Positions 1-64,000 of a DNA stretch of 64,000 nt are shown here, piece after piece. The position numbers were made by a program, and so were the translations under genes. The stretch covers positions 144,877 through 208,876 of the forward strand of contig JABURS010000042.1 in the NCBI GenBank assembly GCA_014762505.1, written 5' to 3'. The number at the start of each line of letters is the position of its first letter. The stretch's first letter is position 1. The notes beneath the pieces were generated by a model, which was not told the origin of the DNA, made no database searches, and was given only the letters and a program-made list of their open reading frames with translations. Source of the DNA: Chromatiales bacterium (GTDB taxonomy: Bacteria; Pseudomonadota; Gammaproteobacteria; SpSt-1174).

Positions 1-1
1 C

Positions 2-211
2 CAGTTCCAGCGCGCCGACCGCATGCTGCGCGCCGGGGCCCCGCTGGGCAAACGCCTGCGCGGCCGTTTCGGCCTCGAGATCCGCATGATCGTGATGGGC
101 GGGGCGCGCATCGTCCACCGTCTGAAACAGCAGGACGATCTCTTCAGCCGGCCGCGGCTGCAGCTGCGCGACTGGGCGAGCATCGTGCGGGGCGCCCTGT
201 TCCCGCGCTGA
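2..211 (+). CDS. hpnC: Squalene biosynthesis protein HpnC, C-terminal end (partial)
   Basis: Only the last ~69 residues are in the window; the gene enters from the left edge in an open frame and stops normally. The segment ends in an arginine-rich helix, a GLEIRMIVMGGARI helix and an RDWxxI motif, which fit the C-terminus of the trans-isoprenyl diphosphate synthase (squalene/phytoene synthase) fold. HpnC converts presqualene diphosphate to hydroxysqualene in the HpnC-HpnD-HpnE route to squalene for hopanoids. The hpnC assignment rests on hpnD and hpnE lying just downstream on the same strand, because the fragment alone is too short to separate HpnC from HpnD paralogues. Confidence 0.8.
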   Translation, partial: QFQRADRMLRAGAPLGKRLRGRFGLEIRMIVMGGARIVHRLKQQDDLFSRPRLQLRDWASIVRGALFPR

Positions 212-261
212 AAAGCTGGTTAGGCTAGGCGGCATGGACGACAAGCGGAGTCACTGAATCC

Positions 262-1032
262 ATGCGCATGTTCGAAGGCCTGGGGCGCCACGTCGGCCGC
301 TGGCTGGCGGCCTATCTCAACCAGCCGGTGGGACGCTACCAGCCTTTCGCCGTGCACGACCCCGCCGAACTGGCCGCCTGGCTGGAGCCGGGCGACGTGC
401 TGCTGGTCGAGGGCAACCGCCGCATCTCCACCGCCATCAAGTACCTGACCCAGTCCACCTGGTCGCATGCCGCCCTGTACGTGGGCGATGCCATCGACGC
501 ACGCAGTCCCGAGGACGAACCGCTGTGCCTGATCGAGGCGGACCTGCAGCATGGCGTCATCGCCGTGCCCCTCGCCAGGTTCCGGGATCTCAACCTGCGC
601 ATCTGCCGGCCAGTCGGACTCACCGCCGACGATCGCCGGCAGGTGATCAGCTTCATGCTGGAGAGCCTGGGCAAGGCCTACGACCTCAAGAACGTCTTCG
701 ACCTGATGCGTTATCTGCTGCCCGAACCGCCGGTCCCGCAGCGCTTTCGCCGTCGCATGCTCGCCCTGGGCAGCGGCGACCCGACGCGCGCCATCTGCTC
801 CACGCTCATCGCCCAGGCCTTCCAGGCCGTGCGCTATCCCATCCTGCCCAGCCCCGTGAACGGCGGCGCGATGCATGCCGAGACCCTGCTGGAGATCCGC
901 CACCACTCGCTGTTCACGCCGCGCGACTTCGACCTCTCGCCCTACTTCCGCGTGGTGAAGCCCACCATCGAGGATGGCTTCGACTACCAGCGCCTGCGCT
1001 GGGCGGGGGACGCCCAGGGCACGGAAGACTGA
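262..1032 (+). CDS. YiiX/YebB-like permuted NlpC/P60 (papain-like) cysteine hydrolase
   Basis: 256 residues. It has the circularly permuted papain-like layout: a GDVLLVEG strand at residues 44-51, then STWSHAALYVGD with the probable catalytic His69, and near the other end AICSTLIAQAF with the probable nucleophile Cys179. A helical segment with LGKAYDL (about 136-142) lies between. Related YiiX/YebB proteins are amidases or lipid-modifying hydrolases; the substrate here is unknown. I see no convincing signal peptide, so it may be cytosolic or membrane-associated through the amphipathic N-terminus. It sits between hpnC and hpnD on the same strand, so co-transcription with squalene synthesis is likely. 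Confidence 0.75.
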   Translation: MRMFEGLGRHVGRWLAAYLNQPVGRYQPFAVHDPAELAAWLEPGDVLLVEGNRRISTAIKYLTQSTWSHAALYVGDAIDARSPEDEPLCLIEADLQHGVIAVPLARFRDLNLRICRPVGLTADDRRQVISFMLESLGKAYDLKNVFDLMRYLLPEPPVPQRFRRRMLALGSGDPTRAICSTLIAQAFQAVRYPILPSPVNGGAMHAETLLEIRHHSLFTPRDFDLSPYFRVVKPTIEDGFDYQRLRWAGDAQGTED

Positions 1033-1101
1033 TCCGTACGGAAGACTGAGCAGCCCCGCGGCCTGTGATAGCATGGACGCTTTTCGTGGGCAGCCAGAGC
1101 C

Positions 1102-1992
1102 ATGACCGCCGAGCGCATCCGATCACCGAACGACTACTGCCAGGAACGCGCCGCCAAGAGCGGCTCGAGCTTTTATTACAGCTTCCTGTTCCTGAACGAG
1201 GAGCAGCGCCAGGCCATCACCGCGCTGTACGCCTTCTGCCGCGAGGTGGACGACGTGGTGGACGAGTGCAGCGACCCTGGCGTGGCCCGCGCCAAGCTCG
1301 ACTACTGGCGGGGCGAGATCGCCAGCGCCTTCGACGGCACGCCACAGCACCCGGTCACGCGCGCCCTGCAGCCCGCGCTCGCCCGCTACAACCTGCCGCA
1401 GGAATACTTCCAGGAGATCATCGACGGCATGCAGATGGACCTGGACTACGACGCCTACCCGAGCTTCACCGAGCTCTCGCTCTACTGCTACCGGGTCGCC
1501 TCGGTGGTCGGCCTGCTGTCGGCCGAGATCTTCGGTTACGAGGACCGCCGCACCCTGCGCTACGCCAACGACCTGGGCATCGCCTTCCAGCTCACCAACA
1601 TCCTGCGCGACGTGCGCGAGGACGTGGAACGTGGGCGCGTCTACCTGCCACTGGACGAGCTGAAGAAGTTCGGCGTCTCGCCGGGCGACCTCAGCCTGCC
1701 GCAGACCACCGACAACCTGCGCAAGCTCTTCGCCTTCCAGGCCGAGCGCGCGCAGGGCTATTACGACCGCGCCTTCGGCCATCTGCCCGAGGGCGACCGC
1801 TGGTCGCAGCGCACCGGCATCATCATGGCCGCGATCTACCGCACCACACTGCGCGAGATCGAGGACGACGGTTTCCGCGTGCTCGAGCACCGCATCAAGC
1901 TCACCCCCCTGCGCAAGCTGTGGATCGCCTGGCGCACCGCGCGCCAGGAAAAGAAACGGCACAAGCGCCTGCAGCGGGAACAGGTGAAGTAA
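1102..1992 (+). CDS. hpnD: Presqualene diphosphate synthase HpnD
   Basis: 296 residues of the squalene/phytoene synthase family. It catalyses head-to-head condensation of two farnesyl diphosphates to presqualene diphosphate, the first committed step of hopanoid synthesis. Both Asp-rich metal-binding motifs are visible: REVDDVVDE (about residues 47-55) and LRDVREDVERGRVYLP (about 172-187). The FYYSFLFL segment near residue 24 and the QLTNILRD helix are family hallmarks. The C-terminus is lysine/arginine rich. hpnE begins 8 bases after the stop, so the two are probably co-translated. Start chosen at the ATG followed by TAERIRSPNDYC, which matches the family's usual N-terminus. Confidence 0.92.
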   Translation: MTAERIRSPNDYCQERAAKSGSSFYYSFLFLNEEQRQAITALYAFCREVDDVVDECSDPGVARAKLDYWRGEIASAFDGTPQHPVTRALQPALARYNLPQEYFQEIIDGMQMDLDYDAYPSFTELSLYCYRVASVVGLLSAEIFGYEDRRTLRYANDLGIAFQLTNILRDVREDVERGRVYLPLDELKKFGVSPGDLSLPQTTDNLRKLFAFQAERAQGYYDRAFGHLPEGDRWSQRTGIIMAAIYRTTLREIEDDGFRVLEHRIKLTPLRKLWIAWRTARQEKKRHKRLQREQVK

Positions 1993-2000
1993 ACATCGCC

Positions 2001-3329
2001 ATGCACGCCCCGGTGGTCATCATCGGCGCCGGCTGGGCCGGCATCGCCGCCGGCGTGGAACTCGCCCGTCACGGCCTGCCCGTCATCCTGCTCGAGGCCG
2101 CCCGCCAGCCCGGCGGACGGGCGCGCAGCGTGAGCACCGACGGCCTCACCGTGGACAACGGCCAGCACCTGCTGATCGGCGCCTACCACGCCACCCTCGC
2201 CCTGCTGCAACAACTCGGCATCGGCGAGGGCGAGGTCCTGCTGCGCCTGCCGCTGCAGCTCGAGATACGCACCCCGCAGGGTCCCGGCCTCGCGCTACAG
2301 GCCCCGCGCCTGCCAGCCCCTCTGCACCTGCTCGTCGCCCTGCTCGGCGCCCGCGGGCTCGCCTGGCGCGACCGCTACCGGGCGCCTGCCCGGCTGCCGG
2401 CCCTGATGCGCTGGCAGGGGGCCGAGGACATCAGCGTCGCGGCCCTGCTCGAGGCCTGTGGCCAGCCCGAGGTGCTGCAACGGCTGCTGTGGGAGCCGCT
2501 GTGCATCGCCGCCCTCAACGTCCCGACGGACCAGGCCTCGGCCCGCGTCTTCACCCGCATGCTGCAGGAGAGCTTCGCCACCCGACGTGCCGCCTCCGAC
2601 CTGCTGATCCCGCGCCGGCCGCTGGGCGAGGTCATTCCCGGACCCGGCGCCGAGTTCATCCGCCGACGGGGCGGCGAGATCCGTTACGGCCAGCCCGCCC
2701 GCCGCATCACCCCGCAGAATGATGGCCTGGGCGTAGAGACGGATACGGACATGCTGCAGGCCCGTGACGTGGTCGTGGCCACCGCGCCCGTCGCTGCCGG
2801 GCGCCTGCTCGTCGATTTCAAAGAGACGGCGGCCGCGCTCGCCGCACTCAACGCCCTGGGTGATGAGCCCATCACCACCGTCTACCTGCAATACCCTGCT
2901 AACCGGCGCCTGGCGCGCCCCATGATCGGCCTGGCCGGCACGCTCTCGCAGTGGGTCTTCGACCGCGGCGTGGCCGGTCAGCCCGGGCTCATCGCCGTGG
3001 TGATCTCGGTGGGCGGGAACCACATGGACATGGACAATGCGGCACTGGCCGCCAGGGTCGCCGAGGAGCTGGCCGCCTGCTTCCCGGCGCTCGGCCGGCC
3101 GGACTGGACGCGCGTGATCCGCGAGAAGCGCGCCACCTTTCGCTGCACGCCCGGCAGCGACGCCCTGCGCCCGGGGCATGCGACGACACACCCGGGCCTG
3201 TGGCTGGCCGGCGACTACACCGACACCGGCCTGCCCGCAACCCTCGAAGGGGCGGTGCGCAGTGGTTTAGAATGCGCCCACGCCATCCTCAACCGACGAC
3301 GAATCGAGAGCCCGCATGCCGAGCATTGA
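2001..3329 (+). CDS. hpnE: Hydroxysqualene dehydroxylase HpnE (squalene-associated FAD-dependent desaturase)
   Basis: 442 residues. An N-terminal Rossmann dinucleotide motif, VVIIGAGWAGIAAG (residues 5-18), is followed by an acidic residue ending the second strand (LLEAARQPGGRARS), as in amine-oxidase/desaturase flavoproteins. A C-terminal FAD-contact motif, LWLAGDYTDTGLPATLEGAVRSG, is intact. HpnE reductively removes the hydroxyl of hydroxysqualene to give squalene. The open frame extends upstream through hpnD, but homology begins at the ATG just after the hpnD stop, so that start was used; an AGGTGAAG purine run lies about 11 bases before it. The 3' end overlaps the next gene by 14 bases. 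Confidence 0.9.
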   Translation: MHAPVVIIGAGWAGIAAGVELARHGLPVILLEAARQPGGRARSVSTDGLTVDNGQHLLIGAYHATLALLQQLGIGEGEVLLRLPLQLEIRTPQGPGLALQAPRLPAPLHLLVALLGARGLAWRDRYRAPARLPALMRWQGAEDISVAALLEACGQPEVLQRLLWEPLCIAALNVPTDQASARVFTRMLQESFATRRAASDLLIPRRPLGEVIPGPGAEFIRRRGGEIRYGQPARRITPQNDGLGVETDTDMLQARDVVVATAPVAAGRLLVDFKETAAALAALNALGDEPITTVYLQYPANRRLARPMIGLAGTLSQWVFDRGVAGQPGLIAVVISVGGNHMDMDNAALAARVAEELAACFPALGRPDWTRVIREKRATFRCTPGSDALRPGHATTHPGLWLAGDYTDTGLPATLEGAVRSGLECAHAILNRRRIESPHAEH

Positions 3330-4068
3330 CGAACTCAAGCACTACCAGCCCCCCGCCGACCTGCTGAAGGACCGCGTCATCCTGGTCACCGGGGCGGGCG
3401 ACGGCATCGGCCGGGCGGTGGCAAAGGCCTGCGCCGCGGCCGGCGCCAGCGTGATCCTGCTCGGCAAGACCATCAAGAAACTCGAGGCCGTCTACGACGA
3501 GATCGAGGCCGCCGGCGGTCCGCAGCCGGCCATCTACCCGCTGAACCTCGAGGGCGCCACTGCCAAGGACTACGACGACCTGGCCGAGAACATCGGCCAG
3601 GAATTCGGCCGGCTGGACGGCCTGGTGAACAATGCCGCCTGGGTCGGCACCCTCACCCCCTTCAAGCTCTATGACCCGGAACTCTGGGGCCGGGTGATCA
3701 TGACCAACCTGCACGGTCCCTTCCTGCTCACCCGCGCCTGCCTGCCGCTGCTGGAACAGGCCCCGGATGCCGCCATCGTCTTCTCCAGCCAGGACTGCAA
3801 CAAGGCCTACTGGGGCGCCTTCGGCGTGGCCAAGGGCGGGCAGCAGAGCATGATGAAGATCCTCGCCGCCGAGTATTCGGGCGAGCGGCGCATGCGCGTG
3901 AACAGCATCGACACCGGGCCGGCCCGCACCCAGCTGCGCATCATGAACTACCCGGGCGAACCGCCGGCCAGCCTGCCCGCCCCAGAGGCATTCGCTGCGG
4001 CCTACGTCTACCTGCTCGGCCCCGAGGCGGGCGAGACACGCGGCGAGGACTTCCGCCTCTACGAATAA
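3316..4068 (+). CDS. YciK-like short-chain dehydrogenase/reductase with Phe at the catalytic Tyr position
   Basis: 250 residues with an SDR Rossmann fold. The cofactor motif TGAGDGIG is at residues 25-32 and NNAAWVG at about 105-111. The region aligns with E. coli YciK (DRIILVTGASDGIG...), an uncharacterized SDR. In place of the canonical YxxxK the sequence reads WGAFGVAK, so the catalytic Tyr position is Phe169 while Lys173 is kept. The codon is TTC, so this is not a reading error of mine. Oxidoreductase activity is therefore doubtful, or another residue (for example Tyr165) takes over. It overlaps hpnE by 14 bases and is followed directly by a strong terminator, making it the last gene of the hpn operon. 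Confidence 0.8.
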   Translation: MPSIDELKHYQPPADLLKDRVILVTGAGDGIGRAVAKACAAAGASVILLGKTIKKLEAVYDEIEAAGGPQPAIYPLNLEGATAKDYDDLAENIGQEFGRLDGLVNNAAWVGTLTPFKLYDPELWGRVIMTNLHGPFLLTRACLPLLEQAPDAAIVFSSQDCNKAYWGAFGVAKGGQQSMMKILAAEYSGERRMRVNSIDTGPARTQLRIMNYPGEPPASLPAPEAFAAAYVYLLGPEAGETRGEDFRLYE

Positions 4069-4096
4069 GCCGGCGACGAAGCGTCGCGACGGTGCC

Positions 4097-4133
4097 CATG
4101 AAAAAGGCCGGACAGTGTCCGGCCTTTTTCATG
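4097..4133. terminator. Bidirectional intrinsic terminator
   Basis: A perfect 18-bp inverted repeat with a single-base centre. The GC stem GGCCGGACA/TGTCCGGCC is flanked by A5 on the left and T5 on the right. It lies between the convergent yciK-like gene and the thioredoxin gene and can stop transcription from both sides. Confidence 0.9.
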
Positions 4134-4150
4134 GATGCGACCGACGGACC

Positions 4151-5194
4151 TCAGTCCATCAGGTTCACCTCCACCCCCTGCTCGCGCAGGTGATGGGCAC
4201 GAGCGTCGATGAAGCGCTGCAGCTCCGGCTCGTTCCGGTAGGCACCGGAGGCCACGTAGTCCATCACCGACTGGATGTGGAAGGACTTCAGATACCCCTC
4301 GGTGCGGAAGACCTCCTCGCCCCGGGCATCGAAGAAGACCAGGCTGGGCGCGTAGTTGACGTTCATCTGCTTCGCCCAGTCGCGCTGTGTCTGGCGCATG
4401 CCCGCCGGTGTCACCAGCGGCTCGTCGGACCACATGTCCACCACCAGCACATCGAAGTCGTCGAGCAGCTCCCGGCTCTCCTCGCGCCGGAGCACGTCCT
4501 GATGCAGCTCGTCGCAGGCGGCGCACTGCTGCTGTTCGAAGAACACCAGCAGGGGCTTCTCGCCCTCGCGGGCGGAGGCGCGCAGATCATAGGGCTTGCC
4601 GACGGTGCTCACCTCGGTGTGCAGCTTGCCGGAGGCGGCCTCACTGGCGGCCTTTGCCAGGTAGTCGCGGAAGGCCAGCTCGCCCTCCATCTTCTGGCCG
4701 ACGTAATCCAGGGCCGCGGTGAACTTGTGCGGGGCGTAGTAACCGTTGATGCGCAACACCACCTCGCCCTGCTCGTCCAGGAACACCAGGGTGGGGGTGA
4801 ACATCACCTTCTGGTCCACCGCAAACTGCTTTTCGGTGGTCTGCCGGCCATCGAGGTCGGTGACCTCACGATCCCCCCACATGTTGATGGCGATGGTGTT
4901 GAAGTACTTCTGCGTCTTGTCGGCGATGGCCTTCTGCCCGAAGTTGTCCTGCAGCAGCTTGGCGCAGTAGGGGCAGCCATCCTGGTAGAAGTACAGCAGC
5001 AGGCGGCGATCTTCGGCGGCGGCCTCGGCCACGTCCTCGCGCAGGTCCAGGAAGGACTCGGTGAACCAGGCGGGCTTCTCCTCATAGCCCGGATTCACGA
5101 AGCCCGGGGCCAGCTCGCCCTCTTCCTTCGCCAGGCCGGTGGTCGCCAGGACCATGGCGGCGAGCCCCCCCAGCAATGCATGCACAGCTCTCAT
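4151..5194 (-). CDS. Exported protein with two thioredoxin-fold domains (SoxW-like)
   Basis: 347 residues. A signal peptide (hydrophobic residues 6-20, cut near TGLAKEE) precedes two tandem thioredoxin-like domains. Domain 1 has a CPYC redox motif at residues 74-77 and a cis-proline loop FTPTLVFL. Domain 2 has CAAC at 224-227 and the loop NYAPSLVFF. Both are therefore potentially redox active in the periplasm. Such proteins serve as thiol-disulfide reductants, for example SoxW in sulfur oxidizers; the partner here cannot be told. Start chosen at the ATG preceded by GGAGGAGTCGAG; a longer frame upstream lacks a signal peptide. Single gene, converging on the hpn operon. Confidence 0.8.
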   Translation of the reverse strand: MRAVHALLGGLAAMVLATTGLAKEEGELAPGFVNPGYEEKPAWFTESFLDLREDVAEAAAEDRRLLLYFYQDGCPYCAKLLQDNFGQKAIADKTQKYFNTIAINMWGDREVTDLDGRQTTEKQFAVDQKVMFTPTLVFLDEQGEVVLRINGYYAPHKFTAALDYVGQKMEGELAFRDYLAKAASEAASGKLHTEVSTVGKPYDLRASAREGEKPLLVFFEQQQCAACDELHQDVLRREESRELLDDFDVLVVDMWSDEPLVTPAGMRQTQRDWAKQMNVNYAPSLVFFDARGEEVFRTEGYLKSFHIQSVMDYVASGAYRNEPELQRFIDARAHHLREQGVEVNLMD

Positions 5195-5264
5195 CTCGAC
5201 TCCTCCGTTACCGGTTTTTCTTATGTACTTGGACGCCAATCCTACCGATAAACCATGCGACATT

Positions 5265-5939
5265 TCATCCCGCAGATCGTTCCCCCGCGCGGCCTTCGGC
5301 CGAGGGGCAATCCGCACGCAGGCAGCACTCGGCACAGCAGGGGCGCGGGCGGCAGACGTGCTTGGCCTGGGCGACGATCAGGGCATGGTATTCGTTGAAC
5401 AGCGCCACATCCGGCGGCAACACGCGCTCGAAGGCATGGCGCAGGGCCTCGTAGCCCGCGTCGGGGGCGCAGAGCCCCAGGCGGGAGAACAGCCGCCGCG
5501 TGTAGGCATCGATGACGAACACGGGGCGGCGAAAGGCGTAGAGCAGGATGTCGTCGGCCGTCTCCGGTCCCACCCCCTTCACCGCGAGCAGGGCATGGCG
5601 CAGCTTCTCCGTCGGCCAGCCAGCGATGGCCTCGACGCCGCCGGCCGCCACCAGCCAGCGGCACAGCGCCTGCAGGCGGGCGGCCTTGACGTTGAAATAA
5701 CCGGAGGGGCGCAGCCGCGCGGCAAGCGCGGCCGTATCGCAGGCGAGCAGGCGCCGGGGTTCGAGCAGGTCGTCGGCGCGCAGGTTGGCGATGGCGCGCT
5801 CGACGTTACGCCAGGCCGTGTTCTGGGTGAGCACGGCCCCGACCATCACCTCGAAGGCGGTGTCGGCCGGCCACCAGTGCTGGGGCCCGTGCCGGGCGAG
5901 CAGTCGGTCGTAGACCCTGCGCGCCTGGCCCGGGGTCAC
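5265..5939 (-). CDS. HhH-GPD DNA glycosylase, endonuclease III-like with [4Fe-4S] cluster, no catalytic Lys
   Basis: 224 residues from a GTG start that overlaps the rluB stop (GTGA). A helix-hairpin-helix, VKGVGPETADDILL (residues 120-133), is followed by the essential Asp144 in VIDAYTRR. The C-terminus has four clustered cysteines spaced for an iron-sulfur cluster (Cys196, 202, 205, 211). In endonuclease III the hairpin carries the lyase Lys (GVGRKTA); here that position is Glu126. This pattern is that of monofunctional glycosylases such as MagIII-type enzymes, so base excision without strand cleavage is predicted. The damaged base recognised is unknown. It is translationally coupled to rluB. 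Confidence 0.8.
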   Translation of the reverse strand: MTPGQARRVYDRLLARHGPQHWWPADTAFEVMVGAVLTQNTAWRNVERAIANLRADDLLEPRRLLACDTAALAARLRPSGYFNVKAARLQALCRWLVAAGGVEAIAGWPTEKLRHALLAVKGVGPETADDILLYAFRRPVFVIDAYTRRLFSRLGLCAPDAGYEALRHAFERVLPPDVALFNEYHALIVAQAKHVCRPRPCCAECCLRADCPSAEGRAGERSAG

Positions 5940-6823
5940 TTGCCGCCCCGCCCCCAGGGATTGGACTTGCCGCCGGACCGGTCGCGCGACCGCGGACCAC
6001 GCGCCTCGGCCGGGCGCGAGGCACTGCGCCGGCTGGTCGAGGGCGGTCGCGACCCCGTCACCCCGGGCTTGGGCTTCGGCGCCACGTACTTCAGGCCCAC
6101 GGCCTCGTAGAGCTGGCGCATCTCGCGGGGCTTGAGGTCCGCCCAGCGCCCCGGCTTGAGCGCGCGCTGCAGCTCGATCGGCCCGTAGCGCACGCGGATC
6201 AGGCGACTCACGGTCACGCCCTGCGACTCCCACAGGCGGCGCACCTCGCGCTTGCGGCCCTCCTTCAGGGTGACGCGGAACCAGGTATTGGCCCCCTCGC
6301 CACCGGCCCGCTCCAGGGTCTCGAAGGCGGCGCGGCCGTCCTCCAGCTCCACCCCGGCGAGCAGGCGCTTCATCATCGCGTCGTCCACCTCGCCCAGCAC
6401 GCGCACGGCATACTCGCGCTCGATCTCGCTGGAGGGGTGCATCAGCCGGTTCGCCAGCTCGCCGTCGTTGGTGAAGAGCATGAGGCCGACGGTGTTGATG
6501 TCCATGCGCCCCACCGCCACCCAGCGGCTGCTCTGCATGCGCGGGAGATGATCGAACACGGTCGGGCGCCCCTCGGGGTCATCCCGGGTGCAGACCTCGC
6601 CGACGGGCTTGTGATAGGCGATCACGCGCGCCTTGAAGTGCGAGACCCTGGACAGGGCCACCGGCTCGCCGCGTATGGCGATGACATCGGTCTCGCTGGC
6701 GTGATCGCCCAGGGTGGCCGGCTTGCCGTTGATGGTGATCTGCCCCTGCTCGATGAGGCGTTCGATCTCGCGGCGCGAGCCGTAACCGGCACGGGCCAGG
6801 AGTTTTTGCAGTCGTTCAGCCAT
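5936..6823 (-). CDS. rluB: 23S rRNA pseudouridine(2605) synthase RluB
   Basis: 295 residues. An N-terminal S4 RNA-binding domain (RLQKLLARAGYGSRREIERLI, from residue 4) precedes the RsuA/RluB catalytic domain. The active-site motif GRMDINTVGLMLFT holds the catalytic Asp at about residue 108. RluB isomerises U2605 in 23S rRNA. The tail after about residue 245 is basic and low in complexity (PSTSRRSASRPAEARGPRSR), typical of RluB and probably RNA-binding. The downstream glycosylase gene starts inside its stop codon. It is divergent from moaB. Confidence 0.9.
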   Translation of the reverse strand: MAERLQKLLARAGYGSRREIERLIEQGQITINGKPATLGDHASETDVIAIRGEPVALSRVSHFKARVIAYHKPVGEVCTRDDPEGRPTVFDHLPRMQSSRWVAVGRMDINTVGLMLFTNDGELANRLMHPSSEIEREYAVRVLGEVDDAMMKRLLAGVELEDGRAAFETLERAGGEGANTWFRVTLKEGRKREVRRLWESQGVTVSRLIRVRYGPIELQRALKPGRWADLKPREMRQLYEAVGLKYVAPKPKPGVTGSRPPSTSRRSASRPAEARGPRSRDRSGGKSNPWGRGGK

Positions 6824-6912
6824 GGTCCTGCCTGCGGGCCCGGGCTGTCCCGGGCGGGTGGATTCGCTAGAATGGGGTCAATCGACCATCCGAATCCCGG
6901 CAGAATACCATC

Positions 6913-7434
6913 ATGACGAACCCGCGCGAATTCATTCCGCTCAATATCGCCGTTCTCACCATCTCCGACACGCGCACCGAGGCGGACGACACCTCGGGAC
7001 GCACGCTCGTCGAACGCGCGCAGGAGGCCGGCCACCGCGTGGTGGAAAAGACCATCGTGCCGGACGACATCTACCGCATCCGCGCCGTCGTCTCGCAGTG
7101 GATCGCCGATCCCGGGGTACAGGTGGTGCTCACCACCGGCGGCACCGGCGTCACCGGCCGCGACGGCACGCCCGAGGCCATCGCCCCGCTGCTCGACAAG
7201 GCGATCGAGGGCTTCGGCGAGATGTTCCGTATGCTCTCCTACGAGGAGATAAAGACCTCCACCCTGCAGTCGCGCGCCATCGCCGGGGTGGCCAACGGCA
7301 CCTATCTGTTCTGCCTGCCGGGCTCCTCCGGCGCCTGTCGCACCGGCTGGGACCGCCTCATCCGCGAACAGCTCGACCACCGCACCGCCCCCTGCAACCT
7401 GGCCATGCTCATCCCCCGGCTGCGGGAACGTTAG
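6913..7434 (+). CDS. moaB: Molybdenum cofactor biosynthesis protein MoaB
   Basis: 173 residues of the MoaB/Mog family. The molybdopterin-binding motifs TISDTR (residues 17-22), TTGGTG with the following GRDGTPEA, and the C-terminal LPGSSGA are all present. Proteins of this family bind molybdopterin and, as Mog-type enzymes, adenylylate it before molybdate insertion; MoaB of E. coli itself seems dispensable. No other moa/moe gene is in the window. It is divergent from rluB, with an 89-base gap holding a possible TAGAAT -10 box at about 6870. Confidence 0.9.
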
Positions 7435-7496
7435 GCGGCAAAAGGCGACAAATCAAAATAACAACAAGACCAATCACCGTGTCCGGGAGATCCACG

Positions 7497-8402
7497 ATGT
7501 CCACCAGAGCCAGACTTCTCGCCACCAGCCTCGCCGCACTGCTCGGTGCCGGCGCCCTGCAGGCCGAGACCCCTCGCGCCATCGCCGAGGGCCATACCCA
7601 CTACAACTGGAACCAGCACGAGACGCTCCCGCCGGACGAGGCCATCCGGCGCCTGAAGGAGAACAACGTGGTGTTCGTGGTGGTGGCGAGCTCGCCCCCC
7701 GAGCTGGCGGTCGAACTCGCCGAGGCCGGTGGTGGCGACTGGATCGTGCCCATCTTCAGCCCCTACCTCACGCCGGTACACCGCCACAACTGGTACAACG
7801 ACCCGGAGGTGCTGGTGCAGATGGAAAAAGGCCTGGCCTCCGGCAAGTACCACGGCATCGGCGAGGTGCACATGCTGCCGGGGCTGGGGCCGCACCGCAC
7901 CCACCCCGCCTTCCTCAAGACCCTGGATCTCGCCCGGCAGTACGACGTGCCCTACATGATCCACACCGATGCCTCGAGCTACAAATACCTGCTGTCGATC
8001 TGCATGCAGCACAGCGACGTGCGCTTCGTCTGGGCCCATGCCGGCGGCATCCTGCCGCCGGAACAGGTCGACGCCCTGCTGGAGGGCTGTCCGAACGTGG
8101 ACATCGACCTCTCCGCACGCGACCCCCTGCGCCACACCGAGACGCAGATCATCGACGAGAGCGGCAGCCTGCTGCCTGGCTGGCGCGACCTGGTGCTCAA
8201 GCATCCGAGCCGCGTCATCGTCGGCGCCGACCCGGTCTGGCCCGTCTACAACAAGCACGCCTGGGACGCACCGGACACCGGCTGGGACAAGCTCGAGTTC
8301 TTCCTCGACTTCCACCGCCGCTGGATCAGCGACCTGCCCGAGGACATCCAGGAGGCCATCCTGGTGGAGAATGCGAAGCGCATCTATACGCCGCGACAGT
8401 GA
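7497..8402 (+). CDS. Secreted amidohydrolase-family metal-dependent hydrolase
   Basis: 301 residues. A signal peptide (LLATSLAALLGAGALQAE, residues 7-24) leads into a TIM-barrel of the amidohydrolase-2 type. Candidate metal ligands are the N-terminal HTH (EGHTHYNW), GIGEVHML, IHTDAS, WAHAGG and GADPVWP. Members hydrolyse or decarboxylate varied substrates; I cannot assign one. The start was chosen at the ATG after GGGAGATCCACG, because it gives a clean signal peptide; the frame is open further upstream, overlapping moaB, without support. It follows moaB by 62 bases, and a repeat-rich gap follows it. Confidence 0.75.
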   Translation: MSTRARLLATSLAALLGAGALQAETPRAIAEGHTHYNWNQHETLPPDEAIRRLKENNVVFVVVASSPPELAVELAEAGGGDWIVPIFSPYLTPVHRHNWYNDPEVLVQMEKGLASGKYHGIGEVHMLPGLGPHRTHPAFLKTLDLARQYDVPYMIHTDASSYKYLLSICMQHSDVRFVWAHAGGILPPEQVDALLEGCPNVDIDLSARDPLRHTETQIIDESGSLLPGWRDLVLKHPSRVIVGADPVWPVYNKHAWDAPDTGWDKLEFFLDFHRRWISDLPEDIQEAILVENAKRIYTPRQ

Positions 8403-8746
8403 GGCAGGAGGCGTGAAGCGATAGGGCGGCCCGTGGCCGCCGGGCCATGAAAGGCCCATGCCACAGAGGGCACAGAGCAAAGCAGATGTTTGTAGGAGCG
8501 CTGCAAGGCGCGATCAAGGATGGCTCGCCTGGCATGGGTAGGCCCCGCCTTGCGCCTGACACCTCGCTCCTCATGTCCCCCTCAGAACCATAGGATGGCC
8601 CGTGGCCGCCGAGCGGGGAGAAGCCGGGTGATCCGCCAAGAGACACAGGCCTCCCTGCATCCTCTGTGAACTCTGTGCCCTCTGTCGCGAATCGACTTTC
8701 GCCTAACACCTAACGCCTAACGCCTAACGCCCACACAGAAGCAGCC
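8403..8746. repeat. Repeat-rich intergenic mosaic (no gene seen)
   Basis: A 344-base gap without a supported gene, built of four dispersed repeat types. There are two copies of an ATAGGRYGGCCCGTGGCCGCC motif (8421-8441 and 8590-8610). A left arm GCCACAGAGGGCACAGAG starts at 8460. A TGTAGGAGCGCTGCAAGGCGCGATC copy lies at 8491-8515. A right arm (CCTCTGTGAACTCTGTGCCCTCTGT, about 8660-8684) is preceded by sequence that matches, inverted, the centre of the repeat at 11459-11545. It ends in tandem TAACGCC heptamers at about 8704-8730. Confidence 0.8.
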
Positions 8747-11449
8747 ATGCAGCCAACGGAACAGAAACAACCCGTTTACTGGCATCACCTCGATCCCCAC
8801 GCGGTGCTCGACAAGCTCGGCAGCAGCGCACAGGGGTTGAGCCAGGCCGAGGCGCAACACCGCCTTGCCACGTACGGCCCCAACCGGCTCCCCGCCGGCC
8901 GGCGCCGTGGCCCCCTCGCCCGCCTGGCCGCGCAGTTCAACAACCTGCTGATCCAGGTGCTGATCGTCGCCGCCGTGGTCACCGCGCTGCTCGACCACTG
9001 GGTGGACACCTGGGTAATCCTCGGCGTGGTGGTGGTCAACGCCATCATCGGTTTCGCCCAGGAAGGCAAGGCGGAGAAATCGCTGGAGGCGATCCGTCAC
9101 ATGCTTTCGCCTCGGGCCTCGGTGACCCGCGACGGCCAGCGCCGCACCGTAGCTGCCGAGGAGCTGGTGCCGGGCGATGTGGTGCTGCTGGAGCCGGGCG
9201 ACAAAGTTCCCGCCGACCTGCGCCTCCTGCGTGCCCGTAACCTGCGTATCCAGGAGGCCGTGCTCACCGGTGAGTCCGTGGCCGTGGAGAAGTCTGCCGA
9301 TGCGGTGGCCGTGGATGCCGACCTCGGCAACCGCCGCGGCATGGCCTATTCCGGCACCCTGGTCACAGGTGGCCAGGGCCTGGGGGTGGTCGTTGCCAGC
9401 GGCGCCGACACCGAGATCGGCCGCATCAGCGACCTGCTCGCCCGGGTCGAGGACATCACCACGCCGCTGCTCGAACAAATGGCCGGCTTCGCCCGCCTGC
9501 TCGCCATCGTCATCATTGGTATCGCTGCCCTGGTCTTCGCCTATGGCTACCTGCTGCAGGGGCGCGACGCCACCGAGATGTTCATGACGGTCGTGGGACT
9601 CGCGGTAGCCGCGATCCCCGAGGGCCTCCCCGCCATCCTCACGGTGACGCTGGCGATCGGTGTGCAGCGCATGGCAGGGCGCAATGCCATCATCCGCCGG
9701 CTGCCCGCGGTGGAAACACTCGGCGCCGTCTCCATCATCTGTTCGGACAAGACCGGCACGCTCACCCGCAACGAGATGACCGTGCGCACCGTGATTACGG
9801 CCGACGAGACCTATACCGTGAGCGGCGCCGGCTATGACCCCCATGGCGGTTTTGCCATAGACGGCGGCGAGATCGACCCGCAGCTGCATCCCGGCCTGCG
9901 TGAGATCCTGCGTGCCGCCGCCCTGTGCAACGACGCCTCACTCAGCCGCAAAGACGATGCCTGGCAGGTGGACGGCGATCCCATGGAAGGTGCCCTGCTG
10001 ATCGGCGCCATGAAGACCGGCCTGGAACTCGCCATCGAAGCCGAACACCTGCCGCGTATCGACGCCATCCCCTTCGAAACCGAACACCGTTTCATGGCCA
10101 CCCTGCACCATGATCACGAGGGCAACGGCTACATCTTCATCAAGGGGGCCCCGGAGCGCATCCTCGACATGTGCGACAGGCAGTGCAGCAATCCGCTGGA
10201 CCGCGCGTACTGGGAACATCACATCGAAACCATCGCCGCCGAAGGACAGCGCGTCCTCGGCATCGCGATGCGCCGGGTGACTGCCGAACATCGCGAGCTG
10301 CACTTTCATGATCTCGACCAGGACATCACCCTGCTCGGCCTGCTGGGCCTGATCGACCCACCCCGCGAGGAGGCCATTGCGGCCGTGCGCGACTGCCAGG
10401 CCGCCGGCATCCGTGTGAAGATGATCACCGGCGACCATGCCCTGACCGCCCGCGGCATCGCGCGCCAACTCAGGCTGCAGAATGACGATGACGTGGTCAC
10501 CGGACACGAGCTGGAAGGCATGGATGACGACGAGCTTGCACGTATCGTACCGCACGTCGATGTCTTCGCCCGCACCACGCCCGAGCACAAGCTGCGGCTC
10601 GTCACCGCCCTGCAGGCGGCCGGCAAGGTGGTGGCCATGACAGGCGACGGCGTCAACGATGCCCCGGCACTCAAGCGCGCCGACGTCGGTGTGGCCATGG
10701 GCAGAGGGGGAACCGAGGTGGCCAAGGAATCCGCCGAGATGGTGCTGGCCGACGACAACTTCGCCTCCATCGCGCAGGCGGTACGCGAGGGGCGCACCGT
10801 CTATGACAACCTGAAAAAGGCCATTCTCTTCCTGCTGCCGGTCAACGGTGGCGAGTCACTCGCCATCCTGCTCGCGGTACTGGCCGGCCTCACGCTACCC
10901 ATCACGCCGCTGCAGATCCTCTGGGTCAACATGGTCAGCTCGGTGGGGCTGGCGATGGCGCTGGCCTTCGAGCCGCCCTCACCACGCGTGATGCAGCGGC
11001 CACCCCGACCACGTGACGAGCCCATGCTCTCCGCCTTCCTGCTATGGCGTATCTGCCTGGTCTCGCTGCTGTTCGTCGCGGGCGTCTTCGGCATCTTCGC
11101 CTGGAGTCAGTATCATGGCGCCACGCTCGAAGAGGCGCGCACCTACGCCGTGAACACCCTGGTCGTGATGGAGATCTTCTACCTCTTCAGCATCCGCTAC
11201 CTGGACAGCAGCTCCATCGGCTGGCGTCAGGTACGCGGCACACGGGCCGTGCTCATCGCGGTAGGTATCGTCGTCGCACTGCAGTTGCTCTTTACCTACG
11301 CCCCCTTCATGGAGACCTTCTTCGACACGCGTCCGGTGGATTTCATTCACGGCGTGGAGATCATCGCCATTGGCGTGACACTGTTTGCGCTGCTGGAGCT
11401 GGAGAAGTGGGTACGTCGGCGATGGGTGGAGCGTGGGCGTGAGGCGTAA
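8747..11449 (+). CDS. P-type (P2A-like) cation-transporting ATPase
   Basis: 900 residues with all P-type landmarks: N-terminal cation-ATPase domain, TGES (174-177) in the actuator, PEGLP (from 291) in M4, phosphorylation site DKTGTLT (Asp334), KGAPE in the nucleotide-binding domain, MTGDGVNDAP (631-640), and a C-terminal block of six helices. The M4 PEGL and the M5 NGGE resemble Ca2+ pumps of the SERCA/PMR1 type. M6 reads WVNMVSSVGLAMAL, with Ser-Ser where SERCA has Thr-Asp, so one classical Ca2+ ligand is missing. The ion carried is therefore uncertain. Palindromic repeats flank the gene on both sides, and a porin gene follows. Confidence 0.88.
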   Translation: MQPTEQKQPVYWHHLDPHAVLDKLGSSAQGLSQAEAQHRLATYGPNRLPAGRRRGPLARLAAQFNNLLIQVLIVAAVVTALLDHWVDTWVILGVVVVNAIIGFAQEGKAEKSLEAIRHMLSPRASVTRDGQRRTVAAEELVPGDVVLLEPGDKVPADLRLLRARNLRIQEAVLTGESVAVEKSADAVAVDADLGNRRGMAYSGTLVTGGQGLGVVVASGADTEIGRISDLLARVEDITTPLLEQMAGFARLLAIVIIGIAALVFAYGYLLQGRDATEMFMTVVGLAVAAIPEGLPAILTVTLAIGVQRMAGRNAIIRRLPAVETLGAVSIICSDKTGTLTRNEMTVRTVITADETYTVSGAGYDPHGGFAIDGGEIDPQLHPGLREILRAAALCNDASLSRKDDAWQVDGDPMEGALLIGAMKTGLELAIEAEHLPRIDAIPFETEHRFMATLHHDHEGNGYIFIKGAPERILDMCDRQCSNPLDRAYWEHHIETIAAEGQRVLGIAMRRVTAEHRELHFHDLDQDITLLGLLGLIDPPREEAIAAVRDCQAAGIRVKMITGDHALTARGIARQLRLQNDDDVVTGHELEGMDDDELARIVPHVDVFARTTPEHKLRLVTALQAAGKVVAMTGDGVNDAPALKRADVGVAMGRGGTEVAKESAEMVLADDNFASIAQAVREGRTVYDNLKKAILFLLPVNGGESLAILLAVLAGLTLPITPLQILWVNMVSSVGLAMALAFEPPSPRVMQRPPRPRDEPMLSAFLLWRICLVSLLFVAGVFGIFAWSQYHGATLEEARTYAVNTLVVMEIFYLFSIRYLDSSSIGWRQVRGTRAVLIAVGIVVALQLLFTYAPFMETFFDTRPVDFIHGVEIIAIGVTLFALLELEKWVRRRWVERGREA

Positions 11450-11458
11450 AAGCCGGAC

Positions 11459-11545
11459 GCCACAGAGGGCACAGAGGATGCAGGGAGGCCTGTGTCTCGT
11501 GGTGGATCACCCGGCTTCCTCTGTGAACTCTGTGCCCTCTGTGGC
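11459..11545. repeat. Palindromic CACAGAG-family repeat element
   Basis: Left arm GCCACAGAGGGCACAGAGGA is answered by TCCTCTGTGAACTCTGTGCCCTCTGTGGC at the right end, enclosing about 38 bases. The inner sequence is also found, inverted, at about 8630-8660. A short tail, GACTTTCGTCTAAC, follows the right arm here as in the copies near 8690 and 12865. The transcript could fold into a long hairpin. Confidence 0.85.
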
Positions 11546-11588
11546 ATGTAGACTTTCGTCTAACCCCTAACCCCCCAACCCAGACAAT

Positions 11589-12728
11589 ATGGCACCCGGC
11601 CTTCTTCCTCCACGCTCGACGACATGGCCTACGGCCCTGGGCATCGGCCTGCTCTGCGCGGGCAACCCCCTCCTGGCCGACGAGCCGGCGGTACGGCATG
11701 GGGCCGTGCTGGAAGACGGCGCCGCCGTCAAGGGCGCTCTCACGGCAACCGTCCAGCATGCGGACAACCAGGATATCGATACCGAGGTCCTCTCCTCCTT
11801 CGACCTGCTCACCACATTGCCGACGGCGAGCGGGCGCTGGCTGTTCTATCTGGAGGGAAGCACCACGCCGGCAGACGACGGCGTATCGGCGACCCTCCAT
11901 GAAGCCAATGCGGATGCCGGCACGGCCCTGGATCGCGATGGCAAGGGTCGGCTGCAGGTCTCGGAGGTGAACTATCGCTGGCGCTGGACGGGACACACCC
12001 TGACCCTCGGCCTGATCGATGCCAGCGGCTACCTCGACATCAGCAATCTTGCCAACGACGAAACCACGCAGTTTCTCGGCACGCACTTCGTGAACAATCC
12101 CACCATCGCCTTTCCGGACTACACACTGGGCGCTGCCCTGCATCACAGCTACCAGGGACAGGTCTTTCCCGGGTTCACCCTCTTCATGGGCAGCTCGCAC
12201 GGGCTGGGCGATAATGCAGAACGCTCCTATGCGGCGCTGCTCGACGTCGATGCGTCGGACAAGGGGGTCTTCGGCGCGGGGGAGATCTACTGGCAAGGTG
12301 CCACCACCACCCTGCGCCTGGGACTGTGGCAGAACAGCGGCGACCATGCCCGGCTCGACGGCCTGCCGGGCATGGCGTCCAACCGGGGGATTTACGCAGT
12401 CGTGGATACCGGCCTGGGAGATGCGCGCCTGAACCTGCGCCTGGGACAGGCCGACGAGACGGTTGCCGAGGCGTCAGCCTTCGTGGCCCTCGCCATCGAA
12501 CATCCGGTTGGTGGTGTACCGACAGGGCTCGGCCTTGCCCAGACCCGCGCCTCCGACGAGCTGGATGCGACGCGCAGCGACAGCCGCCAGGCCGAACTTT
12601 ATATGCGTTTCAGACCCTATGAAGGGCTGCGCATCAGCCCCTCCCTGCAATACATCCGCAACAGCGGGCTCATCGATGACAACGCAGACCACTGGGTGAC
12701 CGGCCTGCGCATCAGCTACGGCTTCTGA
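11589..12728 (+). CDS. OprB-like carbohydrate-type outer-membrane porin
   Basis: 379 residues. A hydrophobic N-terminal stretch (about 14-30, ending NPLLADEP) is a probable signal peptide. The rest alternates polar and hydrophobic residues in many short strands and ends in Phe (TGLRISYGF), as expected of a BAM-recognised beta barrel. The segment NDETTQFLGTHFVNNPTI (about 156-173) resembles the loop signature of OprB-type porins. The substrate is unknown. It lies 140 bases behind the P-type ATPase with a palindromic repeat between them, so a shared transcript is possible but not shown. Confidence 0.7.
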   Translation: MAPGLLPPRSTTWPTALGIGLLCAGNPLLADEPAVRHGAVLEDGAAVKGALTATVQHADNQDIDTEVLSSFDLLTTLPTASGRWLFYLEGSTTPADDGVSATLHEANADAGTALDRDGKGRLQVSEVNYRWRWTGHTLTLGLIDASGYLDISNLANDETTQFLGTHFVNNPTIAFPDYTLGAALHHSYQGQVFPGFTLFMGSSHGLGDNAERSYAALLDVDASDKGVFGAGEIYWQGATTTLRLGLWQNSGDHARLDGLPGMASNRGIYAVVDTGLGDARLNLRLGQADETVAEASAFVALAIEHPVGGVPTGLGLAQTRASDELDATRSDSRQAELYMRFRPYEGLRISPSLQYIRNSGLIDDNADHWVTGLRISYGF

Positions 12729-12791
12729 GAGTAGTGGGAGTCAGGCGATAGGCGCAATCCGTGCCCATACCGGGCGAAGCAGCCATCCCCC

Positions 12792-12856
12792 GATCGCGCC
12801 TCGCAGCGCTCCTACCGGCACCCGTCTTCCTCTGTGCCCTCTGTGTCCTCTGTGGC
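12792..12856. repeat. Two adjacent dispersed repeats (TAGGAGCGC motif and half of a CACAGAG palindrome)
   Basis: Positions 12792-12814 are the inverse of the TGTAGGAGCGCTGC motif at 8491-8515, with one difference. Positions 12826-12856 hold a right arm of the CACAGAG family (CTCTGTGCCCTCTGTGTCCTCTGTGGC in two overlapping heptad steps) followed by the GACTTTCGTCTA tail. No left arm is visible, so this is a half copy. It lies between convergent porin and orn genes. Confidence 0.7.
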
Positions 12857-12887
12857 GAGTCGACTTTCGTCTATCGCCCAAGACCCA

Positions 12888-13460
12888 CTACATCTCCATC
12901 CCCGTATCCACCGCCGGCAGACGGATGAAGTGATCGCGGTAGTGCTTGAGCTCCTCGATGGAGTCGCGGATGTCGTCCAGGGCCAGGTGGCTGGAGGCCT
13001 TGCTGAAACCGCCGGCCACCTCGGGCGCCCAGCGGCGCGCCAGTTCCTTGAGGGTGCTGACGTCGAGATTGCGGTAATGGAAATAGGCCTCGAGCCCGGG
13101 CATGCAGCGGGCGAGGAAGCGCCGGTCCTGGCAGATGCTGTTGCCGCACATGGGCGAGGCGCGCTCGGGCACCCATGCACGCAGAAAGGCCAGGGTCTCG
13201 GCCTCGGCCTGCGCCTCGTCCACCGTGCTCTGGCGCACCCGCTCGGTGAGCCCCGACTGGCCATGCTGACGCGTGTTCCACTCGTCCATGCCGGCCAGCA
13301 CCGCGTCGGGCTGGTGGATCGCGAGCACCGGCCCCTCGGCCAGGAGATTGAGATCCTTGTCGGTGACGATGGTCGCGATCTCGATGATGCGGTCGTTCAT
13401 CGTGTCGAGACCGGTCATCTCGAGATCGATCCAGATCAGGTTGTCGGCGCTGGCGCTCAT
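12888..13460 (-). CDS. orn: Oligoribonuclease
   Basis: 190 residues, DEDDh 3'-5' exonuclease fold. Exo I motif IDLEMTGLD holds the first two metal ligands (Asp12, Glu14); Exo II ([10 protein letters not shown]) and Exo III ([15 protein letters not shown]) supply the remaining Asp and His residues. Orn degrades 2-5-nt RNA to mononucleotides and clears pGpG from c-di-GMP breakdown, which may matter given the GGDEF-EAL gene at 58.2 kb. Length is typical of the family. It is divergent from the M48 protease, and rsgA, its common neighbour in gammaproteobacteria, lies 2 kb away. Confidence 0.95.
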
Positions 13461-13561
13461 GTGGGGATTCCCTGGTTCAAGAATGTGTCAGTCTGCGGGC
13501 CATTGTGCCGCTTGCCCCTGCTTCTCGCAAAGGGGTAAGCTCCTTCGTCGAGGTCTCATTC

Positions 13562-14809
13562 ATGCATGCCTTCACCATCCTGTTTCTCATCGCCCTGCTG
13601 ACCAGCGTCGCCCTGCGCCTGTGGCTCTCCCGGCGCCAGGCACGGCACGTGCGCGCGCACCGCGACGCGGTGCCGGCCGAGTTTGCCGCCAGCATCCCGC
13701 TGGCCGCGCACCAGAAGGCGGCCGACTACACCCTGGCCCGCGGGCGGCTGGGGCGCATCGACCTGATCTACGGCGCCCTGCTGCTCGTCGCCTGGACCCT
13801 GGGCGGCGGGCTGCAGCTGCTGGACGAGACCTGGCGCCAGGCGGGCTGGAACGCGCTGGCCACGGGTACGGCCGTGCTGCTCAGTGTGTTCCTCCTCACC
13901 GGCCTGCTGGAACTGCCCGTTTCCGTCTACCGCACCTTCGGGCTGGAGGCACGCTTCGGCTTCAACAAGACGACCCCGCGCACCTTCCTGGCCGATCTCG
14001 TGAAAGGGACACTGCTGGCGCTCGTCCTGGGCATACCGCTCATCGCACTGGTGCTGTGGCTGATGCAGGTGACCGGGGAACACTGGTGGCTGTGGGTCTG
14101 GGCGGCGTGGACGGGCTTCACCCTGTTGCTGATCTGGGCCTACCCCACGCTGATCGCGCCGCTGTTCAACCGCTTCGAGCCGCTGGACGACGACGCCACG
14201 CGCGAGCGCGTCGAGCGGCTGCTGGCCCGCTGCGGCTTCAGCAGCAACGGCATCTTCGTGATGGACGGCTCGCGCCGCTCCGGCCACGGCAATGCCTACT
14301 TCACCGGGCTTGGCCGTCACAAGCGCATCGTGTTCTTCGATACCCTGCTCGATACGCTGGAGCCGGCCCAGATCGAGGCCGTACTCGCCCATGAACTCGG
14401 GCACTTCCGCCGCCGTCACGTGCTCAAGGGCATGCTGCTGCAGTTCGCCCTGTCGCTGGCTGCGCTGGCCCTGCTCGCCTGGCTGATCGGCACGGAGGGG
14501 TATTTTGCCGGCCTGGGCATCGAGACACCCTCCACCCACCTCGCCCTGGCGAGCTTCCTCCTGGTGGCGCCGGTGTTCGGCTTCTTCCTTCAGCCCCTGC
14601 TCGCCTGGCTGTCGCGACGCCACGAGTTCGAGGCCGATGCCTTCGCCGCCAGCCAGACCGATGCCGACAGCCTGATCCAGGCGCTGGTACGCCTGTATCG
14701 CGACAATGCGAGCACCCTGACGCCGGACCCCCTGCACTCGGCCATCTACGACTCGCATCCCCCGGCCAGCGTGCGCATCGCCCACCTCAAGTCGCTGCCC
14801 GCCGTATAA
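13562..14809 (+). CDS. M48-family integral-membrane zinc metalloprotease (Ste24/CAAX protease-like)
   Basis: 415 residues. An N-terminal TM helix begins at residue 2, several further TM segments follow, and the zinc motif HELGHFRRRH lies in AVLAHELGH. The third ligand Glu lies downstream in RRHEFEADAFAA. The arrangement matches bacterial Ste24-type peptidases, which cleave membrane or lipoprotein substrates at the cytoplasmic face. The open frame begins 57 bases earlier, but the ATG used starts directly at the first TM helix, as in the family. The cytochrome gene follows with 32 bases between. Confidence 0.85.
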   Translation: MHAFTILFLIALLTSVALRLWLSRRQARHVRAHRDAVPAEFAASIPLAAHQKAADYTLARGRLGRIDLIYGALLLVAWTLGGGLQLLDETWRQAGWNALATGTAVLLSVFLLTGLLELPVSVYRTFGLEARFGFNKTTPRTFLADLVKGTLLALVLGIPLIALVLWLMQVTGEHWWLWVWAAWTGFTLLLIWAYPTLIAPLFNRFEPLDDDATRERVERLLARCGFSSNGIFVMDGSRRSGHGNAYFTGLGRHKRIVFFDTLLDTLEPAQIEAVLAHELGHFRRRHVLKGMLLQFALSLAALALLAWLIGTEGYFAGLGIETPSTHLALASFLLVAPVFGFFLQPLLAWLSRRHEFEADAFAASQTDADSLIQALVRLYRDNASTLTPDPLHSAIYDSHPPASVRIAHLKSLPAV

Positions 14810-14841
14810 TGCGAACCCGGACCCCCACAGGAGCCAAGCCC

Positions 14842-15132
14842 ATGAAACCGATCGTGATCTTCATCGCCCTGCTGACGAGCATGGCCCCGGCCATGGCGGC
14901 CGATTTCGAGCACGGCAAGCAGCTGCACCAGGACAACTGCATGGCCTGCCACGCCCGCATGACCGGTGGCGACGGCGAGGTGCTCTACACCCGCCCCGAT
15001 CGCCGCGTCAGTTCGCTGGCCGGCCTGGAGGCCCAGGTGCGCCGCTGCGAATCCAACCTGCAGCTGAAGTGGTTCGACGAGGACATCGCCGACGTGGTGC
15101 ACTTCCTCAACCAGACCTACTACCGCTTTTGA
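14842..15132 (+). CDS. Small periplasmic c-type cytochrome
   Basis: 96 residues. A signal peptide (residues 1-20, cut after MAA) precedes one haem attachment motif, CMACH (Cys33, Cys36, His37). After the haem motif come TGGDG, DRRVSSL, a lone Cys and a conserved end LNQTYYRF. There is no Met in the last 55 residues, so the usual distal Met ligand is absent unless Met40 serves. The start was set at the ATG after AGGAGCCAAGCCC. It is in line with phhB and rsgA, but no functional link is evident. Confidence 0.85.
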   Translation: MKPIVIFIALLTSMAPAMAADFEHGKQLHQDNCMACHARMTGGDGEVLYTRPDRRVSSLAGLEAQVRRCESNLQLKWFDEDIADVVHFLNQTYYRF

Positions 15133-15148
15133 TCCGGGAGGCATGGCC

Positions 15149-15496
15149 ATGTCCGACCTGAGGCAGAAACGCTGCAGGCCCTGCGAGGGCGGCGTCGCAC
15201 CGATCACCCCCGAACAGGCGCAGGCGGAGATGCATTCCCTCGATCCGCAGTGGCAGCTGGTCGAGGATGGCCGGGCCATCCGTCGTGAATTCCGCTTCGC
15301 CGACTATTACCAGACCATGGCCTTCGTCAATGCCATCGCCTGGATCGCGCACCAGGAAGACCATCACCCGGACCTCGAGGTGGGCTACAACCGCTGCCTG
15401 GTGCGCTACAGCACCCACGCCATCGGCGGCCTGTCGGAAAACGACCTGATCTGCGCCGCCAAGGTGGACGCCCTGCTGCAAACCTCGGGCGCATGA
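15149..15496 (+). CDS. phhB: 4a-hydroxytetrahydrobiopterin dehydratase (PCD/DCoH)
   Basis: 115 residues of the pterin-4a-carbinolamine dehydratase family, which recycles the pterin cofactor of aromatic amino acid hydroxylases. The family's histidine motif, HQEDHHPDLEVGYNRCLVRY, and the end SENDLICAAKVD are present. Two in-frame ATGs exist six bases apart. The second was chosen because GGGAGG (15136-15141) sits 7 bases before it but only 1 base before the first. No phenylalanine hydroxylase is in the window. The stop overlaps the rsgA start (ATGA). Confidence 0.9.
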   Translation: MSDLRQKRCRPCEGGVAPITPEQAQAEMHSLDPQWQLVEDGRAIRREFRFADYYQTMAFVNAIAWIAHQEDHHPDLEVGYNRCLVRYSTHAIGGLSENDLICAAKVDALLQTSGA

Positions 15497-16383
15497 GCGA
15501 TCGCAGCCGCCCCGGGAGGGTGATCACGCGCTACGGCGCGGACATGATCGTCGAGGACGAGGACGGTCAGACCCATCGCTGCACCACCCGGCGCAAGCTG
15601 CAGGACGCGGTGTGCGGGGACTACGTGCAGTGGCAGGCGGAACAGACCGGCAACGCCGTCGTCGTCGCCATCGAGAAGCGGCAGAACGTCCTCACCCGTC
15701 CGGACCTGCGCGGACGGCCCAAGCCCATCGCCGCCAACATCGACCAGCTGGCGATCGTCAGCGCCCACCTGCCCGCCCCCAACTGGGAGATGGTGGACCG
15801 CTATCTCGTCGCCGCCGAACTGCTGCCGGCCGATGCCCTCATCGTGCTCAACAAGTGCGACCTCGCGGACACCCATCCGGTGGACGAGACCATCCTCGCC
15901 GAATACCGCGAACTCGGTTATCAGGTCCTGGAGGTCTCCAGCACGCGGGAACACGGACTGGACGGATTGCTTGCCGCGTTGAAGGGAAAGACCAGCATCC
16001 TGGTCGGGCTCTCGGGCGTGGGCAAGTCGTCGCTCATCAAGAACCTGCTGCCCGCCCAGGACATCCGCATCGGCGAGATCTCCGACCACAGCAGCAAGGG
16101 CAAGCACACCACCACCAGCGCGACCCTCTACCACCTGCCGGACGGCGGCGAACTCATCGACTCGCCGGGCGTGCGCGACTTCACGCTCGGCACGGTCACG
16201 CCCGCCGAACTGGCCCGTGGTTTCCGGGAGATCGCGGACCGTGCAGGCGACTGCCGATTCCACAACTGCACGCACGTCGTGGAACCCGGATGCGCGGTGA
16301 AGGCCGCGGTGGAGGATGGCGGGATCTCACGACGCCGCTACACGAACTACCGCAACATCCTCGCCGCCGTGAACGCCGTTTGA
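15493..16383 (+). CDS. rsgA: Ribosome small-subunit biogenesis GTPase RsgA
   Basis: 296 residues, circularly permuted GTPase: an OB-fold N-terminus, then G4 NKCD (120-123), G1 GLSGVGKSS (172-180) and G3 DSPG (223-226). A C-terminal zinc-binding segment (CRFHNCTHVVEPGC) completes the family layout. RsgA matures the 30S subunit. Its ATG overlaps the phhB stop, so translation is coupled. Orn, its frequent neighbour, lies upstream on the opposite strand. Confidence 0.95.
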   Translation: MSDRSRPGRVITRYGADMIVEDEDGQTHRCTTRRKLQDAVCGDYVQWQAEQTGNAVVVAIEKRQNVLTRPDLRGRPKPIAANIDQLAIVSAHLPAPNWEMVDRYLVAAELLPADALIVLNKCDLADTHPVDETILAEYRELGYQVLEVSSTREHGLDGLLAALKGKTSILVGLSGVGKSSLIKNLLPAQDIRIGEISDHSSKGKHTTTSATLYHLPDGGELIDSPGVRDFTLGTVTPAELARGFREIADRAGDCRFHNCTHVVEPGCAVKAAVEDGGISRRRYTNYRNILAAVNAV

Positions 16384-16429
16384 GAGGAGCTTGCCAGGCA
16401 GATCAGTCAGCGGGTGTAACGGCACTGAA

Positions 16430-16505
16430 GCCACAGAGGGCACAGGGACCACAGAGGAGAAACCGCTCCTCGCATCAACTCTGTGTGCCCTGTGCCCACG
16501 GTGGC
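16430..16505. repeat. Palindromic CACAGAG-family repeat element
   Basis: Left arm GCCACAGAGGGCACAGGGACCACAGAGG (first 20 bases diagnostic) and right arm ending CTGTGTGCCCTGTGCCCACGGTGGC surround a short AT-richer centre. It occupies most of the gap between convergent rsgA and hinT. Confidence 0.8.
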
Positions 16506-16537
16506 AAAAAGACCGACACGGGCAACTGACCGCCTTT

Positions 16538-16882
16538 TTATCCCGGCGGCCAGCCCAGCGCACGCCCGCCCAGCACGTGCAGGTGCACGTGGAACACGCT
16601 CTGCCCCGCACCGGCCCCGCAGTTCACCACTGTGCGATAGCCGCTTTCGGCGATGCCACAGGCCTCGGCCACCTGCTGCGCACCGAGGAACAGTCTGCCC
16701 AGGAGTTGCGCGTCCTCCGCCTCGGCATCGTGCAGCGTGGCGATGTGCTTGCGCGGGATCACCAGCACGTGGGTCGGTGCCTGCGGATTCAGATCCCGGA
16801 AGGCGATGACGTCGTCGTCCTGGTACACCACATCCGCCGGAATCTCGCCGGCCGCGATCTTGCAGAAGATGCAATCGGACAT
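16538..16882 (-). CDS. hinT: Histidine triad nucleotide-binding protein (HinT-like)
   Basis: 114 residues. The HIT motif HVHLHVLGG (His98, His100, His102) is intact, and the N-terminus SDCIFCKIAAGEIPADVVY is the standard HinT start. HinT hydrolyses adenosine phosphoramidates. The TATA-poor region upstream carries GTCCGTGGTCCGTGGTC short direct repeats (about 16907-16922). It is separate from recR by about 80 bases on the same strand. Confidence 0.92.
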   Translation of the reverse strand: MSDCIFCKIAAGEIPADVVYQDDDVIAFRDLNPQAPTHVLVIPRKHIATLHDAEAEDAQLLGRLFLGAQQVAEACGIAESGYRTVVNCGAGAGQSVFHVHLHVLGGRALGWPPG

Positions 16883-16961
16883 GAGTTGGCTCCTTTCAGT
16901 CGCGTCCGTGGTCCGTGGTCAGTCGTCCGTTGCAAAACCGCAAACGAACGACCGACCGCAT

Positions 16962-17558
16962 TCAGTATTGCTTTCTACCCTGGAAGGCATGCGACAGCGT
17001 CTGGCTGTCCGCGTACTCGAGTTCACCGCCGATCGGGATGCCATGCGCCAGGCGGGTGGTGGAGATGCCATGCTCGGCGGCCAGTTCGCTGATGTAATGC
17101 GCGGTCACCTCGCCTTCCACCGTCGGGTTGGTGGCCAGTATCACCTCCTGCACCTCGCCCTCGCCGAAGCGCCGCTCGAGCTCGTCCAGGCCGAGCTCCT
17201 CCGGACCGATGCCGTCCAGCGGCGAGAGATGGCCCATGAGCACGAAATACAGCCCCCGGTAGACCGAGGCCTGCTCGATGGCCAGCACGTCCGCCGGCGT
17301 CTCGACGATGCACAGCTGCTCGACCTGGCGCGCCGGATTGGCGCAGATGCGGCAGACCTCGAGCTCGGTGAGCGTGCGGCAGCGCTTGCAGTGGCCGATC
17401 TTCTCCACCGCCTCGCGCAGGGCATCGGCCAGGCGCAGCGCACCGTCGCGCTCGCGCTCGAGCAGGTACAGCGCCATGCGCTGCGCCGATTTCGGCCCGA
17501 CCCCCGGCAGGATCTTCAGGGTGTCGACCAGGTTCTGCAGTACCGAACGCTCGGACAT
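16962..17558 (-). CDS. recR: Recombination mediator RecR
   Basis: 198 residues. A helix-hairpin-helix (residues 11-30), a four-cysteine zinc finger (Cys57, Cys60, Cys69, Cys72) and a Toprim domain ([13 protein letters not shown]) occur in the usual order. RecR acts with RecO/RecF to load RecA at gaps. It closes the conserved dnaX-ybaB-recR gene group, with 10 bases between ybaB and recR. Confidence 0.95.
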
Positions 17559-17568
17559 GCGCGCGGGA

Positions 17569-17895
17569 TCAGAACGGCAGCTTCATGCCGCCCGGCAGGT
17601 TCATCCCGGCGGTGATACCCGACATGCGCTCGCTGGTCTCGCGATCCACCTTGTGCACGGCGTCGTTGATGGCCGCGGCGATCAGGTCTTCCAGCATCTC
17701 GCGGTCGTCACCCATCAGGCTGTCGTCGATCGCCACGCGGCGCACCTCGTGCTTGCCGGTCATGGTCACCTTCACCATGCCGCCCCCGGACTCGCCCGTG
17801 ATCTCCATGCGCGCGATCTCTTCCTGCGCCTTCTGCATGTCGGCCTGCATCTTCTGGGCCTGCTTCATCAGGTTGCCCAATCCACCTTTCATCAT
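17569..17895 (-). CDS. ybaB: YbaB/EbfC-family nucleoid-associated protein
   Basis: 108 residues. An N-terminal glycine/methionine-rich start ([17 protein letters not shown]) leads into an amphipathic helix and the beta region [21 protein letters not shown] typical of YbaB. It binds DNA as a dimer with little sequence preference. It lies 10 bases after the dnaX stop, in the standard context. Confidence 0.93.
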
Positions 17896-17905
17896 CTTGC
17901 ACCTG

Positions 17906-19738
17906 TCACTTGCTGGTTAGGGGTCTTACCGAACCCGGTATGAGCTCCGCGCCGAAGGTCTCCCTCAGTGCGCGGGCCACGGAATCTTCCTCGATGGAGC
18001 GCTCGGCCGCCTGCTGCCGCTCCGCCTGGCCGCGCTCCACGGCCTGCGCGGGCGTGTCATCGACCTGGTCTACGACCTCGATGACGAGCTTCAGCGCCTC
18101 GCCGAAATGCTCGCACAGCGCCTTCTCGATGCGCGCCTCCACGCTCTTCGTGCGCAGGCTCTCCTGGGAGCGCGCCAGCGCCAGCACCACGCGGCCATCC
18201 TCGATGGCCCGCAGCGAGCAGTTGGCCGCCAGCGAACGGGCCATGGCCCGCAGGCCCAGCTGGTTCACCAGCGCATGCCAGTCGATGCCGCGCAGGTCGG
18301 GGCCCGCAGCCGGGCTGGCCGCCGGGGCTGGAGCTGGGGCCGGAGCTGGGGCCGGCGCCGGCTCCGTCACACTGGCGGCCCCGGATGCGGCGGTCGGGGG
18401 CGGCGCCTCCTCCCAGGCCGGCGGCACCGACGCGGGTTCCGGGGGACGCGCCGCCGGGGCAGCCGGTGCCGGTGTCGACATGGCCTCGGCGGGCGCGGCA
18501 GGCGCCACCGGCATCGGCCGGCTCACCCGGGGGGCGGCGTCAGGTGTTTTTTTTTGAGCCGGTCTGTCCGCCTGCACGGCCGCCATCGCCGCCTCGCGGG
18601 CGCTGGCCGGGGTGGTCGTCTCCGCTCCGGCAACCGGCGCCGACACCGCATCCACCACGGGCCGGAAGGCCTGCATGCGCAGCAGCACCATCTCGAAGCC
18701 CGCCTGCGGGTTCGGGTTCAGCGGCAGGTCGCGGCGCCCCATCAGGGCGATCTGGTAATAGAGCTGCACGTCCTCCGGGGCCAGCCGCTCGGCCAGGGCG
18801 CGCAGTCGCGCGGCATCCGACTCGACGCTGTCCAGCGCCTCGGGCACCACCTGGGCCAGGGCCACCTGGTGCAGCAGGGATATCAGGTCATCCAGCACGC
18901 CCTCGAAGTCCGGGGCCTGTTCGGCCACCTTCGCCACGGCCTCGAGCAGGGCGCGGCCATCGCCACCGGCCACGGCATCCAGCAGGCCGAAGACATGCTC
19001 ACGGGCGATGCCGCCCAGCATGTCGCGTACCTCGGCATCACGTACCTCGCCACCGCCGAAGGCGATGGCCTGGTCGAGCAGGCTCAGGGCATCGCGCATG
19101 GAGCCATCCGCCGCCACGGCGATCTGGTCCAGCGCCGCACTGTCGGCACGGATGCCTTCCTGTTCGAGGATGTGGGCGAGATGGCCGACGATCATGGAGG
19201 CCGGCATGCGCTTGAGACTGAACTGCAGGCAGCGCGAGAGGATGGTCACCGGCAGGCGCTGCGGATCGGTGGTCGCCAGCAGGAACTTCACGTGCGGCGG
19301 CGGCTCCTCCAGGGTCTTCAGCAGGGCGTTGAAGCTGTGCCCGGAGAGCATGTGCACCTCGTCGATGAGGTAGATCTTGTAGCGCCCGCGGGTGGGGGCG
19401 TACTGCACGTTGTCGAGCAGCTCGCGTGTATCCTCCACCTTGGTGCGGGAGGCCGCATCCACCTCGATCAGGTCGACGAAGCGCCCCTCGTCGATCTCGC
19501 GACAGGCGGCGCATTCGCCGCAGGGTCGGGCGGTGATGCCCGTCTCGCAGTTCAGGCACTTGGCCAGCACGCGCGCCACCGTGGTCTTGCCCACACCGCG
19601 CGTGCCGGTGAACAGATAGGCGTGGTGCAGCCGCCCCTCTTCCAGCGCGTTGACCAGCGCGCGCAGCACGTGGGTCTGCCCCACCATCTGCTCGAAATTG
19701 CGCGGGCGCCACTTGCGCGCAAGAACCTGATAACTCAT
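17906..19738 (-). CDS. dnaX: DNA polymerase III subunits tau/gamma
   Basis: 610 residues. AAA+ clamp-loader core: Walker [10 protein letters not shown] (45-53), four zinc-module cysteines (64, 73, 76, 79), Walker B LIDEVHML and sensor SRC motif (TILSRCLQF). After domain III comes an Ala/Pro-rich linker (about 365-475) and a C-terminal domain that in tau contacts the polymerase and helicase. The linker holds an A9 run where a -1 slip reaches a stop after two codons, predicting a gamma form of about 399 residues. ybaB and recR follow. Confidence 0.95.
18547..18555 (-). other. dnaX programmed slippage site (A9 run)
   Basis: Nine consecutive A residues on the coding strand read CAA AAA AAA ACA in frame. 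A -1 shift, or a transcript with one extra A, reads AAC ACC TGA and ends at once, at 18540-18542. It lies between clamp-loader domain III and the tau-specific part, where gamma is made in other bacteria. Whether slippage is ribosomal or transcriptional cannot be told; no SD-like stimulator or hairpin was verified. Confidence 0.75.
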
Positions 19739-19823
19739 GAGATACGGTGCGAACCGGTAGCCTGACGAAGGCCCACACTATAGCAGAGACTGGGCCCCGG
19801 CCGTAACGACGGGGCGGGCAAAG

Positions 19824-19850
19824 AAAAAGGCCGGACGGGCCGGCCTTTTT
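19824..19850 (-). terminator. Intrinsic terminator behind the DUF4168 gene
   Basis: An 11-bp stem AAAAAGGCCGG/CCGGCCTTTTT with a 5-base loop. Its T5 run suits the minus-strand DUF4168 transcript, and it would isolate dnaX from upstream transcription. Confidence 0.88.
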
Positions 19851-19875
19851 CCCACTCGCGTTGTGCCGGGAAGGT

Positions 19876-20262
19876 TTACTCGATCTTGCTTTCCACCTTC
19901 TCGCGCAGCGCCGGATCCTGGTCCAGGGCCTGGACCACGGTGTTGTATTCCGGCACGCTCAGGCCAGAATCCTGCACGGCCTCGACCATCTTCTGCTGGG
20001 TTTCCTGCTGCAGGGCCGCGGCCTCTTCCTGGCTTTCCACCTGCTCGAGCTCGGTGGCGAATTCCTGCTGCAGCGCCTGGATGTCGGCGTAGGCCACGAC
20101 GAACTTGTCCAGCGTGGCGTCATCCACATCGGCGGCGGCGCCCTGCTGCATGCCGGCCGGCGGCTGGGACTGGGAGCCCGGCTCGGCCATGGCGGCCCAG
20201 GGTGCGAACACCAGGGCGGTACCGAAGGCGGCGGCGATCAGGGAATGCTTGAAGCGGATCAT
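19876..20262 (-). CDS. DUF4168-family secreted protein
   Basis: 128 residues. Signal peptide with hydrophobic core SLIAAAFGTALVFAPWAAMA (7-26). The mature part is helical and rich in Gln/Glu (ALQQEFATELEQVESQEEAAALQQETQQK), fitting the DUF4168 family of small periplasmic proteins of unknown role. The start follows AGGAGGACAC. A sigma-54 promoter lies 45-61 bases upstream, and an NtrC-class regulator and sensor kinase are encoded just behind that promoter. The protein is therefore a likely envelope-response effector, an inference by analogy with ZraP-type partners of ZraSR. Confidence 0.8.
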   Translation of the reverse strand: MIRFKHSLIAAAFGTALVFAPWAAMAEPGSQSQPPAGMQQGAAADVDDATLDKFVVAYADIQALQQEFATELEQVESQEEAAALQQETQQKMVEAVQDSGLSVPEYNTVVQALDQDPALREKVESKIE

Positions 20263-20306
20263 GTGTCCTCCTTGGGGCTGCTTCGTATGTATGCAGCAGG
20301 ACAGGT

Positions 20307-20323
20307 TGCAATGGCCATGCCAG
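20307..20323 (-). promoter_or_regulatory. Sigma-54 (-24/-12) promoter of the DUF4168 gene
   Basis: The minus strand reads CTGGCATGGCCATTGCA. GG and GC are exactly 10 bases apart, matching the TGGCAC-N5-TTGCA consensus except T for C after GGCA. Transcription would start near 20296, leaving about 34 bases of leader before the ATG with its AGGAGG site. The neighbouring regulator has a GAFTGA sigma-54 contact loop. Confidence 0.8.
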
Positions 20324-20424
20324 GATGCGGCGAGCCCATGGCCACGCGGTTCCACGGCAGGCACGCCGTCTGCAACACCGCCATTACCTGGGCCAGATTG
20401 GCACATGTGACGCCCTGAACCCGC

Positions 20425-21819
20425 TCAGCCCATCTCCTCTTCGAGATAGCGATACAACGTGCGTCGGCCGATACCCAGCACCTGTGCCGCCCGGCGCTTG
20501 TTGTTGTCCAGGCGCTCCAGCACGTGGCGCACGTAGCGCTGTTCGACCTCGCGCAGCGGCGGCAGCTGGCCCGGCGGCACCAGCGCCGGCGGTCCTGCGT
20601 CCGGCAGGTTCGGCACGACGAGACCCTGCCGACGGGCACCCTCCCGGATGCGGGCCGGCAGGTCCTCCACGCCGATCTCGCCGCCGCGACAGAAGGCCAC
20701 GGCCCGCTCGATGGCGTTGGAGAGTTCGCGCACGTTGCCGGGGAAGCCATAGGCCCGCAGGCACTCGATGGCCTCCAGGGTGATGCCGCGCACCGGGCTT
20801 GCGCTCGTCCCGGCAAAGCGGGTGACGAAGTGCGCGGTCAGCAGGTCGATGTCGTCCTCACGCTCGCGCAGCGGGGGCACGCGCAGGGCGAAGGTCTCCA
20901 GGCGATAGAACAGGTCGGCGCGAAAACCGCCGGCCTCGATCCCGGCCTCCAGGTCGCGGTTGGTGGCGGCGACGATGCGCACATCGACCTGGCGTTCACG
21001 GTTCTCGCCCACCGGCCGCATGCGCCCGTCCTGCAGGATGCGCAGCAGCTTGGACTGCATCTCCGCCGGCATCTCGCCGATCTCGTCGAGCAGCAGCGTG
21101 CCGCCCTCCGCCTCGGCAAACAGCCCCTTGCGGGCGCGCTGCGCACCGGTGAAGGCCCCGGCGCTGTGGCCGAAGAGCTCGCTTTCCAGCAGCTCGGCGG
21201 GGATGCCCGCGCAGTTCATGGCCACGAAGGGACCGTCGCGGCGCTCCGACTCGGCATGCAGGGCACGGGCCACCAGCTCCTTGCCCACCCCACTCTCACC
21301 CAGCACCAGCACCGGCCCGCTGGCGCGGGCGATGCGGCGGATCTGCTCGAAGAGTTCGCGCATGGCGGGGCTGCGACCCAGCAGGCCGTGAAAGTCGCCG
21401 CTGCCGAGCATGCTGCGGTAGCGGGCGAGCTCCTCGCGCAGCGCGCGCCGCTCTAGGGTGCGCGCCACGGCCAGACGCAGATGGTCGAGCTGCAGCGGCT
21501 TGGTGAGAAAGTCGTCCGCGCCCTGCTTGAGGGCCTCCACCGCCTGCTCCACCGTGCCGAAGGCGGTGATGATGATGAAGCCTGGCGGCAGCGCCTGCTG
21601 ACGGGCCCTGGCCAGCAGCGCCAGGCCGTTCTCGCCCGGCAGGCGCAGGTCGCTGACCACCAGCCCCGGGGCCTCCGTGCGCAGCAGCTCGCGCGCAGCG
21701 GATACATCGGCCGCCTCGATCACCGCGTAGCCGGCATCCTCCAGCTCCTCGCGGATGAGTTCACGCAGGCCGGCATCGTCCTCCACCAGCAGTATGCGCA
21801 CGGGTTCTTCAGACAGCAT
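20425..21819 (-). CDS. Sigma-54-dependent NtrC-family response regulator
   Basis: 464 residues. The receiver domain has phospho-acceptor Asp57 (VVSDLRLPG) and Lys107 (LTKPL). An AAA+ domain follows with Walker A GESGVGKE (174-181), GAFTGA (221-226) and Walker B LLLDEIGE. A Fis-type helix-turn-helix (NNKRRAAQVLGIGRRTLYRYLEE) ends the protein. It should activate sigma-54 promoters when phosphorylated by the kinase encoded upstream; the genes overlap by 11 bases and the start is preceded by AGGAGGGTGATACCG. The candidate target promoter is 100 bases downstream. Confidence 0.93.
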   Translation of the reverse strand: MLSEEPVRILLVEDDAGLRELIREELEDAGYAVIEAADVSAARELLRTEAPGLVVSDLRLPGENGLALLARARQQALPPGFIIITAFGTVEQAVEALKQGADDFLTKPLQLDHLRLAVARTLERRALREELARYRSMLGSGDFHGLLGRSPAMRELFEQIRRIARASGPVLVLGESGVGKELVARALHAESERRDGPFVAMNCAGIPAELLESELFGHSAGAFTGAQRARKGLFAEAEGGTLLLDEIGEMPAEMQSKLLRILQDGRMRPVGENRERQVDVRIVAATNRDLEAGIEAGGFRADLFYRLETFALRVPPLREREDDIDLLTAHFVTRFAGTSASPVRGITLEAIECLRAYGFPGNVRELSNAIERAVAFCRGGEIGVEDLPARIREGARRQGLVVPNLPDAGPPALVPPGQLPPLREVEQRYVRHVLERLDNNKRRAAQVLGIGRRTLYRYLEEEMG

Positions 21820-23293
21820 CGGTATCACCCTCCTGCTTCGGTTCCAGGGGCAGGCGCAGGCAGAACCGCGCCCCGCCGAGCGGACTGCGGTCCAGCGTGA
21901 TCTCGCCGCCGTGATCGTGGGCCGCGGCATGCGCCACGGCCAGTCCTAGCCCTGTGCCCTCGCCGACGGGCTTCGTGGTGAAGAAGGGTTCGAACAGATG
22001 CCCGCGCACCTCGGGTGCCACCCCCGGGCCGTCATCGTCGATCCGGTAGCTGAGCCAGCCATCGTCCACGGCCCAGCCCGCCCGCACCTCGCTGCGTGCG
22101 GCCTGCAGGGCATTGCGCAACAGATTGCCGAGGGCCTGCTCCAGGCGGATGACGTCCACGCCGATGAAGGGGGCCTCCCCCGGCGACTCCAGCCGCAGAT
22201 CCACCCCCCGGGCGAGCCCCTGGTCCCGTACGGTCTCGAGCACACTGCGCAGCGGCCGGTCGGCCGCTGTCCGCCGACGACGCAGGGGATTGCTACGCCC
22301 GAAGTCGAGCAGCTGACGGATGATCCGCTGCATGCGCGCCGCCTCGCGCCGGATGGCCTGCAGGGCCGTGACCACCGGCTCTGGCAGGTCCTCGCGGCGC
22401 AGCAGCCGCTGCGCCTTGCCGTCCACGGTGCTGAGCGGACTACCCAGCTCATGCGCCACCCCGCCCGCCAGCTGGCCCAGGGCCGCCATCTTCTCCGAAC
22501 GGTGCAGCCGCTCGCCCAGCGCCTGCAGCTCGGTACGCGAACGCTCGATGGCATCGAGCATGCGGTTCACGGACGAGGCCAGCAGACGGAATTCCCGCGC
22601 CCCGTGCAAGGTGAGGCGATGGTCGGGCTCGCCCTCGCCCACACGGCGCAGGTCGTCCTCGATGCGGCGTATGTGCCGGCCCACGGCCCAGCGGTGACCG
22701 ACGACGAAGATGAGCACCAGCATCACACCGGTGAGCGCCATCACCGTGAGGGTGTGTATACGCACCTGCTGGATGTAGCCGTCGAAGTCGCTGCCCTTGC
22801 GTGTGACCTGCAACAGGCCCGAGATGCGCCCGCCGGCATCGGTCAGCGGGACGAAATAGGAGAAGACCTCCTCGCCCCCAACCTCGCCGAACTCGCCCTG
22901 GCGCTCGCCGCTGGCGGCCAGCAGGGCCACGCGTTCGCTCTCCAGCGAGGCGTTCATGCGCCCGCTGGCCGCCACCTCGCGGCCCTCGCTGTCGTAGACG
23001 AACACGCCATAGACGCGGTCGATGCTGAAGGCCGACTCCAGCGCCTGCTGCACGGTACGTTCATAGCCGCGTTCCAGGGCATGGCTCACCGGCAGGCGGA
23101 TGGCCCGCGCCACCAGCTCGATGTCCTTCTGCATGCGGGCCTCGGTCTGGGACTCGAGATAGCGCACGCTGTACCAGCCGGTCAGGGCGGTGGCCGCCAG
23201 CAGGGGCAGCACCACCACGGCGAAGAGCGTGACCGCCAGCGACGGGCGACGAGCGGTCCAGGGGCGGGCATACGGTGGATTCAATTGGCGCAT
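21809..23293 (-). CDS. Membrane sensor histidine kinase (ZraS/NtrB-like)
   Basis: 494 residues. TM helices at about 19-40 and 180-200 enclose a periplasmic sensor domain of about 140 residues. Then come a HAMP linker, the H-box GGVAHELGSPLSTV (His281), an N-box NLLRNALQAA and the ATP lid DDGPGV...GTGLGLAV. The Pro/Ser after the His is that of the NtrB-type class, which pairs with NtrC-type regulators as here. The sensed signal is unknown. Only a possible TATCAT -10 box, eight bases before the ATG, was seen and no Shine-Dalgarno, so a leaderless message is possible. Confidence 0.92.
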   Translation of the reverse strand: MRQLNPPYARPWTARRPSLAVTLFAVVVLPLLAATALTGWYSVRYLESQTEARMQKDIELVARAIRLPVSHALERGYERTVQQALESAFSIDRVYGVFVYDSEGREVAASGRMNASLESERVALLAASGERQGEFGEVGGEEVFSYFVPLTDAGGRISGLLQVTRKGSDFDGYIQQVRIHTLTVMALTGVMLVLIFVVGHRWAVGRHIRRIEDDLRRVGEGEPDHRLTLHGAREFRLLASSVNRMLDAIERSRTELQALGERLHRSEKMAALGQLAGGVAHELGSPLSTVDGKAQRLLRREDLPEPVVTALQAIRREAARMQRIIRQLLDFGRSNPLRRRRTAADRPLRSVLETVRDQGLARGVDLRLESPGEAPFIGVDVIRLEQALGNLLRNALQAARSEVRAGWAVDDGWLSYRIDDDGPGVAPEVRGHLFEPFFTTKPVGEGTGLGLAVAHAAAHDHGGEITLDRSPLGGARFCLRLPLEPKQEGDTDAV

Positions 23294-23460
23294 GAGTCAA
23301 AATGATACACTTTTGAGGCGGTCCCGGCCAGACAGGTCGCCCGCAGGTCCCATGTAGAGGAGACCGCAGCAACCGGCGTGCTGGTACGGTCCTTGCGTAA
23401 GTCGGGAGAGCCCGGGCATGTCGTGTGAGCCGCGTCTTGCCCGATACATTGCCCAGACTT

Positions 23461-23522
23461 ATTGCAACACCCATTGCAATGACCCATTGCAATGACCCAT
23501 TGCAACGACCCATTGCAACGAC
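23461..23522. repeat. Five tandem CATTGCAAYG iterons
   Basis: Units of 12-13 bases, CCCATTGCAATGA or CCCATTGCAACGA, repeat five times. Each contains the palindromic decamer CATTGCAATG or a near copy. The array lies in the divergent gap between the sensor kinase and the small secreted-protein gene, ending 15 bases before the latter's ATG. It may be an operator or a simple tandem expansion; there is no spacer diversity, so it is not CRISPR. Confidence 0.75.
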
Positions 23523-23537
23523 CATGCCGGAGGACCC

Positions 23538-23900
23538 ATGCGATACCCGATGCCCACCCTCGCCATCCTGCTGCTTCTCTGCCTCTACGCCGGCAGTGCC
23601 AATGCCCAGTGCCTGGAGGTCAGGGAGAAGCAGATCGACGAGGATCGCAGCGACACCAGTGCGGCGGCGCTGGCCTGGCGGGCCGACATCGAGAACAGCT
23701 GCGAACGCGCCTACGATGCCGACCTCACCGTGCACTTCACCGATGGCGAGGGCGAATCCGTTTACGAGGTGCGCAAGCTCATCACCATCGAGCGCGAGAC
23801 GGTCACCGAGGCCGGCGACCGGCAATACCTGCCGGCCATCTACCTGAGCGAGATCGAGGGGATCGCGATCGACATCGTCGAGCGCAAGAGGCCCTATTGA
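23538..23900 (+). CDS. Small secreted protein of unknown function
   Basis: 120 residues. Signal peptide with core LAILLLLCLYAGSANA (8-23), cleaved before QCLEV. The mature part (about 97 residues) is acidic, has two cysteines (Cys25, Cys55) able to form a disulfide, and looks beta-rich (DADLTVHFTDGEGES), like a small Ig-like or DUF-type periplasmic domain. I do not recognise a family. GGAGG lies five bases before the ATG. It is divergent from the kinase, with the iteron array in its leader, and 4.5S RNA follows on the other strand. Confidence 0.7.
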   Translation: MRYPMPTLAILLLLCLYAGSANAQCLEVREKQIDEDRSDTSAAALAWRADIENSCERAYDADLTVHFTDGEGESVYEVRKLITIERETVTEAGDRQYLPAIYLSEIEGIAIDIVERKRPY

Positions 23901-23937
23901 GGGCGGCAGACAAAAACGGAGGCAGGAAAGGGTGGCG

Positions 23938-24045
<108 letters not shown>

Positions 24046-24064
24046 ATTGAACGAAGAGCCGCGC

Positions 24065-24094
24065 ATCATACCGACTGCGAGCAGGCGGGGGCAA
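24065..24094 (-). promoter_or_regulatory. Sigma-70 promoter of 4.5S RNA
   Basis: Minus strand TTGCCC, 18-base spacer, TATGAT. Initiation near 24058 would leave a short leader before the mature 4.5S RNA, as in E. coli. Confidence 0.6.
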
Positions 24095-24138
24095 GTTTGC
24101 CGGGCGCGAGGCGCCCGGCAGGCGGATGACGGGGCGGG

Positions 24139-24546
24139 CTAGCCGCGCTGCTGCTTGAGCAGGTCGCGGATCTCCGCCAGCAGCTCTTCTTCCTTCGAGG
24201 GGGCCGGCGGGGCGGCGGGTTTGGCCTCCTCCTTCTTCTTCAGCGAGTTGATCACCTTCACGGCGATGAAGACGGCAAAGGCCACGATCACGAAGTCGAA
24301 CACCGTCTGGATGAAGACGCCATAGTTCAGCGTGACGGCCGCCACCCCCTCCTCGGCCGCCTTGAGCGTGACCGCGAGATCCGTGAAGTCCACCCCGCCG
24401 ATGAGCAGCCCCAGCGGCGGCATCACCACGTCGGCGACGAAGGACGAGACGATCTTGCCGAAGGCCACGCCGATGATGATCCCCACCGCCATGTCCACCA
24501 CGTTGCCCCGCACCGCGAAGGCCTTGAACTCCTGCAACATGCCCAT
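24139..24546 (-). CDS. mscL: Large-conductance mechanosensitive channel MscL
   Basis: 135 residues. The N-terminal amphipathic helix ([19 protein letters not shown]) runs into TM1 ([28 protein letters not shown]), a periplasmic loop, TM2 ([19 protein letters not shown]) and a C-terminal charged helix ([16 protein letters not shown]). It opens under membrane tension on osmotic downshock. The start was chosen at the first of two ATGs (MGML), with GAGGAAGCGGTC in front; a longer frame upstream has no support. Short inverted repeats (CGGGCGC...GCGCCCG) lie on both sides, at 24098-24120 and 24583-24599. Confidence 0.95.
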
Positions 24547-24649
24547 GACCGCTTCCTCATTAGTTGTTGTGAACCGGATGTCACGGGCGCAAGGCGCCCG
24601 GTAACGGCCTGAGGATAGCCCAGCCCGGACAAGGGCGCGTGACCGGGGG

Positions 24650-25843
24650 TCAGGTCGGCGGGAATCGGGTCGACGGGAAATAGGCCGGCAGCCAGCCCTC
24701 GCCCCGGCAGCGGAAACGGGCCGGACGGCATGGCGGCTGCCGCAGGTGCCGCAGCAGGGCATCGCGCAGCGCCGGCAGGGGCGCGGCGTCGGCGCGGCCG
24801 TAGCGGATGGCCGCGAGCTGCCCCAGCCACCCGGCCAGCCGCCCGTCCTCCCCGTGCACCGCCTCCCACCCGGCCAGCCAGGCTTCGAGCCCCGGCCCGG
24901 CAGGGCGCCCGGCGGCGCGGGCGTGGTCCTGCAGGGCCCGCAGGACCGCCGTCGCATCGCCGGCCACCGCCAGCCGTCGCAGCGCTGCCGCACAGCCCCG
25001 GTGGCGGCGCCATGCCCGGTGCAGTCGGCGCCCCGCGGTATAGCCGCCCGCCGCGACCAGGGCCAGCAGGAACAGGCCCGCCAGCAGGCGCCAGCCGGGC
25101 GCCAGCGCCAGCACCGTTGGCGGCGCGTGGCGCACCCGCGCGAGGCGCCCGGTGGCGGGATCGAAATACTGGTACTCGAGCGCCGGCAGCCGGACGAGCC
25201 CACTGCCCCGCGGCTTGAAGGGGACCTCGTGCACCACCTCGCCATGCACACCGCCGGCCCCCGGCGTCATCTGCCGCCTGCTGCGCGGGGCGAGAAACTC
25301 GACATCGGCGGTCGATTCGATCTGCTGCAGCACATGCGGCAGCGCCTCGGGCAACACCGCATCGCCCGCCAGCCGGATGCGCCAGTAGGCCAGCCGCCCG
25401 GGTCGCAACAGGCCGGCGGGCTCGACCGTCGAGGCGATCCGCACCTCGCCCACGCTCAGGGTGGGCGGTATGTAGGACGGCAGTGCACGCACGCTGACCA
25501 CCTGCGGCGGGACCTGATGGCTGTGCTCGGTCACGCCGCCCAGGCGATAGCGCACCGGCGGCAGCTCGACCCGGTATGCGCCGGGGGCCTGGGCAAACAG
25601 GGCCCAGCCGATACGCAGGCGGCCCCCCTCGCGGGTGTAGGGCAGCAGCACGGCCTCCATGCCCGGCAGCTGCGGCGCCTCGGTCTCGAGCACGGCAAAG
25701 CGGTCGGCGTCCGCGACCTCCACCATGAGGTAAATGGCCTCACGGGTCCACGGCGTCTCATCCGACAGCCGGTGGGAAAAGTCCGCCGCCACGGCCAGTC
25801 CGGTGCCGAGCAGCAGCCAGCCCGTCAGCAGCCACCTCACCAT
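24650..25843 (-). CDS. BatD-like membrane protein (aerotolerance operon)
   Basis: 397 residues. A signal peptide ([19 protein letters not shown]) precedes a periplasmic part with beta-rich repeats as in BatD/BamD-like oxygen-tolerance proteins. A TM helix ([18 protein letters not shown], about 260) and a cytosolic helical tail follow. Its start overlaps the end of the BatB-BatC gene by 7 bases. The family is linked to MoxR/VWA complexes; the molecular role is unknown. It is the last gene of the operon. Confidence 0.7.
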
Positions 25844-27666
25844 GGCGCCACCCCCTGCATCCGGGCCGGCTCGTCCAGCGGGCTCACGATCCCCTCTTCG
25901 AGCTCGAACAGGGTCTTCCACAACAGCGCCTGGTCGTCGGCCAGTCCCTCCATGCGCAGGCGGGCGATGCCCAGTGCCTGCTCGCGGATGCGCTGGCTGC
26001 GGGCCGCCCCGCCCGTTTCCTCCTGCAGTCGCAACCGTTCCAGCCCGCGCAGGATCAGGGCCTCGGGCAGCGCATCAGGATCGACGGGGTCCGGCACGAA
26101 GTCCGCGTTCTCGTCATCGGCCAGCGAGACGGTCGCATTCTCGCCGACGTCCAGGCCGTCGGCAGCCCGCCGACTGGCGGGGCCGGTGCCGGCGCGCTCG
26201 GCCAGGCGCTCGCCCAGCCGTTCCTCCACGGCCTCCAGCAGCACCTCGCTCAGGGCCAGGTTGTGCCGGGTGGTCTCGCGCGCGGGCTGGTAGTTGAGCG
26301 CATCCTGGAAGCTGGTCAGCGCCGCGGCGTAGTCGCCCAGGCGGAACTGGCTGTTGCCGAGGTTGTGCAGGGCCAGGGCCCGCTCGGCATCGCTGCCGGC
26401 CACGAGCACCGCCTGGCCGAACCGCGCCGCGGCCGTCTCGTAGTCCTGCTGCCGGTAACGGCTCACTCCCTCGCCCAGCAGGCCGCGATACCCGCCCAGC
26501 CCGGCATACTGCTCGGCGGCGACCGCGTACTCGCCTGCGAGCAGGGCCGCATGGGCGCGGGCCTCGTCCGCCTGTACCGGCAGGGGCAGCGAGGGCAGCA
26601 ACGTCCCCAGCAGCAGCACGCCGGCCAGCGGGGTCGCCCGTGGCCCCCGCGCCCGCAGCAGCGGGGGAATCAGCAGCAGCACGAGCCCCGGCAACAAGGC
26701 CCAGCGATACAGCTCGCGCCAGAGGATGTCCGCTTCCGCCTCGGATGGTGCGGGCAGGTGCGTGGCGATGCCGGCGTCGTAGAGCCGGCGCCAGTCGCCG
26801 TCATCGGGACGCACCGGGCTGAAGGCCCCACCGCCCCGGCTGGCCAGGGCCTGCAGCCGGTCGGCATCCAGGCGCGAGATCACCGGGCGGCCATCCACGC
26901 TCAGCCAGCCGCCATCCGGCGTGGGCACGGCCGCGCCCTCTGCCGTGCCCACGCCGAGCAAGAAGAGCGGCACCCCGGCCTCGGCCAGGCCGGCCACCGC
27001 CGCTGCCAGGCGCGGGTCGCCATCCGCCGCCTCGTCCTCGCCGACGAGGTCGCCATCGGTGATCCACAGCAGGCTGGCCCGGTCCGTATCGGCCAGCAGC
27101 GCCGCGGCGGCCTCCAGCGCGACGGCATGGCGGCTGCCGGCGGTGGGCAGCACGAGCCCCTCGAGCTGGTCGAGATAGAAATCGAGCGCGTCGGCATCGG
27201 CGGTGGGCGGCGCCAGCAGGTGCGGCCGACCGGCATAGACCATGACCCCGATGCGCAGGCGCCCGGTGCGGGCGCGCAATTCCTCCAGTTCGATACGGAC
27301 ACGACGCAGCCGCTGGGGCCGGATGTCGGTTGCCTGCATCGAGGGCGAGACATCGACCAGCACCAGCAGGCTGCCCGGATCGGCCTGCCCCTCCCCCGCC
27401 ACGACCAGCGGCAGGCGCGGTCCGGCGGCGGCCACGGCCAGCAGGAGCCAGGCCAGCCACTGCAGGCCGACCGCCGTCAGCCGCCAGGGCGTATCCGTCG
27501 CCGCCCCGGGATCGACCACCCAGGGGCGCAGGGCCGGCTCGGCGTAGCGGGCCTGGCGCTGTCGCCACAGGGCCTGCAGCAGCCCGAGCAGCAGCGGCTG
27601 GGCCGCGAGCAGCAGCCACAGCGGCTCCCGCCAGTGCAGCTGGCTGAGCTCGGTCCAGCCGATCAT
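25837..27666 (-). CDS. VWA-TPR fusion protein (BatB-BatC)
   Basis: 609 residues. Two N-terminal TM helices (about 18-35 and 66-85) precede a von Willebrand A domain with MIDAS motif DVSPSM. A third TM pair (about 325-375) is followed by TPR repeats (LHNLGNSQFRLGDYAAALTSFQDAL) and an acidic tail (VSLADDENADFVPDPVDPD). In many bacteria BatB and BatC are separate genes; here one frame covers both. ATGA overlap with batA upstream. The open frame continues far upstream, but the start at the ATG of the TM segment agrees with the BatB N-terminus. Confidence 0.82.
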   Translation of the reverse strand: MIGWTELSQLHWREPLWLLLAAQPLLLGLLQALWRQRQARYAEPALRPWVVDPGAATDTPWRLTAVGLQWLAWLLLAVAAAGPRLPLVVAGEGQADPGSLLVLVDVSPSMQATDIRPQRLRRVRIELEELRARTGRLRIGVMVYAGRPHLLAPPTADADALDFYLDQLEGLVLPTAGSRHAVALEAAAALLADTDRASLLWITDGDLVGEDEAADGDPRLAAAVAGLAEAGVPLFLLGVGTAEGAAVPTPDGGWLSVDGRPVISRLDADRLQALASRGGGAFSPVRPDDGDWRRLYDAGIATHLPAPSEAEADILWRELYRWALLPGLVLLLIPPLLRARGPRATPLAGVLLLGTLLPSLPLPVQADEARAHAALLAGEYAVAAEQYAGLGGYRGLLGEGVSRYRQQDYETAAARFGQAVLVAGSDAERALALHNLGNSQFRLGDYAAALTSFQDALNYQPARETTRHNLALSEVLLEAVEERLGERLAERAGTGPASRRAADGLDVGENATVSLADDENADFVPDPVDPDALPEALILRGLERLRLQEETGGAARSQRIREQALGIARLRMEGLADDQALLWKTLFELEEGIVSPLDEPARMQGVAPW

Positions 27667-28712
27667 GCCCCCCTCCCCGTGAGTACCTGGCCGAGCCGCG
27701 CCAGGCTCAGCAGCAGCAGCCCGGCCAGCAGCGGCCAGTGATACAGCGGCCAGGTCCAGCGCTGGGGCTCGACCTCGAGGACATGGGCCTCCTGCCGGTT
27801 GATGGCCTCGATGGCCTCGCGCAGGCTGGCGGTATCCCGGGCGAGAAAGCGCTGCCCGTTTGCGGTCTCGGCGAGCCGGGCGAGCAGCTCCCTGTCCACC
27901 GGCGCATAGAGCAGCCCGCCCAGGGTCTCCTCGGCCGCCGCGGTGTCGGTGGCGCCGATGCCCACCGTATAGAGCCGCATGCCGGCCTCGGCCGCCAGCG
28001 CCGCGGCGGCCTCGGGCGCGATCCCGCCGGTGGCCTGGTCCGCGTCCGTGAACAGCACGATGAAGCGACGGCGCTCGGGGGCATCGGTGCCATCGGGGGC
28101 CGCGACCGAGGCCTGGTCCAGCTCGCGCACGCCCAGCGCAATGGCCTCGCCCAGGGCATTGAAGCGTCCGGCCATGCCGGTACGCAGGCGCCGCACCTGC
28201 CAGCGGGCAAGCGCCGTGTCGGTGGTCAGGGGCACCAGGGTATGCGAGCGCTCGGCGAAGACGATGACCGAGACCCGGGCCTGCGCAAGCCCGGCGATGA
28301 AGGGATCGAGCAGGCCCTTGAGCACGTCCATGCGCGAGACACGCTCCCCGTCCAGCACGTAATCGCGCAGCACCATGCTCACCGAGGTATCCACCACCAG
28401 CACGATGTCGCGCACAGCCGGCGGCTCGGGCAGGCGCTCGCCCACCCGCACGGGTTCGCTCAGGGCCACGACCAGGCAGGCCACGCCGAGCAGGCCCGAC
28501 AGGCGCCACAGCCATCGCCAATGGGCCCGTGGCGGGGGCCGGGGCGGCAACAGGGCGATCAGGGGATGCAGGTAGCGGGTGATGCGCCCGGTTGCCGCCT
28601 CACTGCCGGAGCGGCGGCGCCACCACCAGGCGAGGACCGCCAGAACCGGCAGCAGCAGCAACCACCAGGGTGCCAGCAGGGTGATGTCGCCGAGTGGCAG
28701 CCCACTGGTCAT
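27663..28712 (-). CDS. BatA-like VWA-domain membrane protein
   Basis: 349 residues from the ATG used. TM helices at about 13-30 and 70-85, then a VWA domain with MIDAS DTSVSM and later TDADQATGG, and a C-terminal TM (WPLLAGLLLLSLARL). It is likely to assemble with the next VWA-TPR protein and the MoxR ATPase. An alternative GTG start at 28730 overlaps the previous stop (GTGA) and adds six residues; neither start has a clear Shine-Dalgarno. Confidence 0.82.
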   Translation of the reverse strand: MTSGLPLGDITLLAPWWLLLLPVLAVLAWWWRRRSGSEAATGRITRYLHPLIALLPPRPPPRAHWRWLWRLSGLLGVACLVVALSEPVRVGERLPEPPAVRDIVLVVDTSVSMVLRDYVLDGERVSRMDVLKGLLDPFIAGLAQARVSVIVFAERSHTLVPLTTDTALARWQVRRLRTGMAGRFNALGEAIALGVRELDQASVAAPDGTDAPERRRFIVLFTDADQATGGIAPEAAAALAAEAGMRLYTVGIGATDTAAAEETLGGLLYAPVDRELLARLAETANGQRFLARDTASLREAIEAINRQEAHVLEVEPQRWTWPLYHWPLLAGLLLLSLARLGQVLTGRGA

Positions 28713-28726
28713 GACATCGGCCGGGG

Positions 28727-29194
28727 TCACGCGGGTCTCCGCGGCCAGCGCCGCAGCCAGTAACGGGCCTCGAGGATCAGGGCCCGGGCGGCATCGGCAC
28801 TGCAGCCGTCCGGGGCGAAACGGGCGGTCTCCAGCGCGACGAGGAAGTCGCGCCAGCGGGTGACCTGCCCGGCGGGCAGTGCCGACGGGGCGCACTGCAG
28901 GGACAGGCGGGGCAGCCCCAGTCCGAGGCGCAGGGCCTGGGCCAGGTGCAGCGCGACGCCGCGGGGCGGCAGGCGTCCGGCCCGGGCCGCACGCTCGAGG
29001 CGTTGCAGCCGGTGGCGCGCCAGTCCGCGCGGCGAAAACCGCCACCACCAGAGCAGCCAGGCGGTCAGCAGCAGCAGGGCGACCAGCCCCAGCCAGGGCA
29101 GCAGTGACGTAACCGCCAGTGCCTCCGGTGCCGGCAGTTCCACGTCGAGCAGGCCGGCATCCAGCGCCCCGGTCATCCCGCCCGCCGCGCTCAT
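28727..29194 (-). CDS. DUF4381 membrane protein of the moxR operon
   Basis: 155 residues with one TM helix (LLPWLGLVALLLLTAWLLWWWRF, about 31-53) after a short periplasmic N-terminus, and a basic cytosolic helical domain. Length and position match DUF4381 proteins, which occur between DUF58 and VWA genes. Overlaps the DUF58 gene by 4 bases (ATGA). Function unknown. Confidence 0.75.
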   Translation of the reverse strand: MSAAGGMTGALDAGLLDVELPAPEALAVTSLLPWLGLVALLLLTAWLLWWWRFSPRGLARHRLQRLERAARAGRLPPRGVALHLAQALRLGLGLPRLSLQCAPSALPAGQVTRWRDFLVALETARFAPDGCSADAARALILEARYWLRRWPRRPA

Positions 29195-30186
29195 GGCAGG
29201 ACCAGCTCCCGCTCGACGGCCTCGCAATCCGCCATCAGGCGCCGGCAGGGGATGCCGGCCGCGCGCAGTACGGCCTCGCGATCGGCCAGGCAGGCCTCGG
29301 CGGCCCGGGCATAGTCGGCGGTCACGGCCGTATCGTCGGTGTTCACGTAACGGGCCGCCTGGCCGGCCGCGGGCGCGAGCCACAGCGGCCCCACGGCAGG
29401 CAGGCCCTGCTCCGCCGCATCGACGATATGCACGGCCTGCACGGCATGGGCCCGGGCCAGGGCCAGCAGCGTCGGCGTGAGCGTGGTGTCCAGGTCGGCA
29501 AAGTCGCTGATGAGATAGATCCGCGTACCGCGGGGCAGGCTCGCACGCAGCAGGTCCAGCGGCCCGGCCAGGCCCGGCTCGGTCCCCTGCGCGGACGCAG
29601 GAGACGGCGGCGGACATGGCGCGGCGGCGGCCTGCGCCAGGCCGTGGGCGCCCGCCTCGCCCCGGAGGTCGCGCAGCCAGCGCGGCCGGGTCTCCAGCAT
29701 CACGCCACCGATGGCCATCTGCGCCTGCGCCGCGGCAAAGGCGATCAGCGTCGCGGCGCGCGCGGCCTGGGCGGCCTTGAGACGCCGGCGCGTGCCAAAA
29801 CGCATACCCGCGCGCCGGTCCACCAGCAGGAACACGCCGGGGCGACGTTCCTCGCGAAAGACCTTCACGAAATGCTCGCCGGTGCGCGCCAGCAGGCGCC
29901 AGTTCATGAAACGGGGTTCGTCACCGTGCTGGAAGGGCCGGCTCTCCTCGTAGTCGAGGCCGGCACCGAGGTGGCGGGCCGGGCTGTCGCCGTGCAGCGG
30001 GTAGTCCACCTCGCGCGGGCCCGCGATGCCCTTCCCCGTGGCCGCCCGGCGGGCCAGCGCCTGAAGGGCGGCCTCGTCCAGCAGCGGCGCGAGTGTCGCC
30101 GCGGCCGGGCGAGCCCGTCCGTGACGCCAGGCCGTGACGGCCTGCCGCCAGCCCCTCATGCCCTGTATGCCCCTGGTCAGGACCAT
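29191..30186 (-). CDS. DUF58 protein of the moxR operon
   Basis: 331 residues. The signature GPREVDYPLHGDSPARHLGAGLDYEESRPFQHGDEPRFMNWRLLARTG (in pieces, about 54-105) is the DUF58 core, and a degenerate VWA fold follows. There is no TM segment, so it is cytosolic. It starts 3 bases after the moxR stop. Partner of MoxR ATPases in several bacteria; the exact role is not known. Confidence 0.88.
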   Translation of the reverse strand: MVLTRGIQGMRGWRQAVTAWRHGRARPAAATLAPLLDEAALQALARRAATGKGIAGPREVDYPLHGDSPARHLGAGLDYEESRPFQHGDEPRFMNWRLLARTGEHFVKVFREERRPGVFLLVDRRAGMRFGTRRRLKAAQAARAATLIAFAAAQAQMAIGGVMLETRPRWLRDLRGEAGAHGLAQAAAAPCPPPSPASAQGTEPGLAGPLDLLRASLPRGTRIYLISDFADLDTTLTPTLLALARAHAVQAVHIVDAAEQGLPAVGPLWLAPAAGQAARYVNTDDTAVTADYARAAEACLADREAVLRAAGIPCRRLMADCEAVERELVLP

Positions 30187-30188
30187 CG

Positions 30189-31151
30189 TCAGGGGGCCGG
30201 CACGCTGTCCAGGATGCGCCGTACCATGGCATCGACGCTCACCTGGGCGGCGGCCGCCGCGTAGCCCGGCACCAGGCGATGGCGCAACACGTCCGGGGCC
30301 ACCTCGAGCACGTCGTCGGGGGTGACGTAATCGCGCTCGCGCAGATAGGCCAGGGCACTGGCGGCGCGCAGCAGGGCGATGGAGGCGCGCGGCGAGGCGC
30401 CGGCCACCAGGAACCCGGACCAGTCGGGGTCGATCTCGCCCAGGCGCCGGGTCGCCCCCACCAGTGCCACCACATAGCGCTCGATCACGTCCTCGACATG
30501 CACCTCGGCCACCTCGCGGCGCGCGGCCAGCACGGTACCGGGCTTGAGCGTCGACTCGAAGTCATCGGGATCGCTGCCGTAGTGGCGCCCGCGATCGCGA
30601 CGCAGGATCTCCAGCTCCTCCTCGGCCGTCGGGTAGTCCAGCACCGTATGCAGCAGGAAGCGGTCGAGCTGCGCCTCGGGCAGCGGATAGGTACCGCTCT
30701 GCTCCAGCGGATTCTGTGTGGCCATGACCACGAACAGATCGGGCAGCCGGCGCGTGGTGCCACCCACCGTCACCTGGTGTTCGGCCATGGCCTCGAGCAG
30801 TGCCGACTGCACCTTCGGCGGGGCGCGGTTGATCTCGTCGGCGAGCACGATCTCGTGGAACAACGGCCCCGGCACGAAGCGGAACGCGCCCTCGCGCGGG
30901 TCGAAGACGTCGCTGCCCGTGAGGTCGCCCGGCATCAGGTCGGGGGTGAACTGGATGCGCTGGAAGCTGGCATGCACGCCGCTGGCCAGCGTGTTCACCG
31001 CCGTGGTCTTGGCCAGCCCGGGCGGCCCTTCCAGCAGCAGGTGCCCGCCCGTGAGCAGGCAGATCATCAGCCGGTCGAGCAGCCGGGGCTGGCCGACGAT
31101 GACCTGTTCGAGATGACGGCGCAGGGCGCGAAAGGCCTCCTGGTTATGCAT
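30189..31151 (-). CDS. MoxR-family AAA+ ATPase
   Basis: 320 residues. Walker A LLLEGPPGLAKTT, Walker B VLADEINRAPPK, sensor 1 VMATQNPLEQSGTYPLPEAQLDRF and an arginine-rich lid (PRASIALLRAASALA). MoxR proteins act as chaperone-like ATPases on VWA-domain partners, which are encoded here in the same operon. Start at the ATG with GGAG in front; an upstream extension of the frame has no homology. Confidence 0.92.
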   Translation of the reverse strand: MHNQEAFRALRRHLEQVIVGQPRLLDRLMICLLTGGHLLLEGPPGLAKTTAVNTLASGVHASFQRIQFTPDLMPGDLTGSDVFDPREGAFRFVPGPLFHEIVLADEINRAPPKVQSALLEAMAEHQVTVGGTTRRLPDLFVVMATQNPLEQSGTYPLPEAQLDRFLLHTVLDYPTAEEELEILRRDRGRHYGSDPDDFESTLKPGTVLAARREVAEVHVEDVIERYVVALVGATRRLGEIDPDWSGFLVAGASPRASIALLRAASALAYLRERDYVTPDDVLEVAPDVLRHRLVPGYAAAAAQVSVDAMVRRILDSVPAP

Positions 31152-31227
31152 GCTCACTCCGAGAGTCGGTTGGACGTTGGTCGTAGGGATGCCGGCCCTT
31201 ACCGGAACATTCCCCGTGGGGGTGCCA

Positions 31228-31887
31228 TCACTCAGCCTCCACCGGCATACCGGCGGCCTTCCACTCGGGGAAGCCATCCTGCAGCCGGCGGGCCTTGAGC
31301 CCCTTGCCGCGCAGGCGTTCCACCGCCTCGAAGGCCAGCACGCAGTGCGGCCCCCGGCAGTAGGCCACCACCTCGCCGCTGTCGCGCAGCTCGTCGAGAT
31401 GCTGTTCCAGTTCCGCCAGCGGGATGTTCACGGCCCCGGGCAGATGCCCGGCGGCGTATTCCTCCGAGGGGCGCACGTCGAGCACGGTGACCTCGCCCTG
31501 GCGCACGCGCTCCAGCAGCTCGGCCACCGGCATGGGTTCCAGCGCGTCCTTCACCGTGAGGTAGGTGTCCACCAGCACCTTCACGTCGGCCAGATGACGC
31601 TCGGCGACGCCGCGCACGCACTGCAGCAACTGCACCACGTCATCGCTGGTGAGCCGGTAATACACGTGCAGCCCCTGCTTGCGCGAGGTCACCAGCCCCA
31701 CCTGGCGCAGCTGCTGCAGGTGCTGGGAGGTGTTGCGGACGGACAGCCCGGAGACCCGCGCGAGATCCTCCACGTTGCGCTCGCCCTGGGCGAGGAACTC
31801 CAGCAGCTCCAGCCGGTGGCCGTTGCCCAGGGCCTTGGCCACGCGGGCGAACTGGGCGAAGAGGTCTTTCTTGAAATTGCCTGCCAT
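31228..31887 (-). CDS. ArsR-type regulator fused to a rhodanese domain
   Basis: 219 residues. Residues 10-95 form a winged HTH (ARVSGLSVRNTSQHLQQLRQVGLVTSRKQGLHVYYRL). A helical linker leads to a rhodanese domain (130-215) with active-site Cys177 in CRGPHC, Cys182 following. The HTH half has a single cysteine (Cys90), so a classical metal site is unlikely. Rhodanese domains carry persulfides, so the protein probably senses sulfur or a thiophilic group. It is divergent from the sterol-desaturase/VTT-rhodanese/DsrE/arsenosugar genes, with a 9-bp inverted repeat in between. Confidence 0.85.
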   Translation of the reverse strand: MAGNFKKDLFAQFARVAKALGNGHRLELLEFLAQGERNVEDLARVSGLSVRNTSQHLQQLRQVGLVTSRKQGLHVYYRLTSDDVVQLLQCVRGVAERHLADVKVLVDTYLTVKDALEPMPVAELLERVRQGEVTVLDVRPSEEYAAGHLPGAVNIPLAELEQHLDELRDSGEVVAYCRGPHCVLAFEAVERLRGKGLKARRLQDGFPEWKAAGMPVEAE

Positions 31888-31902
31888 GTGTCATCTCCGA
31901 TG

Positions 31903-31928
31903 ACTATTCCACTAATCTATGGAATAGT
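31903..31928. promoter_or_regulatory. Probable operator of the ArsR-rhodanese regulator
   Basis: Perfect 9-bp inverted repeat ACTATTCCA-N8-TGGAATAGT in the divergent gap, 16 bases from the regulator's start codon. A plus-strand promoter TTCCAC-N17-TATCTT overlaps it. Binding would repress both directions. Confidence 0.6.
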
Positions 31929-32015
31929 GTATCTTCATTTTGCGTCTTGGCCAACATCGGCATGGATCAACATCCCCGTCACCGGGGCTCACGACGAATA
32001 GAGGGTACCCGAACC

Positions 32016-32876
32016 ATGAGCTTCGAGAGCTTCATCAGCCAGTATGAGCCGGTCATCCGCCTGTCGGCCTTCTTCGGCATCTTCGCCCTCATGGCCCTGT
32101 GGGAGGTCCTCGCCCCGCGCCGCCAGCTTACCACCGCCAAGTGGGTGCGCTGGGGCAGCAACATCGGCCTGGTGTTCCTGAACACCTTCCTGCTGCGCCT
32201 GGCCTTTCCCGCCGCGGCGGTGGGCGTGGCACTGCTGGCCCAGGAGCGGGGCTGGGGCCTGTTCAACGTGGTGGACGTGCCCTTCTGGTTCGCCATCCTC
32301 GCCTCCGTACTGATCATGGACTTCATCATCTGGCTGCAGCACGTGATGGTGCACGCGATCCCTGTACTGTGGCGCATCCACCGCATGCACCACGCGGATC
32401 TCGACTTCGACGTGACCACGGGCTCGCGCTTCCACCCCCTGGAGATCTTCCTCTCCATGGGCATCAAGTTCGCGACCATCGTCCTGCTGGGCCCGCCCGT
32501 GGTGGCGGTGGTGATCTTCGAGGTGATTCTCAACGCCACCTCCATGTTCAACCACGGCAACGTGCGCCTGCCACTGGGGCTGGACCGCGTGCTGCGCCTG
32601 TTCATCGTCACCCCGGACATGCACCGCGTGCACCATTCCATCGAGGACGACGAGACCAACAGCAACTTCGGTTTTGCCCTCTCGCTCTGGGACCGGCTCT
32701 TCGGCACCTACCGCGCCCAGCCGCGCGCCGGACACCAGGGCATGGCCATCGGCATCCGCGACATGCGCGATGCCAGGCGCTGCGCCTGGCTGCCCGGGAT
32801 GCTGGCCATCCCCTTTGTCGGCAAGGTGACGGGCTACGCCATCAACCGCCGCCAGTGGGAGGACGCCAGTGAGTAA
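32016..32876 (+). CDS. Sterol-desaturase/fatty-acid-hydroxylase-superfamily membrane protein
   Basis: 286 residues. Four to five TM helices carry the histidine clusters of the superfamily: HVMVH, HRMHH (IHRMHHADLDFD) and, near the end, HRVHH (DMHRVHHSIEDDETNSNFGF). These bind a di-iron centre that hydroxylates or desaturates lipids. The substrate is unknown; sterol or hopanoid-related lipids are possible. GAGGG precedes the ATG by about ten bases. First gene divergent from the ArsR-rhodanese regulator; it overlaps the next gene by 8 bases. Confidence 0.85.
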   Translation: MSFESFISQYEPVIRLSAFFGIFALMALWEVLAPRRQLTTAKWVRWGSNIGLVFLNTFLLRLAFPAAAVGVALLAQERGWGLFNVVDVPFWFAILASVLIMDFIIWLQHVMVHAIPVLWRIHRMHHADLDFDVTTGSRFHPLEIFLSMGIKFATIVLLGPPVVAVVIFEVILNATSMFNHGNVRLPLGLDRVLRLFIVTPDMHRVHHSIEDDETNSNFGFALSLWDRLFGTYRAQPRAGHQGMAIGIRDMRDARRCAWLPGMLAIPFVGKVTGYAINRRQWEDASE

Positions 32877-33834
32877 GCAGCTGACACGCATCGCCCTGGT
32901 GCTGGTGCTGGTCGCCGGCATCACCCTGGCCATCGTCTACCGCGATGCCTTCGATGCGGCCGCGCTCGAGGCGTGGGTGGACAACGCCGGGGCCGCCGGC
33001 CCCGTTGCCTTCGTGCTGATCTATGCACTGGCCACCGTGCTGTTCCTGCCGGGCTCCGTGCTGACCCTGGCCGGCGGGGCCCTGTTCGGCCCCGTGCTCG
33101 GCACCGTGCTCAACCTCACCGGTGCCACGCTGGGCGCGGCCCTGGCCTTCCTGGTCTCGCGTCACCTCGCCTCGGACTGGGTGGCCCGCAGGACCGGCGG
33201 CCGGCTGAAGCAGCTCACCCAGGGCGTGGAGTCCGAGGGCTGGCGCTTCGTCGCATTCGTACGCCTGGTGCCGCTGTTTCCCTTCAACCTGCTGAACTAC
33301 GCCCTGGGGCTCACGCGCATCCCCTTCTGGCACTACGTGATCGCCTCTGCGGTCTGCATGCTGCCGGGCGCCATCGCCTATACCTATCTGGGCTACGCGG
33401 GCCGCGAGGCCATCGCCGGGGGCGAGTCGCTGATCCAGAAGATCCTGCTCGGCATCGCCCTGCTCGCCGCCGTCGCCTTCCTGCCCCGACTGGTCGCGCG
33501 CCTGCGTCGCGGCCCCATGCTCGACATCGCCGCACTCAGGGCACGGCTGGATGCCGGCGAGGACGTGCTGGTGCTGGATGTGCGCACGCCCGAGGAATTC
33601 ACCGGCGAGCTCGGCCACATCGCGGGTGCCCGCAACCTGCCGCTGGACGCCGTGGCTGGGCGCAGCGAGGAGCTGAGCGAATGGCAGGAGCGCCCCGTCC
33701 TGCTCGTCTGCCGCACCGACAGGCGCTCGGCCAGAGCCGCACAGATCCTCGCACGCAGGGGCTTTGCCGACCTGCACGTGGTGGCCGGCGGCATGGAGGC
33801 CTGGAATGCGGCGGGGCTGCCGGTCGAACGCTAG
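32869..33834 (+). CDS. VTT-domain (DedA/TVP38-like) membrane protein fused to rhodanese
   Basis: 321 residues, GTG start preceded by GGGAGG. Residues 1-205 hold about six TM helices of the VTT family, with the FLPGSVLTLAGGALFG and FVRLVPLFPFNLLNYALG re-entrant motifs. Residues 215-318 are a cytosolic rhodanese domain with active-site Cys in LVCRTDRRS. VTT proteins move lipids or small solutes; the fusion suggests transport or sensing tied to sulfane sulfur. Same operon as a DsrE-like protein and the arsenosugar genes. Confidence 0.85.
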   Translation: MSKQLTRIALVLVLVAGITLAIVYRDAFDAAALEAWVDNAGAAGPVAFVLIYALATVLFLPGSVLTLAGGALFGPVLGTVLNLTGATLGAALAFLVSRHLASDWVARRTGGRLKQLTQGVESEGWRFVAFVRLVPLFPFNLLNYALGLTRIPFWHYVIASAVCMLPGAIAYTYLGYAGREAIAGGESLIQKILLGIALLAAVAFLPRLVARLRRGPMLDIAALRARLDAGEDVLVLDVRTPEEFTGELGHIAGARNLPLDAVAGRSEELSEWQERPVLLVCRTDRRSARAAQILARRGFADLHVVAGGMEAWNAAGLPVER

Positions 33835-33855
33835 TCTTCACCGAGGAGGTATGAC

Positions 33856-34206
33856 ATGAAACGCGCACTCATCATCCTGAACGATCCGCCCTATGGCACC
33901 GAGCGCAGCTTCAACGGCCTGCGCATGGCCAAGGCCCTGCAAAAACAGGCCGAGGACGGCGTCGACGTCTTTCTCATGGCCGACTCGGTGGGCTGCGCGC
34001 GTGCCGGGCAGAAGATCCCGCAGGGCTATTACAACCTGGAGCTGATGCTCAGGGCCGTGCTGCGCAAGGGCCGTGTGCTGCTCTGCGGCACCTGCATGGA
34101 CGCGCGCGGTCTCAGGGACGAGGACCTGGTCGAGGGTGCCGAACGCTCCACCATGGACGAACTCGGGGAACTCACCGCCGCGGCCGACAAGGTCCTGATC
34201 TTCTGA
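33856..34206 (+). CDS. DsrE-like small sulfur-relay-type protein
   Basis: 116 residues, alpha/beta fold typical of DsrE/YchN proteins: RALIILNDPPYGTERSFNGLRMAKAL at the start, then DVFLMADSVGCARAGQK and RVLLCGTCMDARGL. Cysteines at GCARAG and CGTC are candidate persulfide carriers. GAGGAGGT lies seven bases before the ATG. Follows the VTT-rhodanese gene by 21 bases. Confidence 0.85.
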   Translation: MKRALIILNDPPYGTERSFNGLRMAKALQKQAEDGVDVFLMADSVGCARAGQKIPQGYYNLELMLRAVLRKGRVLLCGTCMDARGLRDEDLVEGAERSTMDELGELTAAADKVLIF

Positions 34207-34222
34207 TCACGGTAAGCTAGGA

Positions 34223-34256
34223 TGCCCCGGTCGGAGTGCAGGCTTCGACCGGGGCA
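34223..34256 (+). terminator. Hairpin between the DsrE-like gene and arsS
   Basis: An 11-bp stem TGCCCCGGTCG/CGACCGGGGCA with a 12-base loop, without a T run. It could attenuate, end by Rho, or protect the upstream mRNA. Confidence 0.45.
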
Positions 34257-34282
34257 CCACCCGCAGGACAGGACAACCGGAC

Positions 34283-35245
34283 ATGCACGCCACACTGCCA
34301 TTACTCAAAGACACCGACTTCCCCGCCATCCGTCGCGGACGGCTCACCACGCTGCAGGTCAACCTGGGCTATCGCTGCAACCAGAGCTGCCTGCACTGCC
34401 ACGTGAACGCCGGACCGAACCGCAAGGAGATGATGTCGGCCGGGACCATCGACACCGTGGTCGAGTTTCTTCGGGCCGGCAACATCGAGACCCTGGACCT
34501 CACCGGCGGCGCACCCGAACTCAATCCGCATTTTCGCGATCTCGTCACCCGTGCCCGCGCGCTCGGCGTGCACGTCATGGATCGCTGCAACCTCACCGTC
34601 CTGCATGAACCCGGGCAGGACGACCTGGCCGGGTTCCTCGCCGACAACCGGGTGGAGGTCATCGCCTCCCTGCCCTGTTACCTCGAGGACAACGTCGACG
34701 GCCAGCGCGGCAAGGGCGTCTACCAGGGCAGCATCGAGGGGCTTCAGAAACTGAATGCACTCGGCTACGGCCAGGCCGGCAGCGGGCTCGCGCTCAACCT
34801 CGTGTACAACCCGACCGGCCCGTTCCTGCCGCCCCCGCAGGCGCAGCTCGAGGCCGACTACAAGCGTGAACTGGATACGCGCTTCGGCATCGTCTTCAAC
34901 CGGCTCTTCACGCTCACCAACCTGCCCATCGAGCGTTTCGGCAGCACGCTCGTGAGCAAGGGCCAGTTCGAGGACTACATGCGGCTGCTGCGCGAGGCCT
35001 ACCGCGCGGAGAACCTCGACGCGGTCATGTGCCGCTCGCTCTTGAGCGTGGACTGGCAGGGTTACGTCTACGACTGCGACTTCAACCAGATGCTCGGCCT
35101 GCCGCTGCGCATCGGGGGCAAGCCCCGGCCGCAACTCGCCGACCTCCTCGGCCGCGACCTCGATGGCAACCCGATCGTGATCGCCGACCACTGCTACGGC
35201 TGCACCGCCGGCCAGGGTTCATCCTGCGGCGGGGCGTTGAGCTAG
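34283..35245 (+). CDS. arsS: Arsenosugar biosynthesis radical SAM protein ArsS
   Basis: 320 residues. The radical SAM cluster motif CNQSCLHC (Cys32, Cys36, Cys39) follows LQVNLGYR. LTGGAPELNPHF and the SPASM-like C-terminal cysteines CYGCTAGQGSSCGG are features of the ArsS family, in which radical SAM chemistry attaches the adenosyl group to methylated arsenic. It is followed, after a 390-base repeat-bearing gap, by ArsM and two sugar enzymes of the same pathway. Confidence 0.9.
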   Translation: MHATLPLLKDTDFPAIRRGRLTTLQVNLGYRCNQSCLHCHVNAGPNRKEMMSAGTIDTVVEFLRAGNIETLDLTGGAPELNPHFRDLVTRARALGVHVMDRCNLTVLHEPGQDDLAGFLADNRVEVIASLPCYLEDNVDGQRGKGVYQGSIEGLQKLNALGYGQAGSGLALNLVYNPTGPFLPPPQAQLEADYKRELDTRFGIVFNRLFTLTNLPIERFGSTLVSKGQFEDYMRLLREAYRAENLDAVMCRSLLSVDWQGYVYDCDFNQMLGLPLRIGGKPRPQLADLLGRDLDGNPIVIADHCYGCTAGQGSSCGGALS

Positions 35246-35252
35246 GGTTTTT

Positions 35253-35306
35253 GCCACAGAGGTCACAGAGGTTATTCGAGCGGTTTTACTCTGAGCCCTC
35301 TGTGGC
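35253..35306. repeat. Short CACAGAG-family palindrome
   Basis: GCCACAGAGGTCACAGAGG at the left and CTCTGAGCCCTCTGTGGC at the right with about 18 bases between. Eight bases after the arsS stop, so the transcript end of arsS could fold on it. Confidence 0.8.
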
Positions 35307-35338
35307 GTACGGAATTCGTGTTCAACACGTTCATGTTC

Positions 35339-35445
35339 GTCATCCCTGCGGAGGCAGGGATCCAGGAACACCGAGGCCGATAACCTTCGGAGGCCGTACT
35401 GGCACCTTGTCGCTGATACTGGATTCCCGCCTTCGCGGGAATGAC
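35339..35445. repeat. Inverted doublet of GTCATYCCYGC...GGAT REP-like repeats
   Basis: GTCATCCCTGCGGAGGCAGG(GATCCAG) at the left and CTGGATTCCCGCCTTCGCGG(GAATGAC) at the right are inverted copies enclosing about 53 bases. Each copy is a hairpin of its own. This resembles REP doublets (REPINs) or a small MITE. A third single copy is at 53470. Confidence 0.8.
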
Positions 35446-35635
35446 GAGTTGAGAGAGCCGGAATGACAAGTCAAGAGAGCGAGGACGACGGCTTGAGAGC
35501 GTGGGGATGACGACATCAGCCCCGCGGTAACAATGACTTCAGCGGCGCTGACGATACGCTGAAACATTCGGCCGAACGATTTCAGCCGGCCAAAAACGAA
35601 CTATTGCAAACAAAGAACTATTGCAGGAGACACCG

Positions 35636-36757
35636 ATGGACGTTCGCCAATCCGTACTCGACCGCTATTCCGAAGGCGCGCAACAGCGCGTAGAGGCGCT
35701 GTGCTGTCCGGTGGACTACGACGCCCGCCTGCTCGAGGCGATTCCGGCCGAGATACTGGAACGCGACTACGGCTGCGGCGATCCCTCGCGTTACGTGCGC
35801 GAGGGCGACACCGTGCTCGACCTCGGCTCGGGCGGCGGCAAGATCTGCTACATGGCCGCGCAGCTCGTCGGCCCCGAGGGCCTTGTCATCGGCGTGGACA
35901 TGAACGAGGACATGCTCGACCTCGCCCGCCGCCACCAGGCGGAGATGGCCGAGAAGCTCGGCGGTGACCGCGTCGACTTTCGCAAGGGCTACATCCAGGA
36001 CCTGGCGCTGGACGTCGCCGCGATGGAGGCCTTTCTCGCCGGACAGCCGGTGACCGATGCGGCAGGCTACACCCGCCTGCACGACTGGCAGGCCACGCAG
36101 CGCCGTGAGAAACCGCTGATCCCCGATGCCTCGGTGGATCTGGTCATCTCCAACTGCGTGCTCAACCTGGTGCCCGACGCCGACAAGAACCAGCTGGTGC
36201 GCGAGGTCTTCCGCGTGCTCAGGCCCGGCGGGCGCGTGGCCATCTCGGACATCGTCAGCGACGAGCCGGTCCCCGAGCACCTGAAGAACGACCCGGCGCT
36301 GTGGAGCGGCTGTATCTCCGGCGCCTTCCAGGAAGAGACGTTCCTCCAGGTCTTCCGCGAGGCCGGCTTCGTCGCCGTGGCCTACGACAAGTGGGACGCC
36401 GCACCCTGGCAGGTGATCGAGGGCATCGAGTTCCGCTCGGTCACGCTCACCGCCACGAAGCCCGAGGCCACCGCCTGCCTGGACTACGGCCATGCCGTGA
36501 TGTACCGCGGTCCGTTTTCACAGGTGCACGACGACGAGGGCCACGTCTACCCGCGCGGCGCGCGCATCGCCGTGTGCGAGCGCAGCTACCGGCTCCTCAC
36601 CGAGGGCCCCTATGCCGATCAGTTCATCGGTTTTGCACCGCGCAACCCGGGCGAGCCGCGCACGTTCTGCGCACCGGCCGGCACCCGCCGTCCGGCCGCC
36701 GAGACCAAGAGCCCCCTCGCGCCCACCTGCGACAGCGAGGGCAGCTGCTGTTGCTGA
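35636..36757 (+). CDS. arsM: Arsenite S-adenosylmethyltransferase ArsM
   Basis: 373 residues. SAM-binding motif LDLGSGGG (61-68). The three catalytic cysteines of ArsM are all present: Cys71 (GGKICY), Cys174 (ISNCVLNLVPD) and Cys226 (SGCISGAF). These bind As(III) during stepwise methylation. After residue 280 comes a C-terminal domain of about 90 residues ending in SCCC, an extra possible arsenic-binding tail. The start was chosen at the ATG with AGGAGA in front rather than the TTG 15 bases earlier. Its end overlaps the next gene. Product feeds ArsS-dependent arsenosugar synthesis. Confidence 0.9.
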   Translation: MDVRQSVLDRYSEGAQQRVEALCCPVDYDARLLEAIPAEILERDYGCGDPSRYVREGDTVLDLGSGGGKICYMAAQLVGPEGLVIGVDMNEDMLDLARRHQAEMAEKLGGDRVDFRKGYIQDLALDVAAMEAFLAGQPVTDAAGYTRLHDWQATQRREKPLIPDASVDLVISNCVLNLVPDADKNQLVREVFRVLRPGGRVAISDIVSDEPVPEHLKNDPALWSGCISGAFQEETFLQVFREAGFVAVAYDKWDAAPWQVIEGIEFRSVTLTATKPEATACLDYGHAVMYRGPFSQVHDDEGHVYPRGARIAVCERSYRLLTEGPYADQFIGFAPRNPGEPRTFCAPAGTRRPAAETKSPLAPTCDSEGSCCC

Positions 36758-37434
36758 CCGTCTCGGTCATCGTGCCGGCGCTCAACGAGGCGGCGACCAT
36801 CGCGGCCACACTCGCGCCGCTGCAGGCCGTGCGTACGGCCGGTCACGAGATCATCGTGGTCGACGGTGGCAGCACGGACGCCACTGTCGACCGTGCCCGT
36901 GCGCTGGCCGACCGGGTGATCGCCAGTCCGCCCGGCCGGGCCAGGCAGATGAACGCGGGGGCAGGCATCGCCACCGGCGACGTCCTGTGGTTCCTGCATG
37001 CCGACACCCTCGCCCCTGCCGAGGCGATCGATGGCATCGGCGATGCACTTGCCGACGGCCGCCGCTGCTGGGGCCGCTTCGACGTGCGCCTGTCCGGCAA
37101 TCACTGGCCGTTTCGCCTCATCGAGCGCGCCATGAACCTGCGCTCCTGCCTCACGCGCATCGCCACCGGCGACCAGGGCATCTTCGTCACGCGCGAGGCC
37201 TTCGCGGCGGTCGGCGGCTATGCCGACATCCCGCTGATGGAAGACATCGCGCTGAGCAGGCGCCTGCGAAAACACACGCCACCGGCCTGCCTGAAGTCAC
37301 GGCTCGTCACCTCCAGCCGCCGCTGGGAACGCAACGGCATCCTGCGCACCGTGCTCCTCATGTGGCGCCTGCGGCTGGCCTACTTCCTCGGCGCCGCTCC
37401 CGACGCCCTGGCCGAGCGCTACCGTCGTGGCTGA
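36751..37434 (+). CDS. Arsenosugar-type glycosyltransferase, TIGR04283 family
   Basis: 227 residues, GT-A fold family 2: TVSVIVPALNEAATI at the N-terminus, IIVVDGGSTD (nucleotide-sugar Asp), WFLHADT as the DxD-like motif, and SCLTRIATGDQGIFVTREAF. The family occurs with ArsS and ArsM in arsenosugar loci. TTG at 36751 was chosen as the start because the later GTG would remove the first beta strand; it overlaps the arsM end by 7 bases. The acceptor is unproven. Confidence 0.82.
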   Translation: MLTVSVIVPALNEAATIAATLAPLQAVRTAGHEIIVVDGGSTDATVDRARALADRVIASPPGRARQMNAGAGIATGDVLWFLHADTLAPAEAIDGIGDALADGRRCWGRFDVRLSGNHWPFRLIERAMNLRSCLTRIATGDQGIFVTREAFAAVGGYADIPLMEDIALSRRLRKHTPPACLKSRLVTSSRRWERNGILRTVLLMWRLRLAYFLGAAPDALAERYRRG

Positions 37435-38065
37435 CAAGCACGATACCGCGGTCATCGTCTTTGCCCGCGCCCCCGTGCCGGGCGCCAGCAAGACGCGCCT
37501 GATACCCGCGCTCGGCGAACGCGGCGCGGCCACCCTGCACGCGCGCATGATCGAGCACAGCATCGAGACGCTGGCCACCGGCACCCACACGCTTCAGCTC
37601 TGGTGCGCCCCGGACACCGGCCACCCGCTCTTCGGTGACCTCGCCAGGCGCCACGAGCTGAAACTGCACACCCAGTGCGGTGATGATCTGGGCGCGCGCA
37701 TGTATCATGCGCTGGACACCGCCCTGCGCGATCACGCCCAGGCCATCATCGTCGGCACCGATTGCCCCGGTATGGCAGCGGCCGATATCGAGGCCGCCGC
37801 GCAGGCACTACAACAGGGTGCGGACGCCGTCCTCGGCCCGGCCGAGGACGGGGGCTACTGGCTGCTCGGACTGCGTGCCATCTCGCCCACGCTCTTCGAC
37901 GACCTGCCCTGGGGTGGCGACGCGATATACGAACAGACACGCGCACGCATCGAGGCCCTGGGCTGGCGCTGCCATGTGCTGCGCACACTGGCCGACGTGG
38001 ACCGTCCGGACGACCTCGTCCACGTACCCGCGAAACTGCTGCAAGACACGAGAGAGAACGCATGA
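37427..38065 (+). CDS. Arsenosugar-type nucleotidyl/glycosyltransferase-like protein, TIGR04282 family
   Basis: 212 residues, GTG start overlapping the previous gene by 8 bases. FARAPVPGASKTRL near the N-terminus and IIVGTDCPGM are the hallmark of this family, related to MobA/CofC-type nucleotidyltransferases. DAVLGPAEDGGYWLLGL follows as substrate-binding loop. It regularly follows the TIGR04283 gene. Its own reaction is not established. ATGA overlap with the next small gene. Confidence 0.82.
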   Translation: MADKHDTAVIVFARAPVPGASKTRLIPALGERGAATLHARMIEHSIETLATGTHTLQLWCAPDTGHPLFGDLARRHELKLHTQCGDDLGARMYHALDTALRDHAQAIIVGTDCPGMAAADIEAAAQALQQGADAVLGPAEDGGYWLLGLRAISPTLFDDLPWGGDAIYEQTRARIEALGWRCHVLRTLADVDRPDDLVHVPAKLLQDTRENA

Positions 38066-38292
38066 ACTGGCTCGACAAACTGCCGCTCGGCATGCTCGTC
38101 ATCATCGCCGCCACCCTGGGCCTTGCGCCCTTCGTGCCGGAACCGCATATCTGGGAAAAGCTCAAGATGCTGGCCGACGGCGCGCTCACGCGCCCCATCG
38201 ACATCTTCGACCTGCTGATGCACGGCGCGCCATGGGTGTTGCTCGGCCTCAAGCTCGGGCGCCTGGCGCAGAAGCAGCTCGCTGCCCGGTAA
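38062..38292 (+). CDS. Small two-helix membrane protein of the arsenosugar cluster
   Basis: 76 residues. TM1 LGMLVIIAATLGLAPFVPEP and TM2 near LLMHGAPWVLLGLKLGR, with PIDIFDL between. ATGA overlap with the preceding gene shows co-translation. I do not recognise a defined function. It is too short for a transporter on its own. Confidence 0.75.
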   Translation: MNWLDKLPLGMLVIIAATLGLAPFVPEPHIWEKLKMLADGALTRPIDIFDLLMHGAPWVLLGLKLGRLAQKQLAAR

Positions 38293-38298
38293 GATCGC

Positions 38299-38670
38299 AT
38301 GAACGCGAACACCCCGCGCCTGATCTTCGTCTACAACGCCGACAGCGGCCTGTTCAACACCATGGCCGACATCGGCCACAAGATCTTCTCGCCCGAGACC
38401 TACGCCTGCGAGCTCTGCGCCCTCACCCACGGCTATTTCAGCGAACGACGCGAGTGGCGCACCTTCGTCGAGTCACTGCCGCTGCCCTGCGAGTTCCTGC
38501 ATCGCGATGAATTCCTGCGCGCGCATCCGGACCAGCAGGGGCACCGTTTTCCTGTCGTGCTATACATGGGTGAAAACGGACTGCAGCCCTGCCTCACGCG
38601 AGACGACCTGGCCGACTGCACCGACCTGGCGGCCCTGCAACAGGCCATCCGCCGCTGCCTGCCGGCGTGA
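38299..38670 (+). CDS. Uncharacterized protein with CxxC, arsenosugar cluster
   Basis: 123 residues, no signal or TM. RLIFVYNADSGLFNTMADIGHK, then Cys37/Cys40 in CELCALTHGYFSERREW, and further cysteines at 64, 98, 107 and 120. A thioredoxin-like strand pattern (FPVVLYMGENGL) is possible. The cysteine pairs could bind arsenic or a metal. Six bases after the preceding gene; conserved placement suggests a role in the pathway. Confidence 0.7.
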   Translation: MNANTPRLIFVYNADSGLFNTMADIGHKIFSPETYACELCALTHGYFSERREWRTFVESLPLPCEFLHRDEFLRAHPDQQGHRFPVVLYMGENGLQPCLTRDDLADCTDLAALQQAIRRCLPA

Positions 38671-38732
38671 TGCCGGGCGCGAAGACGACCACCCACGATC
38701 AACCCGCATCAGAGACCACCGGAGCAAACGAC

Positions 38733-39011
38733 ATGCACGCCACTGCCGAACTGCAGGTCATACCGCTGGGTAGCGGTGTCTCGGTGCGTGCGGAGATCCT
38801 GCGCGTGACAGAGGTGCTGAAAGGGTACGAACTGCTGATCGAGACTCATGCCTCGGGCACGAACATCGAAGGCGAGCTGGCGGACATCCTCGCCGCCGTG
38901 GCGAGGGTGCACGAGCTGCTGCATGCCGAGGGCACGGTGCGCCTGGTGAGTTATCTCAAGCTGGAGACGCGCACCGACAAGACGCCCACGCTCGCCGGCA
39001 AGAAGCTCTAG
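38733..39011 (+). CDS. MTH1187/YkoF-type thiamine-binding family protein
   Basis: 92 residues, ferredoxin-like fold: AELQVIPLGSGVSVRAEILRVTEVLKGYELLIE, with HASGTNIEGELADILAAV and a final RTDKTPTLAGK. This matches MTH1187-type proteins, some of which bind thiamine pyrimidine. The start is at the ATG with GGAG nine bases before; an upstream frame extension lacks homology. Last plus-strand gene of the cluster. Confidence 0.78.
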   Translation: MHATAELQVIPLGSGVSVRAEILRVTEVLKGYELLIETHASGTNIEGELADILAAVARVHELLHAEGTVRLVSYLKLETRTDKTPTLAGKKL

Positions 39012-39022
39012 CCACCAGGCCT

Positions 39023-39697
39023 CTATTCCTTGAGCTGGATACGCAGCCGGCTCTCGCTCACCTCGATCGCCTCCACGCCATCGGCGAAGGACTGCCAGAA
39101 GCCCGGGTCGTTGCCGAACTCCTGCACCAGGTCGATGTTCTTCAGGTTACCCAGCCAGGCATTGGGCAACGGCACGCCCCACACGCTCACCCCCTTGAGG
39201 ATCACCACCGGCCGGCCGTTGGCGTAACGCAATTCCATGCCGGCCGGCACCTTCAGCGTCTCGCCGCCCAGCACCGGAAACTCCGGGTCCAGCGGCACCA
39301 GCAGCTTCGCGCTGGCGAGGTTGTCGGACAGATCGATCGCCAGGCGATGGGCCAGGTCGGTGTTGCGTGCGAGCAGGGCGTTGAGTTCCTTCTCGGTGAA
39401 CTGGATCTCGCGGCTTGCGCCCGCCTCGCTATAGGGCTCGGGGACCAGCGGCCCGGACGCAGCCGGTGCGGTGCGGCCGGCCGTACCCTCCAGCCGGTCC
39501 AGCTTGGCCTCCAGCACCTGTGTCTCCTTCTGGTTCAGCGTGACCGGCCGGAATTCGGTGGGAAACAGATAGGCCCACACGATCCACAGCGTGATGCCCA
39601 CCGACAGCGCCACGGCGAGCAGTACCAGCCCCGTGGCCTTCCAGGGAAACCCGGTTTTCTTCGCGGGCGGCGTCGGGGTGATCGTGGTCTCGTTCAT
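39023..39697 (-). CDS. Single-pass membrane protein of unknown function
   Basis: 224 residues. A TM helix (LVLLAVALSVGITLWIVWAYLF, about 24-45) with a short cytosolic N-terminus; the rest is periplasmic. A predicted coiled-coil (KETQVLEAKLDRLEG) and a beta-rich C-terminal half (LVPLDPEFPVLGGETLKVPAGMELRYANG in pieces) follow. No family recognised. It converges on the arsenosugar genes. Confidence 0.7.
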   Translation of the reverse strand: MNETTITPTPPAKKTGFPWKATGLVLLAVALSVGITLWIVWAYLFPTEFRPVTLNQKETQVLEAKLDRLEGTAGRTAPAASGPLVPEPYSEAGASREIQFTEKELNALLARNTDLAHRLAIDLSDNLASAKLLVPLDPEFPVLGGETLKVPAGMELRYANGRPVVILKGVSVWGVPLPNAWLGNLKNIDLVQEFGNDPGFWQSFADGVEAIEVSESRLRIQLKE

Positions 39698-39738
39698 GGG
39701 GTTCCTTGATGTGGGCGTTAGGCGTGAAAATCTAATCT

Positions 39739-39804
39739 GCCACAGAGGGCACGGAGATCACAGAGGACAACCGGGCTGTATTCTTCCTCTGTGCCCTCTG
39801 TGGC
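39739..39804. repeat. Palindromic CACAGAG-family repeat element
   Basis: GCCACAGAGGGCACGGAG...CTCTGTGCCCTCTGTGGC with about 30 bases inside. On the outside, GGCGTTAGGCGTGAAAATC recalls, inverted, the tail of the other copies. Lies 42 bases upstream of the membrane-protein gene. Confidence 0.82.
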
Positions 39805-39860
39805 AAAACGCATTCACATCGAACGCCCCCTACACCCAGTCCCTCACGACCATCCCGACA

Positions 39861-39929
39861 GGGCGGCCCGCGGCCGCCGGACGGACGATGCCGAAGAGAA
39901 AGGTGCACGGCGGCCACGGGCCGCCCTAT
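39861..39929. repeat. Inverted pair of GGGCGGCCCGYGGCCGCC repeats
   Basis: Left copy GGGCGGCCCGCGGCCGCC and right copy inverted (GGCGGCCACGGGCCGCCCTAT). The right one equals exactly, inverted, the 21-base unit at 8421-8441. Placed just behind the malQ stop. Confidence 0.78.
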
Positions 39930-39947
39930 GACGTGAGACTTCAAACT

Positions 39948-41510
39948 TCAAACTTCACCCCCCTCCCGGTCATACAGCTCGACCAGGTGCCGCACACGCG
40001 GCGGCAGGTCGTCGCCGACCTGGTCCCAGTCGAAGCGCCAGGTCCAGTTGTCCTTCACCGTGCCCGGTACGTTCATGCGGTGTCCGCCGTCGAGGGCGAG
40101 CAGGTCCTGCATGGGCACCATGGCCAGGCGCGCGACCGAGCCCAGCGCGGCGCGGATCAGCGGCCAGGGCATGGGCTCGTCGGGCTCGCCCAGGTAGTCA
40201 TGCACGTAGCGACGTGTGGCCTCGTCCAGCGAGGCGTACCAGCCCAGGCTGGTGTCGTTGTCGTGGGTGCCCGTGTAGACCACGGCGTTGTCGACGTGGT
40301 GGTCCGGCAGATAGGGGTTGTCGGGGCTGCCATCGAAGGCGAACTGCAGGATCTTCATGCCCGGCAGGCCCCAGGCGTCGCGCAGGGCCTCGACCTCGGG
40401 GGTGATGGTGCCCAGGTCCTCGGCCACCAGCGGCAGGTTGCCCAGCCGCTCGCGCAGCCGGCGAAACAGCGCCTCGCCGGGCGCAGTGATCCACTGTCCC
40501 TGGATGGCCGTCTCCTCGCCGGCCGGGATGGACCAGTAGGCCTGAAAACCGCGGAAGTGGTCCACGCGGATCAGGTCGAACTGGGTCTCCAGGGTGCGCA
40601 GGCGCCGCTCCCACCAGGCGAAGTCGTCGGCCTGCATCGCCTCCCAGTCGTACAGCGGGTTGCCCCAGCGCTGGCCCGTGGCCGAGAAATAATCCGGCGG
40701 CACGCCGGCCACGTGGTGCGGCTGGCCCTGCGCGTCGAGATCGAAGTACTGCGGCTCGGCCCAGACATCGGCGGAGTTGTGGGCGACGAAGATGGGCATG
40801 TCGCCGAACAGCAGGATGCCGCGGGTATTGGCGTAGCGGCGCAGATCGGCCCATTGCCGGTAGAAGAGATACTGCTCGAAGCGGTGCTGGTCGAGCACCG
40901 CCGCGAGCCGCCCGCGCGTGGCGTCGAGCGCCGCCGGCTCGCGGTCGCGCAGCTCGGGCGCCCACTCCCACCAGGGGCGTTCGTCATGCTCGTGGCTCAG
41001 GGCACGGAACAGGACATAGTCGTCCAGCCACTCGGCATTGGTCTCGCAAAAGGCTGCGAGGCTGCGGCGCTCGGCCTGATCGGCGCGGGCCAGAAAGCCG
41101 GCGCGCGCCTCGCGCAGGCGGGCGGCATGCCACGCCGCCCAGGCATCGAGGGCCTGCGGCGGCGCGCTGTCGTCCTCCAGCCAGCCCTGCGCCCGCAGGG
41201 GTTCGAGGCCGATGAGCCAGGTGTTGCCGGCATGGGCCGACTCGCCCTGGTAGGGCGAGCCCAGCGGGGCGGTGGGACCGAGCGGCAGCACCTGCCAGAC
41301 ACTCAGCCCGGAGCGGGCCAGCAAGTCGACGAAACGGAAGGCAGCGGACCCGAGGCCGCCGACGGGGGCCTCGCCCGGCAACGAGGTCGGATGTAGCACG
41401 ACACCGGCGCGACGGCGGTCCAGCGGGGTACGTGCCTTGGTCGTGGTGCGCGTCAAGCCGGTCCCTTCCTCCATCCGGGCTGTTCGGGTCTCGTAATCGT
41501 GCGGACGCAT
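39948..41510 (-). CDS. malQ: 4-alpha-glucanotransferase (amylomaltase)
   Basis: 520 residues, GH77. The catalytic motifs are complete: RVDHFRGF (nucleophile Asp), AEDLGTITPEV (acid/base Glu) and GTHDNDTSLGW. TSLPG near residue 43 and SPYQGESAHAGN are family marks. It transfers maltosyl units between alpha-1,4-glucans. A later ATG at 41474 is an alternative start. Same strand as GH57 and glgC, 24 bases after the GH57 stop. Confidence 0.93.
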   Translation of the reverse strand: MRPHDYETRTARMEEGTGLTRTTTKARTPLDRRRAGVVLHPTSLPGEAPVGGLGSAAFRFVDLLARSGLSVWQVLPLGPTAPLGSPYQGESAHAGNTWLIGLEPLRAQGWLEDDSAPPQALDAWAAWHAARLREARAGFLARADQAERRSLAAFCETNAEWLDDYVLFRALSHEHDERPWWEWAPELRDREPAALDATRGRLAAVLDQHRFEQYLFYRQWADLRRYANTRGILLFGDMPIFVAHNSADVWAEPQYFDLDAQGQPHHVAGVPPDYFSATGQRWGNPLYDWEAMQADDFAWWERRLRTLETQFDLIRVDHFRGFQAYWSIPAGEETAIQGQWITAPGEALFRRLRERLGNLPLVAEDLGTITPEVEALRDAWGLPGMKILQFAFDGSPDNPYLPDHHVDNAVVYTGTHDNDTSLGWYASLDEATRRYVHDYLGEPDEPMPWPLIRAALGSVARLAMVPMQDLLALDGGHRMNVPGTVKDNWTWRFDWDQVGDDLPPRVRHLVELYDREGGEV

Positions 41511-41534
41511 CCCTGTCCCTCCTCTGCGGCCCTG

Positions 41535-43250
41535 CTAGGCCTGCGGCCGCTGCCCCTGCCGCATCACCCCGCCGGTGGCCGGGCTGCCGCCACCGTGCGT
41601 GAAACTGTGCGCCAGGTATTCGGGCGGCGCCTCGCCCATGATCTGGTAGAGATTGGCCAGGTGCAGGCGGTAGAGGCGCTCGAAGGCGCTCACCGAATTG
41701 GCCGGGTTGTAGTCGCCGAACCACCAGCACCAGTCCGAGCCCTCGCAGATGGCGAGCTGGCGGGTGGCGCGCTCCAGGCGTTCGCCACCGAGCCGGCCCT
41801 CTGACACCAGGCGGTCGAACACCCGCTTGGCGTCGATGAGCATGTCCCAGCCGCGGTTCTTGTCGGTGTCGCCGATCCAGGTGGAGAAGCTGCCGTACAC
41901 CCAGCTGCCGGCGGTGAGCGTGGCCAGCGGCCGGGGCGCGACCGCATCCAGCGCCGCACTGAAGGTGGTGAGCTCGATGGTCGGGTGATCGGCCAGCCGG
42001 GCATACAGGGCGCTGAGGAAGTAATAGCCGTTGTTCGGGTAGTACTCCCAGGCATTCTCGCCGTCCAGGATCACCGAGACCACGCAGTCCTGGCGGGCGT
42101 CGGCGCAGGCCGTGGCGATGTTCTCCAGGTGATGCACGAAGTCGCCCACCGCATCGTCGGCGTGCCAGTCGGCATACTTGAAGCCGATGGCGTCCGAGAG
42201 GCCGTCGTCGCGGAAGAAGCAGGCGGTGGCGGCCTCCTCCAGCCGGTAGGGGGCGTGCAGCCAGCGCTTGGTCGGGTCGACCTCGCCGCCGTTGACGGCC
42301 TTGAGGCTGTTGGCCAGCACCGTCTCGCCGCTGGCGGCCCAGCGAAAGCCGTGTTCGCCGAGCAGGCGCAGCGTGGCGGCGCTCACCCCGCCCTCGGAGG
42401 GCCAGCAGCCGGCGGGCCGGAAACCGAAGTAGCGTTCGAAGACGCGGATGCCCTCCACGATGTGCCAGCGCACGCGCTCCTCGCCGCCCGGATACTGGCC
42501 GCCGGCCGGCAGCTCCACGCCGGGCATGGCATCCTGCGCGGCCCGCGTATCCAGCAGCAGCGGCATGATGGGATGGGCATAGGGGGTCATGGAGAGCTCC
42601 ACCTGCCCCTGCTCGGCCAGGGCGCGATACTGCTCGACCACGCTGCCCAGCTGTTCGCAGATGATCTGCAGCAGCTGCCGGCGATCCTCCAGTGTATAGC
42701 CGCTCTGCCGGTCCATCAGCCGGGCCACGCGCTCGTCGCGCCGGCGCGTGGTCTCACCCATCCAGGCCAGGTGATACCAGACCAGCAGATCGGCGAGGAA
42801 GCCCTCGTTCACGTAGGCCAGCCCTTCCGGGTGACGCCGGTACCAGCGCACCATGTCGGCCAGCAGCTTGAACTGGGGATAGGGATCGATCAGCCGGTGC
42901 TCGTTGGCGCGCACGCAGGCCTCGGCCAGCACCATGCGGGCAGCGGGCTCCTGCGGCAGCACCGGGTTGGCCAGGGCCGCCAGCAGCGTGTCGCGGATGG
43001 GCGTGCCCTGGTTGAGGTAGGCGTGCAGCTGGCGGGCGTAGTCGTCGATCTGTTCGAGCAGGATGGGCGCGAAGTTCACCACCGCCCGGGCGCCCGGCAC
43101 GGCGCGCAGGTGCGCGGCCATGTCGATGTAGTCCTTGGTGGCGTGCAGGTAGGTCCACGGCAGGTGATAGTCGCCGCTGAGCAGGTCCTGGTACTGCGGC
43201 TGGTGCATGTGCCAGCACAGCACCACCTTCAGTTTGTCGCTAGCGGACAT
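41535..43250 (-). CDS. Glycoside hydrolase family 57 enzyme
   Basis: 571 residues. N-terminal region [13 protein letters not shown] is conserved region 1 of GH57. CWPSEGGVS (about 288) holds the probable catalytic Glu, and [13 protein letters not shown] (about 390-402) the acid Asp. It likely acts on alpha-glucan as amylase or branching enzyme; the class is not decided by sequence reading. Its start overlaps the glgC stop by 11 bases, so it is co-expressed with glycogen synthesis genes. Confidence 0.88.
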
Positions 43251-44505
43251 AGCGGATGCTCGTGCCCAGCATCTCCGGTGTCACCAGTACCACCCCGCCC
43301 GGGGAGACATGGAAGCGCCGCGCGTCCTCTTCCGCATCCTCGCCGATCACCGTGCCGGGCGGGATGCGGCAGCCCTTGTCGATCACCGCCCTGGTGATGC
43401 GGCAGTCGCTGCCGATCTCGACATCCGGCAGGATCACCGCATCCTCGACCTGCGAGAAGGAATCGATGCGCACGTTGGAAAACAGCAGCGAGTGGCGCAG
43501 GTAGGCGCCGGAGATGATGCAGCCGCCGGAGACCATGGAATCCACCGCCATGCCGCGGCGGTCGTCGTCGTCGAACACGAACTTCGCCGGCGGCAGCTGT
43601 TCCTGGTAGGTCCAGATCGGCCAGTACTCGTCGTAGAGGTTGAGCTCCGGCGTCACCCCGATGAGCTCCATGTTGGCCGCCCAGTAGGAGTCCACGGTAC
43701 CGACGTCACGCCAGTAGGCCTGGGTGCCCGTCTCCGGGTCGCGGAACGGGAAGGCCATCACGCGGTAGCGGTCGATGATGGAGGGGATGATGTCCTTGCC
43801 GAAGTCGTGGCTCGAGCCCGGCATGTCGGCATCCTTGATGAGCTGCTCGAACAGGAAGGCCGTGTTGAAGACGTAGATGCCCATCGAGGCCAGCGCCGTG
43901 TCCGGCTTGCCCGGCATCGCCGCGGGCTCCTCGGGCTTCTCGGCGAAATCGGTCACCTGCCCGTCGCCGTCCACCGCCATCACGCCGAAGGACTGCGCGG
44001 TCTTCAGATCCACCTCCAGGCAGCCCACCGTCATGTCCGCGCCGGACTCGACGTGATAGGCGATCATCTGGCCGTAGTCCATCTTGTAGACATGATCGCC
44101 CGCCAGGATCATCACGTACTCGGGATTGTGGCGGCGGATGATGTCGAGGTTCTGGTAGACCGCGTCGGCCGTGCCCTCGTACCAGGAGGTCTCGATGCGC
44201 TGCTGCGCCGGCAGGATCTCGACGAACTCGCCGAACTCGCCGCGCAGAAAGCCCCAGCCCTTCTGCACGTGCTGGATCAGGGAATGGGCCTTGTACTGGG
44301 TGAGCACGCCCACCTGGCGGATGCCGGAGTTGATGCAGTTGGAGAGCGGGAAATCGATGATGCGGAACTTGCCGCCGAAGGGCACGGCGGGCTTGGCGCG
44401 CCACATGGTCAGCTGCTTGAGGCGTGAGCCGCGTCCACCGGCCAGGATCAGGGCCAGGGTGTCTCGGGTGATGCGGCTGATGAAGCGTTGCGATTTCAGT
44501 TTCAT
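43240..44505 (-). CDS. glgC: Glucose-1-phosphate adenylyltransferase
   Basis: 421 residues. [35 protein letters not shown] (in pieces, 20-60) is the ADP-glucose pyrophosphorylase start, with [11 protein letters not shown] as the metal-Asp site and a left-handed beta-helix end ([19 protein letters not shown]). It makes ADP-glucose for glycogen. Start at the second ATG (MKLKS) as the usual N-terminus; the first ATG adds 12 residues. Divergent from glgB. Confidence 0.95.
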
Positions 44506-44705
44506 TGGCGATGGGATTCCCGATCTGTCACTGAAGTCCATATGTGCAAGAATGGGGCCGCAGCCACTGAAACTGGCCCGGTAACTGCACGGGATGGATC
44601 TGCCCGGCGCGGCGCCGCGTTCCTGCGAAGCCCTAGTATGGCTTCTTTGCCGCCCCGTTTCTATTACATAATGCTGAACACGCTCAAGGCAGGGATACCG
44701 ACTCC

Positions 44706-46895
44706 ATGAAGGCCGCCCAACCCGCCAGCCGCCTCTCCGACGACGCCCTGCGCCGCCTGCTGGAGGCCCGGCATCACGACCCCTTCACCGTGCTCGGACG
44801 CCACGACGACGCGGCCGGCGCGACGATCCGCGCCTTCCTCCCCCATGCCCGCGAAGCGCGCATCGCCGACCTCGATGCCCCGATGCGGCGCATCGAGGGC
44901 ACGGACCTCTTCGAGTGGCAGGGCGATGCCGACGCGCTGCCCGCGCGCTACCGTCTGCGCTGGCAGGACACCCAGGGCCAGTGGCATGAGCGCCACGACC
45001 CCTATGCCTTCCCCGCCCAGCTCGGCGACTTCGACCTGCACCTGTTCGGCGAGGGCCGTCACTGGCACATCTACCGCGTGCTCGGCGCCCATCCCTGCGT
45101 GATCGACGCCGTGGCCGGCGTGCGCTTCGCCGTGTGGGCGCCGAACGCCGAGCGCGTCAGCGTGGTCGGCGACTTCAACCACTGGGACGGACGCATCCAT
45201 CCCATGCGCTCGCGCGGCGGCAGCGGCGTGTGGGAACTCTTCATCCCGGACATCGACGCCGGCCAGCACTACAAGTACGAGATCTACAACCGTCAGGGCC
45301 AGCTCCTGACCAAGGCCGACCCCTACGGCCAGCACTTCGAGCGCCGGCCGGGCACCGCCAGCCGCATCCCGCCGGAGAGCGGCTTCACCTGGGGCGATCA
45401 GGCCTGGCTGGAGGCGCGCCGTCACCGCGACTGGCAGCACGCCCCCCTGTCCATCTACGAGGTGCATCTCGGCTCCTGGCAGCGCGACGAGCACGGCCAG
45501 TTCCTCGACTACCGCGAGCTCGCCCACCGCCTGGTCGAGCACTGCCGCGAGACCGGCTTCACCCACATCGAACTGCTGCCCGTCACCGAACACCCGCTGG
45601 ATGCCTCCTGGGGGTACCAGACCATCGGCTACTACGCCCCCACCAGCCGCTTCGGCAGCCCGGACGACTTCCGCTACTTCGTCGACCACTGCCACCGGCA
45701 CGGCATCGGCGTGCTGCTCGACTGGGCCCCCGGCCACTTCCCCAAGGATGCCCACGGCCTGGCCCGCTTCGACGGCACCGCGCTGTACGAACACGAGGAC
45801 CCGCGCCTGGGCGAACACCGCGACTGGGGCACGCTGATCTTCAACTACGAGCGCAACGAGGTCCGCAACTTCCTCATCGGCAGCGCCATGTACTGGGTGG
45901 AGGAGTTCCACATCGACGGCCTGCGCGTGGACGCCGTCGCCTCCATGCTCTACCTCGACTACTCCCGCGAGCCCGGCGACTGGGTGCCCAACAAGTTCGG
46001 CGGCAACGAAAACCTCGCCGCCATCGACTTCCTGCGCGACCTCAACGGCACCGTGCAGGGCCAGCACCCGGGCACACTCATCATCGCCGAGGAATCCACC
46101 GCCTGGCCCCAGGTCACCCGCCCGCCGTGGCTCGGCGGCCTGGGCTTCGCCATGAAGTGGAACATGGGCTGGATGCACGACACCCTCGAATACTTCCAGC
46201 AGGACCCGGTGCACCGCAGCTACCACCACGACCGGCTCACCTTCGGCCTGCTGTATGCCTTCACCGAGAACTTCGTCCTGCCCTTCTCCCACGACGAGGT
46301 CGTGCACGGCAAGCGCTCCCTGCTCTACCGCATGCCCGGCGACGAGTGGCAGCGCTTCGCCAACCTGCGCCTGCTCTACAGCCTCATGTTCACCTACCCG
46401 GGCAAGAAGCTCCTGTTCATGGGCTGCGAATTCGGCCAGGGCGACGAATGGAACCACGGCCAGGCACTGGACTGGTACCTGCTGCAGTTCCCCCACCACA
46501 GCGGCATGCAGCGCCTCGTCGGCGACCTCAACCGCCTCTACCGCGACGAGCCCGCCCTGCACCGCTACGACTTCGAGCACCAGGGCTTCGAGTGGATCGA
46601 CTGCCACGACAGCGCCCAGTCCATCGTCAGCTACCTGCGCAAGAGTGACGACGACTACCGCCTCGTCATCCTCAACTTCACCCCCGTTCCCCGCCACCAC
46701 TACCGCATCGGCGTCCCGGACGACGGCGTCTACGAGGAGATCCTCAACTCCGACTCCGCCCACTACGGCGGCAGCAACACCGGCAACGGCCACGCGATCC
46801 AGGCCGAACCCACCCCCTGGATGGGCCGCCCCTGGTCCGTCAGCCTCACCCTCCCCCCGCTCGGCGCCCTCGTCCTGCGCCGCCGGGACACCTAG
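44706..46895 (+). CDS. glgB: 1,4-alpha-glucan branching enzyme
   Basis: 729 residues. Two N-terminal CBM48/beta-sandwich modules ([23 protein letters not shown]) precede a GH13 barrel: [24 protein letters not shown] (nucleophile Asp), [10 protein letters not shown] (Glu), [10 protein letters not shown]. It adds alpha-1,6 branches to glycogen. Length typical of the long GlgB class. The 200-base gap to glgC holds the divergent promoters, not resolved here. glgA is not in the window. Confidence 0.95.
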
Positions 46896-46924
46896 GCAGG
46901 CACCGCCAGGGCATTGTTAGGGCA

Positions 46925-46953
46925 TTGGCAGACCCCGGCGAAGGCGCTATCAT
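46925..46953 (+). promoter_or_regulatory. Promoter of tRNA-Ala
   Basis: TTGGCA-N17-TATCAT, near consensus, with a GC-rich discriminator behind it, as in stringently controlled stable-RNA genes. Confidence 0.75.
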
Positions 46954-46971
46954 TACGCCCCTGTACCTCAT

Positions 46972-47047
<76 letters not shown>

Positions 47048-47053
47048 CATCCC

Positions 47054-47092
47054 AAACGAAAAAGGCGCGCCGATGGCGCGCCTTTTTCGTTT
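47054..47092. terminator. Intrinsic terminator behind tRNA-Ala
   Basis: Perfect 18-bp stem with GGCGCGCC core, three-base loop and T5 run; A5 on the other side makes it bidirectional. Confidence 0.92.
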
Positions 47093-47160
47093 CCGGTCAG
47101 ACCATACACCGTGCGGGCCGCGCTTGATCACCCGCTGGCCGGCGTCAGGGTCGGTACGGA

Positions 47161-47589
47161 TTACTGACGGATATCGATGAACGAATATCTCATGTCAGCA
47201 CCCTCCACGAGCTCTTTCAACGGCGTGGCGTACTTTTCATCACCGGCATAGATCAGCCAAACGCCGGGATAGGCCTTCCCCTCCACAGCGCCCTTGATTA
47301 CGGCATTGACCAGCGCGGAATTCCGACCCGAGACGAGCACCTTCCCATCGCTCGATCTAGAAAGATCGTCCAGTGTTCCTCCAAGGCGCGTAGCGTTGGC
47401 GCCGCCCCCCGCCGCGATGGCCACGCCATCGCCAATGGCGCCGTGCGAAGGAATGTCTATGTAGATAAAGTCACCGCCGCCGAACGTGGTGGCCGCCTCA
47501 GCCAGAACGTCCCGCTGCGGCTTCGTCTGGGTGGATGCACACCCGGTCAGTAAAAGGCCGAATACGGCCAGTGCGATATATCTGATCAT
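47161..47589 (-). CDS. Predicted lipoprotein of unknown function
   Basis: 142 residues. Lipobox LLTGC (Cys17) after a hydrophobic N-terminus. The mature part has a glycine-rich stretch (IAAGGGANATRLGG) and VLVSGRNSALVNAVIKGAVEG, suggesting a nucleotide- or ligand-binding-like alpha/beta fold. No family recognised. First gene of the island on the minus strand. Confidence 0.7.
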   Translation of the reverse strand: MIRYIALAVFGLLLTGCASTQTKPQRDVLAEAATTFGGGDFIYIDIPSHGAIGDGVAIAAGGGANATRLGGTLDDLSRSSDGKVLVSGRNSALVNAVIKGAVEGKAYPGVWLIYAGDEKYATPLKELVEGADMRYSFIDIRQ

Positions 47590-47632
47590 TACGCTCTCCT
47601 TGCTAAAGTAATCACTTACTACGTCTCGATCT

Positions 47633-48487
47633 CTACTGTGCTATTCGCTTCAGCGTGCTCGGGTCGTAGCCGCATTCGCGAATAAGCTGCTTATAGTGGT
47701 CATCGATGTTGCGAGTACCAGACTCCCACGCACCTTTCACGAGTCGATTGCAACGCGCCCTCTCACGTTGTCGTGTTTCTGTAAGGCGCTGCTCATATGC
47801 TTCAGCACTAAGATCTTTCAGCTCGATGGATTCGAGCACCGGCCTGAGAAACACCTGATCGATATCAATATCGTAAAGCGGCTTACCGTTTTTATAATAA
47901 AAGCCTGCGCTAAATCCTATGTGATGGTATCGATCATTTCCGATCTCCCAACATGCATACCCTACACCGGAATGTGTTTGCTCATCTGTCACCTCGCGTT
48001 CAGCGTTCCGCTTATAACTATTTGAAGCAATTCTCCAACATTCAAGACTTCCATGACGAATTCTGGTTATGTCACGTTCAACGTAGTCATGTGACTCCTG
48101 TCTCTCGCTCCACTCAACCTGACTTAATGCAAGCCACTCTTCAGGAGTGACAAATGGCTTCCCAATTAGATGAATGTCAGTACCGATACCGAAATGTGCG
48201 ACTTCAGTTACTCCTATGACCTCACTGTAACTAAACCCACCCATAACAGATACTCTCCATCCATCTCTTTGCGTATCATGACTGATCAGGACTGATTGAC
48301 AGGGTGTAAGATCCGACCAGTAACCAGATGGCGTAAAGCGCACGCGCTCTAACTCAACTGTTTGCTCGAAATCAAACCCACATGCGTCACGCATTATCAC
48401 TGTGTCTGGCTTGAAAGGGTTATTAACGACTCCACACCCGACATGAATAAGAGAAACAATACCGATTGCAATGATTCGGGAAATCAT
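47633..48487 (-). CDS. Predicted lipoprotein of unknown function
   Basis: 284 residues. A lipobox-like VGCG (Cys18) follows IIAIGIVSLIH. Several further cysteines (in DACGFDF, LTPCQSV, ECWRI, ACWEIG) suggest disulfides; a charged helix lies at the end. Base composition is much lower in G+C than core genes. The start overlaps the stop of the truncated hydrolase (ATGA), so the two were one transcription unit; it could be the matching immunity or accessory protein (inference). Confidence 0.7.
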   Translation of the reverse strand: MISRIIAIGIVSLIHVGCGVVNNPFKPDTVIMRDACGFDFEQTVELERVRFTPSGYWSDLTPCQSVLISHDTQRDGWRVSVMGGFSYSEVIGVTEVAHFGIGTDIHLIGKPFVTPEEWLALSQVEWSERQESHDYVERDITRIRHGSLECWRIASNSYKRNAEREVTDEQTHSGVGYACWEIGNDRYHHIGFSAGFYYKNGKPLYDIDIDQVFLRPVLESIELKDLSAEAYEQRLTETRQRERARCNRLVKGAWESGTRNIDDHYKQLIRECGYDPSTLKRIAQ

Positions 48488-49072
48488 TGTGCACGCACCT
48501 GACTACCATCGTGAAGTATCAATATCGGCTTCGGATGTGTGTTTCTGAAATGCTCGACTGACGGTTGTTGACCTCCGGCACATGCCACCCCCTGACAAAT
48601 GTAATCACTATGTGGACTTTTATCGCCACCGAACAAGACGAGCGGGATTGATGCAAAACTGTCGATAAACGATACAGGTCTTTCCCTATTCCAATTATTT
48701 CCAAGAAGCGGCATATCTGCTACTGAATCGACGACTCTCGTGCCAAAGATTGTAGATTTCCCATCGGGTCGATTGACCTGAAATACTACCCGACTCTCAG
48801 TTGAATCAGTCGTTTCTTCATTCACTTTAAACCCTGATTCTTGCGCTACCTTAAAGAATTTCGTTGCCCTCACTGGCGCCCCCGACAGCTGAATCGTACC
48901 TGTTTTAGTGTTTGGTTCTCCATTAGTAAAATCCAATCCATCAATCGCACGATAGGTAATCAGCCCACCCTGACTGTGTCCCGCGAGATTGATCGTATGA
49001 TTTTGATCGATGCCTTTTTGCAAGAAACTCTTAAACTGTCGCACATTCCCGGATGCGCCTGCGGGGTCAGGT
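48484..49072 (-). pseudogene. C-terminal remnant of an alpha/beta-hydrolase (lipase-like), cut by the IS element
   Basis: About 195 residues remain. They include a nucleophile elbow GHSQGG (NLAGHSQGGLITYRAID) and, near the end, a possible His in SVEHFRNTHP. The reading frame runs on into the IS end, where a chance GTG adds nine residues. The missing N-terminal part is not found on the other side of the IS. Such C-terminal lipase-like domains occur in large polymorphic toxins and filamentous proteins; whether this was one is unknown. Confidence 0.65.
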
Positions 49073-49102
49073 TGAGGTACCCCCGGTTTTCCGGACACAT
49101 GG

Positions 49103-49969
49103 TTAAGCCAATTCCGACATCATCTCGAAATCGACTGGGGTTGTGAAGCCCAGCGATTGATGCAGACGTAGGCGATTGTAGAACACCTCCATGTATTCGA
49201 AGATGGCTGTGCGCGCCGCGTCCCGGTCTTCAAATACGACATGATGCACCAGCTCATTCTTCAAGTTGCTGAAGAAGCTCTCAGCCACGGCATTGTCGAG
49301 GCAGTTGCCCTTGCGGCTCATGCTTTGCACGATGCCATAGTGCTTTAGCCTGGCGCGATACACGGCGCCGACGTATTGCTACCCCTGATCGCTGTGGATG
49401 ATGAGGCCTGGCTCCGGTCGTCGACGTTTCACAGCCATGTGCAGGGCATCCAGCACGAGCTGCTGGTCGATGCGCTGACTCATGGCCCAGCCGACGATCC
49501 GGCGCGCAAAAAGGTCCACGACAGCAGCCACATAGAGCCACCCACGCCGGGTCGGCACAAAGGTGATATCCGTGACCCATACCTGGTTTGGACGTGTCGC
49601 CGTGAAGTTGCGGTTGAGCAGGTTTGGCGCCACAGGTTCATGGTTGCTGCGTGCCGCATAGGTCTGGCGGAAACGGCGCACGCGCTTGGCAACCAGGCCG
49701 TCGAGCCTGCGCAGTCGGGTTACCCGGTGCCGTCCGCAGGTTTCGCCACGGTCCCGTAGTGCCCTCCAGGTCTTGTAATCGCCATAGTTCTCGCGTGACT
49801 CCTGATGCACCTCACGGATAAGCCGGAGCAGGCGATTATCTTCCTCGGCGCGACGACTGGGGGTGCGAGCACGCCACTCGTAATACCCGCTGCGGCTTAC
49901 ACCTAGCGCAGCACACATGGTGCTCACATGGAATTTATCGCGATGCTCGTCCATGAAGGCGTACCTCAC
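49103..49969 (-). pseudogene. IS3-family transposase OrfB with in-frame amber codon
   Basis: About 288 codons. The HTH-linked N-terminus (ALGVSRSGYYEWRART) precedes the DDE integrase core: Asp in WVTDITFV, Asp in IHSDQG and Glu in NAVAESFF. A TAG at 49379-49381 replaces the Ser codon expected after HSDQG (in family members HSDxGSQY), splitting the domain before the catalytic Glu. A single base change (TCG to TAG) explains it. Normally made as OrfAB by -1 frameshift; the A7 run at 49999-50005 fits. Confidence 0.85.
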
Positions 49970-50262
49970 CTCGATTCCTTGGCAAAGTACAGCGCGGCTT
50001 TTTTTAAAATGTCACGCTCCTCGGTAACCCGGTCCAGCTCACGCTTCAGCCGAGCAATCTCGGCATCCTTGTCACTGGTGGGGCGGCCACGGCCGGGAAA
50101 TGCCTGGTCGCCATGGGCCTCAACCTCGTCGCGCCAGAGGTACAGCTTATTTCGGGCAATGCCCAATTGTCGGGCGATCTCAGCAGCTGGCTTATCGCCC
50201 TTCTTCAGCAGCCGCACCGCTTCGAGTTTGAATTCTCGGCTAAAGGTTTTACGCTTTTGCAT
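49966..50262 (-). CDS. IS3-family transposase OrfA
   Basis: 98 residues. HTH (FKLEAVRLLKKGDKPAAEIARQLGIARNKLYLWRDEV in pieces) followed by a leucine-zipper helix (DAEIARLKRELDRVTEERDILKKAA). The A7 run (TTA AAA AAA GCC) near the end allows a -1 frameshift into the frame of orfB; the orfA stop overlaps a GTG of orfB. Frame intact. Confidence 0.9.
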   Translation of the reverse strand: MQKRKTFSREFKLEAVRLLKKGDKPAAEIARQLGIARNKLYLWRDEVEAHGDQAFPGRGRPTSDKDAEIARLKRELDRVTEERDILKKAALYFAKESR

Positions 50263-50323
50263 CGGACACCTCTCCGGGGCATTATCCCCTTATCTGGGTG
50301 TCCGGAATATCAGGGGTGCCTCA

Positions 50324-50635
50324 TACTGTCCCCGGAATTGCCACAACAAGGTATGGCCAGCCGCTCTGAAAGAGGATTGAAAACGGTTCGGCTTTGGTAA
50401 TGACTAAGTGCGCTGCTGCATCCCACGCTAGGATCGCTAACAAAGCAAAAATACTGGACACGATCAAACGCTTTCGCCAACTTTGAAGATAGGTAGACCA
50501 GATGCTCGGAACAAGGAATGCTACAACCAAAACAGCGAGAGACAGAGCGTGTACTCGGACTGGCGCATTGCTTAGGCCGAGATATACTGCAGAAAGCGCC
50601 AGATAGACAATGCTAGGAATTAGATATCTACGCAT
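50324..50635 (-). pseudogene. Cassette-borne membrane protein, 3' end cut by the IS
   Basis: About 103 codons remain, with three probable TM helices (IPSIVYLALSAVYLGL; ALSLAVLVVAFLVPSIW; LIVSSIFALLAILAWDAA) and PYLVVAIPGTV; its present stop is the first codon of the IS end. It starts a few bases after the R' core of an attC site, the position of a cassette gene. Function unknown. Confidence 0.7.
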
Positions 50636-50643
50636 TCTTAGAC

Positions 50644-50715
50644 GCCTAACGTTTAAGCTGTGCGGCGCAGACGAAGCGTAGCGTAGTTTGCGTCCGAACG
50701 AGCGCCTTGTTATAC
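50644..50715 (-). other. attC recombination site of an integron-type gene cassette
   Basis: On the minus strand GTATAAC...GTTAGGC, 72 bp, with an inner imperfect stem CGGACGCA...TCTGCGCCG. The stop codon of the upstream cassette gene (GTATAA) lies in the R'' box, a common feature of cassettes. Confidence 0.82.
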
Positions 50716-51456
50716 CGTATTTTTCGTTGCCTCATAAATTACGGTAGCTATATAAGAGCCTATTGCGCCCAGGATAATTGCTGAAATGGCAGAAATAACC
50801 ATTGACCAAATTGGATGTTTTTTCACAAATGAAACAATTCTATAAAACAATGGTTTTTTTATTTTTATAATTTCATTTTGAGCTTTTGAGATGGTTTCAT
50901 TCGATACCTTCTCCTTTCGTAGGCGCTCAACACAATCAGGACAGATAATTGGTTCGTGGAGTGAATATATAATATCTGTTTTGATGCCGTTCATATCAAA
51001 TAGGCAACCACGGGTTTCATCATGTGTGAAATTTGTGGCCTCATCATTCAGCGGTATTCGCTCTCCACTACGTTTGTATAAAAAGGTGTAAGCATATAAG
51101 AGCCGAAATACTGCATTTTCTAACGGTATATTAAAGCCATTTAAAATATCTTTAATTTCGTGAAAGGTAAAAACCACTCTGTTTTTACTAAGTCGGCGTG
51201 TATACCAGTTGTACTCAAGAGGAACATTTACAATTGCGATGAGAAAATTGCCTGTAAATTGTTCCGGCAAAACCTGTTCAAGTTTGGCATCAGTAAATTC
51301 CCACCCATAACCATCCGAATCTTGTGTAAGGGAGTAATTTTCAATATCGCCCACGACTGAGAATAGGGCTGACTTCCAGCTTTTGATTTTTCTTTTATCA
51401 AACTCGCTGGGCATATGGCCTATTGTTACTACTGATATTGTTGTCTTATCCATCAT
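50710..51456 (-). CDS. Cassette-borne C-tail membrane-anchored protein of unknown function
   Basis: 248 residues. A soluble N-terminal part of about 200 residues with a zinc-like CPDC pair (ICPDCVERLRK) and a C-terminal TM helix (WSMVISAISAIILGAIGSYIATVIY). AT-rich codon use, very unlike neighbours. Flanked on both sides by attC sites, with a short spacer and GGGAA before ATGATGGAT. No family recognised. Confidence 0.75.
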   Translation of the reverse strand: MMDKTTISVVTIGHMPSEFDKRKIKSWKSALFSVVGDIENYSLTQDSDGYGWEFTDAKLEQVLPEQFTGNFLIAIVNVPLEYNWYTRRLSKNRVVFTFHEIKDILNGFNIPLENAVFRLLYAYTFLYKRSGERIPLNDEATNFTHDETRGCLFDMNGIKTDIIYSLHEPIICPDCVERLRKEKVSNETISKAQNEIIKIKKPLFYRIVSFVKKHPIWSMVISAISAIILGAIGSYIATVIYEATKNTV

Positions 51457-51468
51457 TTCCCTATTAAG

Positions 51469-51556
51469 GTATAACGTTTTGCTAAGGGGCGCGGAGCCGC
51501 AGCGCGGCGGAGCGTCCCAGTGAGCGATAGCGAACGACTTGAGCTAATTGTTATAC
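51469..51556 (-). other. attC recombination site of an integron-type gene cassette
   Basis: 88 bp on the minus strand, GTATAAC and GTTATAC perfectly complementary at the ends, inner boxes AATTAGCTCAAG and CTTAGCAAAAC, and a GC-rich centre. It separates two cassette genes. Confidence 0.82.
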
Positions 51557-51622
51557 GTTTCTTCATGCTATTCACTATAAATGATATTTAGTGTGTGACA
51601 CCACGGGAGCAGCAATTAAAGA

Positions 51623-51736
51623 TTAATCAGGTGTGGAGCGATAATGCTCCTTAACTTTCACCTTTTTGCCTTTAACCACCTTTGTATGCTCAGGTACATG
51701 TACCTTCTTTAGCTTCCGATCTTTCGTCTTGGCCAT
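51623..51736 (-). CDS. Very small basic protein in the cassette array
   Basis: 37 codons with GGAGGCGAAA directly before the ATG. The product is Lys-rich (MAKTKDRKLKKVHVPEHTKV, then VKGKKVKVKEHYRSTPD), without Cys or TM. It lies upstream of an attC in the orientation expected for a cassette gene. Function unknown; coding is inferred from the RBS and position only. Confidence 0.55.
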   Translation of the reverse strand: MAKTKDRKLKKVHVPEHTKVVKGKKVKVKEHYRSTPD

Positions 51737-51873
51737 TTTCGCCTCCAAAGTAGGAACGACCTAGCGAGTAGGTCTCTCCGAAGCAGCCCATCTGCTCCGC
51801 CTCTGTATCAGAGTTTCTGGGCTCAATGAAGGTATAAGACCGTGGTGCCACACCTGAATATCACTCCTTTGAC

Positions 51874-51880
51874 GTATAAC
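51874..51880. other. Isolated attC-like core (GTATAAC)
   Basis: CGTATAACTACAATTAG resembles the outer part of the attC at 51469-51556 but has no partner box within 150 bases. It may be the edge of a decayed attC or a chance match. The rest of the gap to 52009 shows three AAACCGGWCA copies (about 51911, 51969, 51991) and no gene. Confidence 0.35.
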
Positions 51881-52009
51881 TACAATTAGTGGGCCTAAAA
51901 GACCGTTTTAAACCGGTCATTTGGGACCCGTAACAGAGGGGCCCCATAGAAATCAGTCGCTTGGAAAAAGCAAACCGGACAATCGAAGTGAAACCGGTCA
52001 ACCGCGACG

Positions 52010-52837
52010 TCACTCAATCACCTCCACCTTCACGCTAATCGCATCATCCCGCCCGCGCGTCTCCCATTGGCGCGAGGCGGTGCCGCTGGATTCATACCGC
52101 TCTTCCTCTGCCACGCCGCCAATGGTGATCCATTCGCCCACCGGCCCCGAGATCGTGGTCACGGCCTCCTGGGTGGCGATGGTCTGGTCGGACTGCAGTG
52201 ACTGCTGCACGGGGCGGATGTGCAGGTAGACGCGGTCGCCGGAGATCCTCGGGGTGACGTAGAAACCGGTTTCCACGCGCCGGTATTCGACGCCGCTGGA
52301 GGTGATGACCCGGTTGCCGGTGATGATGGCGGCGGTGGTGACGTAGGGCACGTCGCCGCCGGTGCGGATGAAGGCGCTCTGGCCTTCGAGCACGCGTAGG
52401 GAGCTGGCGCGGGTGGTCTGGCCGCGGGTGCTGCGTTCCCGTAGCGTGCCGTGCAGGCCTTCTTCGTCGGTGTCGCCCAGGGTGACGCTGCCGCGCTCGT
52501 TCTCGATGCGGCCGCTGGCGCCGATCTCGCGGTCGCGCAGGTCTTCGGCACGGCCGGCGCTGACGGTGACGAGCATGTTCTTCTGGGCCTGGTCGAGCTG
52601 GCGGACGAGCTCGCGGACCTCGCGGATGCGTTCGGGGGCGGCGCGGATGATGAGCTGGTAGCCGGTGCCGGTGAGGGCGTCCTGCGGCTGGAGCAGGGGG
52701 CGCACCAGCGGGATGACTTCCTCGGCGGGGCGGTTGCGCAGTTCGATGATCTCGAGCCGGTCGCCCGCGGCGGCGATAGCGGTGCCGCCGAGTGCCGCGA
52801 GCAGGAGGGCAAGGAGCAGGGTGGCGGCGCGCATCAT
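52010..52837 (-). CDS. Secretin-like periplasmic protein (NolW-type domain)
   Basis: 275 residues. Signal peptide (LLLALLLAALGGTAIAAAG). An N1/NolW-like domain (IIELRNRPAEEVIPLVRPLLQPQDALTGTGYQLIIRA in pieces) is followed by a secretin-like beta part (GFYVTPRISGDRVYLHIRP). Too short for a full secretin barrel. The first of two ATGs is used; it overlaps the stop of the upstream gene. No other secretion genes are nearby, so its function is unknown. Confidence 0.75.
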   Translation of the reverse strand: MMRAATLLLALLLAALGGTAIAAAGDRLEIIELRNRPAEEVIPLVRPLLQPQDALTGTGYQLIIRAAPERIREVRELVRQLDQAQKNMLVTVSAGRAEDLRDREIGASGRIENERGSVTLGDTDEEGLHGTLRERSTRGQTTRASSLRVLEGQSAFIRTGGDVPYVTTAAIITGNRVITSSGVEYRRVETGFYVTPRISGDRVYLHIRPVQQSLQSDQTIATQEAVTTISGPVGEWITIGGVAEEERYESSGTASRQWETRGRDDAISVKVEVIE

Positions 52838-53373
52838 AAATGCAGGCGCTGGAAGTTGGGCTCGTGCTCGGCGTGCTCCCACAGGCTGGTGAATTCGTTG
52901 TGCAGGTCGCGGGCGCGGGCGGGGTTGTTGAACTCCAGCGTGGCCTCGTAGAGGTCGCCCTTGCCGCGGTGCAGCACGCCGCGCCGGTCGGCGACGAGGA
53001 AGGCCTCGTTGTAGTGGGCCTGCTCGGGGCGCAGGCGCCGGATCTGGATGTAGCTGCTGAGCCGGCGGGCGGTCTCGATCAGGCGGTGGCCGTGGGCGAT
53101 GGCGTGCTCGGTGTTGTTCACCAGGATGCGGACCTCGGCGTAGCGGCTCTGGCGCGCGAGTTCGGCGATGGCGTCATCGAACTCGGCGGTGTCGTAGACG
53201 GCCGGGTCCATGTCGCGGGTGACGATGTGCAGCGAGCGGCGCGCCTGCCGGGCGAGCAGGAGTGCGGCGAGGCGGTTCTGCTCGATGTTGTCGAGCCGCA
53301 GCGGTTCGTGGTCGGTGCCGAGCTGGTAGCGGTCGGGATCGGCGAGCAGGGGATGCAGGGTGTCGTCGGCCAT
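52834..53373 (-). CDS. DUF7931-like cytosolic protein (PLD-like fold suspected)
   Basis: 179 residues from the chosen ATG (MADDTLHPLL); an upstream ATG adds 19. RLDNIEQNRLAALLLARQARRSLHIVTRDMDPAVYDT is the conserved start, and ALEFNNPARARDLHNEF-like end follows. The HKD motif of active phospholipase D is not seen. Related proteins often lie beside a GNAT acetyltransferase, as here. Confidence 0.65.
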   Translation of the reverse strand: MADDTLHPLLADPDRYQLGTDHEPLRLDNIEQNRLAALLLARQARRSLHIVTRDMDPAVYDTAEFDDAIAELARQSRYAEVRILVNNTEHAIAHGHRLIETARRLSSYIQIRRLRPEQAHYNEAFLVADRRGVLHRGKGDLYEATLEFNNPARARDLHNEFTSLWEHAEHEPNFQRLHL

Positions 53374-53469
53374 GTCGTCTCTGCGCTGTGGATATCGCTC
53401 GAGGATAGCGCATCGATTAGCGTCATTCACGCGCTGTCGTGAACCAGGGGGATGAGGTGGGTTCGTTTA

Positions 53470-53496
53470 CTGGATCCCCGCTTTCGCGGGGATGAC
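53470..53496. repeat. Single GGATCCCCGC...GCGGGGATGAC REP-like repeat
   Basis: CTGGATCCCCGCTTTCGCGGGGATGAC-type hairpin (27 bp), the third copy of the family seen as a doublet at 35339-35445. Confidence 0.8.
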
Positions 53497-53523
53497 GAGG
53501 TGTGGGGGAAGGGATGACGGTGT

Positions 53524-53569
53524 GGCGGCTGGGACACGCCACGCTTGTCCGTCGCGTGTCCCAGCCGCC
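53524..53569 (-). terminator. Long hairpin behind the GNAT gene
   Basis: 15-16 bp stem GGCGGCTGGGACACG/CGTGTCCCAGCCGCC, loop of about 14 bases, 7 bases after the stop codon, without a T run. Probable mRNA end or Rho-assisted stop. Confidence 0.6.
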
Positions 53570-53575
53570 TGCGCG

Positions 53576-54013
53576 TCAGTCGGTGAGGGGGCGGCGCATC
53601 TGCCGGTGGGGGATGCCGGCGTCCATGAAGACCTCGCCCTCGGTGGTGAAGCCGGCGCGCTCGTAGAAGGGGATGGCGTGGGTCTGGGCGTGGAGGAAGA
53701 CCTCCGCCATGCCCTGCCGGCGGGCCTCGGCGAGCAGGGCCTCGAGCAGGGCGCGGCCGATGCCGTTGCCGCGCCAGGGGGCGCGTACGGCCATGCGGCC
53801 GATGTGGCCGTCGGCGAGCAGGCGCGCGGTGCCGATGGGCGTGCCGTCCCGCGTCTCGGCCAGCACGTGCACGGCGGCCGCATCGAGCCCGTCCCACTCC
53901 AGGGCCTCCGGCACCTGCTGCTCCTCGATGAAGACCTCGCGGCGGATCAGCGCCAGGGCCGGCTCGTCCCGGGCCCAGTCGGCCAGGCGCAGCTCAGCCG
54001 TTGAGGCCGTCAT
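53576..54013 (-). CDS. GNAT-family N-acetyltransferase
   Basis: 145 residues. Motif A VRAPWRGNGIGRALLEALLAEARRQG binds acetyl-CoA (RGxGIG). IREEVFIEEQQVPEALEWD-like start (RREVFIEEQQVPEALEWDGLD) matches YjcF/ElaA-type GNATs. Substrate unknown. Its start overlaps roxA by 20 bases. Confidence 0.88.
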   Translation of the reverse strand: MTASTAELRLADWARDEPALALIRREVFIEEQQVPEALEWDGLDAAAVHVLAETRDGTPIGTARLLADGHIGRMAVRAPWRGNGIGRALLEALLAEARRQGMAEVFLHAQTHAIPFYERAGFTTEGEVFMDAGIPHRQMRRPLTD

Positions 54014-55180
54014 CGTCGTCCGCCTCGAAGCCGAGGCAGCCGCTCTGGAACAGGGCGTGGGCCAGGGCGAAGAGGGCGTCGTCGCGGGCCAGGGCCTGGC
54101 TCACGCGCGGGGCGTAGCGGTAGCCCTCGCAGAGGGTCTCGACCGTGGCGCGGGCCTCGTTGGGCAGGATGCGGCAGTGGCCGTCCCAGAAGAACAGCAG
54201 GCGCTCGTCCTCGGCGATGAAGGCGAGGCGGGAGACGGCCGCCCGCTCCAGCGGGGTGCCGGCGGCGAGCCGTGCGCGCAGGGCGGCGCTGTCGTCCGTC
54301 GGCGGATCGTAGAGCAGCTCGGCGAGCTCCGGGTTCTTCGGCTCGGTGACGTACTGGCCGAACCAGACGGCGAGCGCATTGTCCCCGGCCTGCAGCACCG
54401 GGGCGAGCAGGGCGCGCACGCGTTCGAGCGCGGCGGCATCGATCTCGCCTTTCTTCTGCACCGGCGCCATGCCGGCATCGCCGTAGCGGGCGGCGGCGGG
54501 CAGGCGGGCGGCGAGGAACTCGGCGAAGCCCGTGACCAGCTCGCGCTGCGCCGGGGCGCGAAAGCCGATGGAGTAGGTGAGGCAGTCGTCGGTGGCCACG
54601 CCGTGGTGGGCGTAGCGCGGCGGCAGGTAGAGCATGTCGCCGGGGGCCAGCACCCAGTCCTCGGCGGCGTCGAAGCGCTCCAGGATGCGCAGCTCCAGGT
54701 CCGGCAGGTAGCGTTCCTCCTGCAGCGGCACGCCGCCGATCTGCCAGCGGCGGTGGCCGTGGGCCTGCAGCAGGAACACGTCGTAGTCGTCGATGTGCGG
54801 GCCTACCGAGCCGCCCTCGGGGGCGTAGCTGATCATGAGGTCGTCGATGCGCCAGTCGGGCAGGAAGCGGAAGGGCTCGATGACGTTGAGCAGCTCCGGC
54901 ACGTGCTTCTCCACGTCGGAGACCAGCAGCGTCCAGTGGGTCTCGGGCAGGGTGGCGAAGACCGATTCGGCGAACGGGCCGTAGCTCACCTGCCACGGCC
55001 CGGTCTCGCCGTGCTCGCGGATGATGCGCGCACTGACGCCTTCTTCGCAGGCCAGGCCCGCGAGCTCGTCCGGGCTGAGCGGGGAGGCGAAGCCCGGGAT
55101 GGCCTGGCGGACGAGCAGGGGGCGCTGCTGCCAGTAGTCGCGCAGGAAGTCCTCCGCGCTCAGTCCGCCGAGCAGCTGCA

Positions 55181-55181
<1 letters not shown>
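53994..55181 (-). CDS. roxA: Ribosomal protein uL16 3-hydroxylase (RoxA/YcfD-like JmjC oxygenase)
   Basis: 395 residues. The cupin-JmjC core carries the iron motif HIDDYDVFLLQAHGHRRWQ (HxD), and a second His in the later YAHHGVATDDC. The C-terminal wHTH-like domain is present. Such enzymes hydroxylate an Arg in uL16 using 2-oxoglutarate. Overlaps the purB stop (ATGA). Confidence 0.88.
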
Positions 55182-56602
<1,421 letters not shown>

Positions 56603-56653
56603 TCACCCGCGCCGGTTTCCCGACCGGCGCGCCTGACCGGAAACCCCGAGACC

Positions 56654-58048
<1,395 letters not shown>

Positions 58049-58091
58049 ATTACTCATGGATAATCATCGGGTTATCCGCGCAAGCAAACGT

Positions 58092-58121
58092 TTTACATTA
58101 AGCTTCGCAGGTGGTTATACT
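58092..58121 (+). promoter_or_regulatory. Probable sigma-70 promoter of the GGDEF-EAL gene
   Basis: TTTACA-N18-TATACT in an AT-richer pocket after fumC. A GCGCCGGG/CCCGGCGC hairpin (58134-58154) follows in the leader. Confidence 0.6.
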
Positions 58122-58197
58122 GCAATGATAACGGCGCCGGGCATGACCCGGCGCCCGCATTCTCCCCGCAACACGCAGCCGGCCGGGCAGGGGGCGA

Positions 58198-59898
58198 ATG
58201 CCACTACAACGACAATCACGGCCGGTCTTTGGGAGAAGTCCATTGGAACCCCTGCACCTGTTACCCGCCGGGCTCGTGCTCGTGGGGGTGACCTTCCTGG
58301 TCGCCGCCCTGTTACCCGCCTGCCGCATCTGCGGCGAGGCCCGCGATACCGTCCAGGGCTGGCGCATCCTCTCCCTCCTCATCGTCGTCTTCATCCTGGG
58401 CTACCTGGCCTATAACGTCTCGCTCATCGGCCGCGAGGTCACGCCCATCGACTACGTGGTGGCCGGCATCTTCTTCATGGGCAGCGTGTTCGTGCTGGTG
58501 GTGAGCCGCCTGAGCATGATCACCATCCGCGAGGTGCGCCGCATCTCGGCCCTGGAGCGCCACCGTGCCTCGCACGACGGGCTCACCGGCCTGCCCAACC
58601 GCGCCCATTTCAGCGAACGGATCTCGGCACTGATCGAGTCCTCGGGCGAGGAGCAACGGGCCTTCACCGTGCTGCTCATGGACCTCGACCGTTTCAAGGC
58701 CATCAACGACACCCTCGGCCACGACTACGGCGACCGCCTGCTGGTGGCGGTGAGCGAACGCCTGAGCGGCGTCCTCAACGAGACGCATACCCTGGCGCGG
58801 CTGGGCGGCGACGAGTTCGGCCTGGTGATCGAGGGGGTGGCGAACGCGCGACGCGTGGGCTCCATCGCCGGACGCATCCATGCCGCACTCAGCGAGCCCT
58901 TCGTCATCGACGGCCACGTGATGGACGCGGCGATGAGCCTGGGCGCCGCCTTCTTCCCGGATCACGGCAGCACGGCCAACACATTGATGAAACGCGCCGA
59001 GATCGCCATGTACGCGGCGAAGAAATCGGCCATCCAGTGGGCGGTGTACAACCACGAACTCGAACAGCACAGCCTCAACCAGCTCTCGCTGCACGGCGAA
59101 CTGCGTCGTGCCATCGAGGGGAACGAACTGCACCTGATGTTCCAGCCGCAGGTGGATGTGCTGAGCGGGGAGCTGCGGGGGCTGGAGGCGCTGGTGCGCT
59201 GGCGCGGGGATGACGGGCGCACGGTGATGCCCGACGAGTTCATCCCCATGGCCGAACAGACCGGCCTCATCACCCAGCTCGATCAGTGGGTGATCCGCCG
59301 GGTGGCAGAATACCTCCGGCAGTGGGAGCGCATCACCGGCGACTTCAGCGTGTCGGTGAACATCTCGGCGCGCAGCCTGAGCGATGCGGGTTTTCTGGAC
59401 GACATCATCGCCACCTTCCGCCGCCACGGCATCTCGCCGCGTGCACTGATGCTGGAGATCACCGAGAGCGCGGTGATGGCCGACCCCGAACAGGCGATGA
59501 ACGCCATCACCCGTCTGACCCGCATGGGCTTCGGCTTCGCCATCGACGACTTCGGTACCGGCTATTCCTCGCTGGCCTACCTCAAGCGCCTGCCGGCGCG
59601 CGAGATCAAGATCGACAAGTCCTTCGTCACGCAGATGGGGTTCGACGACAACGACGCCGTGATCGTGCGCGCCACCATCGATCTCGCGCACAACCTCGGC
59701 CGGCGCGTGGTGGCGGAAGGGGTGGAGGACCGGGACACGCTGGACCTGCTGGCCATCCTGGGCTGCGACCGCGCCCAAGGCTATTACATCAGCCGCCCCA
59801 TGGACGTGGACAGCCTGCAGGCCTGGCTGCAGACCAACGCCCCCCGCGAGGAACGCCCCGCGGCCTGGCCGGGACCCGGCACGGTGGTGCCGGCCTGA
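58198..59898 (+). CDS. Membrane-bound GGDEF-EAL c-di-GMP protein
   Basis: 566 residues. Three N-terminal TM helices (about 21-40, 55-75, 85-105). The GGDEF domain has an intact RLGGDEF. The EAL domain has EALVRW, plus the later metal and catalytic residues (NISARSL, ITESAVM, DDFGTGYSSLAYL, EGVED). Either synthesis or breakdown of c-di-GMP is possible; both sites look competent. An alternative TTG start at 58243, behind GGGAGAAG, would shorten it by 15 residues. Confidence 0.92.
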   Translation: MPLQRQSRPVFGRSPLEPLHLLPAGLVLVGVTFLVAALLPACRICGEARDTVQGWRILSLLIVVFILGYLAYNVSLIGREVTPIDYVVAGIFFMGSVFVLVVSRLSMITIREVRRISALERHRASHDGLTGLPNRAHFSERISALIESSGEEQRAFTVLLMDLDRFKAINDTLGHDYGDRLLVAVSERLSGVLNETHTLARLGGDEFGLVIEGVANARRVGSIAGRIHAALSEPFVIDGHVMDAAMSLGAAFFPDHGSTANTLMKRAEIAMYAAKKSAIQWAVYNHELEQHSLNQLSLHGELRRAIEGNELHLMFQPQVDVLSGELRGLEALVRWRGDDGRTVMPDEFIPMAEQTGLITQLDQWVIRRVAEYLRQWERITGDFSVSVNISARSLSDAGFLDDIIATFRRHGISPRALMLEITESAVMADPEQAMNAITRLTRMGFGFAIDDFGTGYSSLAYLKRLPAREIKIDKSFVTQMGFDDNDAVIVRATIDLAHNLGRRVVAEGVEDRDTLDLLAILGCDRAQGYYISRPMDVDSLQAWLQTNAPREERPAAWPGPGTVVPA

Positions 59899-59943
59899 GC
59901 GGCGCTTCCCCCGCTAGCGGGGCGTACCTGAATCTCTCATCGC

Positions 59944-59966
59944 CCGGCGGCCATCCCGGCCGCCGG
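59944..59966 (-). terminator. Hairpin behind acnA
   Basis: 9-bp stem CCGGCGGCC/GGCCGCCGG with 5-base loop, no T run, in the convergent gap between acnA and the GGDEF-EAL gene. Confidence 0.5.
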
Positions 59967-59988
59967 TAATCCATGCATCGGTATCGGC

Positions 59989-62733
<2,745 letters not shown>

Positions 62734-62847
62734 GGTCTGTCCTGCGTGTTGGAGGTTATTCGTCTTGCGCGCGGTTTTTCGGCGCGAAAGCGCGTAATTA
62801 TCGGCGATTTGGCCCCGAAACGGTAGGGGCGGGGGTGACGCGCCGGG

Positions 62848-63468
62848 CTAATGCGGCCCCAGCCGGCGTGCCGCGGCGACCAGCTTGGTGCGGCCGAAGA
62901 TGAGACTCCAGCGTGAACCGCCGGCCTGGCGCCAGAGCACCGCGGCACGGATGCCCGCCAGCAGCAGGGCACGGATGCGGGAGGCGTTGTCCGGGTTGCT
63001 CAGGTGGCCCTGGTCGCCCTGCACGATGATGCGCGGCCCCATCTGGCTGATGGTGTTCTGGTAGAGCTCGGCCAGCCGCGCCACGGTGTTGGCATGCGTG
63101 GCGGAGAAGAACTCGAACTGCTTCTCGGCCGTCTGCAGGCCTTCCTGGATGGTGGACACCAGGTCCGGGCGTCTGCGCAGGCGGCGCTCCAGGTGCAGCA
63201 GCGTGACGACGTAGCGGGTGATCTCCATCTCGCGCGTGGTGTTCTGCTGGCCCAGCTGCTGTTCCAGCACGTTGAAGCCCAGGCGCAGGTTCGACAGTTC
63301 GCCGTAAATCGACTCGATGCCCTCGGCCTCGAGCGTGAACAGGCTCTTGATGCAGGTCTCGAAGGCGGCGGGGTCGGCCGAGCCTTCCCAGGCGACCTGG
63401 CGCACGAGTTCGGCACACTGGAACAGGGCGGCCATGGCGATGGCGCGATTTTCGATGCTCGGTGTCAC
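62848..63468 (-). CDS. hflD: High-frequency lysogenization protein HflD
   Basis: 206 residues, all-helical. NRAIAMAALFQCAELVRQVA start and LGQQNTTREMEITRYVVTLLHLERRL middle are the HflD pattern. In E. coli HflD lies between mnmA and purB and modulates lambda CII; its host role is unclear. Here it directly follows mnmA, while purB lies 6 kb away. Confidence 0.9.
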   Translation of the reverse strand: MTPSIENRAIAMAALFQCAELVRQVAWEGSADPAAFETCIKSLFTLEAEGIESIYGELSNLRLGFNVLEQQLGQQNTTREMEITRYVVTLLHLERRLRRRPDLVSTIQEGLQTAEKQFEFFSATHANTVARLAELYQNTISQMGPRIIVQGDQGHLSNPDNASRIRALLLAGIRAAVLWRQAGGSRWSLIFGRTKLVAAARRLGPH

Positions 63469-63482
63469 GGGGCTACCTGTTG

Positions 63483-64000
63483 TTACGGATGGTCGATGGG
63501 CTCTTCGATGATGGCGCCGCCCAGGCAGACCGCGCCGTCGTAGAAGACGATGGACTGGCCCGGCGTGATGGCGCGCTGCGGCTCGGCGAAATGCACCGCC
63601 AGGGTATCCGTCCCGCGCAGCGTGACGCTGCAGGCCTGGTCGGGCTGACGATAGCGGATCTTCGCCGTGCAGGACAGGGGAAAGGCCGGTGCCTCGCCCG
63701 CGATCCAGTGGACCTGCCGGGCCAGCAGGGCGGGATGATAGAGCAGCGGGTGGTCGTGTCCCTGGCCGACGAGGAGCCGGTTCTGCTCCAGGTCCTTGCC
63801 CACCACGAACCAGGGCGCCTCGCCCGCATCCCGCACCCCGCCGATGCCCAGCCCCTGGCGCTGGCCCAGGGTGTAGTACATGAGCCCCTGGTGCTCGCCC
63901 AGCGTCTCGCCGTTCGCCGTGACGATGGGGCCGGGCCGGGCGGGCAGGTAGCGGGCGAGGAAGTCGCGGAACTTGCGCTCGCCGATGAAGCAGATGCCGG
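63483..64000 (-). CDS. mnmA: tRNA-uridine 2-sulfurtransferase MnmA, C-terminal part (partial)
   Basis: About 172 residues in the window; the rest lies beyond the right edge. [19 protein letters not shown] carries the catalytic persulfide Cys, and the following [22 protein letters not shown] is the MnmA signature. The beta-barrel end ([17 protein letters not shown]) is intact. It thiolates U34 of tRNA. hflD follows after 14 bases. Confidence 0.95.

Follow-up and report, generated by a model that had tools for sequence, protein, structure and literature searches.

An ArsR-rhodanese regulator and its predicted operator: a candidate sulfane-sulfur switch over a membrane hydroxylase and VTT-rhodanese operon

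What does a regulator of the ArsR fold that carries its own rhodanese domain control, and to which signal does it answer? The question is raised by a locus of a Chromatiales bacterium in which such a regulator faces genes for lipid, sulfur and arsenic chemistry. The original prediction took them for one regulon. We analysed the window (the whole stretch of 64,000 nucleotides that holds the locus) together with related loci in other genomes. The reading that we favour, at a probability of about 60%, is a sulfane-sulfur switch, formed by the regulator and its operator, over an operon encoding a membrane hydroxylase, a VTT-rhodanese fusion and a DsrE-family protein.

The locus and its proteins

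Between positions 31228 and 35245 the regulator gene (REG) diverges, across a palindrome, from genes for a fatty-acid-hydroxylase-superfamily protein (FAH), the VTT-rhodanese fusion, a YchN-like DsrE-family protein, and ArsS. The open reading frames, profile matches and exact repeat at 31903-31928 bear out the five-gene arrangement as first described, including its strands, domains, gene order and the rhodanese cysteine Cys177. The arsenosugar genes extend past ArsS up to position 38065. The features are as follows.

31228-31887, minus strand: REG, ArsR/SmtB winged helix (HTH_5) plus rhodanese, loop YCRGPHC (profile matches)
31903-31928, unstranded: predicted operator ACTATTCCA-N8-TGGAATAGT, an exact palindrome (motif in 51 of 54 REG-FAH regions)
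32016-32876, plus strand: FAH, membrane fatty-acid-hydroxylase-superfamily protein (PF04116) with intact histidine cluster (profile, alignment)
32869-33834, plus strand: VTT (DedA/TVP38-type) membrane domain plus rhodanese, active-site Cys281 (profile, alignment)
33856-34206, plus strand: DsrE-family protein, YchN its nearest solved relative (profile, alignment, structure-database sequence match)
34220-34258, plus strand: strong RNA hairpin in the gap between the DsrE gene and arsS, stem of 15 bp + 2 bp (folding z -3.08)
34283-35245, plus strand: ArsS, arsenosugar-biosynthesis radical SAM protein (TIGR04167, over cut-off)
35636-36757, plus strand: ArsM-like arsenite methyltransferase, under the NCBIfam ArsM cut-offs (profile scores)
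36754-37434, plus strand: TIGR04283 arsenosugar-set glycosyltransferase (profile over cut-off)
37427-38065, plus strand: TIGR04282 arsenosugar-set glycosyltransferase (profile over cut-off)

FAH, which by family we take to be a di-iron oxygenase, scores 98.7 bits against PF04116; its histidines 109, 113, 122, 125, 126, 140, 180, 206 and 207 are present in 100% of 63 sequences, and His203 in 98%. It shares a superfamily with the ornithine-lipid hydroxylase OlsE but lies far under the cut-off for that protein (NF052566; 83.5 bits against 475). No sequence match to a solved structure was found at E <=0.01, and the predicted structure (mean pLDDT 67.8), with no PDB match at E <=0.001, was uninformative. 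The gene for the VTT-rhodanese protein starts 8 nt before FAH ends. Fusions of DedA (COG0586) with rhodanese have been noted, and their rhodanese connection has been called unclear (PMC10127716). The window protein, compared by domain, resembles them in joining a VTT domain to rhodanese, but is tied to a sulfur-type repressor, unlike such fusions in general. The DsrE-family protein matches E. coli YchN over its full length (1jx7) and its Cys77 is present in 15 of 15 aligned sequences; unlike E. coli YchN, it is found here in an operon with rhodanese fusions. Against the TusBCD/DsrEFH equivalogs it stays under cut-off for both TusD (28.8 vs 89.25 bits) and TusC (17 vs 94.15 bits).

The operator and its neighbourhood across genomes

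The palindrome is perfect, with a 9-8-9 layout and the core TATTCnA-N8-TnGAATA; the consensus across relatives is TATTCAA-N8-TTGAATA. Within the window the core occurs once at up to two mismatches (shuffles mean 0.10). The genome as a whole holds one exact copy and one further place at up to one mismatch, and with a single exact operator a wide regulon in this organism is not supported. Its three tauE-family genes over cut-off have no core site on their contigs at up to one mismatch.

The original prediction had made conserved synteny beyond close relatives its test, and such synteny was found: among the matches listed, REG and FAH lie within 3 kb of each other in 54 of 70 genomes showing both, the 54 carrying 38 family labels, and FAH is linked to the VTT gene in 65 of 75. 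FAH is the most constant neighbour of REG. The predicted co-occurrence thus holds for REG, FAH and VTT-rhodanese, with DsrE less frequent in the conserved neighbourhood, and is rare for the full five-gene block, which is present in 3 of 369 genomes (among the matches listed). In one of the 54 linked genomes (G054) REG is broken by stop codons.

The gap between REG and FAH contains the operator in 51 of 54 cases (a mean of 0.085 and at most 1 in shuffled sequence), the matrix having been trained on the same 54 intergenic regions in which it was counted. These are the 56 REG-FAH loci minus L093 and L127, which were left out because REG and FAH are more than 2 kb apart. In L093 there is an operator site at each gene; neither L127 nor G081, with REG and FAH about 2 kb apart, has a site scoring >18. 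The arms covary (TATTCCA/TGGAATA in the window, TATTCTA/TAGAATA in L122). In 40 of the 51 regions promoter-like hexamers (>=9/12) point toward FAH, against a mean of 5.8 and a maximum of 13 in base shuffles; the commonest place for the -10 hexamer is 6 nt ahead of the operator (22 of 51). The window's own promoter match is weak (7/12), and a stricter scan gave none there.

That the palindrome belongs to another regulator, with REG present by chance, we consider very improbable. The pairing of REG with the operator rests on sequence comparison, and 5 of the 13 REG copies examined that have no adjacent FAH (>=57% identity) have no site (G296; G050, at a contig end; G197; G091; G035:C124). Nevertheless, the operator tracks the presence of REG across genomes. 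It is missing from 18 of 20 FAH loci in genomes without a REG match, and where FAH is listed apart from REG it is found at 6 of 12 and absent from the other 6, two of which are second copies (all among the matches listed). It also precedes REG away from FAH, in G247 (REG far from FAH, one operator at each) and in G185 (operator before REG, FAH elsewhere). Comparison of the genomes thus shows the operator, its pairing with REG, and the synteny.

Genome-wide searches used the core pattern, at up to one mismatch in the window's own genome and exact in 30 others; the reversed-pattern control gave 4 forward matches in 30 genomes. Exact off-module matches in G349 (C12), G206 (C145) and G155 (C196) were treated as chance because their spacers differ from the consensus. 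In G138 a second operator-like site (L288:6439), inside a frame read as TauD-like and about 690 nt before dsrA, may be chance as well.

A further possibility is that REG runs a membrane-lipid programme of FAH and a lipid-scramblase-like VTT protein, its sulfur domains reporting a redox cue and the sulfur genes being passengers. The constancy of FAH as a neighbour fits this, as do FAH homologues in ArsS operons that have neither REG nor rhodanese (loci picked for ArsS linkage). Against it, tauE in G126 and G085 is preceded by the operator, and in G336 and G178 the operator separates REG from tauE and from a DsrE-family gene, respectively, with FAH not beside it in any of the four; we hold this programme to be unlikely. 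For the sulfur and membrane genes, a single predicted regulon is well supported by synteny and the operator.

The regulator and its signal

REG is over the cut-offs for the ArsR/SmtB winged helix (PF01022, NF033788) in the profile search, and its rhodanese domain (PF00581) spans residues 122-212. Cys177 and Cys182, both in the rhodanese loop, are its only invariant cysteines, shared by all 136 distinct sequences at >=57% identity (near-full-length matches only, identical sequences counted once). The next commonest cysteine position occurs in 11 of the 136, and the helix-turn-helix (HTH) domain has no conserved cysteine. Cys182 is an addition to the Cys177 named at the outset.

The nearest solved HTH domain is that of mycobacterial Mb0332 (PDB 3gw2, 2kko; 46% identity, 3.5e-21), presumably orthologous to Rv0324 and carrying a rhodanese domain. 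Together with the C-terminal rhodanese of REG this points to an Rv0324/Mb0332-like class, in a comparison that covers the HTH half, the solved part of Mb0332 being the 1-100 fragment only. We know of no link of Mb0332 to FAH or VTT-rhodanese. Against the BigR model REG scores 47.8 bits (cut-off 155). Its predicted structure (pTM 0.52) matches best in the HTH half and lower in the rhodanese, with SqrR among the Foldseek matches, and is uninformative on switching.

In SqrR, BigR, SoxR and sHdrR two shared conserved cysteines (Cys50 and Cys116 in sHdrR) form a tetrasulfide (PMC12423496). REG resembles these proteins in its ArsR fold, as a repressor beside sulfur-handling genes, and in its proposed sulfane-sulfur signal, but its two cysteines sit in the fused rhodanese domain and none is conserved in the HTH. 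ArsR proteins that sense As(III) need a cysteine cluster near the recognition helix. Arsenite sensing by REG was therefore rejected: across 136 sequences no HTH cysteine is conserved. We propose that REG is a rhodanese-dithiol sensor of sulfane sulfur, a signal suggested by domain identity and neighbour genes.

The recurring partners (rhodanese, DsrE, TauE/SafE, cysteine-desulfurase-like and SQR-like proteins) are all sulfur-linked. A dsrA match is found in 31 of 40 module genomes versus 10 of 40 genomes without REG and FAH matches; the window's own genome has none. Many module carriers are sulfur oxidisers. The rhodanese cysteines could instead sense thiol oxidation, closing into a disulfide on exposure to peroxide, hypochlorite or nitric oxide. 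A plain disulfide is conceivable between two invariant cysteines spaced five residues apart, and genes for a MerA-like oxidoreductase and multihaem cytochromes recur nearby. However, the targets are of the sulfur-transfer and sulfite-export type, and this together with the dsrA association makes thiol oxidation a rather doubtful alternative.

Arsenosugar genes and a working model

ArsS (TIGR04167, 461.6 bits, cut-off 300) is the sole copy over cut-off in the genome. Of the arsenosugar set, both glycosyltransferases are likewise over cut-off but the ArsM-like protein is under (133.9 vs 400 for arsenosugar ArsM, NF038099; 359.2 vs 500 for arsinothricin ArsM, NF040538; 199 vs 263 for arsenite methyltransferase, NF008823). 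Unlike the known set, this one is joined to a sulfur-type regulon.

Could REG, as one sulfur-arsenic regulon would have it, also sense arsenite and directly control arsenosugar synthesis? In 20 of 56 REG-FAH loci, under 14 family labels (among the matches listed), ArsS lies nearby on the same strand as FAH, with at least 14 state changes along the FAH tree; linkage of FAH/VTT to ArsS occurs even without REG, and a separate ArsS run in G092 is preceded by an operator of its own, some 87 nt ahead of the first gene. On the other side stand the missing HTH cysteine, the rarity of the five-gene block, the strong hairpin before arsS, and the ArsS regions at a distance from REG, FAH and VTT, 25 of 26 of which have no site scoring >15 (among the matches listed). 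Direct operator control of ArsS everywhere was rejected on this last count, and joint sulfur-arsenic control by REG is in our view unlikely. The single regulon first proposed is thus well supported in its sulfur and membrane half (synteny, operator in 51 of 54) and is weaker in its arsenic half (operator at 1 of 26 ArsS regions elsewhere). In this genome ArsS and the arsenosugar genes probably share the FAH promoter, and they are probably a recurrent, non-obligatory extension of the operon. The hairpin at 34220-34258 has no U tail and is possibly an attenuator or processing site. A similar inverted repeat was seen by eye in a genus mate and was not evident by eye in G132.

For the sulfane-sulfur switch we infer the dimer, the signal, its chemistry, the direction of the response and the FAH substrate. 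REG, presumably a homodimer, would act as a local repressor of its own gene as well as of the FAH operon. By binding TATTCnA-N8-TnGAATA where that operon begins, it would silence FAH, VTT-rhodanese and DsrE; in some relatives tauE/safE would be silenced too. Cys177 of the rhodanese loop would take up sulfane sulfur (polysulfide or low-molecular-weight persulfide), from which Cys182, five residues further on, would capture it, and the resulting change would free the DNA. VTT-rhodanese and DsrE would relay sulfur at the membrane, TauE-type proteins would export an oxidised sulfur product, and FAH would modify a membrane lipid; in some lineages the arsenosugar genes would be transcribed as a downstream extension. 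A broader reading is tentative, possible rather than probable: a persulfide signal to the REG dithiol would elicit lipid hydroxylation and membrane sulfur transfer as a reactive-sulfur response of many sulfur-oxidising bacteria, the same transcript running in some lineages into arsenosugar (possibly arsenolipid) synthesis. A full-text search, judged on titles and the starts of abstracts and with subscription journals mostly outside its coverage, found no description of the module.

With so precise a pairing of regulator and operator, target genes can be predicted in dozens of mostly uncultured bacteria, the predicted carriers including tubeworm and clam symbionts. The locus suggests a kind of sulfur sensor different from SqrR and BigR, with a lipid hydroxylase and a VTT-rhodanese fusion among the proteins of the sulfur response. 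It also offers a testable setting for the arsenosugar genes that sometimes lie beside sulfur-handling genes.

Layout of the locus

The gene order of the original prediction is borne out by the gene layout and by Pfam and NCBIfam placement.

Genes of the locus, in order along the window
31228-31887 (-): REG, repressor with ArsR winged helix and rhodanese domain (Pfam/NCBIfam)
32016-32876 (+): FAH, fatty-acid-hydroxylase superfamily (PF04116)
32869-33834 (+): VTT, VTT-rhodanese fusion (Pfam/NCBIfam)
33856-34206 (+): DsrE gene (Pfam/NCBIfam)
34283-35245 (+): ArsS, score above the family cut-off
First after ArsS: ArsM-like methyltransferase, under the ArsM cut-offs
Next: TIGR04283, then TIGR04282, each above its own cut-off

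The last three genes extend the arsenosugar set to 38065. FAH and VTT overlap by 8 nt, and gaps of 21 nt and 76 nt lead to the DsrE gene and to arsS, so that FAH to arsS are arranged like an operon. A hairpin between the latter two (-41.7 kcal/mol for 101 nt, z -3.08, without a U tail) means that read-through to arsS may be partial. FAH retains its His cluster in an alignment of relatives and scores under the OlsE cut-off (83.5 vs 475 bits); the quality of its structure model was too low for use. The DsrE protein is matched end to end by E. coli YchN. DedA (COG0586) proteins fused to rhodanese are on record, their meaning being unclear in the available text of PMC10127716.

Other features lie nearby. 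Downstream of REG, on the same strand, is a MoxR/DUF58 gene pair (29191-31154, minus strand; gap of about 73 nt, with the start codon assigned here). As each gene is found in 6 of the 56 REG-FAH loci mapped (54 genomes, two of them with two loci each; window counted), the pair may be on REG's transcript in some lineages. A repeat-like insert (35320-35475, plus strand) separates arsS from the arsM-like gene (390 nt apart, vs ca. 130 nt in L023, the genus mate's locus), and stretches of it about 30 nt long have matches at six further genomic positions. At 38299-38670 (plus strand) lies a 123-aa gene that has a CxxC motif and gave no Pfam or NCBIfam match; it recurs beside arsenosugar genes and directly beside REG. 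It is present at 7 mapped loci and at 10 of the best 80 of 581 named loci, and at L208 its start abuts the end of REG; it is possibly an unrecognised member of the module.

Gene linkage and the operator

The module is a real, conserved and local regulon, mostly with a single operator. Protein searches of 369 genomes of the class, own genome counted, used cut-offs of E <=1e-35 (REG, FAH, VTT), <=1e-12 (DsrE) and <=1e-60 (TIGR04167), and gave matches to REG in 96, FAH in 175, VTT in 91, DsrE in 25 and ArsS in 183; linkage counts involving FAH or ArsS are among the matches listed. On that basis REG and FAH are <=3 kb apart in 54 of the 70 genomes showing both, and FAH and VTT in 65 of 75; for REG and DsrE the figure is 17 of 19. 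The 54 REG-FAH genomes carry 38 family labels. The full block (REG|FAH-VTT-rhodanese-DsrE-ArsS) was seen in 3 of 369, again among the matches listed: the window's own genome (G000), G001 as its genus mate, and G132, which belongs to a different family. The 56 loci include the VTT cluster in 47, ArsS in 20 and DsrE in 15, counts limited by short contigs and by genes missed by the gene caller (e.g. DsrE in L023), and REG is on FAH's strand in 0 of 52 called. A scan of public genomes with the REG alignment, partly overlapping the 369-genome sample, added named relatives, and among the best 80 of its 581 loci are those of Candidatus Endoriftia, Lamellibrachia and Solemya symbionts, Sedimenticola, Candidatus Thiodiazotropha, Sulfuricaulis, Gallionella and Magnetococcales. 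Three of these 80 (L219, L226, L227) have the full five-gene block by eye, and 63 have an operator site scoring >18. In one genome (G054:C119; L066, L094) the REG next to FAH is interrupted by multiple stop codons and the operator sites are kept, a natural loss of the regulator.

The palindrome ACTATTCCA-N8-TGGAATAGT matches exactly at 31903-31928, between REG and FAH, and the window contains a single copy of its core. A symmetric 26-nt matrix located sites (score >12) in 51 of 54 REG|FAH intergenic regions (200 shuffled sets: mean 0.085, maximum 1); those of L113, L133 and L141 have none. Because the matrix was trained on these 54 regions, sites outside the training set weigh more, and G296 and G290 have such a site at FAH. 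The matrix scan also places sites at REG|VTT and, on another contig, at FAH in G003; one each at the widely separated REG and FAH of G247; and one upstream of REG in G185. Others lie between REG and a ferredoxin/GltD-like gene (G265), a DsrE-family gene (36% identity; G178) or tauE (G336), as well as before tauE in G085 and, as a second site, 28 nt before tauE in G126. The two arms vary together (window: TATTCCA/TGGAATA; L122: TATTCTA/TAGAATA). A core search of the own genome gave one exact copy and one place with one mismatch. The exact core is present in 21 of 30 selected relatives, at the module in 18 and solely elsewhere in three, namely G126 and G085 (both before tauE) and G206, probably a chance match; matched places off the module number six in all 30. 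An operator-like site in G138 (L288:6439-6464; matrix 24.9) lies inside a TauD-like-looking frame about 690 nt before dsrA; it could be a coincidence or could tie the regulon to the dsr cluster.

Across genomes the site largely accompanies REG. From the 43 FAH places (>=57% identity) listed in genomes without a REG match, 20 were fetched: 18 have no site >15, and the two with a site are from G101 (73% complete, near a contig end) and G342 (85% complete). Genomes with REG (>=57%) also gave 12 FAH places listed away from it, of which six have a site (G296, G050, G247, G003, G290, G188); in G050 it precedes a dsrE fragment and FAH, and in G188 the FAH start actually adjoins REG on another contig. 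The other six have none (G197, G091, G265, G220, and the second FAH copies of G349 and G242). For REG copies (>=57%) without adjacent FAH, 13 were examined: a site is present at eight, weakly so at one (16.8), and absent at five, as it is at five more distant REG relatives (L029-L033).

Sigma-70-like hexamer pairs (>=9/12) face FAH in 40 of 51 regions (base shuffles: mean 5.8, maximum 13) and REG in 26. In 22 of 51 regions the FAH-side -10 starts 6 nt ahead of the operator, so that the repressor would sit on the transcription start. The window's own match is weak (7/12), and a stricter scan gave no promoter-like site in 31150-38800.

Arsenosugar genes

Among the matches listed, ArsS is <=10 kb from REG in 18 of 61 genomes with both, and from FAH in 31 of 104, against a chance expectation <1% (by arithmetic, taking a target of 20 kb and a genome of 3 Mb). 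It is on FAH's strand in all 20 REG|FAH loci having it, and on the far side of REG in two (G123, G237). These 20 loci represent 14 family labels, and a quick tree built from 66 rows of FAH requires at least 14 changes of the ArsS label among REG|FAH loci, which argues that the linkage was gained or lost repeatedly; over all 66 rows the label is somewhat clustered (16 changes vs a shuffled mean of 22). We also scanned, up to 10 kb upstream as contigs permitted, all 26 ArsS regions away from REG, FAH and VTT in REG genomes, among the matches listed. No site >15 was found in 25; the sole exception, in G092, is a site ca. 87 nt before a putative run of three genes, HEAT-like (as read), MerA-like and ArsS. 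ArsS is thus able to join the regulon, its usual route being by position. The single sulfur/arsenic regulon originally predicted is supported as to the REG/FAH/VTT linkage and the operator, whereas its arsenosugar link is recurrent and not obligatory (ArsS in 20 of 56 loci).

At three loci picked for ArsS linkage (L142, L144, L158), where no REG was mapped, FAH homologues (47-51% identity) lie inside arsenosugar operons between the two glycosyltransferase genes, hinting at an older tie between FAH and arsenosugars.

The regulator and its sulfur context

Across 136 distinct REG sequences (identity >=57%), C177 and C182 in the CRG[PAT]xC loop are invariant (136/136), the next commonest cysteine position reaching 11/136. 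The SqrR/BigR/SoxR/sHdrR group has, according to the available text of PMC12423496, a defined cysteine pair that these 136 sequences lack, and they hold no conserved arsenite-type cysteine cluster. On these grounds we propose that the rhodanese loop would be the sensor and sulfane sulfur its ligand. Among solved structures, the helix-turn-helix comes nearest to that of Mb0332 from Mycobacterium bovis. Eight more distant relatives keep C177 in seven and C182 in six. The own genome's second ArsR-rhodanese (G000:C29; L030:9285-9938; 50% identity) has the loop CRGALS, with C182 lost, and an adjoining frame encodes a GEGKCGEGKCGG repeat protein.

Neighbouring genes in relatives include those for TauE/SafE, a class V aminotransferase interpreted as a cysteine desulfurase, a MerA-like oxidoreductase, an SQR-like flavoprotein and multihaem cytochromes. 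The cytochromes (hydrazine-dehydrogenase-like, 202 bits, under the cut-off) and a fused NapH-like ferredoxin/GltD-like protein are each on FAH's strand in 8 of 56 loci (L102:1964-6518 and similar loci). A dsrA match is present in 31 of 40 selected module genomes (one under the cut-off) vs 10 of 40 selected without REG and FAH matches, and in 30 of 39 vs 8 of 24 among genomes >=2 Mb (Fisher p = 4.8e-6 and 0.0012, kinship among genomes ignored). As dsrA gave no match in the window's own genome, the module is linked to sulfur metabolism in general.

Judging from sequence, the regulon would most likely sense sulfane sulfur through the rhodanese dithiol of REG. No description of it was found in the literature searched (full text), and two things in it are unusual, the proposed rhodanese sensor and the lipid-hydroxylase target.

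Follow-up and report, generated by a model that had tools for sequence, protein, structure and literature searches.

Within a 64-kb stretch of the genome of a Chromatiales bacterium (hereafter the window), we identified an array of three minus-strand gene cassettes that is headed by an attI site, cut by an insertion sequence (IS) and devoid of a neighbouring integron-integrase gene (intI). We read this locus as an integron platform without intI, most likely served in trans by the integrase (IntI) whose intact gene lies on another contig of this genome, C13, and put the probability of this reading at roughly three in four. It builds on an attI, attC sites and matching cassette ends at the locus, the absence of intI there, an intact intI elsewhere in the genome, and the recurrence of the arrangement in other gammaproteobacteria.

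Layout of the cassette array

On the minus strand, the order of elements is attI, cassette 1, attC2, cassette 2, attC1, cassette 3 and an IS3-family element:

49073–50323, minus: IS3-family element, terminating the array; sole complete copy in the genome, OrfB in two frames
50324–50649, minus: cassette 3, truncated; 104-aa hydrophobic ORF (50321–50635) cut by the IS
50644–50715, minus: attC1, 72 bp; 34.9 bits with the attC covariance model
50650–51474, minus: cassette 2; 248-aa ORF (50710–51456) with a predicted C-terminal hydrophobic segment
51469–51556, minus: attC2, 88 bp; 39.2 bits with the attC covariance model
51475–51879, minus: cassette 1; 37-aa basic ORF (51623–51736), ends matching 8/8
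51873–51929, plus: orphan attI (no intI), core and palindrome; crossover at G51880 on the minus strand
51894–51925, no strand: inverted repeat of the attI, with covarying arms at 51894–51906 and 51913–51925
51930–52001, plus: remainder of the attI unit, homologous to the region upstream of intI; intI-promoter part decayed
51951–51956, minus: candidate –35 box (CTGATT) of a cassette promoter, suggested by the fixed position of a TTGA-type box
52010–52882, minus: secretin-like flanking host gene; its orthologue in a sister genome has no adjoining attI

The array thus runs from the IS edge at 50324 to the attI at 51880 and holds three cassettes; a preliminary description made from the letters of this DNA had set the first limit correctly, but had ended the array at 51736. 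The same description had proposed two attC sites of 72 and 88 bp in the same orientation. Indeed, attC2 and attC1 were the sole matches in the 64-kb window, at E values up to 10, of a covariance model whose training set comprised 16 attCs from intI-bearing loci and excluded the window sites. Across the whole genome, the model returned six matches at E<1e-3: three on C13, which belonged to its training set, the two in the window and one on contig C32. Both window sites have close relatives in other genomes, attC1 being 97% identical over 66 nt and attC2 92% over 85 nt to attCs found there. As the preliminary description had noted, the TAA stop of the 248-aa gene lies inside the R'' box of attC1 (GTATAAC, 50709–50715) and the minus-strand cassettes are AT-rich, with GC contents of 47.6, 38.2 and 47.5% vs. 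67.1% for the window.

At the two attCs, the recombinogenic bottom strand (plus strand of the window) folded more stably than the top strand (–13.3 vs. –10.4 and –18.7 vs. –14.2 kcal/mol). Relative to shuffled sequences, the fold was notable for attC2 (z = –1.93), in which the R boxes pair, while the z value of attC1 was –0.27 and its minimum-energy fold leaves the R boxes, of which R' lies in the next cassette, unpaired. Free-energy folding was discarded as the sole attC test, since it could not separate attC1 from shuffles, and hand-made finders of R and L boxes proved too unspecific; we used the covariance model instead, which supports both sites. Rfam yielded no attC or attI match, and its low-threshold matches at 50.3–52.1 kb look like chance.

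The cassette ends provide a test that uses the sequence alone and is independent of any model. The first eight nucleotides of cassette 1 (GTTATACG) match the R'' box of its own attC (CGTATAAC) at 8/8 positions, as do those of cassette 2 (GTTATACC) and its own R'' box (GGTATAAC). The two pairs differ from one another in their last letter, yet each matches itself, as expected for circular cassettes inserted at G^TT. As expected if attI heads the array, cassette 1 starts at the GTT crossover. At the level of sequence, the matching ends show that IntI-type recombination filled this attI at some time; the cassettes would have entered by integrase-mediated recombination of attC with the window attI at G^TT.

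The 248-aa protein of cassette 2 is 83% identical to a protein from another genome (G242) that is encoded behind an attC and beside intI. Together with the matching ends, this homologue identifies the units as integron gene cassettes, i.e. a gene and an attC that circulate as one. None of the cassette proteins matched a defence family. The 37-aa, highly basic protein of cassette 1 showed a weak match to the phage family phrog_21154 over 47 positions. The leader of cassette 1 was considered as a structured RNA and rejected (z just –1.42).

At its far end, the array had been described as cut by an IS, and the IS3-family element truncates cassette 3 and has removed whatever followed. Its transposase gene orfB (49103–49969) is split into two frames (49379–49969 and 49103–49363), and the element has therefore probably lost its activity; contig C28 also carries 71 nt of it. 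A hydrolase-like ORF with an AGHSQGG motif (48484–49098), whose start runs into the IS end, is probably truncated by the element. At the other end, the secretin-like gene terminates at 52010, 9 bp beyond the attI unit, and no intI homology was found there. Elsewhere in the window lie a bacterial small SRP RNA (23940–24036) and a tRNA-Ala (CGC; 46972–47047).

The window attI and the integrase gene on contig C13

In agreement with the preliminary description, the 64-kb window contains no intI. A whole-genome search with TIGR02249 located an intact gene elsewhere: C13 alone exceeded the cut-off of 265 (481.6 bits, no stops), and this integron combines the intact intI with three detected attCs. 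The further claim that there was no clear attI did not hold. Positions 51865–52001 of the window aligned locally over 137 nt with the C13 region between the first cassette and the intI start (score 133; maximum of 38 in 200 shuffles), and since the C13 attI lies upstream of an intact intI, this homology identifies an attI in the window, at 51873–51929 and with extended homology to 52001. The site scored 75.7 bits with an attI covariance model (R2), a self-included value, as the window attI was part of the training set. Homology between the two attI units ends 13 nt short of the position of the intI start codon.

With at least two clustered attCs and no integron-integrase gene nearby, the locus is by definition a cluster of attC sites lacking an integrase (CALIN), and not a complete integron, in which intI adjoins attI. 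The initial proposal of an integrase-less attC cluster stands to this extent, but the attI at its head makes the locus a platform minus intI rather than a stray cluster. Off-target insertion of cassettes at a chance attG-like site, with no real attI, is one proposed origin of CALINs (PMC8618304); here it is contradicted by the 137 bp shared with the C13 attI, whereas attG sites are neither attI nor attC, and we regard it as very improbable.

The window attI is 75% identical to that of C13 and 72% to that on contig C46 of genome G001. As the latter two belong to orthologous integrons of two sister species and are 92% identical to one another, the window attI looks like an old paralogue. Its divergence is uneven: core and palindrome are 90% identical between the window and C13, but the intI-promoter part only 60% (Fisher p = 1.6e-4), whereas C13 and C46 show the opposite trend, with 51/59 identical positions (~87%) in the attI part and 63/66 (95%) in the promoter part. 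Likewise, in the window and two orphan attIs of G001, identities of 0.78–0.90 were kept in the attI part vs. 0.27–0.61 in the intI-promoter part (ungapped), where the 27% of locus L142 is a lower bound owing to the comparison without gaps. The platform may thus descend from an older copy of the integron, in which the loss of intI was followed by decay of the intI promoter.

Promoter decay is also what the strongest rival reading predicts, namely that a second integron lost intI by deletion and left an inert array, with cassettes older than the loss. The presence of just two intact cassettes, with an IS inside the third, fits this view, as does the frequent inactivation of intI in Xanthomonas (PMC12444791). 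However, the genome retains an intact integrase gene, and decay has spared the core and palindrome next to the promoter part. We rate an inert relic as a real possibility, albeit a doubtful one.

The same genome carries a second intI-less cassette cluster on C32 (about 7000–8300 of locus L099; 1000–2300 of L063), with ~3 cassette-like ORFs between an Fe–S oxidoreductase-like gene and a tRNA, and one attC of 34.5 bits; model R2 found no attI in this cluster. A weak attC (21.1 bits) near the start of contig C33 (227–291; L100), beside a reductase-like gene, may be where the C13 array ends or may belong to a further cluster.

Conservation and recurrence of orphan attI units

The attI consists of a core, TAACTATAATTAG, followed by an inverted repeat with 13 pairs. 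Over 39 aligned rows, five of them reverse-strand self-hits, pairing was seen in 84.8% of cells, and covariation reached 0.332 compared to 0.129 after shuffling and at most 0.10 when the structure was slid; for 25 orphan sites alone, the value was 0.316 vs. a shuffled mean of 0.127 (maximum 0.182). Because the alignment was fitted to the structure under test, these counts lean towards it. As pairing covaries even in the orphans alone, the palindrome seems constrained at these sites, too, which speaks against inert relics, although part of this signal could predate the loss of intI. A role of the palindrome as intrinsic terminator was rejected, as a T-run is missing on either side in the sequences listed.

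At ~27 nt past the palindrome, in a position fixed across sites, lies a TTGA-type box. Its placement is consistent with the –35 element of a cassette promoter (Pc), which the attI unit may carry; sigma-70 scoring gave 7.38 vs. 7.10 for shuffled sequences, i.e. not above shuffles.

For a survey of 369 gammaproteobacterial genomes, we combined a DNA search with the C13 attI and covariance model R2. As six of the ten attIs that trained R2 were orphans, including that of the window, the sampling is not unbiased. Surroundings were inspected for 34 full-length matches, with at least 2.3 kb on the intI side at every intI-less site. Six of them adjoin intI (L007, L095, L066, L091, L147 and L141), and the L066 gene (G001, 3450–4419) is shifted out of frame by one base near residue 65, unless this is a sequencing error in the metagenome-assembled genome. 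Three more have intI remnants (L146, L159 and L151) and represent loci of an intermediate type, while 25 of the 34 lack intI. Among these 25 orphans, 14 head attC arrays (attC E<0.1) and 11 are followed by no attC, partly owing to contig ends.

All 45 attC matches at attI loci fell on the side and strand predicted from the attI orientation. Of 13 orphans tested, eight have a first cassette whose start matches the R'' box of the first attC at 8/8 positions and two more at 7/8. Across the variable positions, the match was 4.08 of 5 vs. ~2.35 expected, and none of 20,000 permutations was as good (p<5e-5). The exceptions are L137 (weak first attC), L149 (distant first attC) and L156.

G133, a single contig, contains two attIs linked to intI and, at different loci, five or more orphans. 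Most of the other orphan-bearing genomes also encode an integrase above the cut-off elsewhere, namely G001, G228, G096, G093, G340 and G304, with a partial one in G112. Other orphan-bearing genomes fit the relic reading instead: G036, likewise a single contig, has three orphan attIs and a pseudogene intI, and no integrase above the family cut-off was found in G334, G245 and G086. Some platforms are thus probably relics, since their genomes lack an intact intI. The orphan-bearing genomes G101 and G216 are incomplete.

Within the array of locus L150 (G036 C1:646500–656000), two complete attIs lie in the same orientation with two attCs between them. L137 of G133 carries an attI core without palindrome (6290) inside an array headed by a complete orphan attI. 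The sister species G228 and G112 share an orthologous orphan attI at the same host gene (L144, about 3984–4563; L148, about 5548–6138), and their DNA differs from the attI core onward. We rejected this pair as proof of cassette turnover, because the G112 side starts a tyrosine-recombinase-like reading frame at a contig end.

Among the orphans whose in-register extension was significant, nine, drawn from six genomes (the window, L142, L093, L136, L137, L149, L150, L152 and L154), stay homologous up to 5–18 nt short of the intI start codon, and L092 and L094 over a shorter distance. L156, an offset match, does so up to ~19 nt short of it; in the other orphans, homology past the palindrome was not significant. 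These figures stem from a strict alignment that replaced a first analysis with loose gap penalties, in which shuffled scores had matched the real ones. The common end reflects either a footprint of selection after intI loss or the end of a copied unit. As an end shared between genomes, it argues against inert relics.

The second option would imply that attI units spread as short, intI-free elements of ~130 bp, reaching further places in the chromosome by copying or transfer along some route, and acquired cassettes there. Such copying would account for the several orphans within single-contig genomes and for the sister genome, which has no attI at the locus orthologous to the window but orphans at its other loci. 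Yet neither target-site duplications nor mobile-element ends were identified, copies within a genome have diverged rather than being recent duplicates, and the constant end may merely mark what selection has kept. We consider copying unlikely.

Supply of integrase in trans and relation to known systems

Under our preferred reading, a platform served in trans, the C13 IntI would act today on the window attI and circular cassettes. A functional IntI is considered able to mobilise CALINs in trans (PMC12444791). On the other side, the cassettes may date from a time when the platform still had its own intI in cis, the region of the window corresponding to the intI promoter and Pc has diverged, and the candidate –35 box of Pc reads CTGATT, not TTGATT. 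More broadly, and at a little under even odds, many gammaproteobacteria may possess a distributed integron. One integrase gene, or two, would be accompanied by several conserved but intI-less attI platforms at scattered loci, each with its own short array collected and expressed in trans. A large share of the CALINs in these bacteria would then be functional satellite platforms rather than debris, overlooked because attI had not been modelled. Should orphan attIs work in trans, a single integrase would control several loci, and counting intI-linked arrays would consequently underestimate the capacity for cassette capture.

The origin and activity of CALINs are an open question in the field. 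They have been regarded as degraded integrons (PMC9024848), and three routes to their formation have been proposed (PMC8618304). With a model of attI, sequence data alone help to tell these origins apart: an attI at the head marks a platform that once had an integrase or shares one, whereas arrays without attI may stem from off-target insertion or rearrangement. Beyond class 1, attI sites escape IntegronFinder, being poorly described (PMC9024848); the family defined here, with its core, covarying palindrome and fixed TTGA-type box, offers a tool for non-class-1 attI that present software lacks.

With CALINs, an IntegronFinder category, the window array shares at least two attCs, the lack of a neighbouring intI and a single cassette orientation; that category ignores attI, however, and here a recognisable attI heads the array. 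Cassettes away from an integrase are also found at secondary attG sites; the window site differs in being a 57-nt attI that is conserved and includes a palindrome. Delta-attI-type gene cassettes (PMC12901181) resemble our locus in having an attI-derived site away from its usual position next to intI, but these sites are reported to flank cassettes inside mobile integrons, whereas our chromosomal array starts with a complete attI; L150 of G036, with its two attIs in one array, comes nearest to them. Sedentary chromosomal integrons that lost intI, such as the Xanthomonas ilvD locus, are similar in their attI-side arrangement, their cassettes and their lack of a functional intI. In Xanthomonas, the integrase stays at one canonical locus and separate CALINs lie elsewhere (PMC12444791); here, by contrast, an intact integron occupies another locus, and several genomes have multiple orphan attIs at different loci. 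In the open-licence literature, outside which most subscription journals fall, we found no account of orphan, solitary, multiple or dispersed attIs or of attI-headed CALINs. CALINs are a known kind of locus, and the recurrent, attI-headed arrays described here are a new subclass of it.
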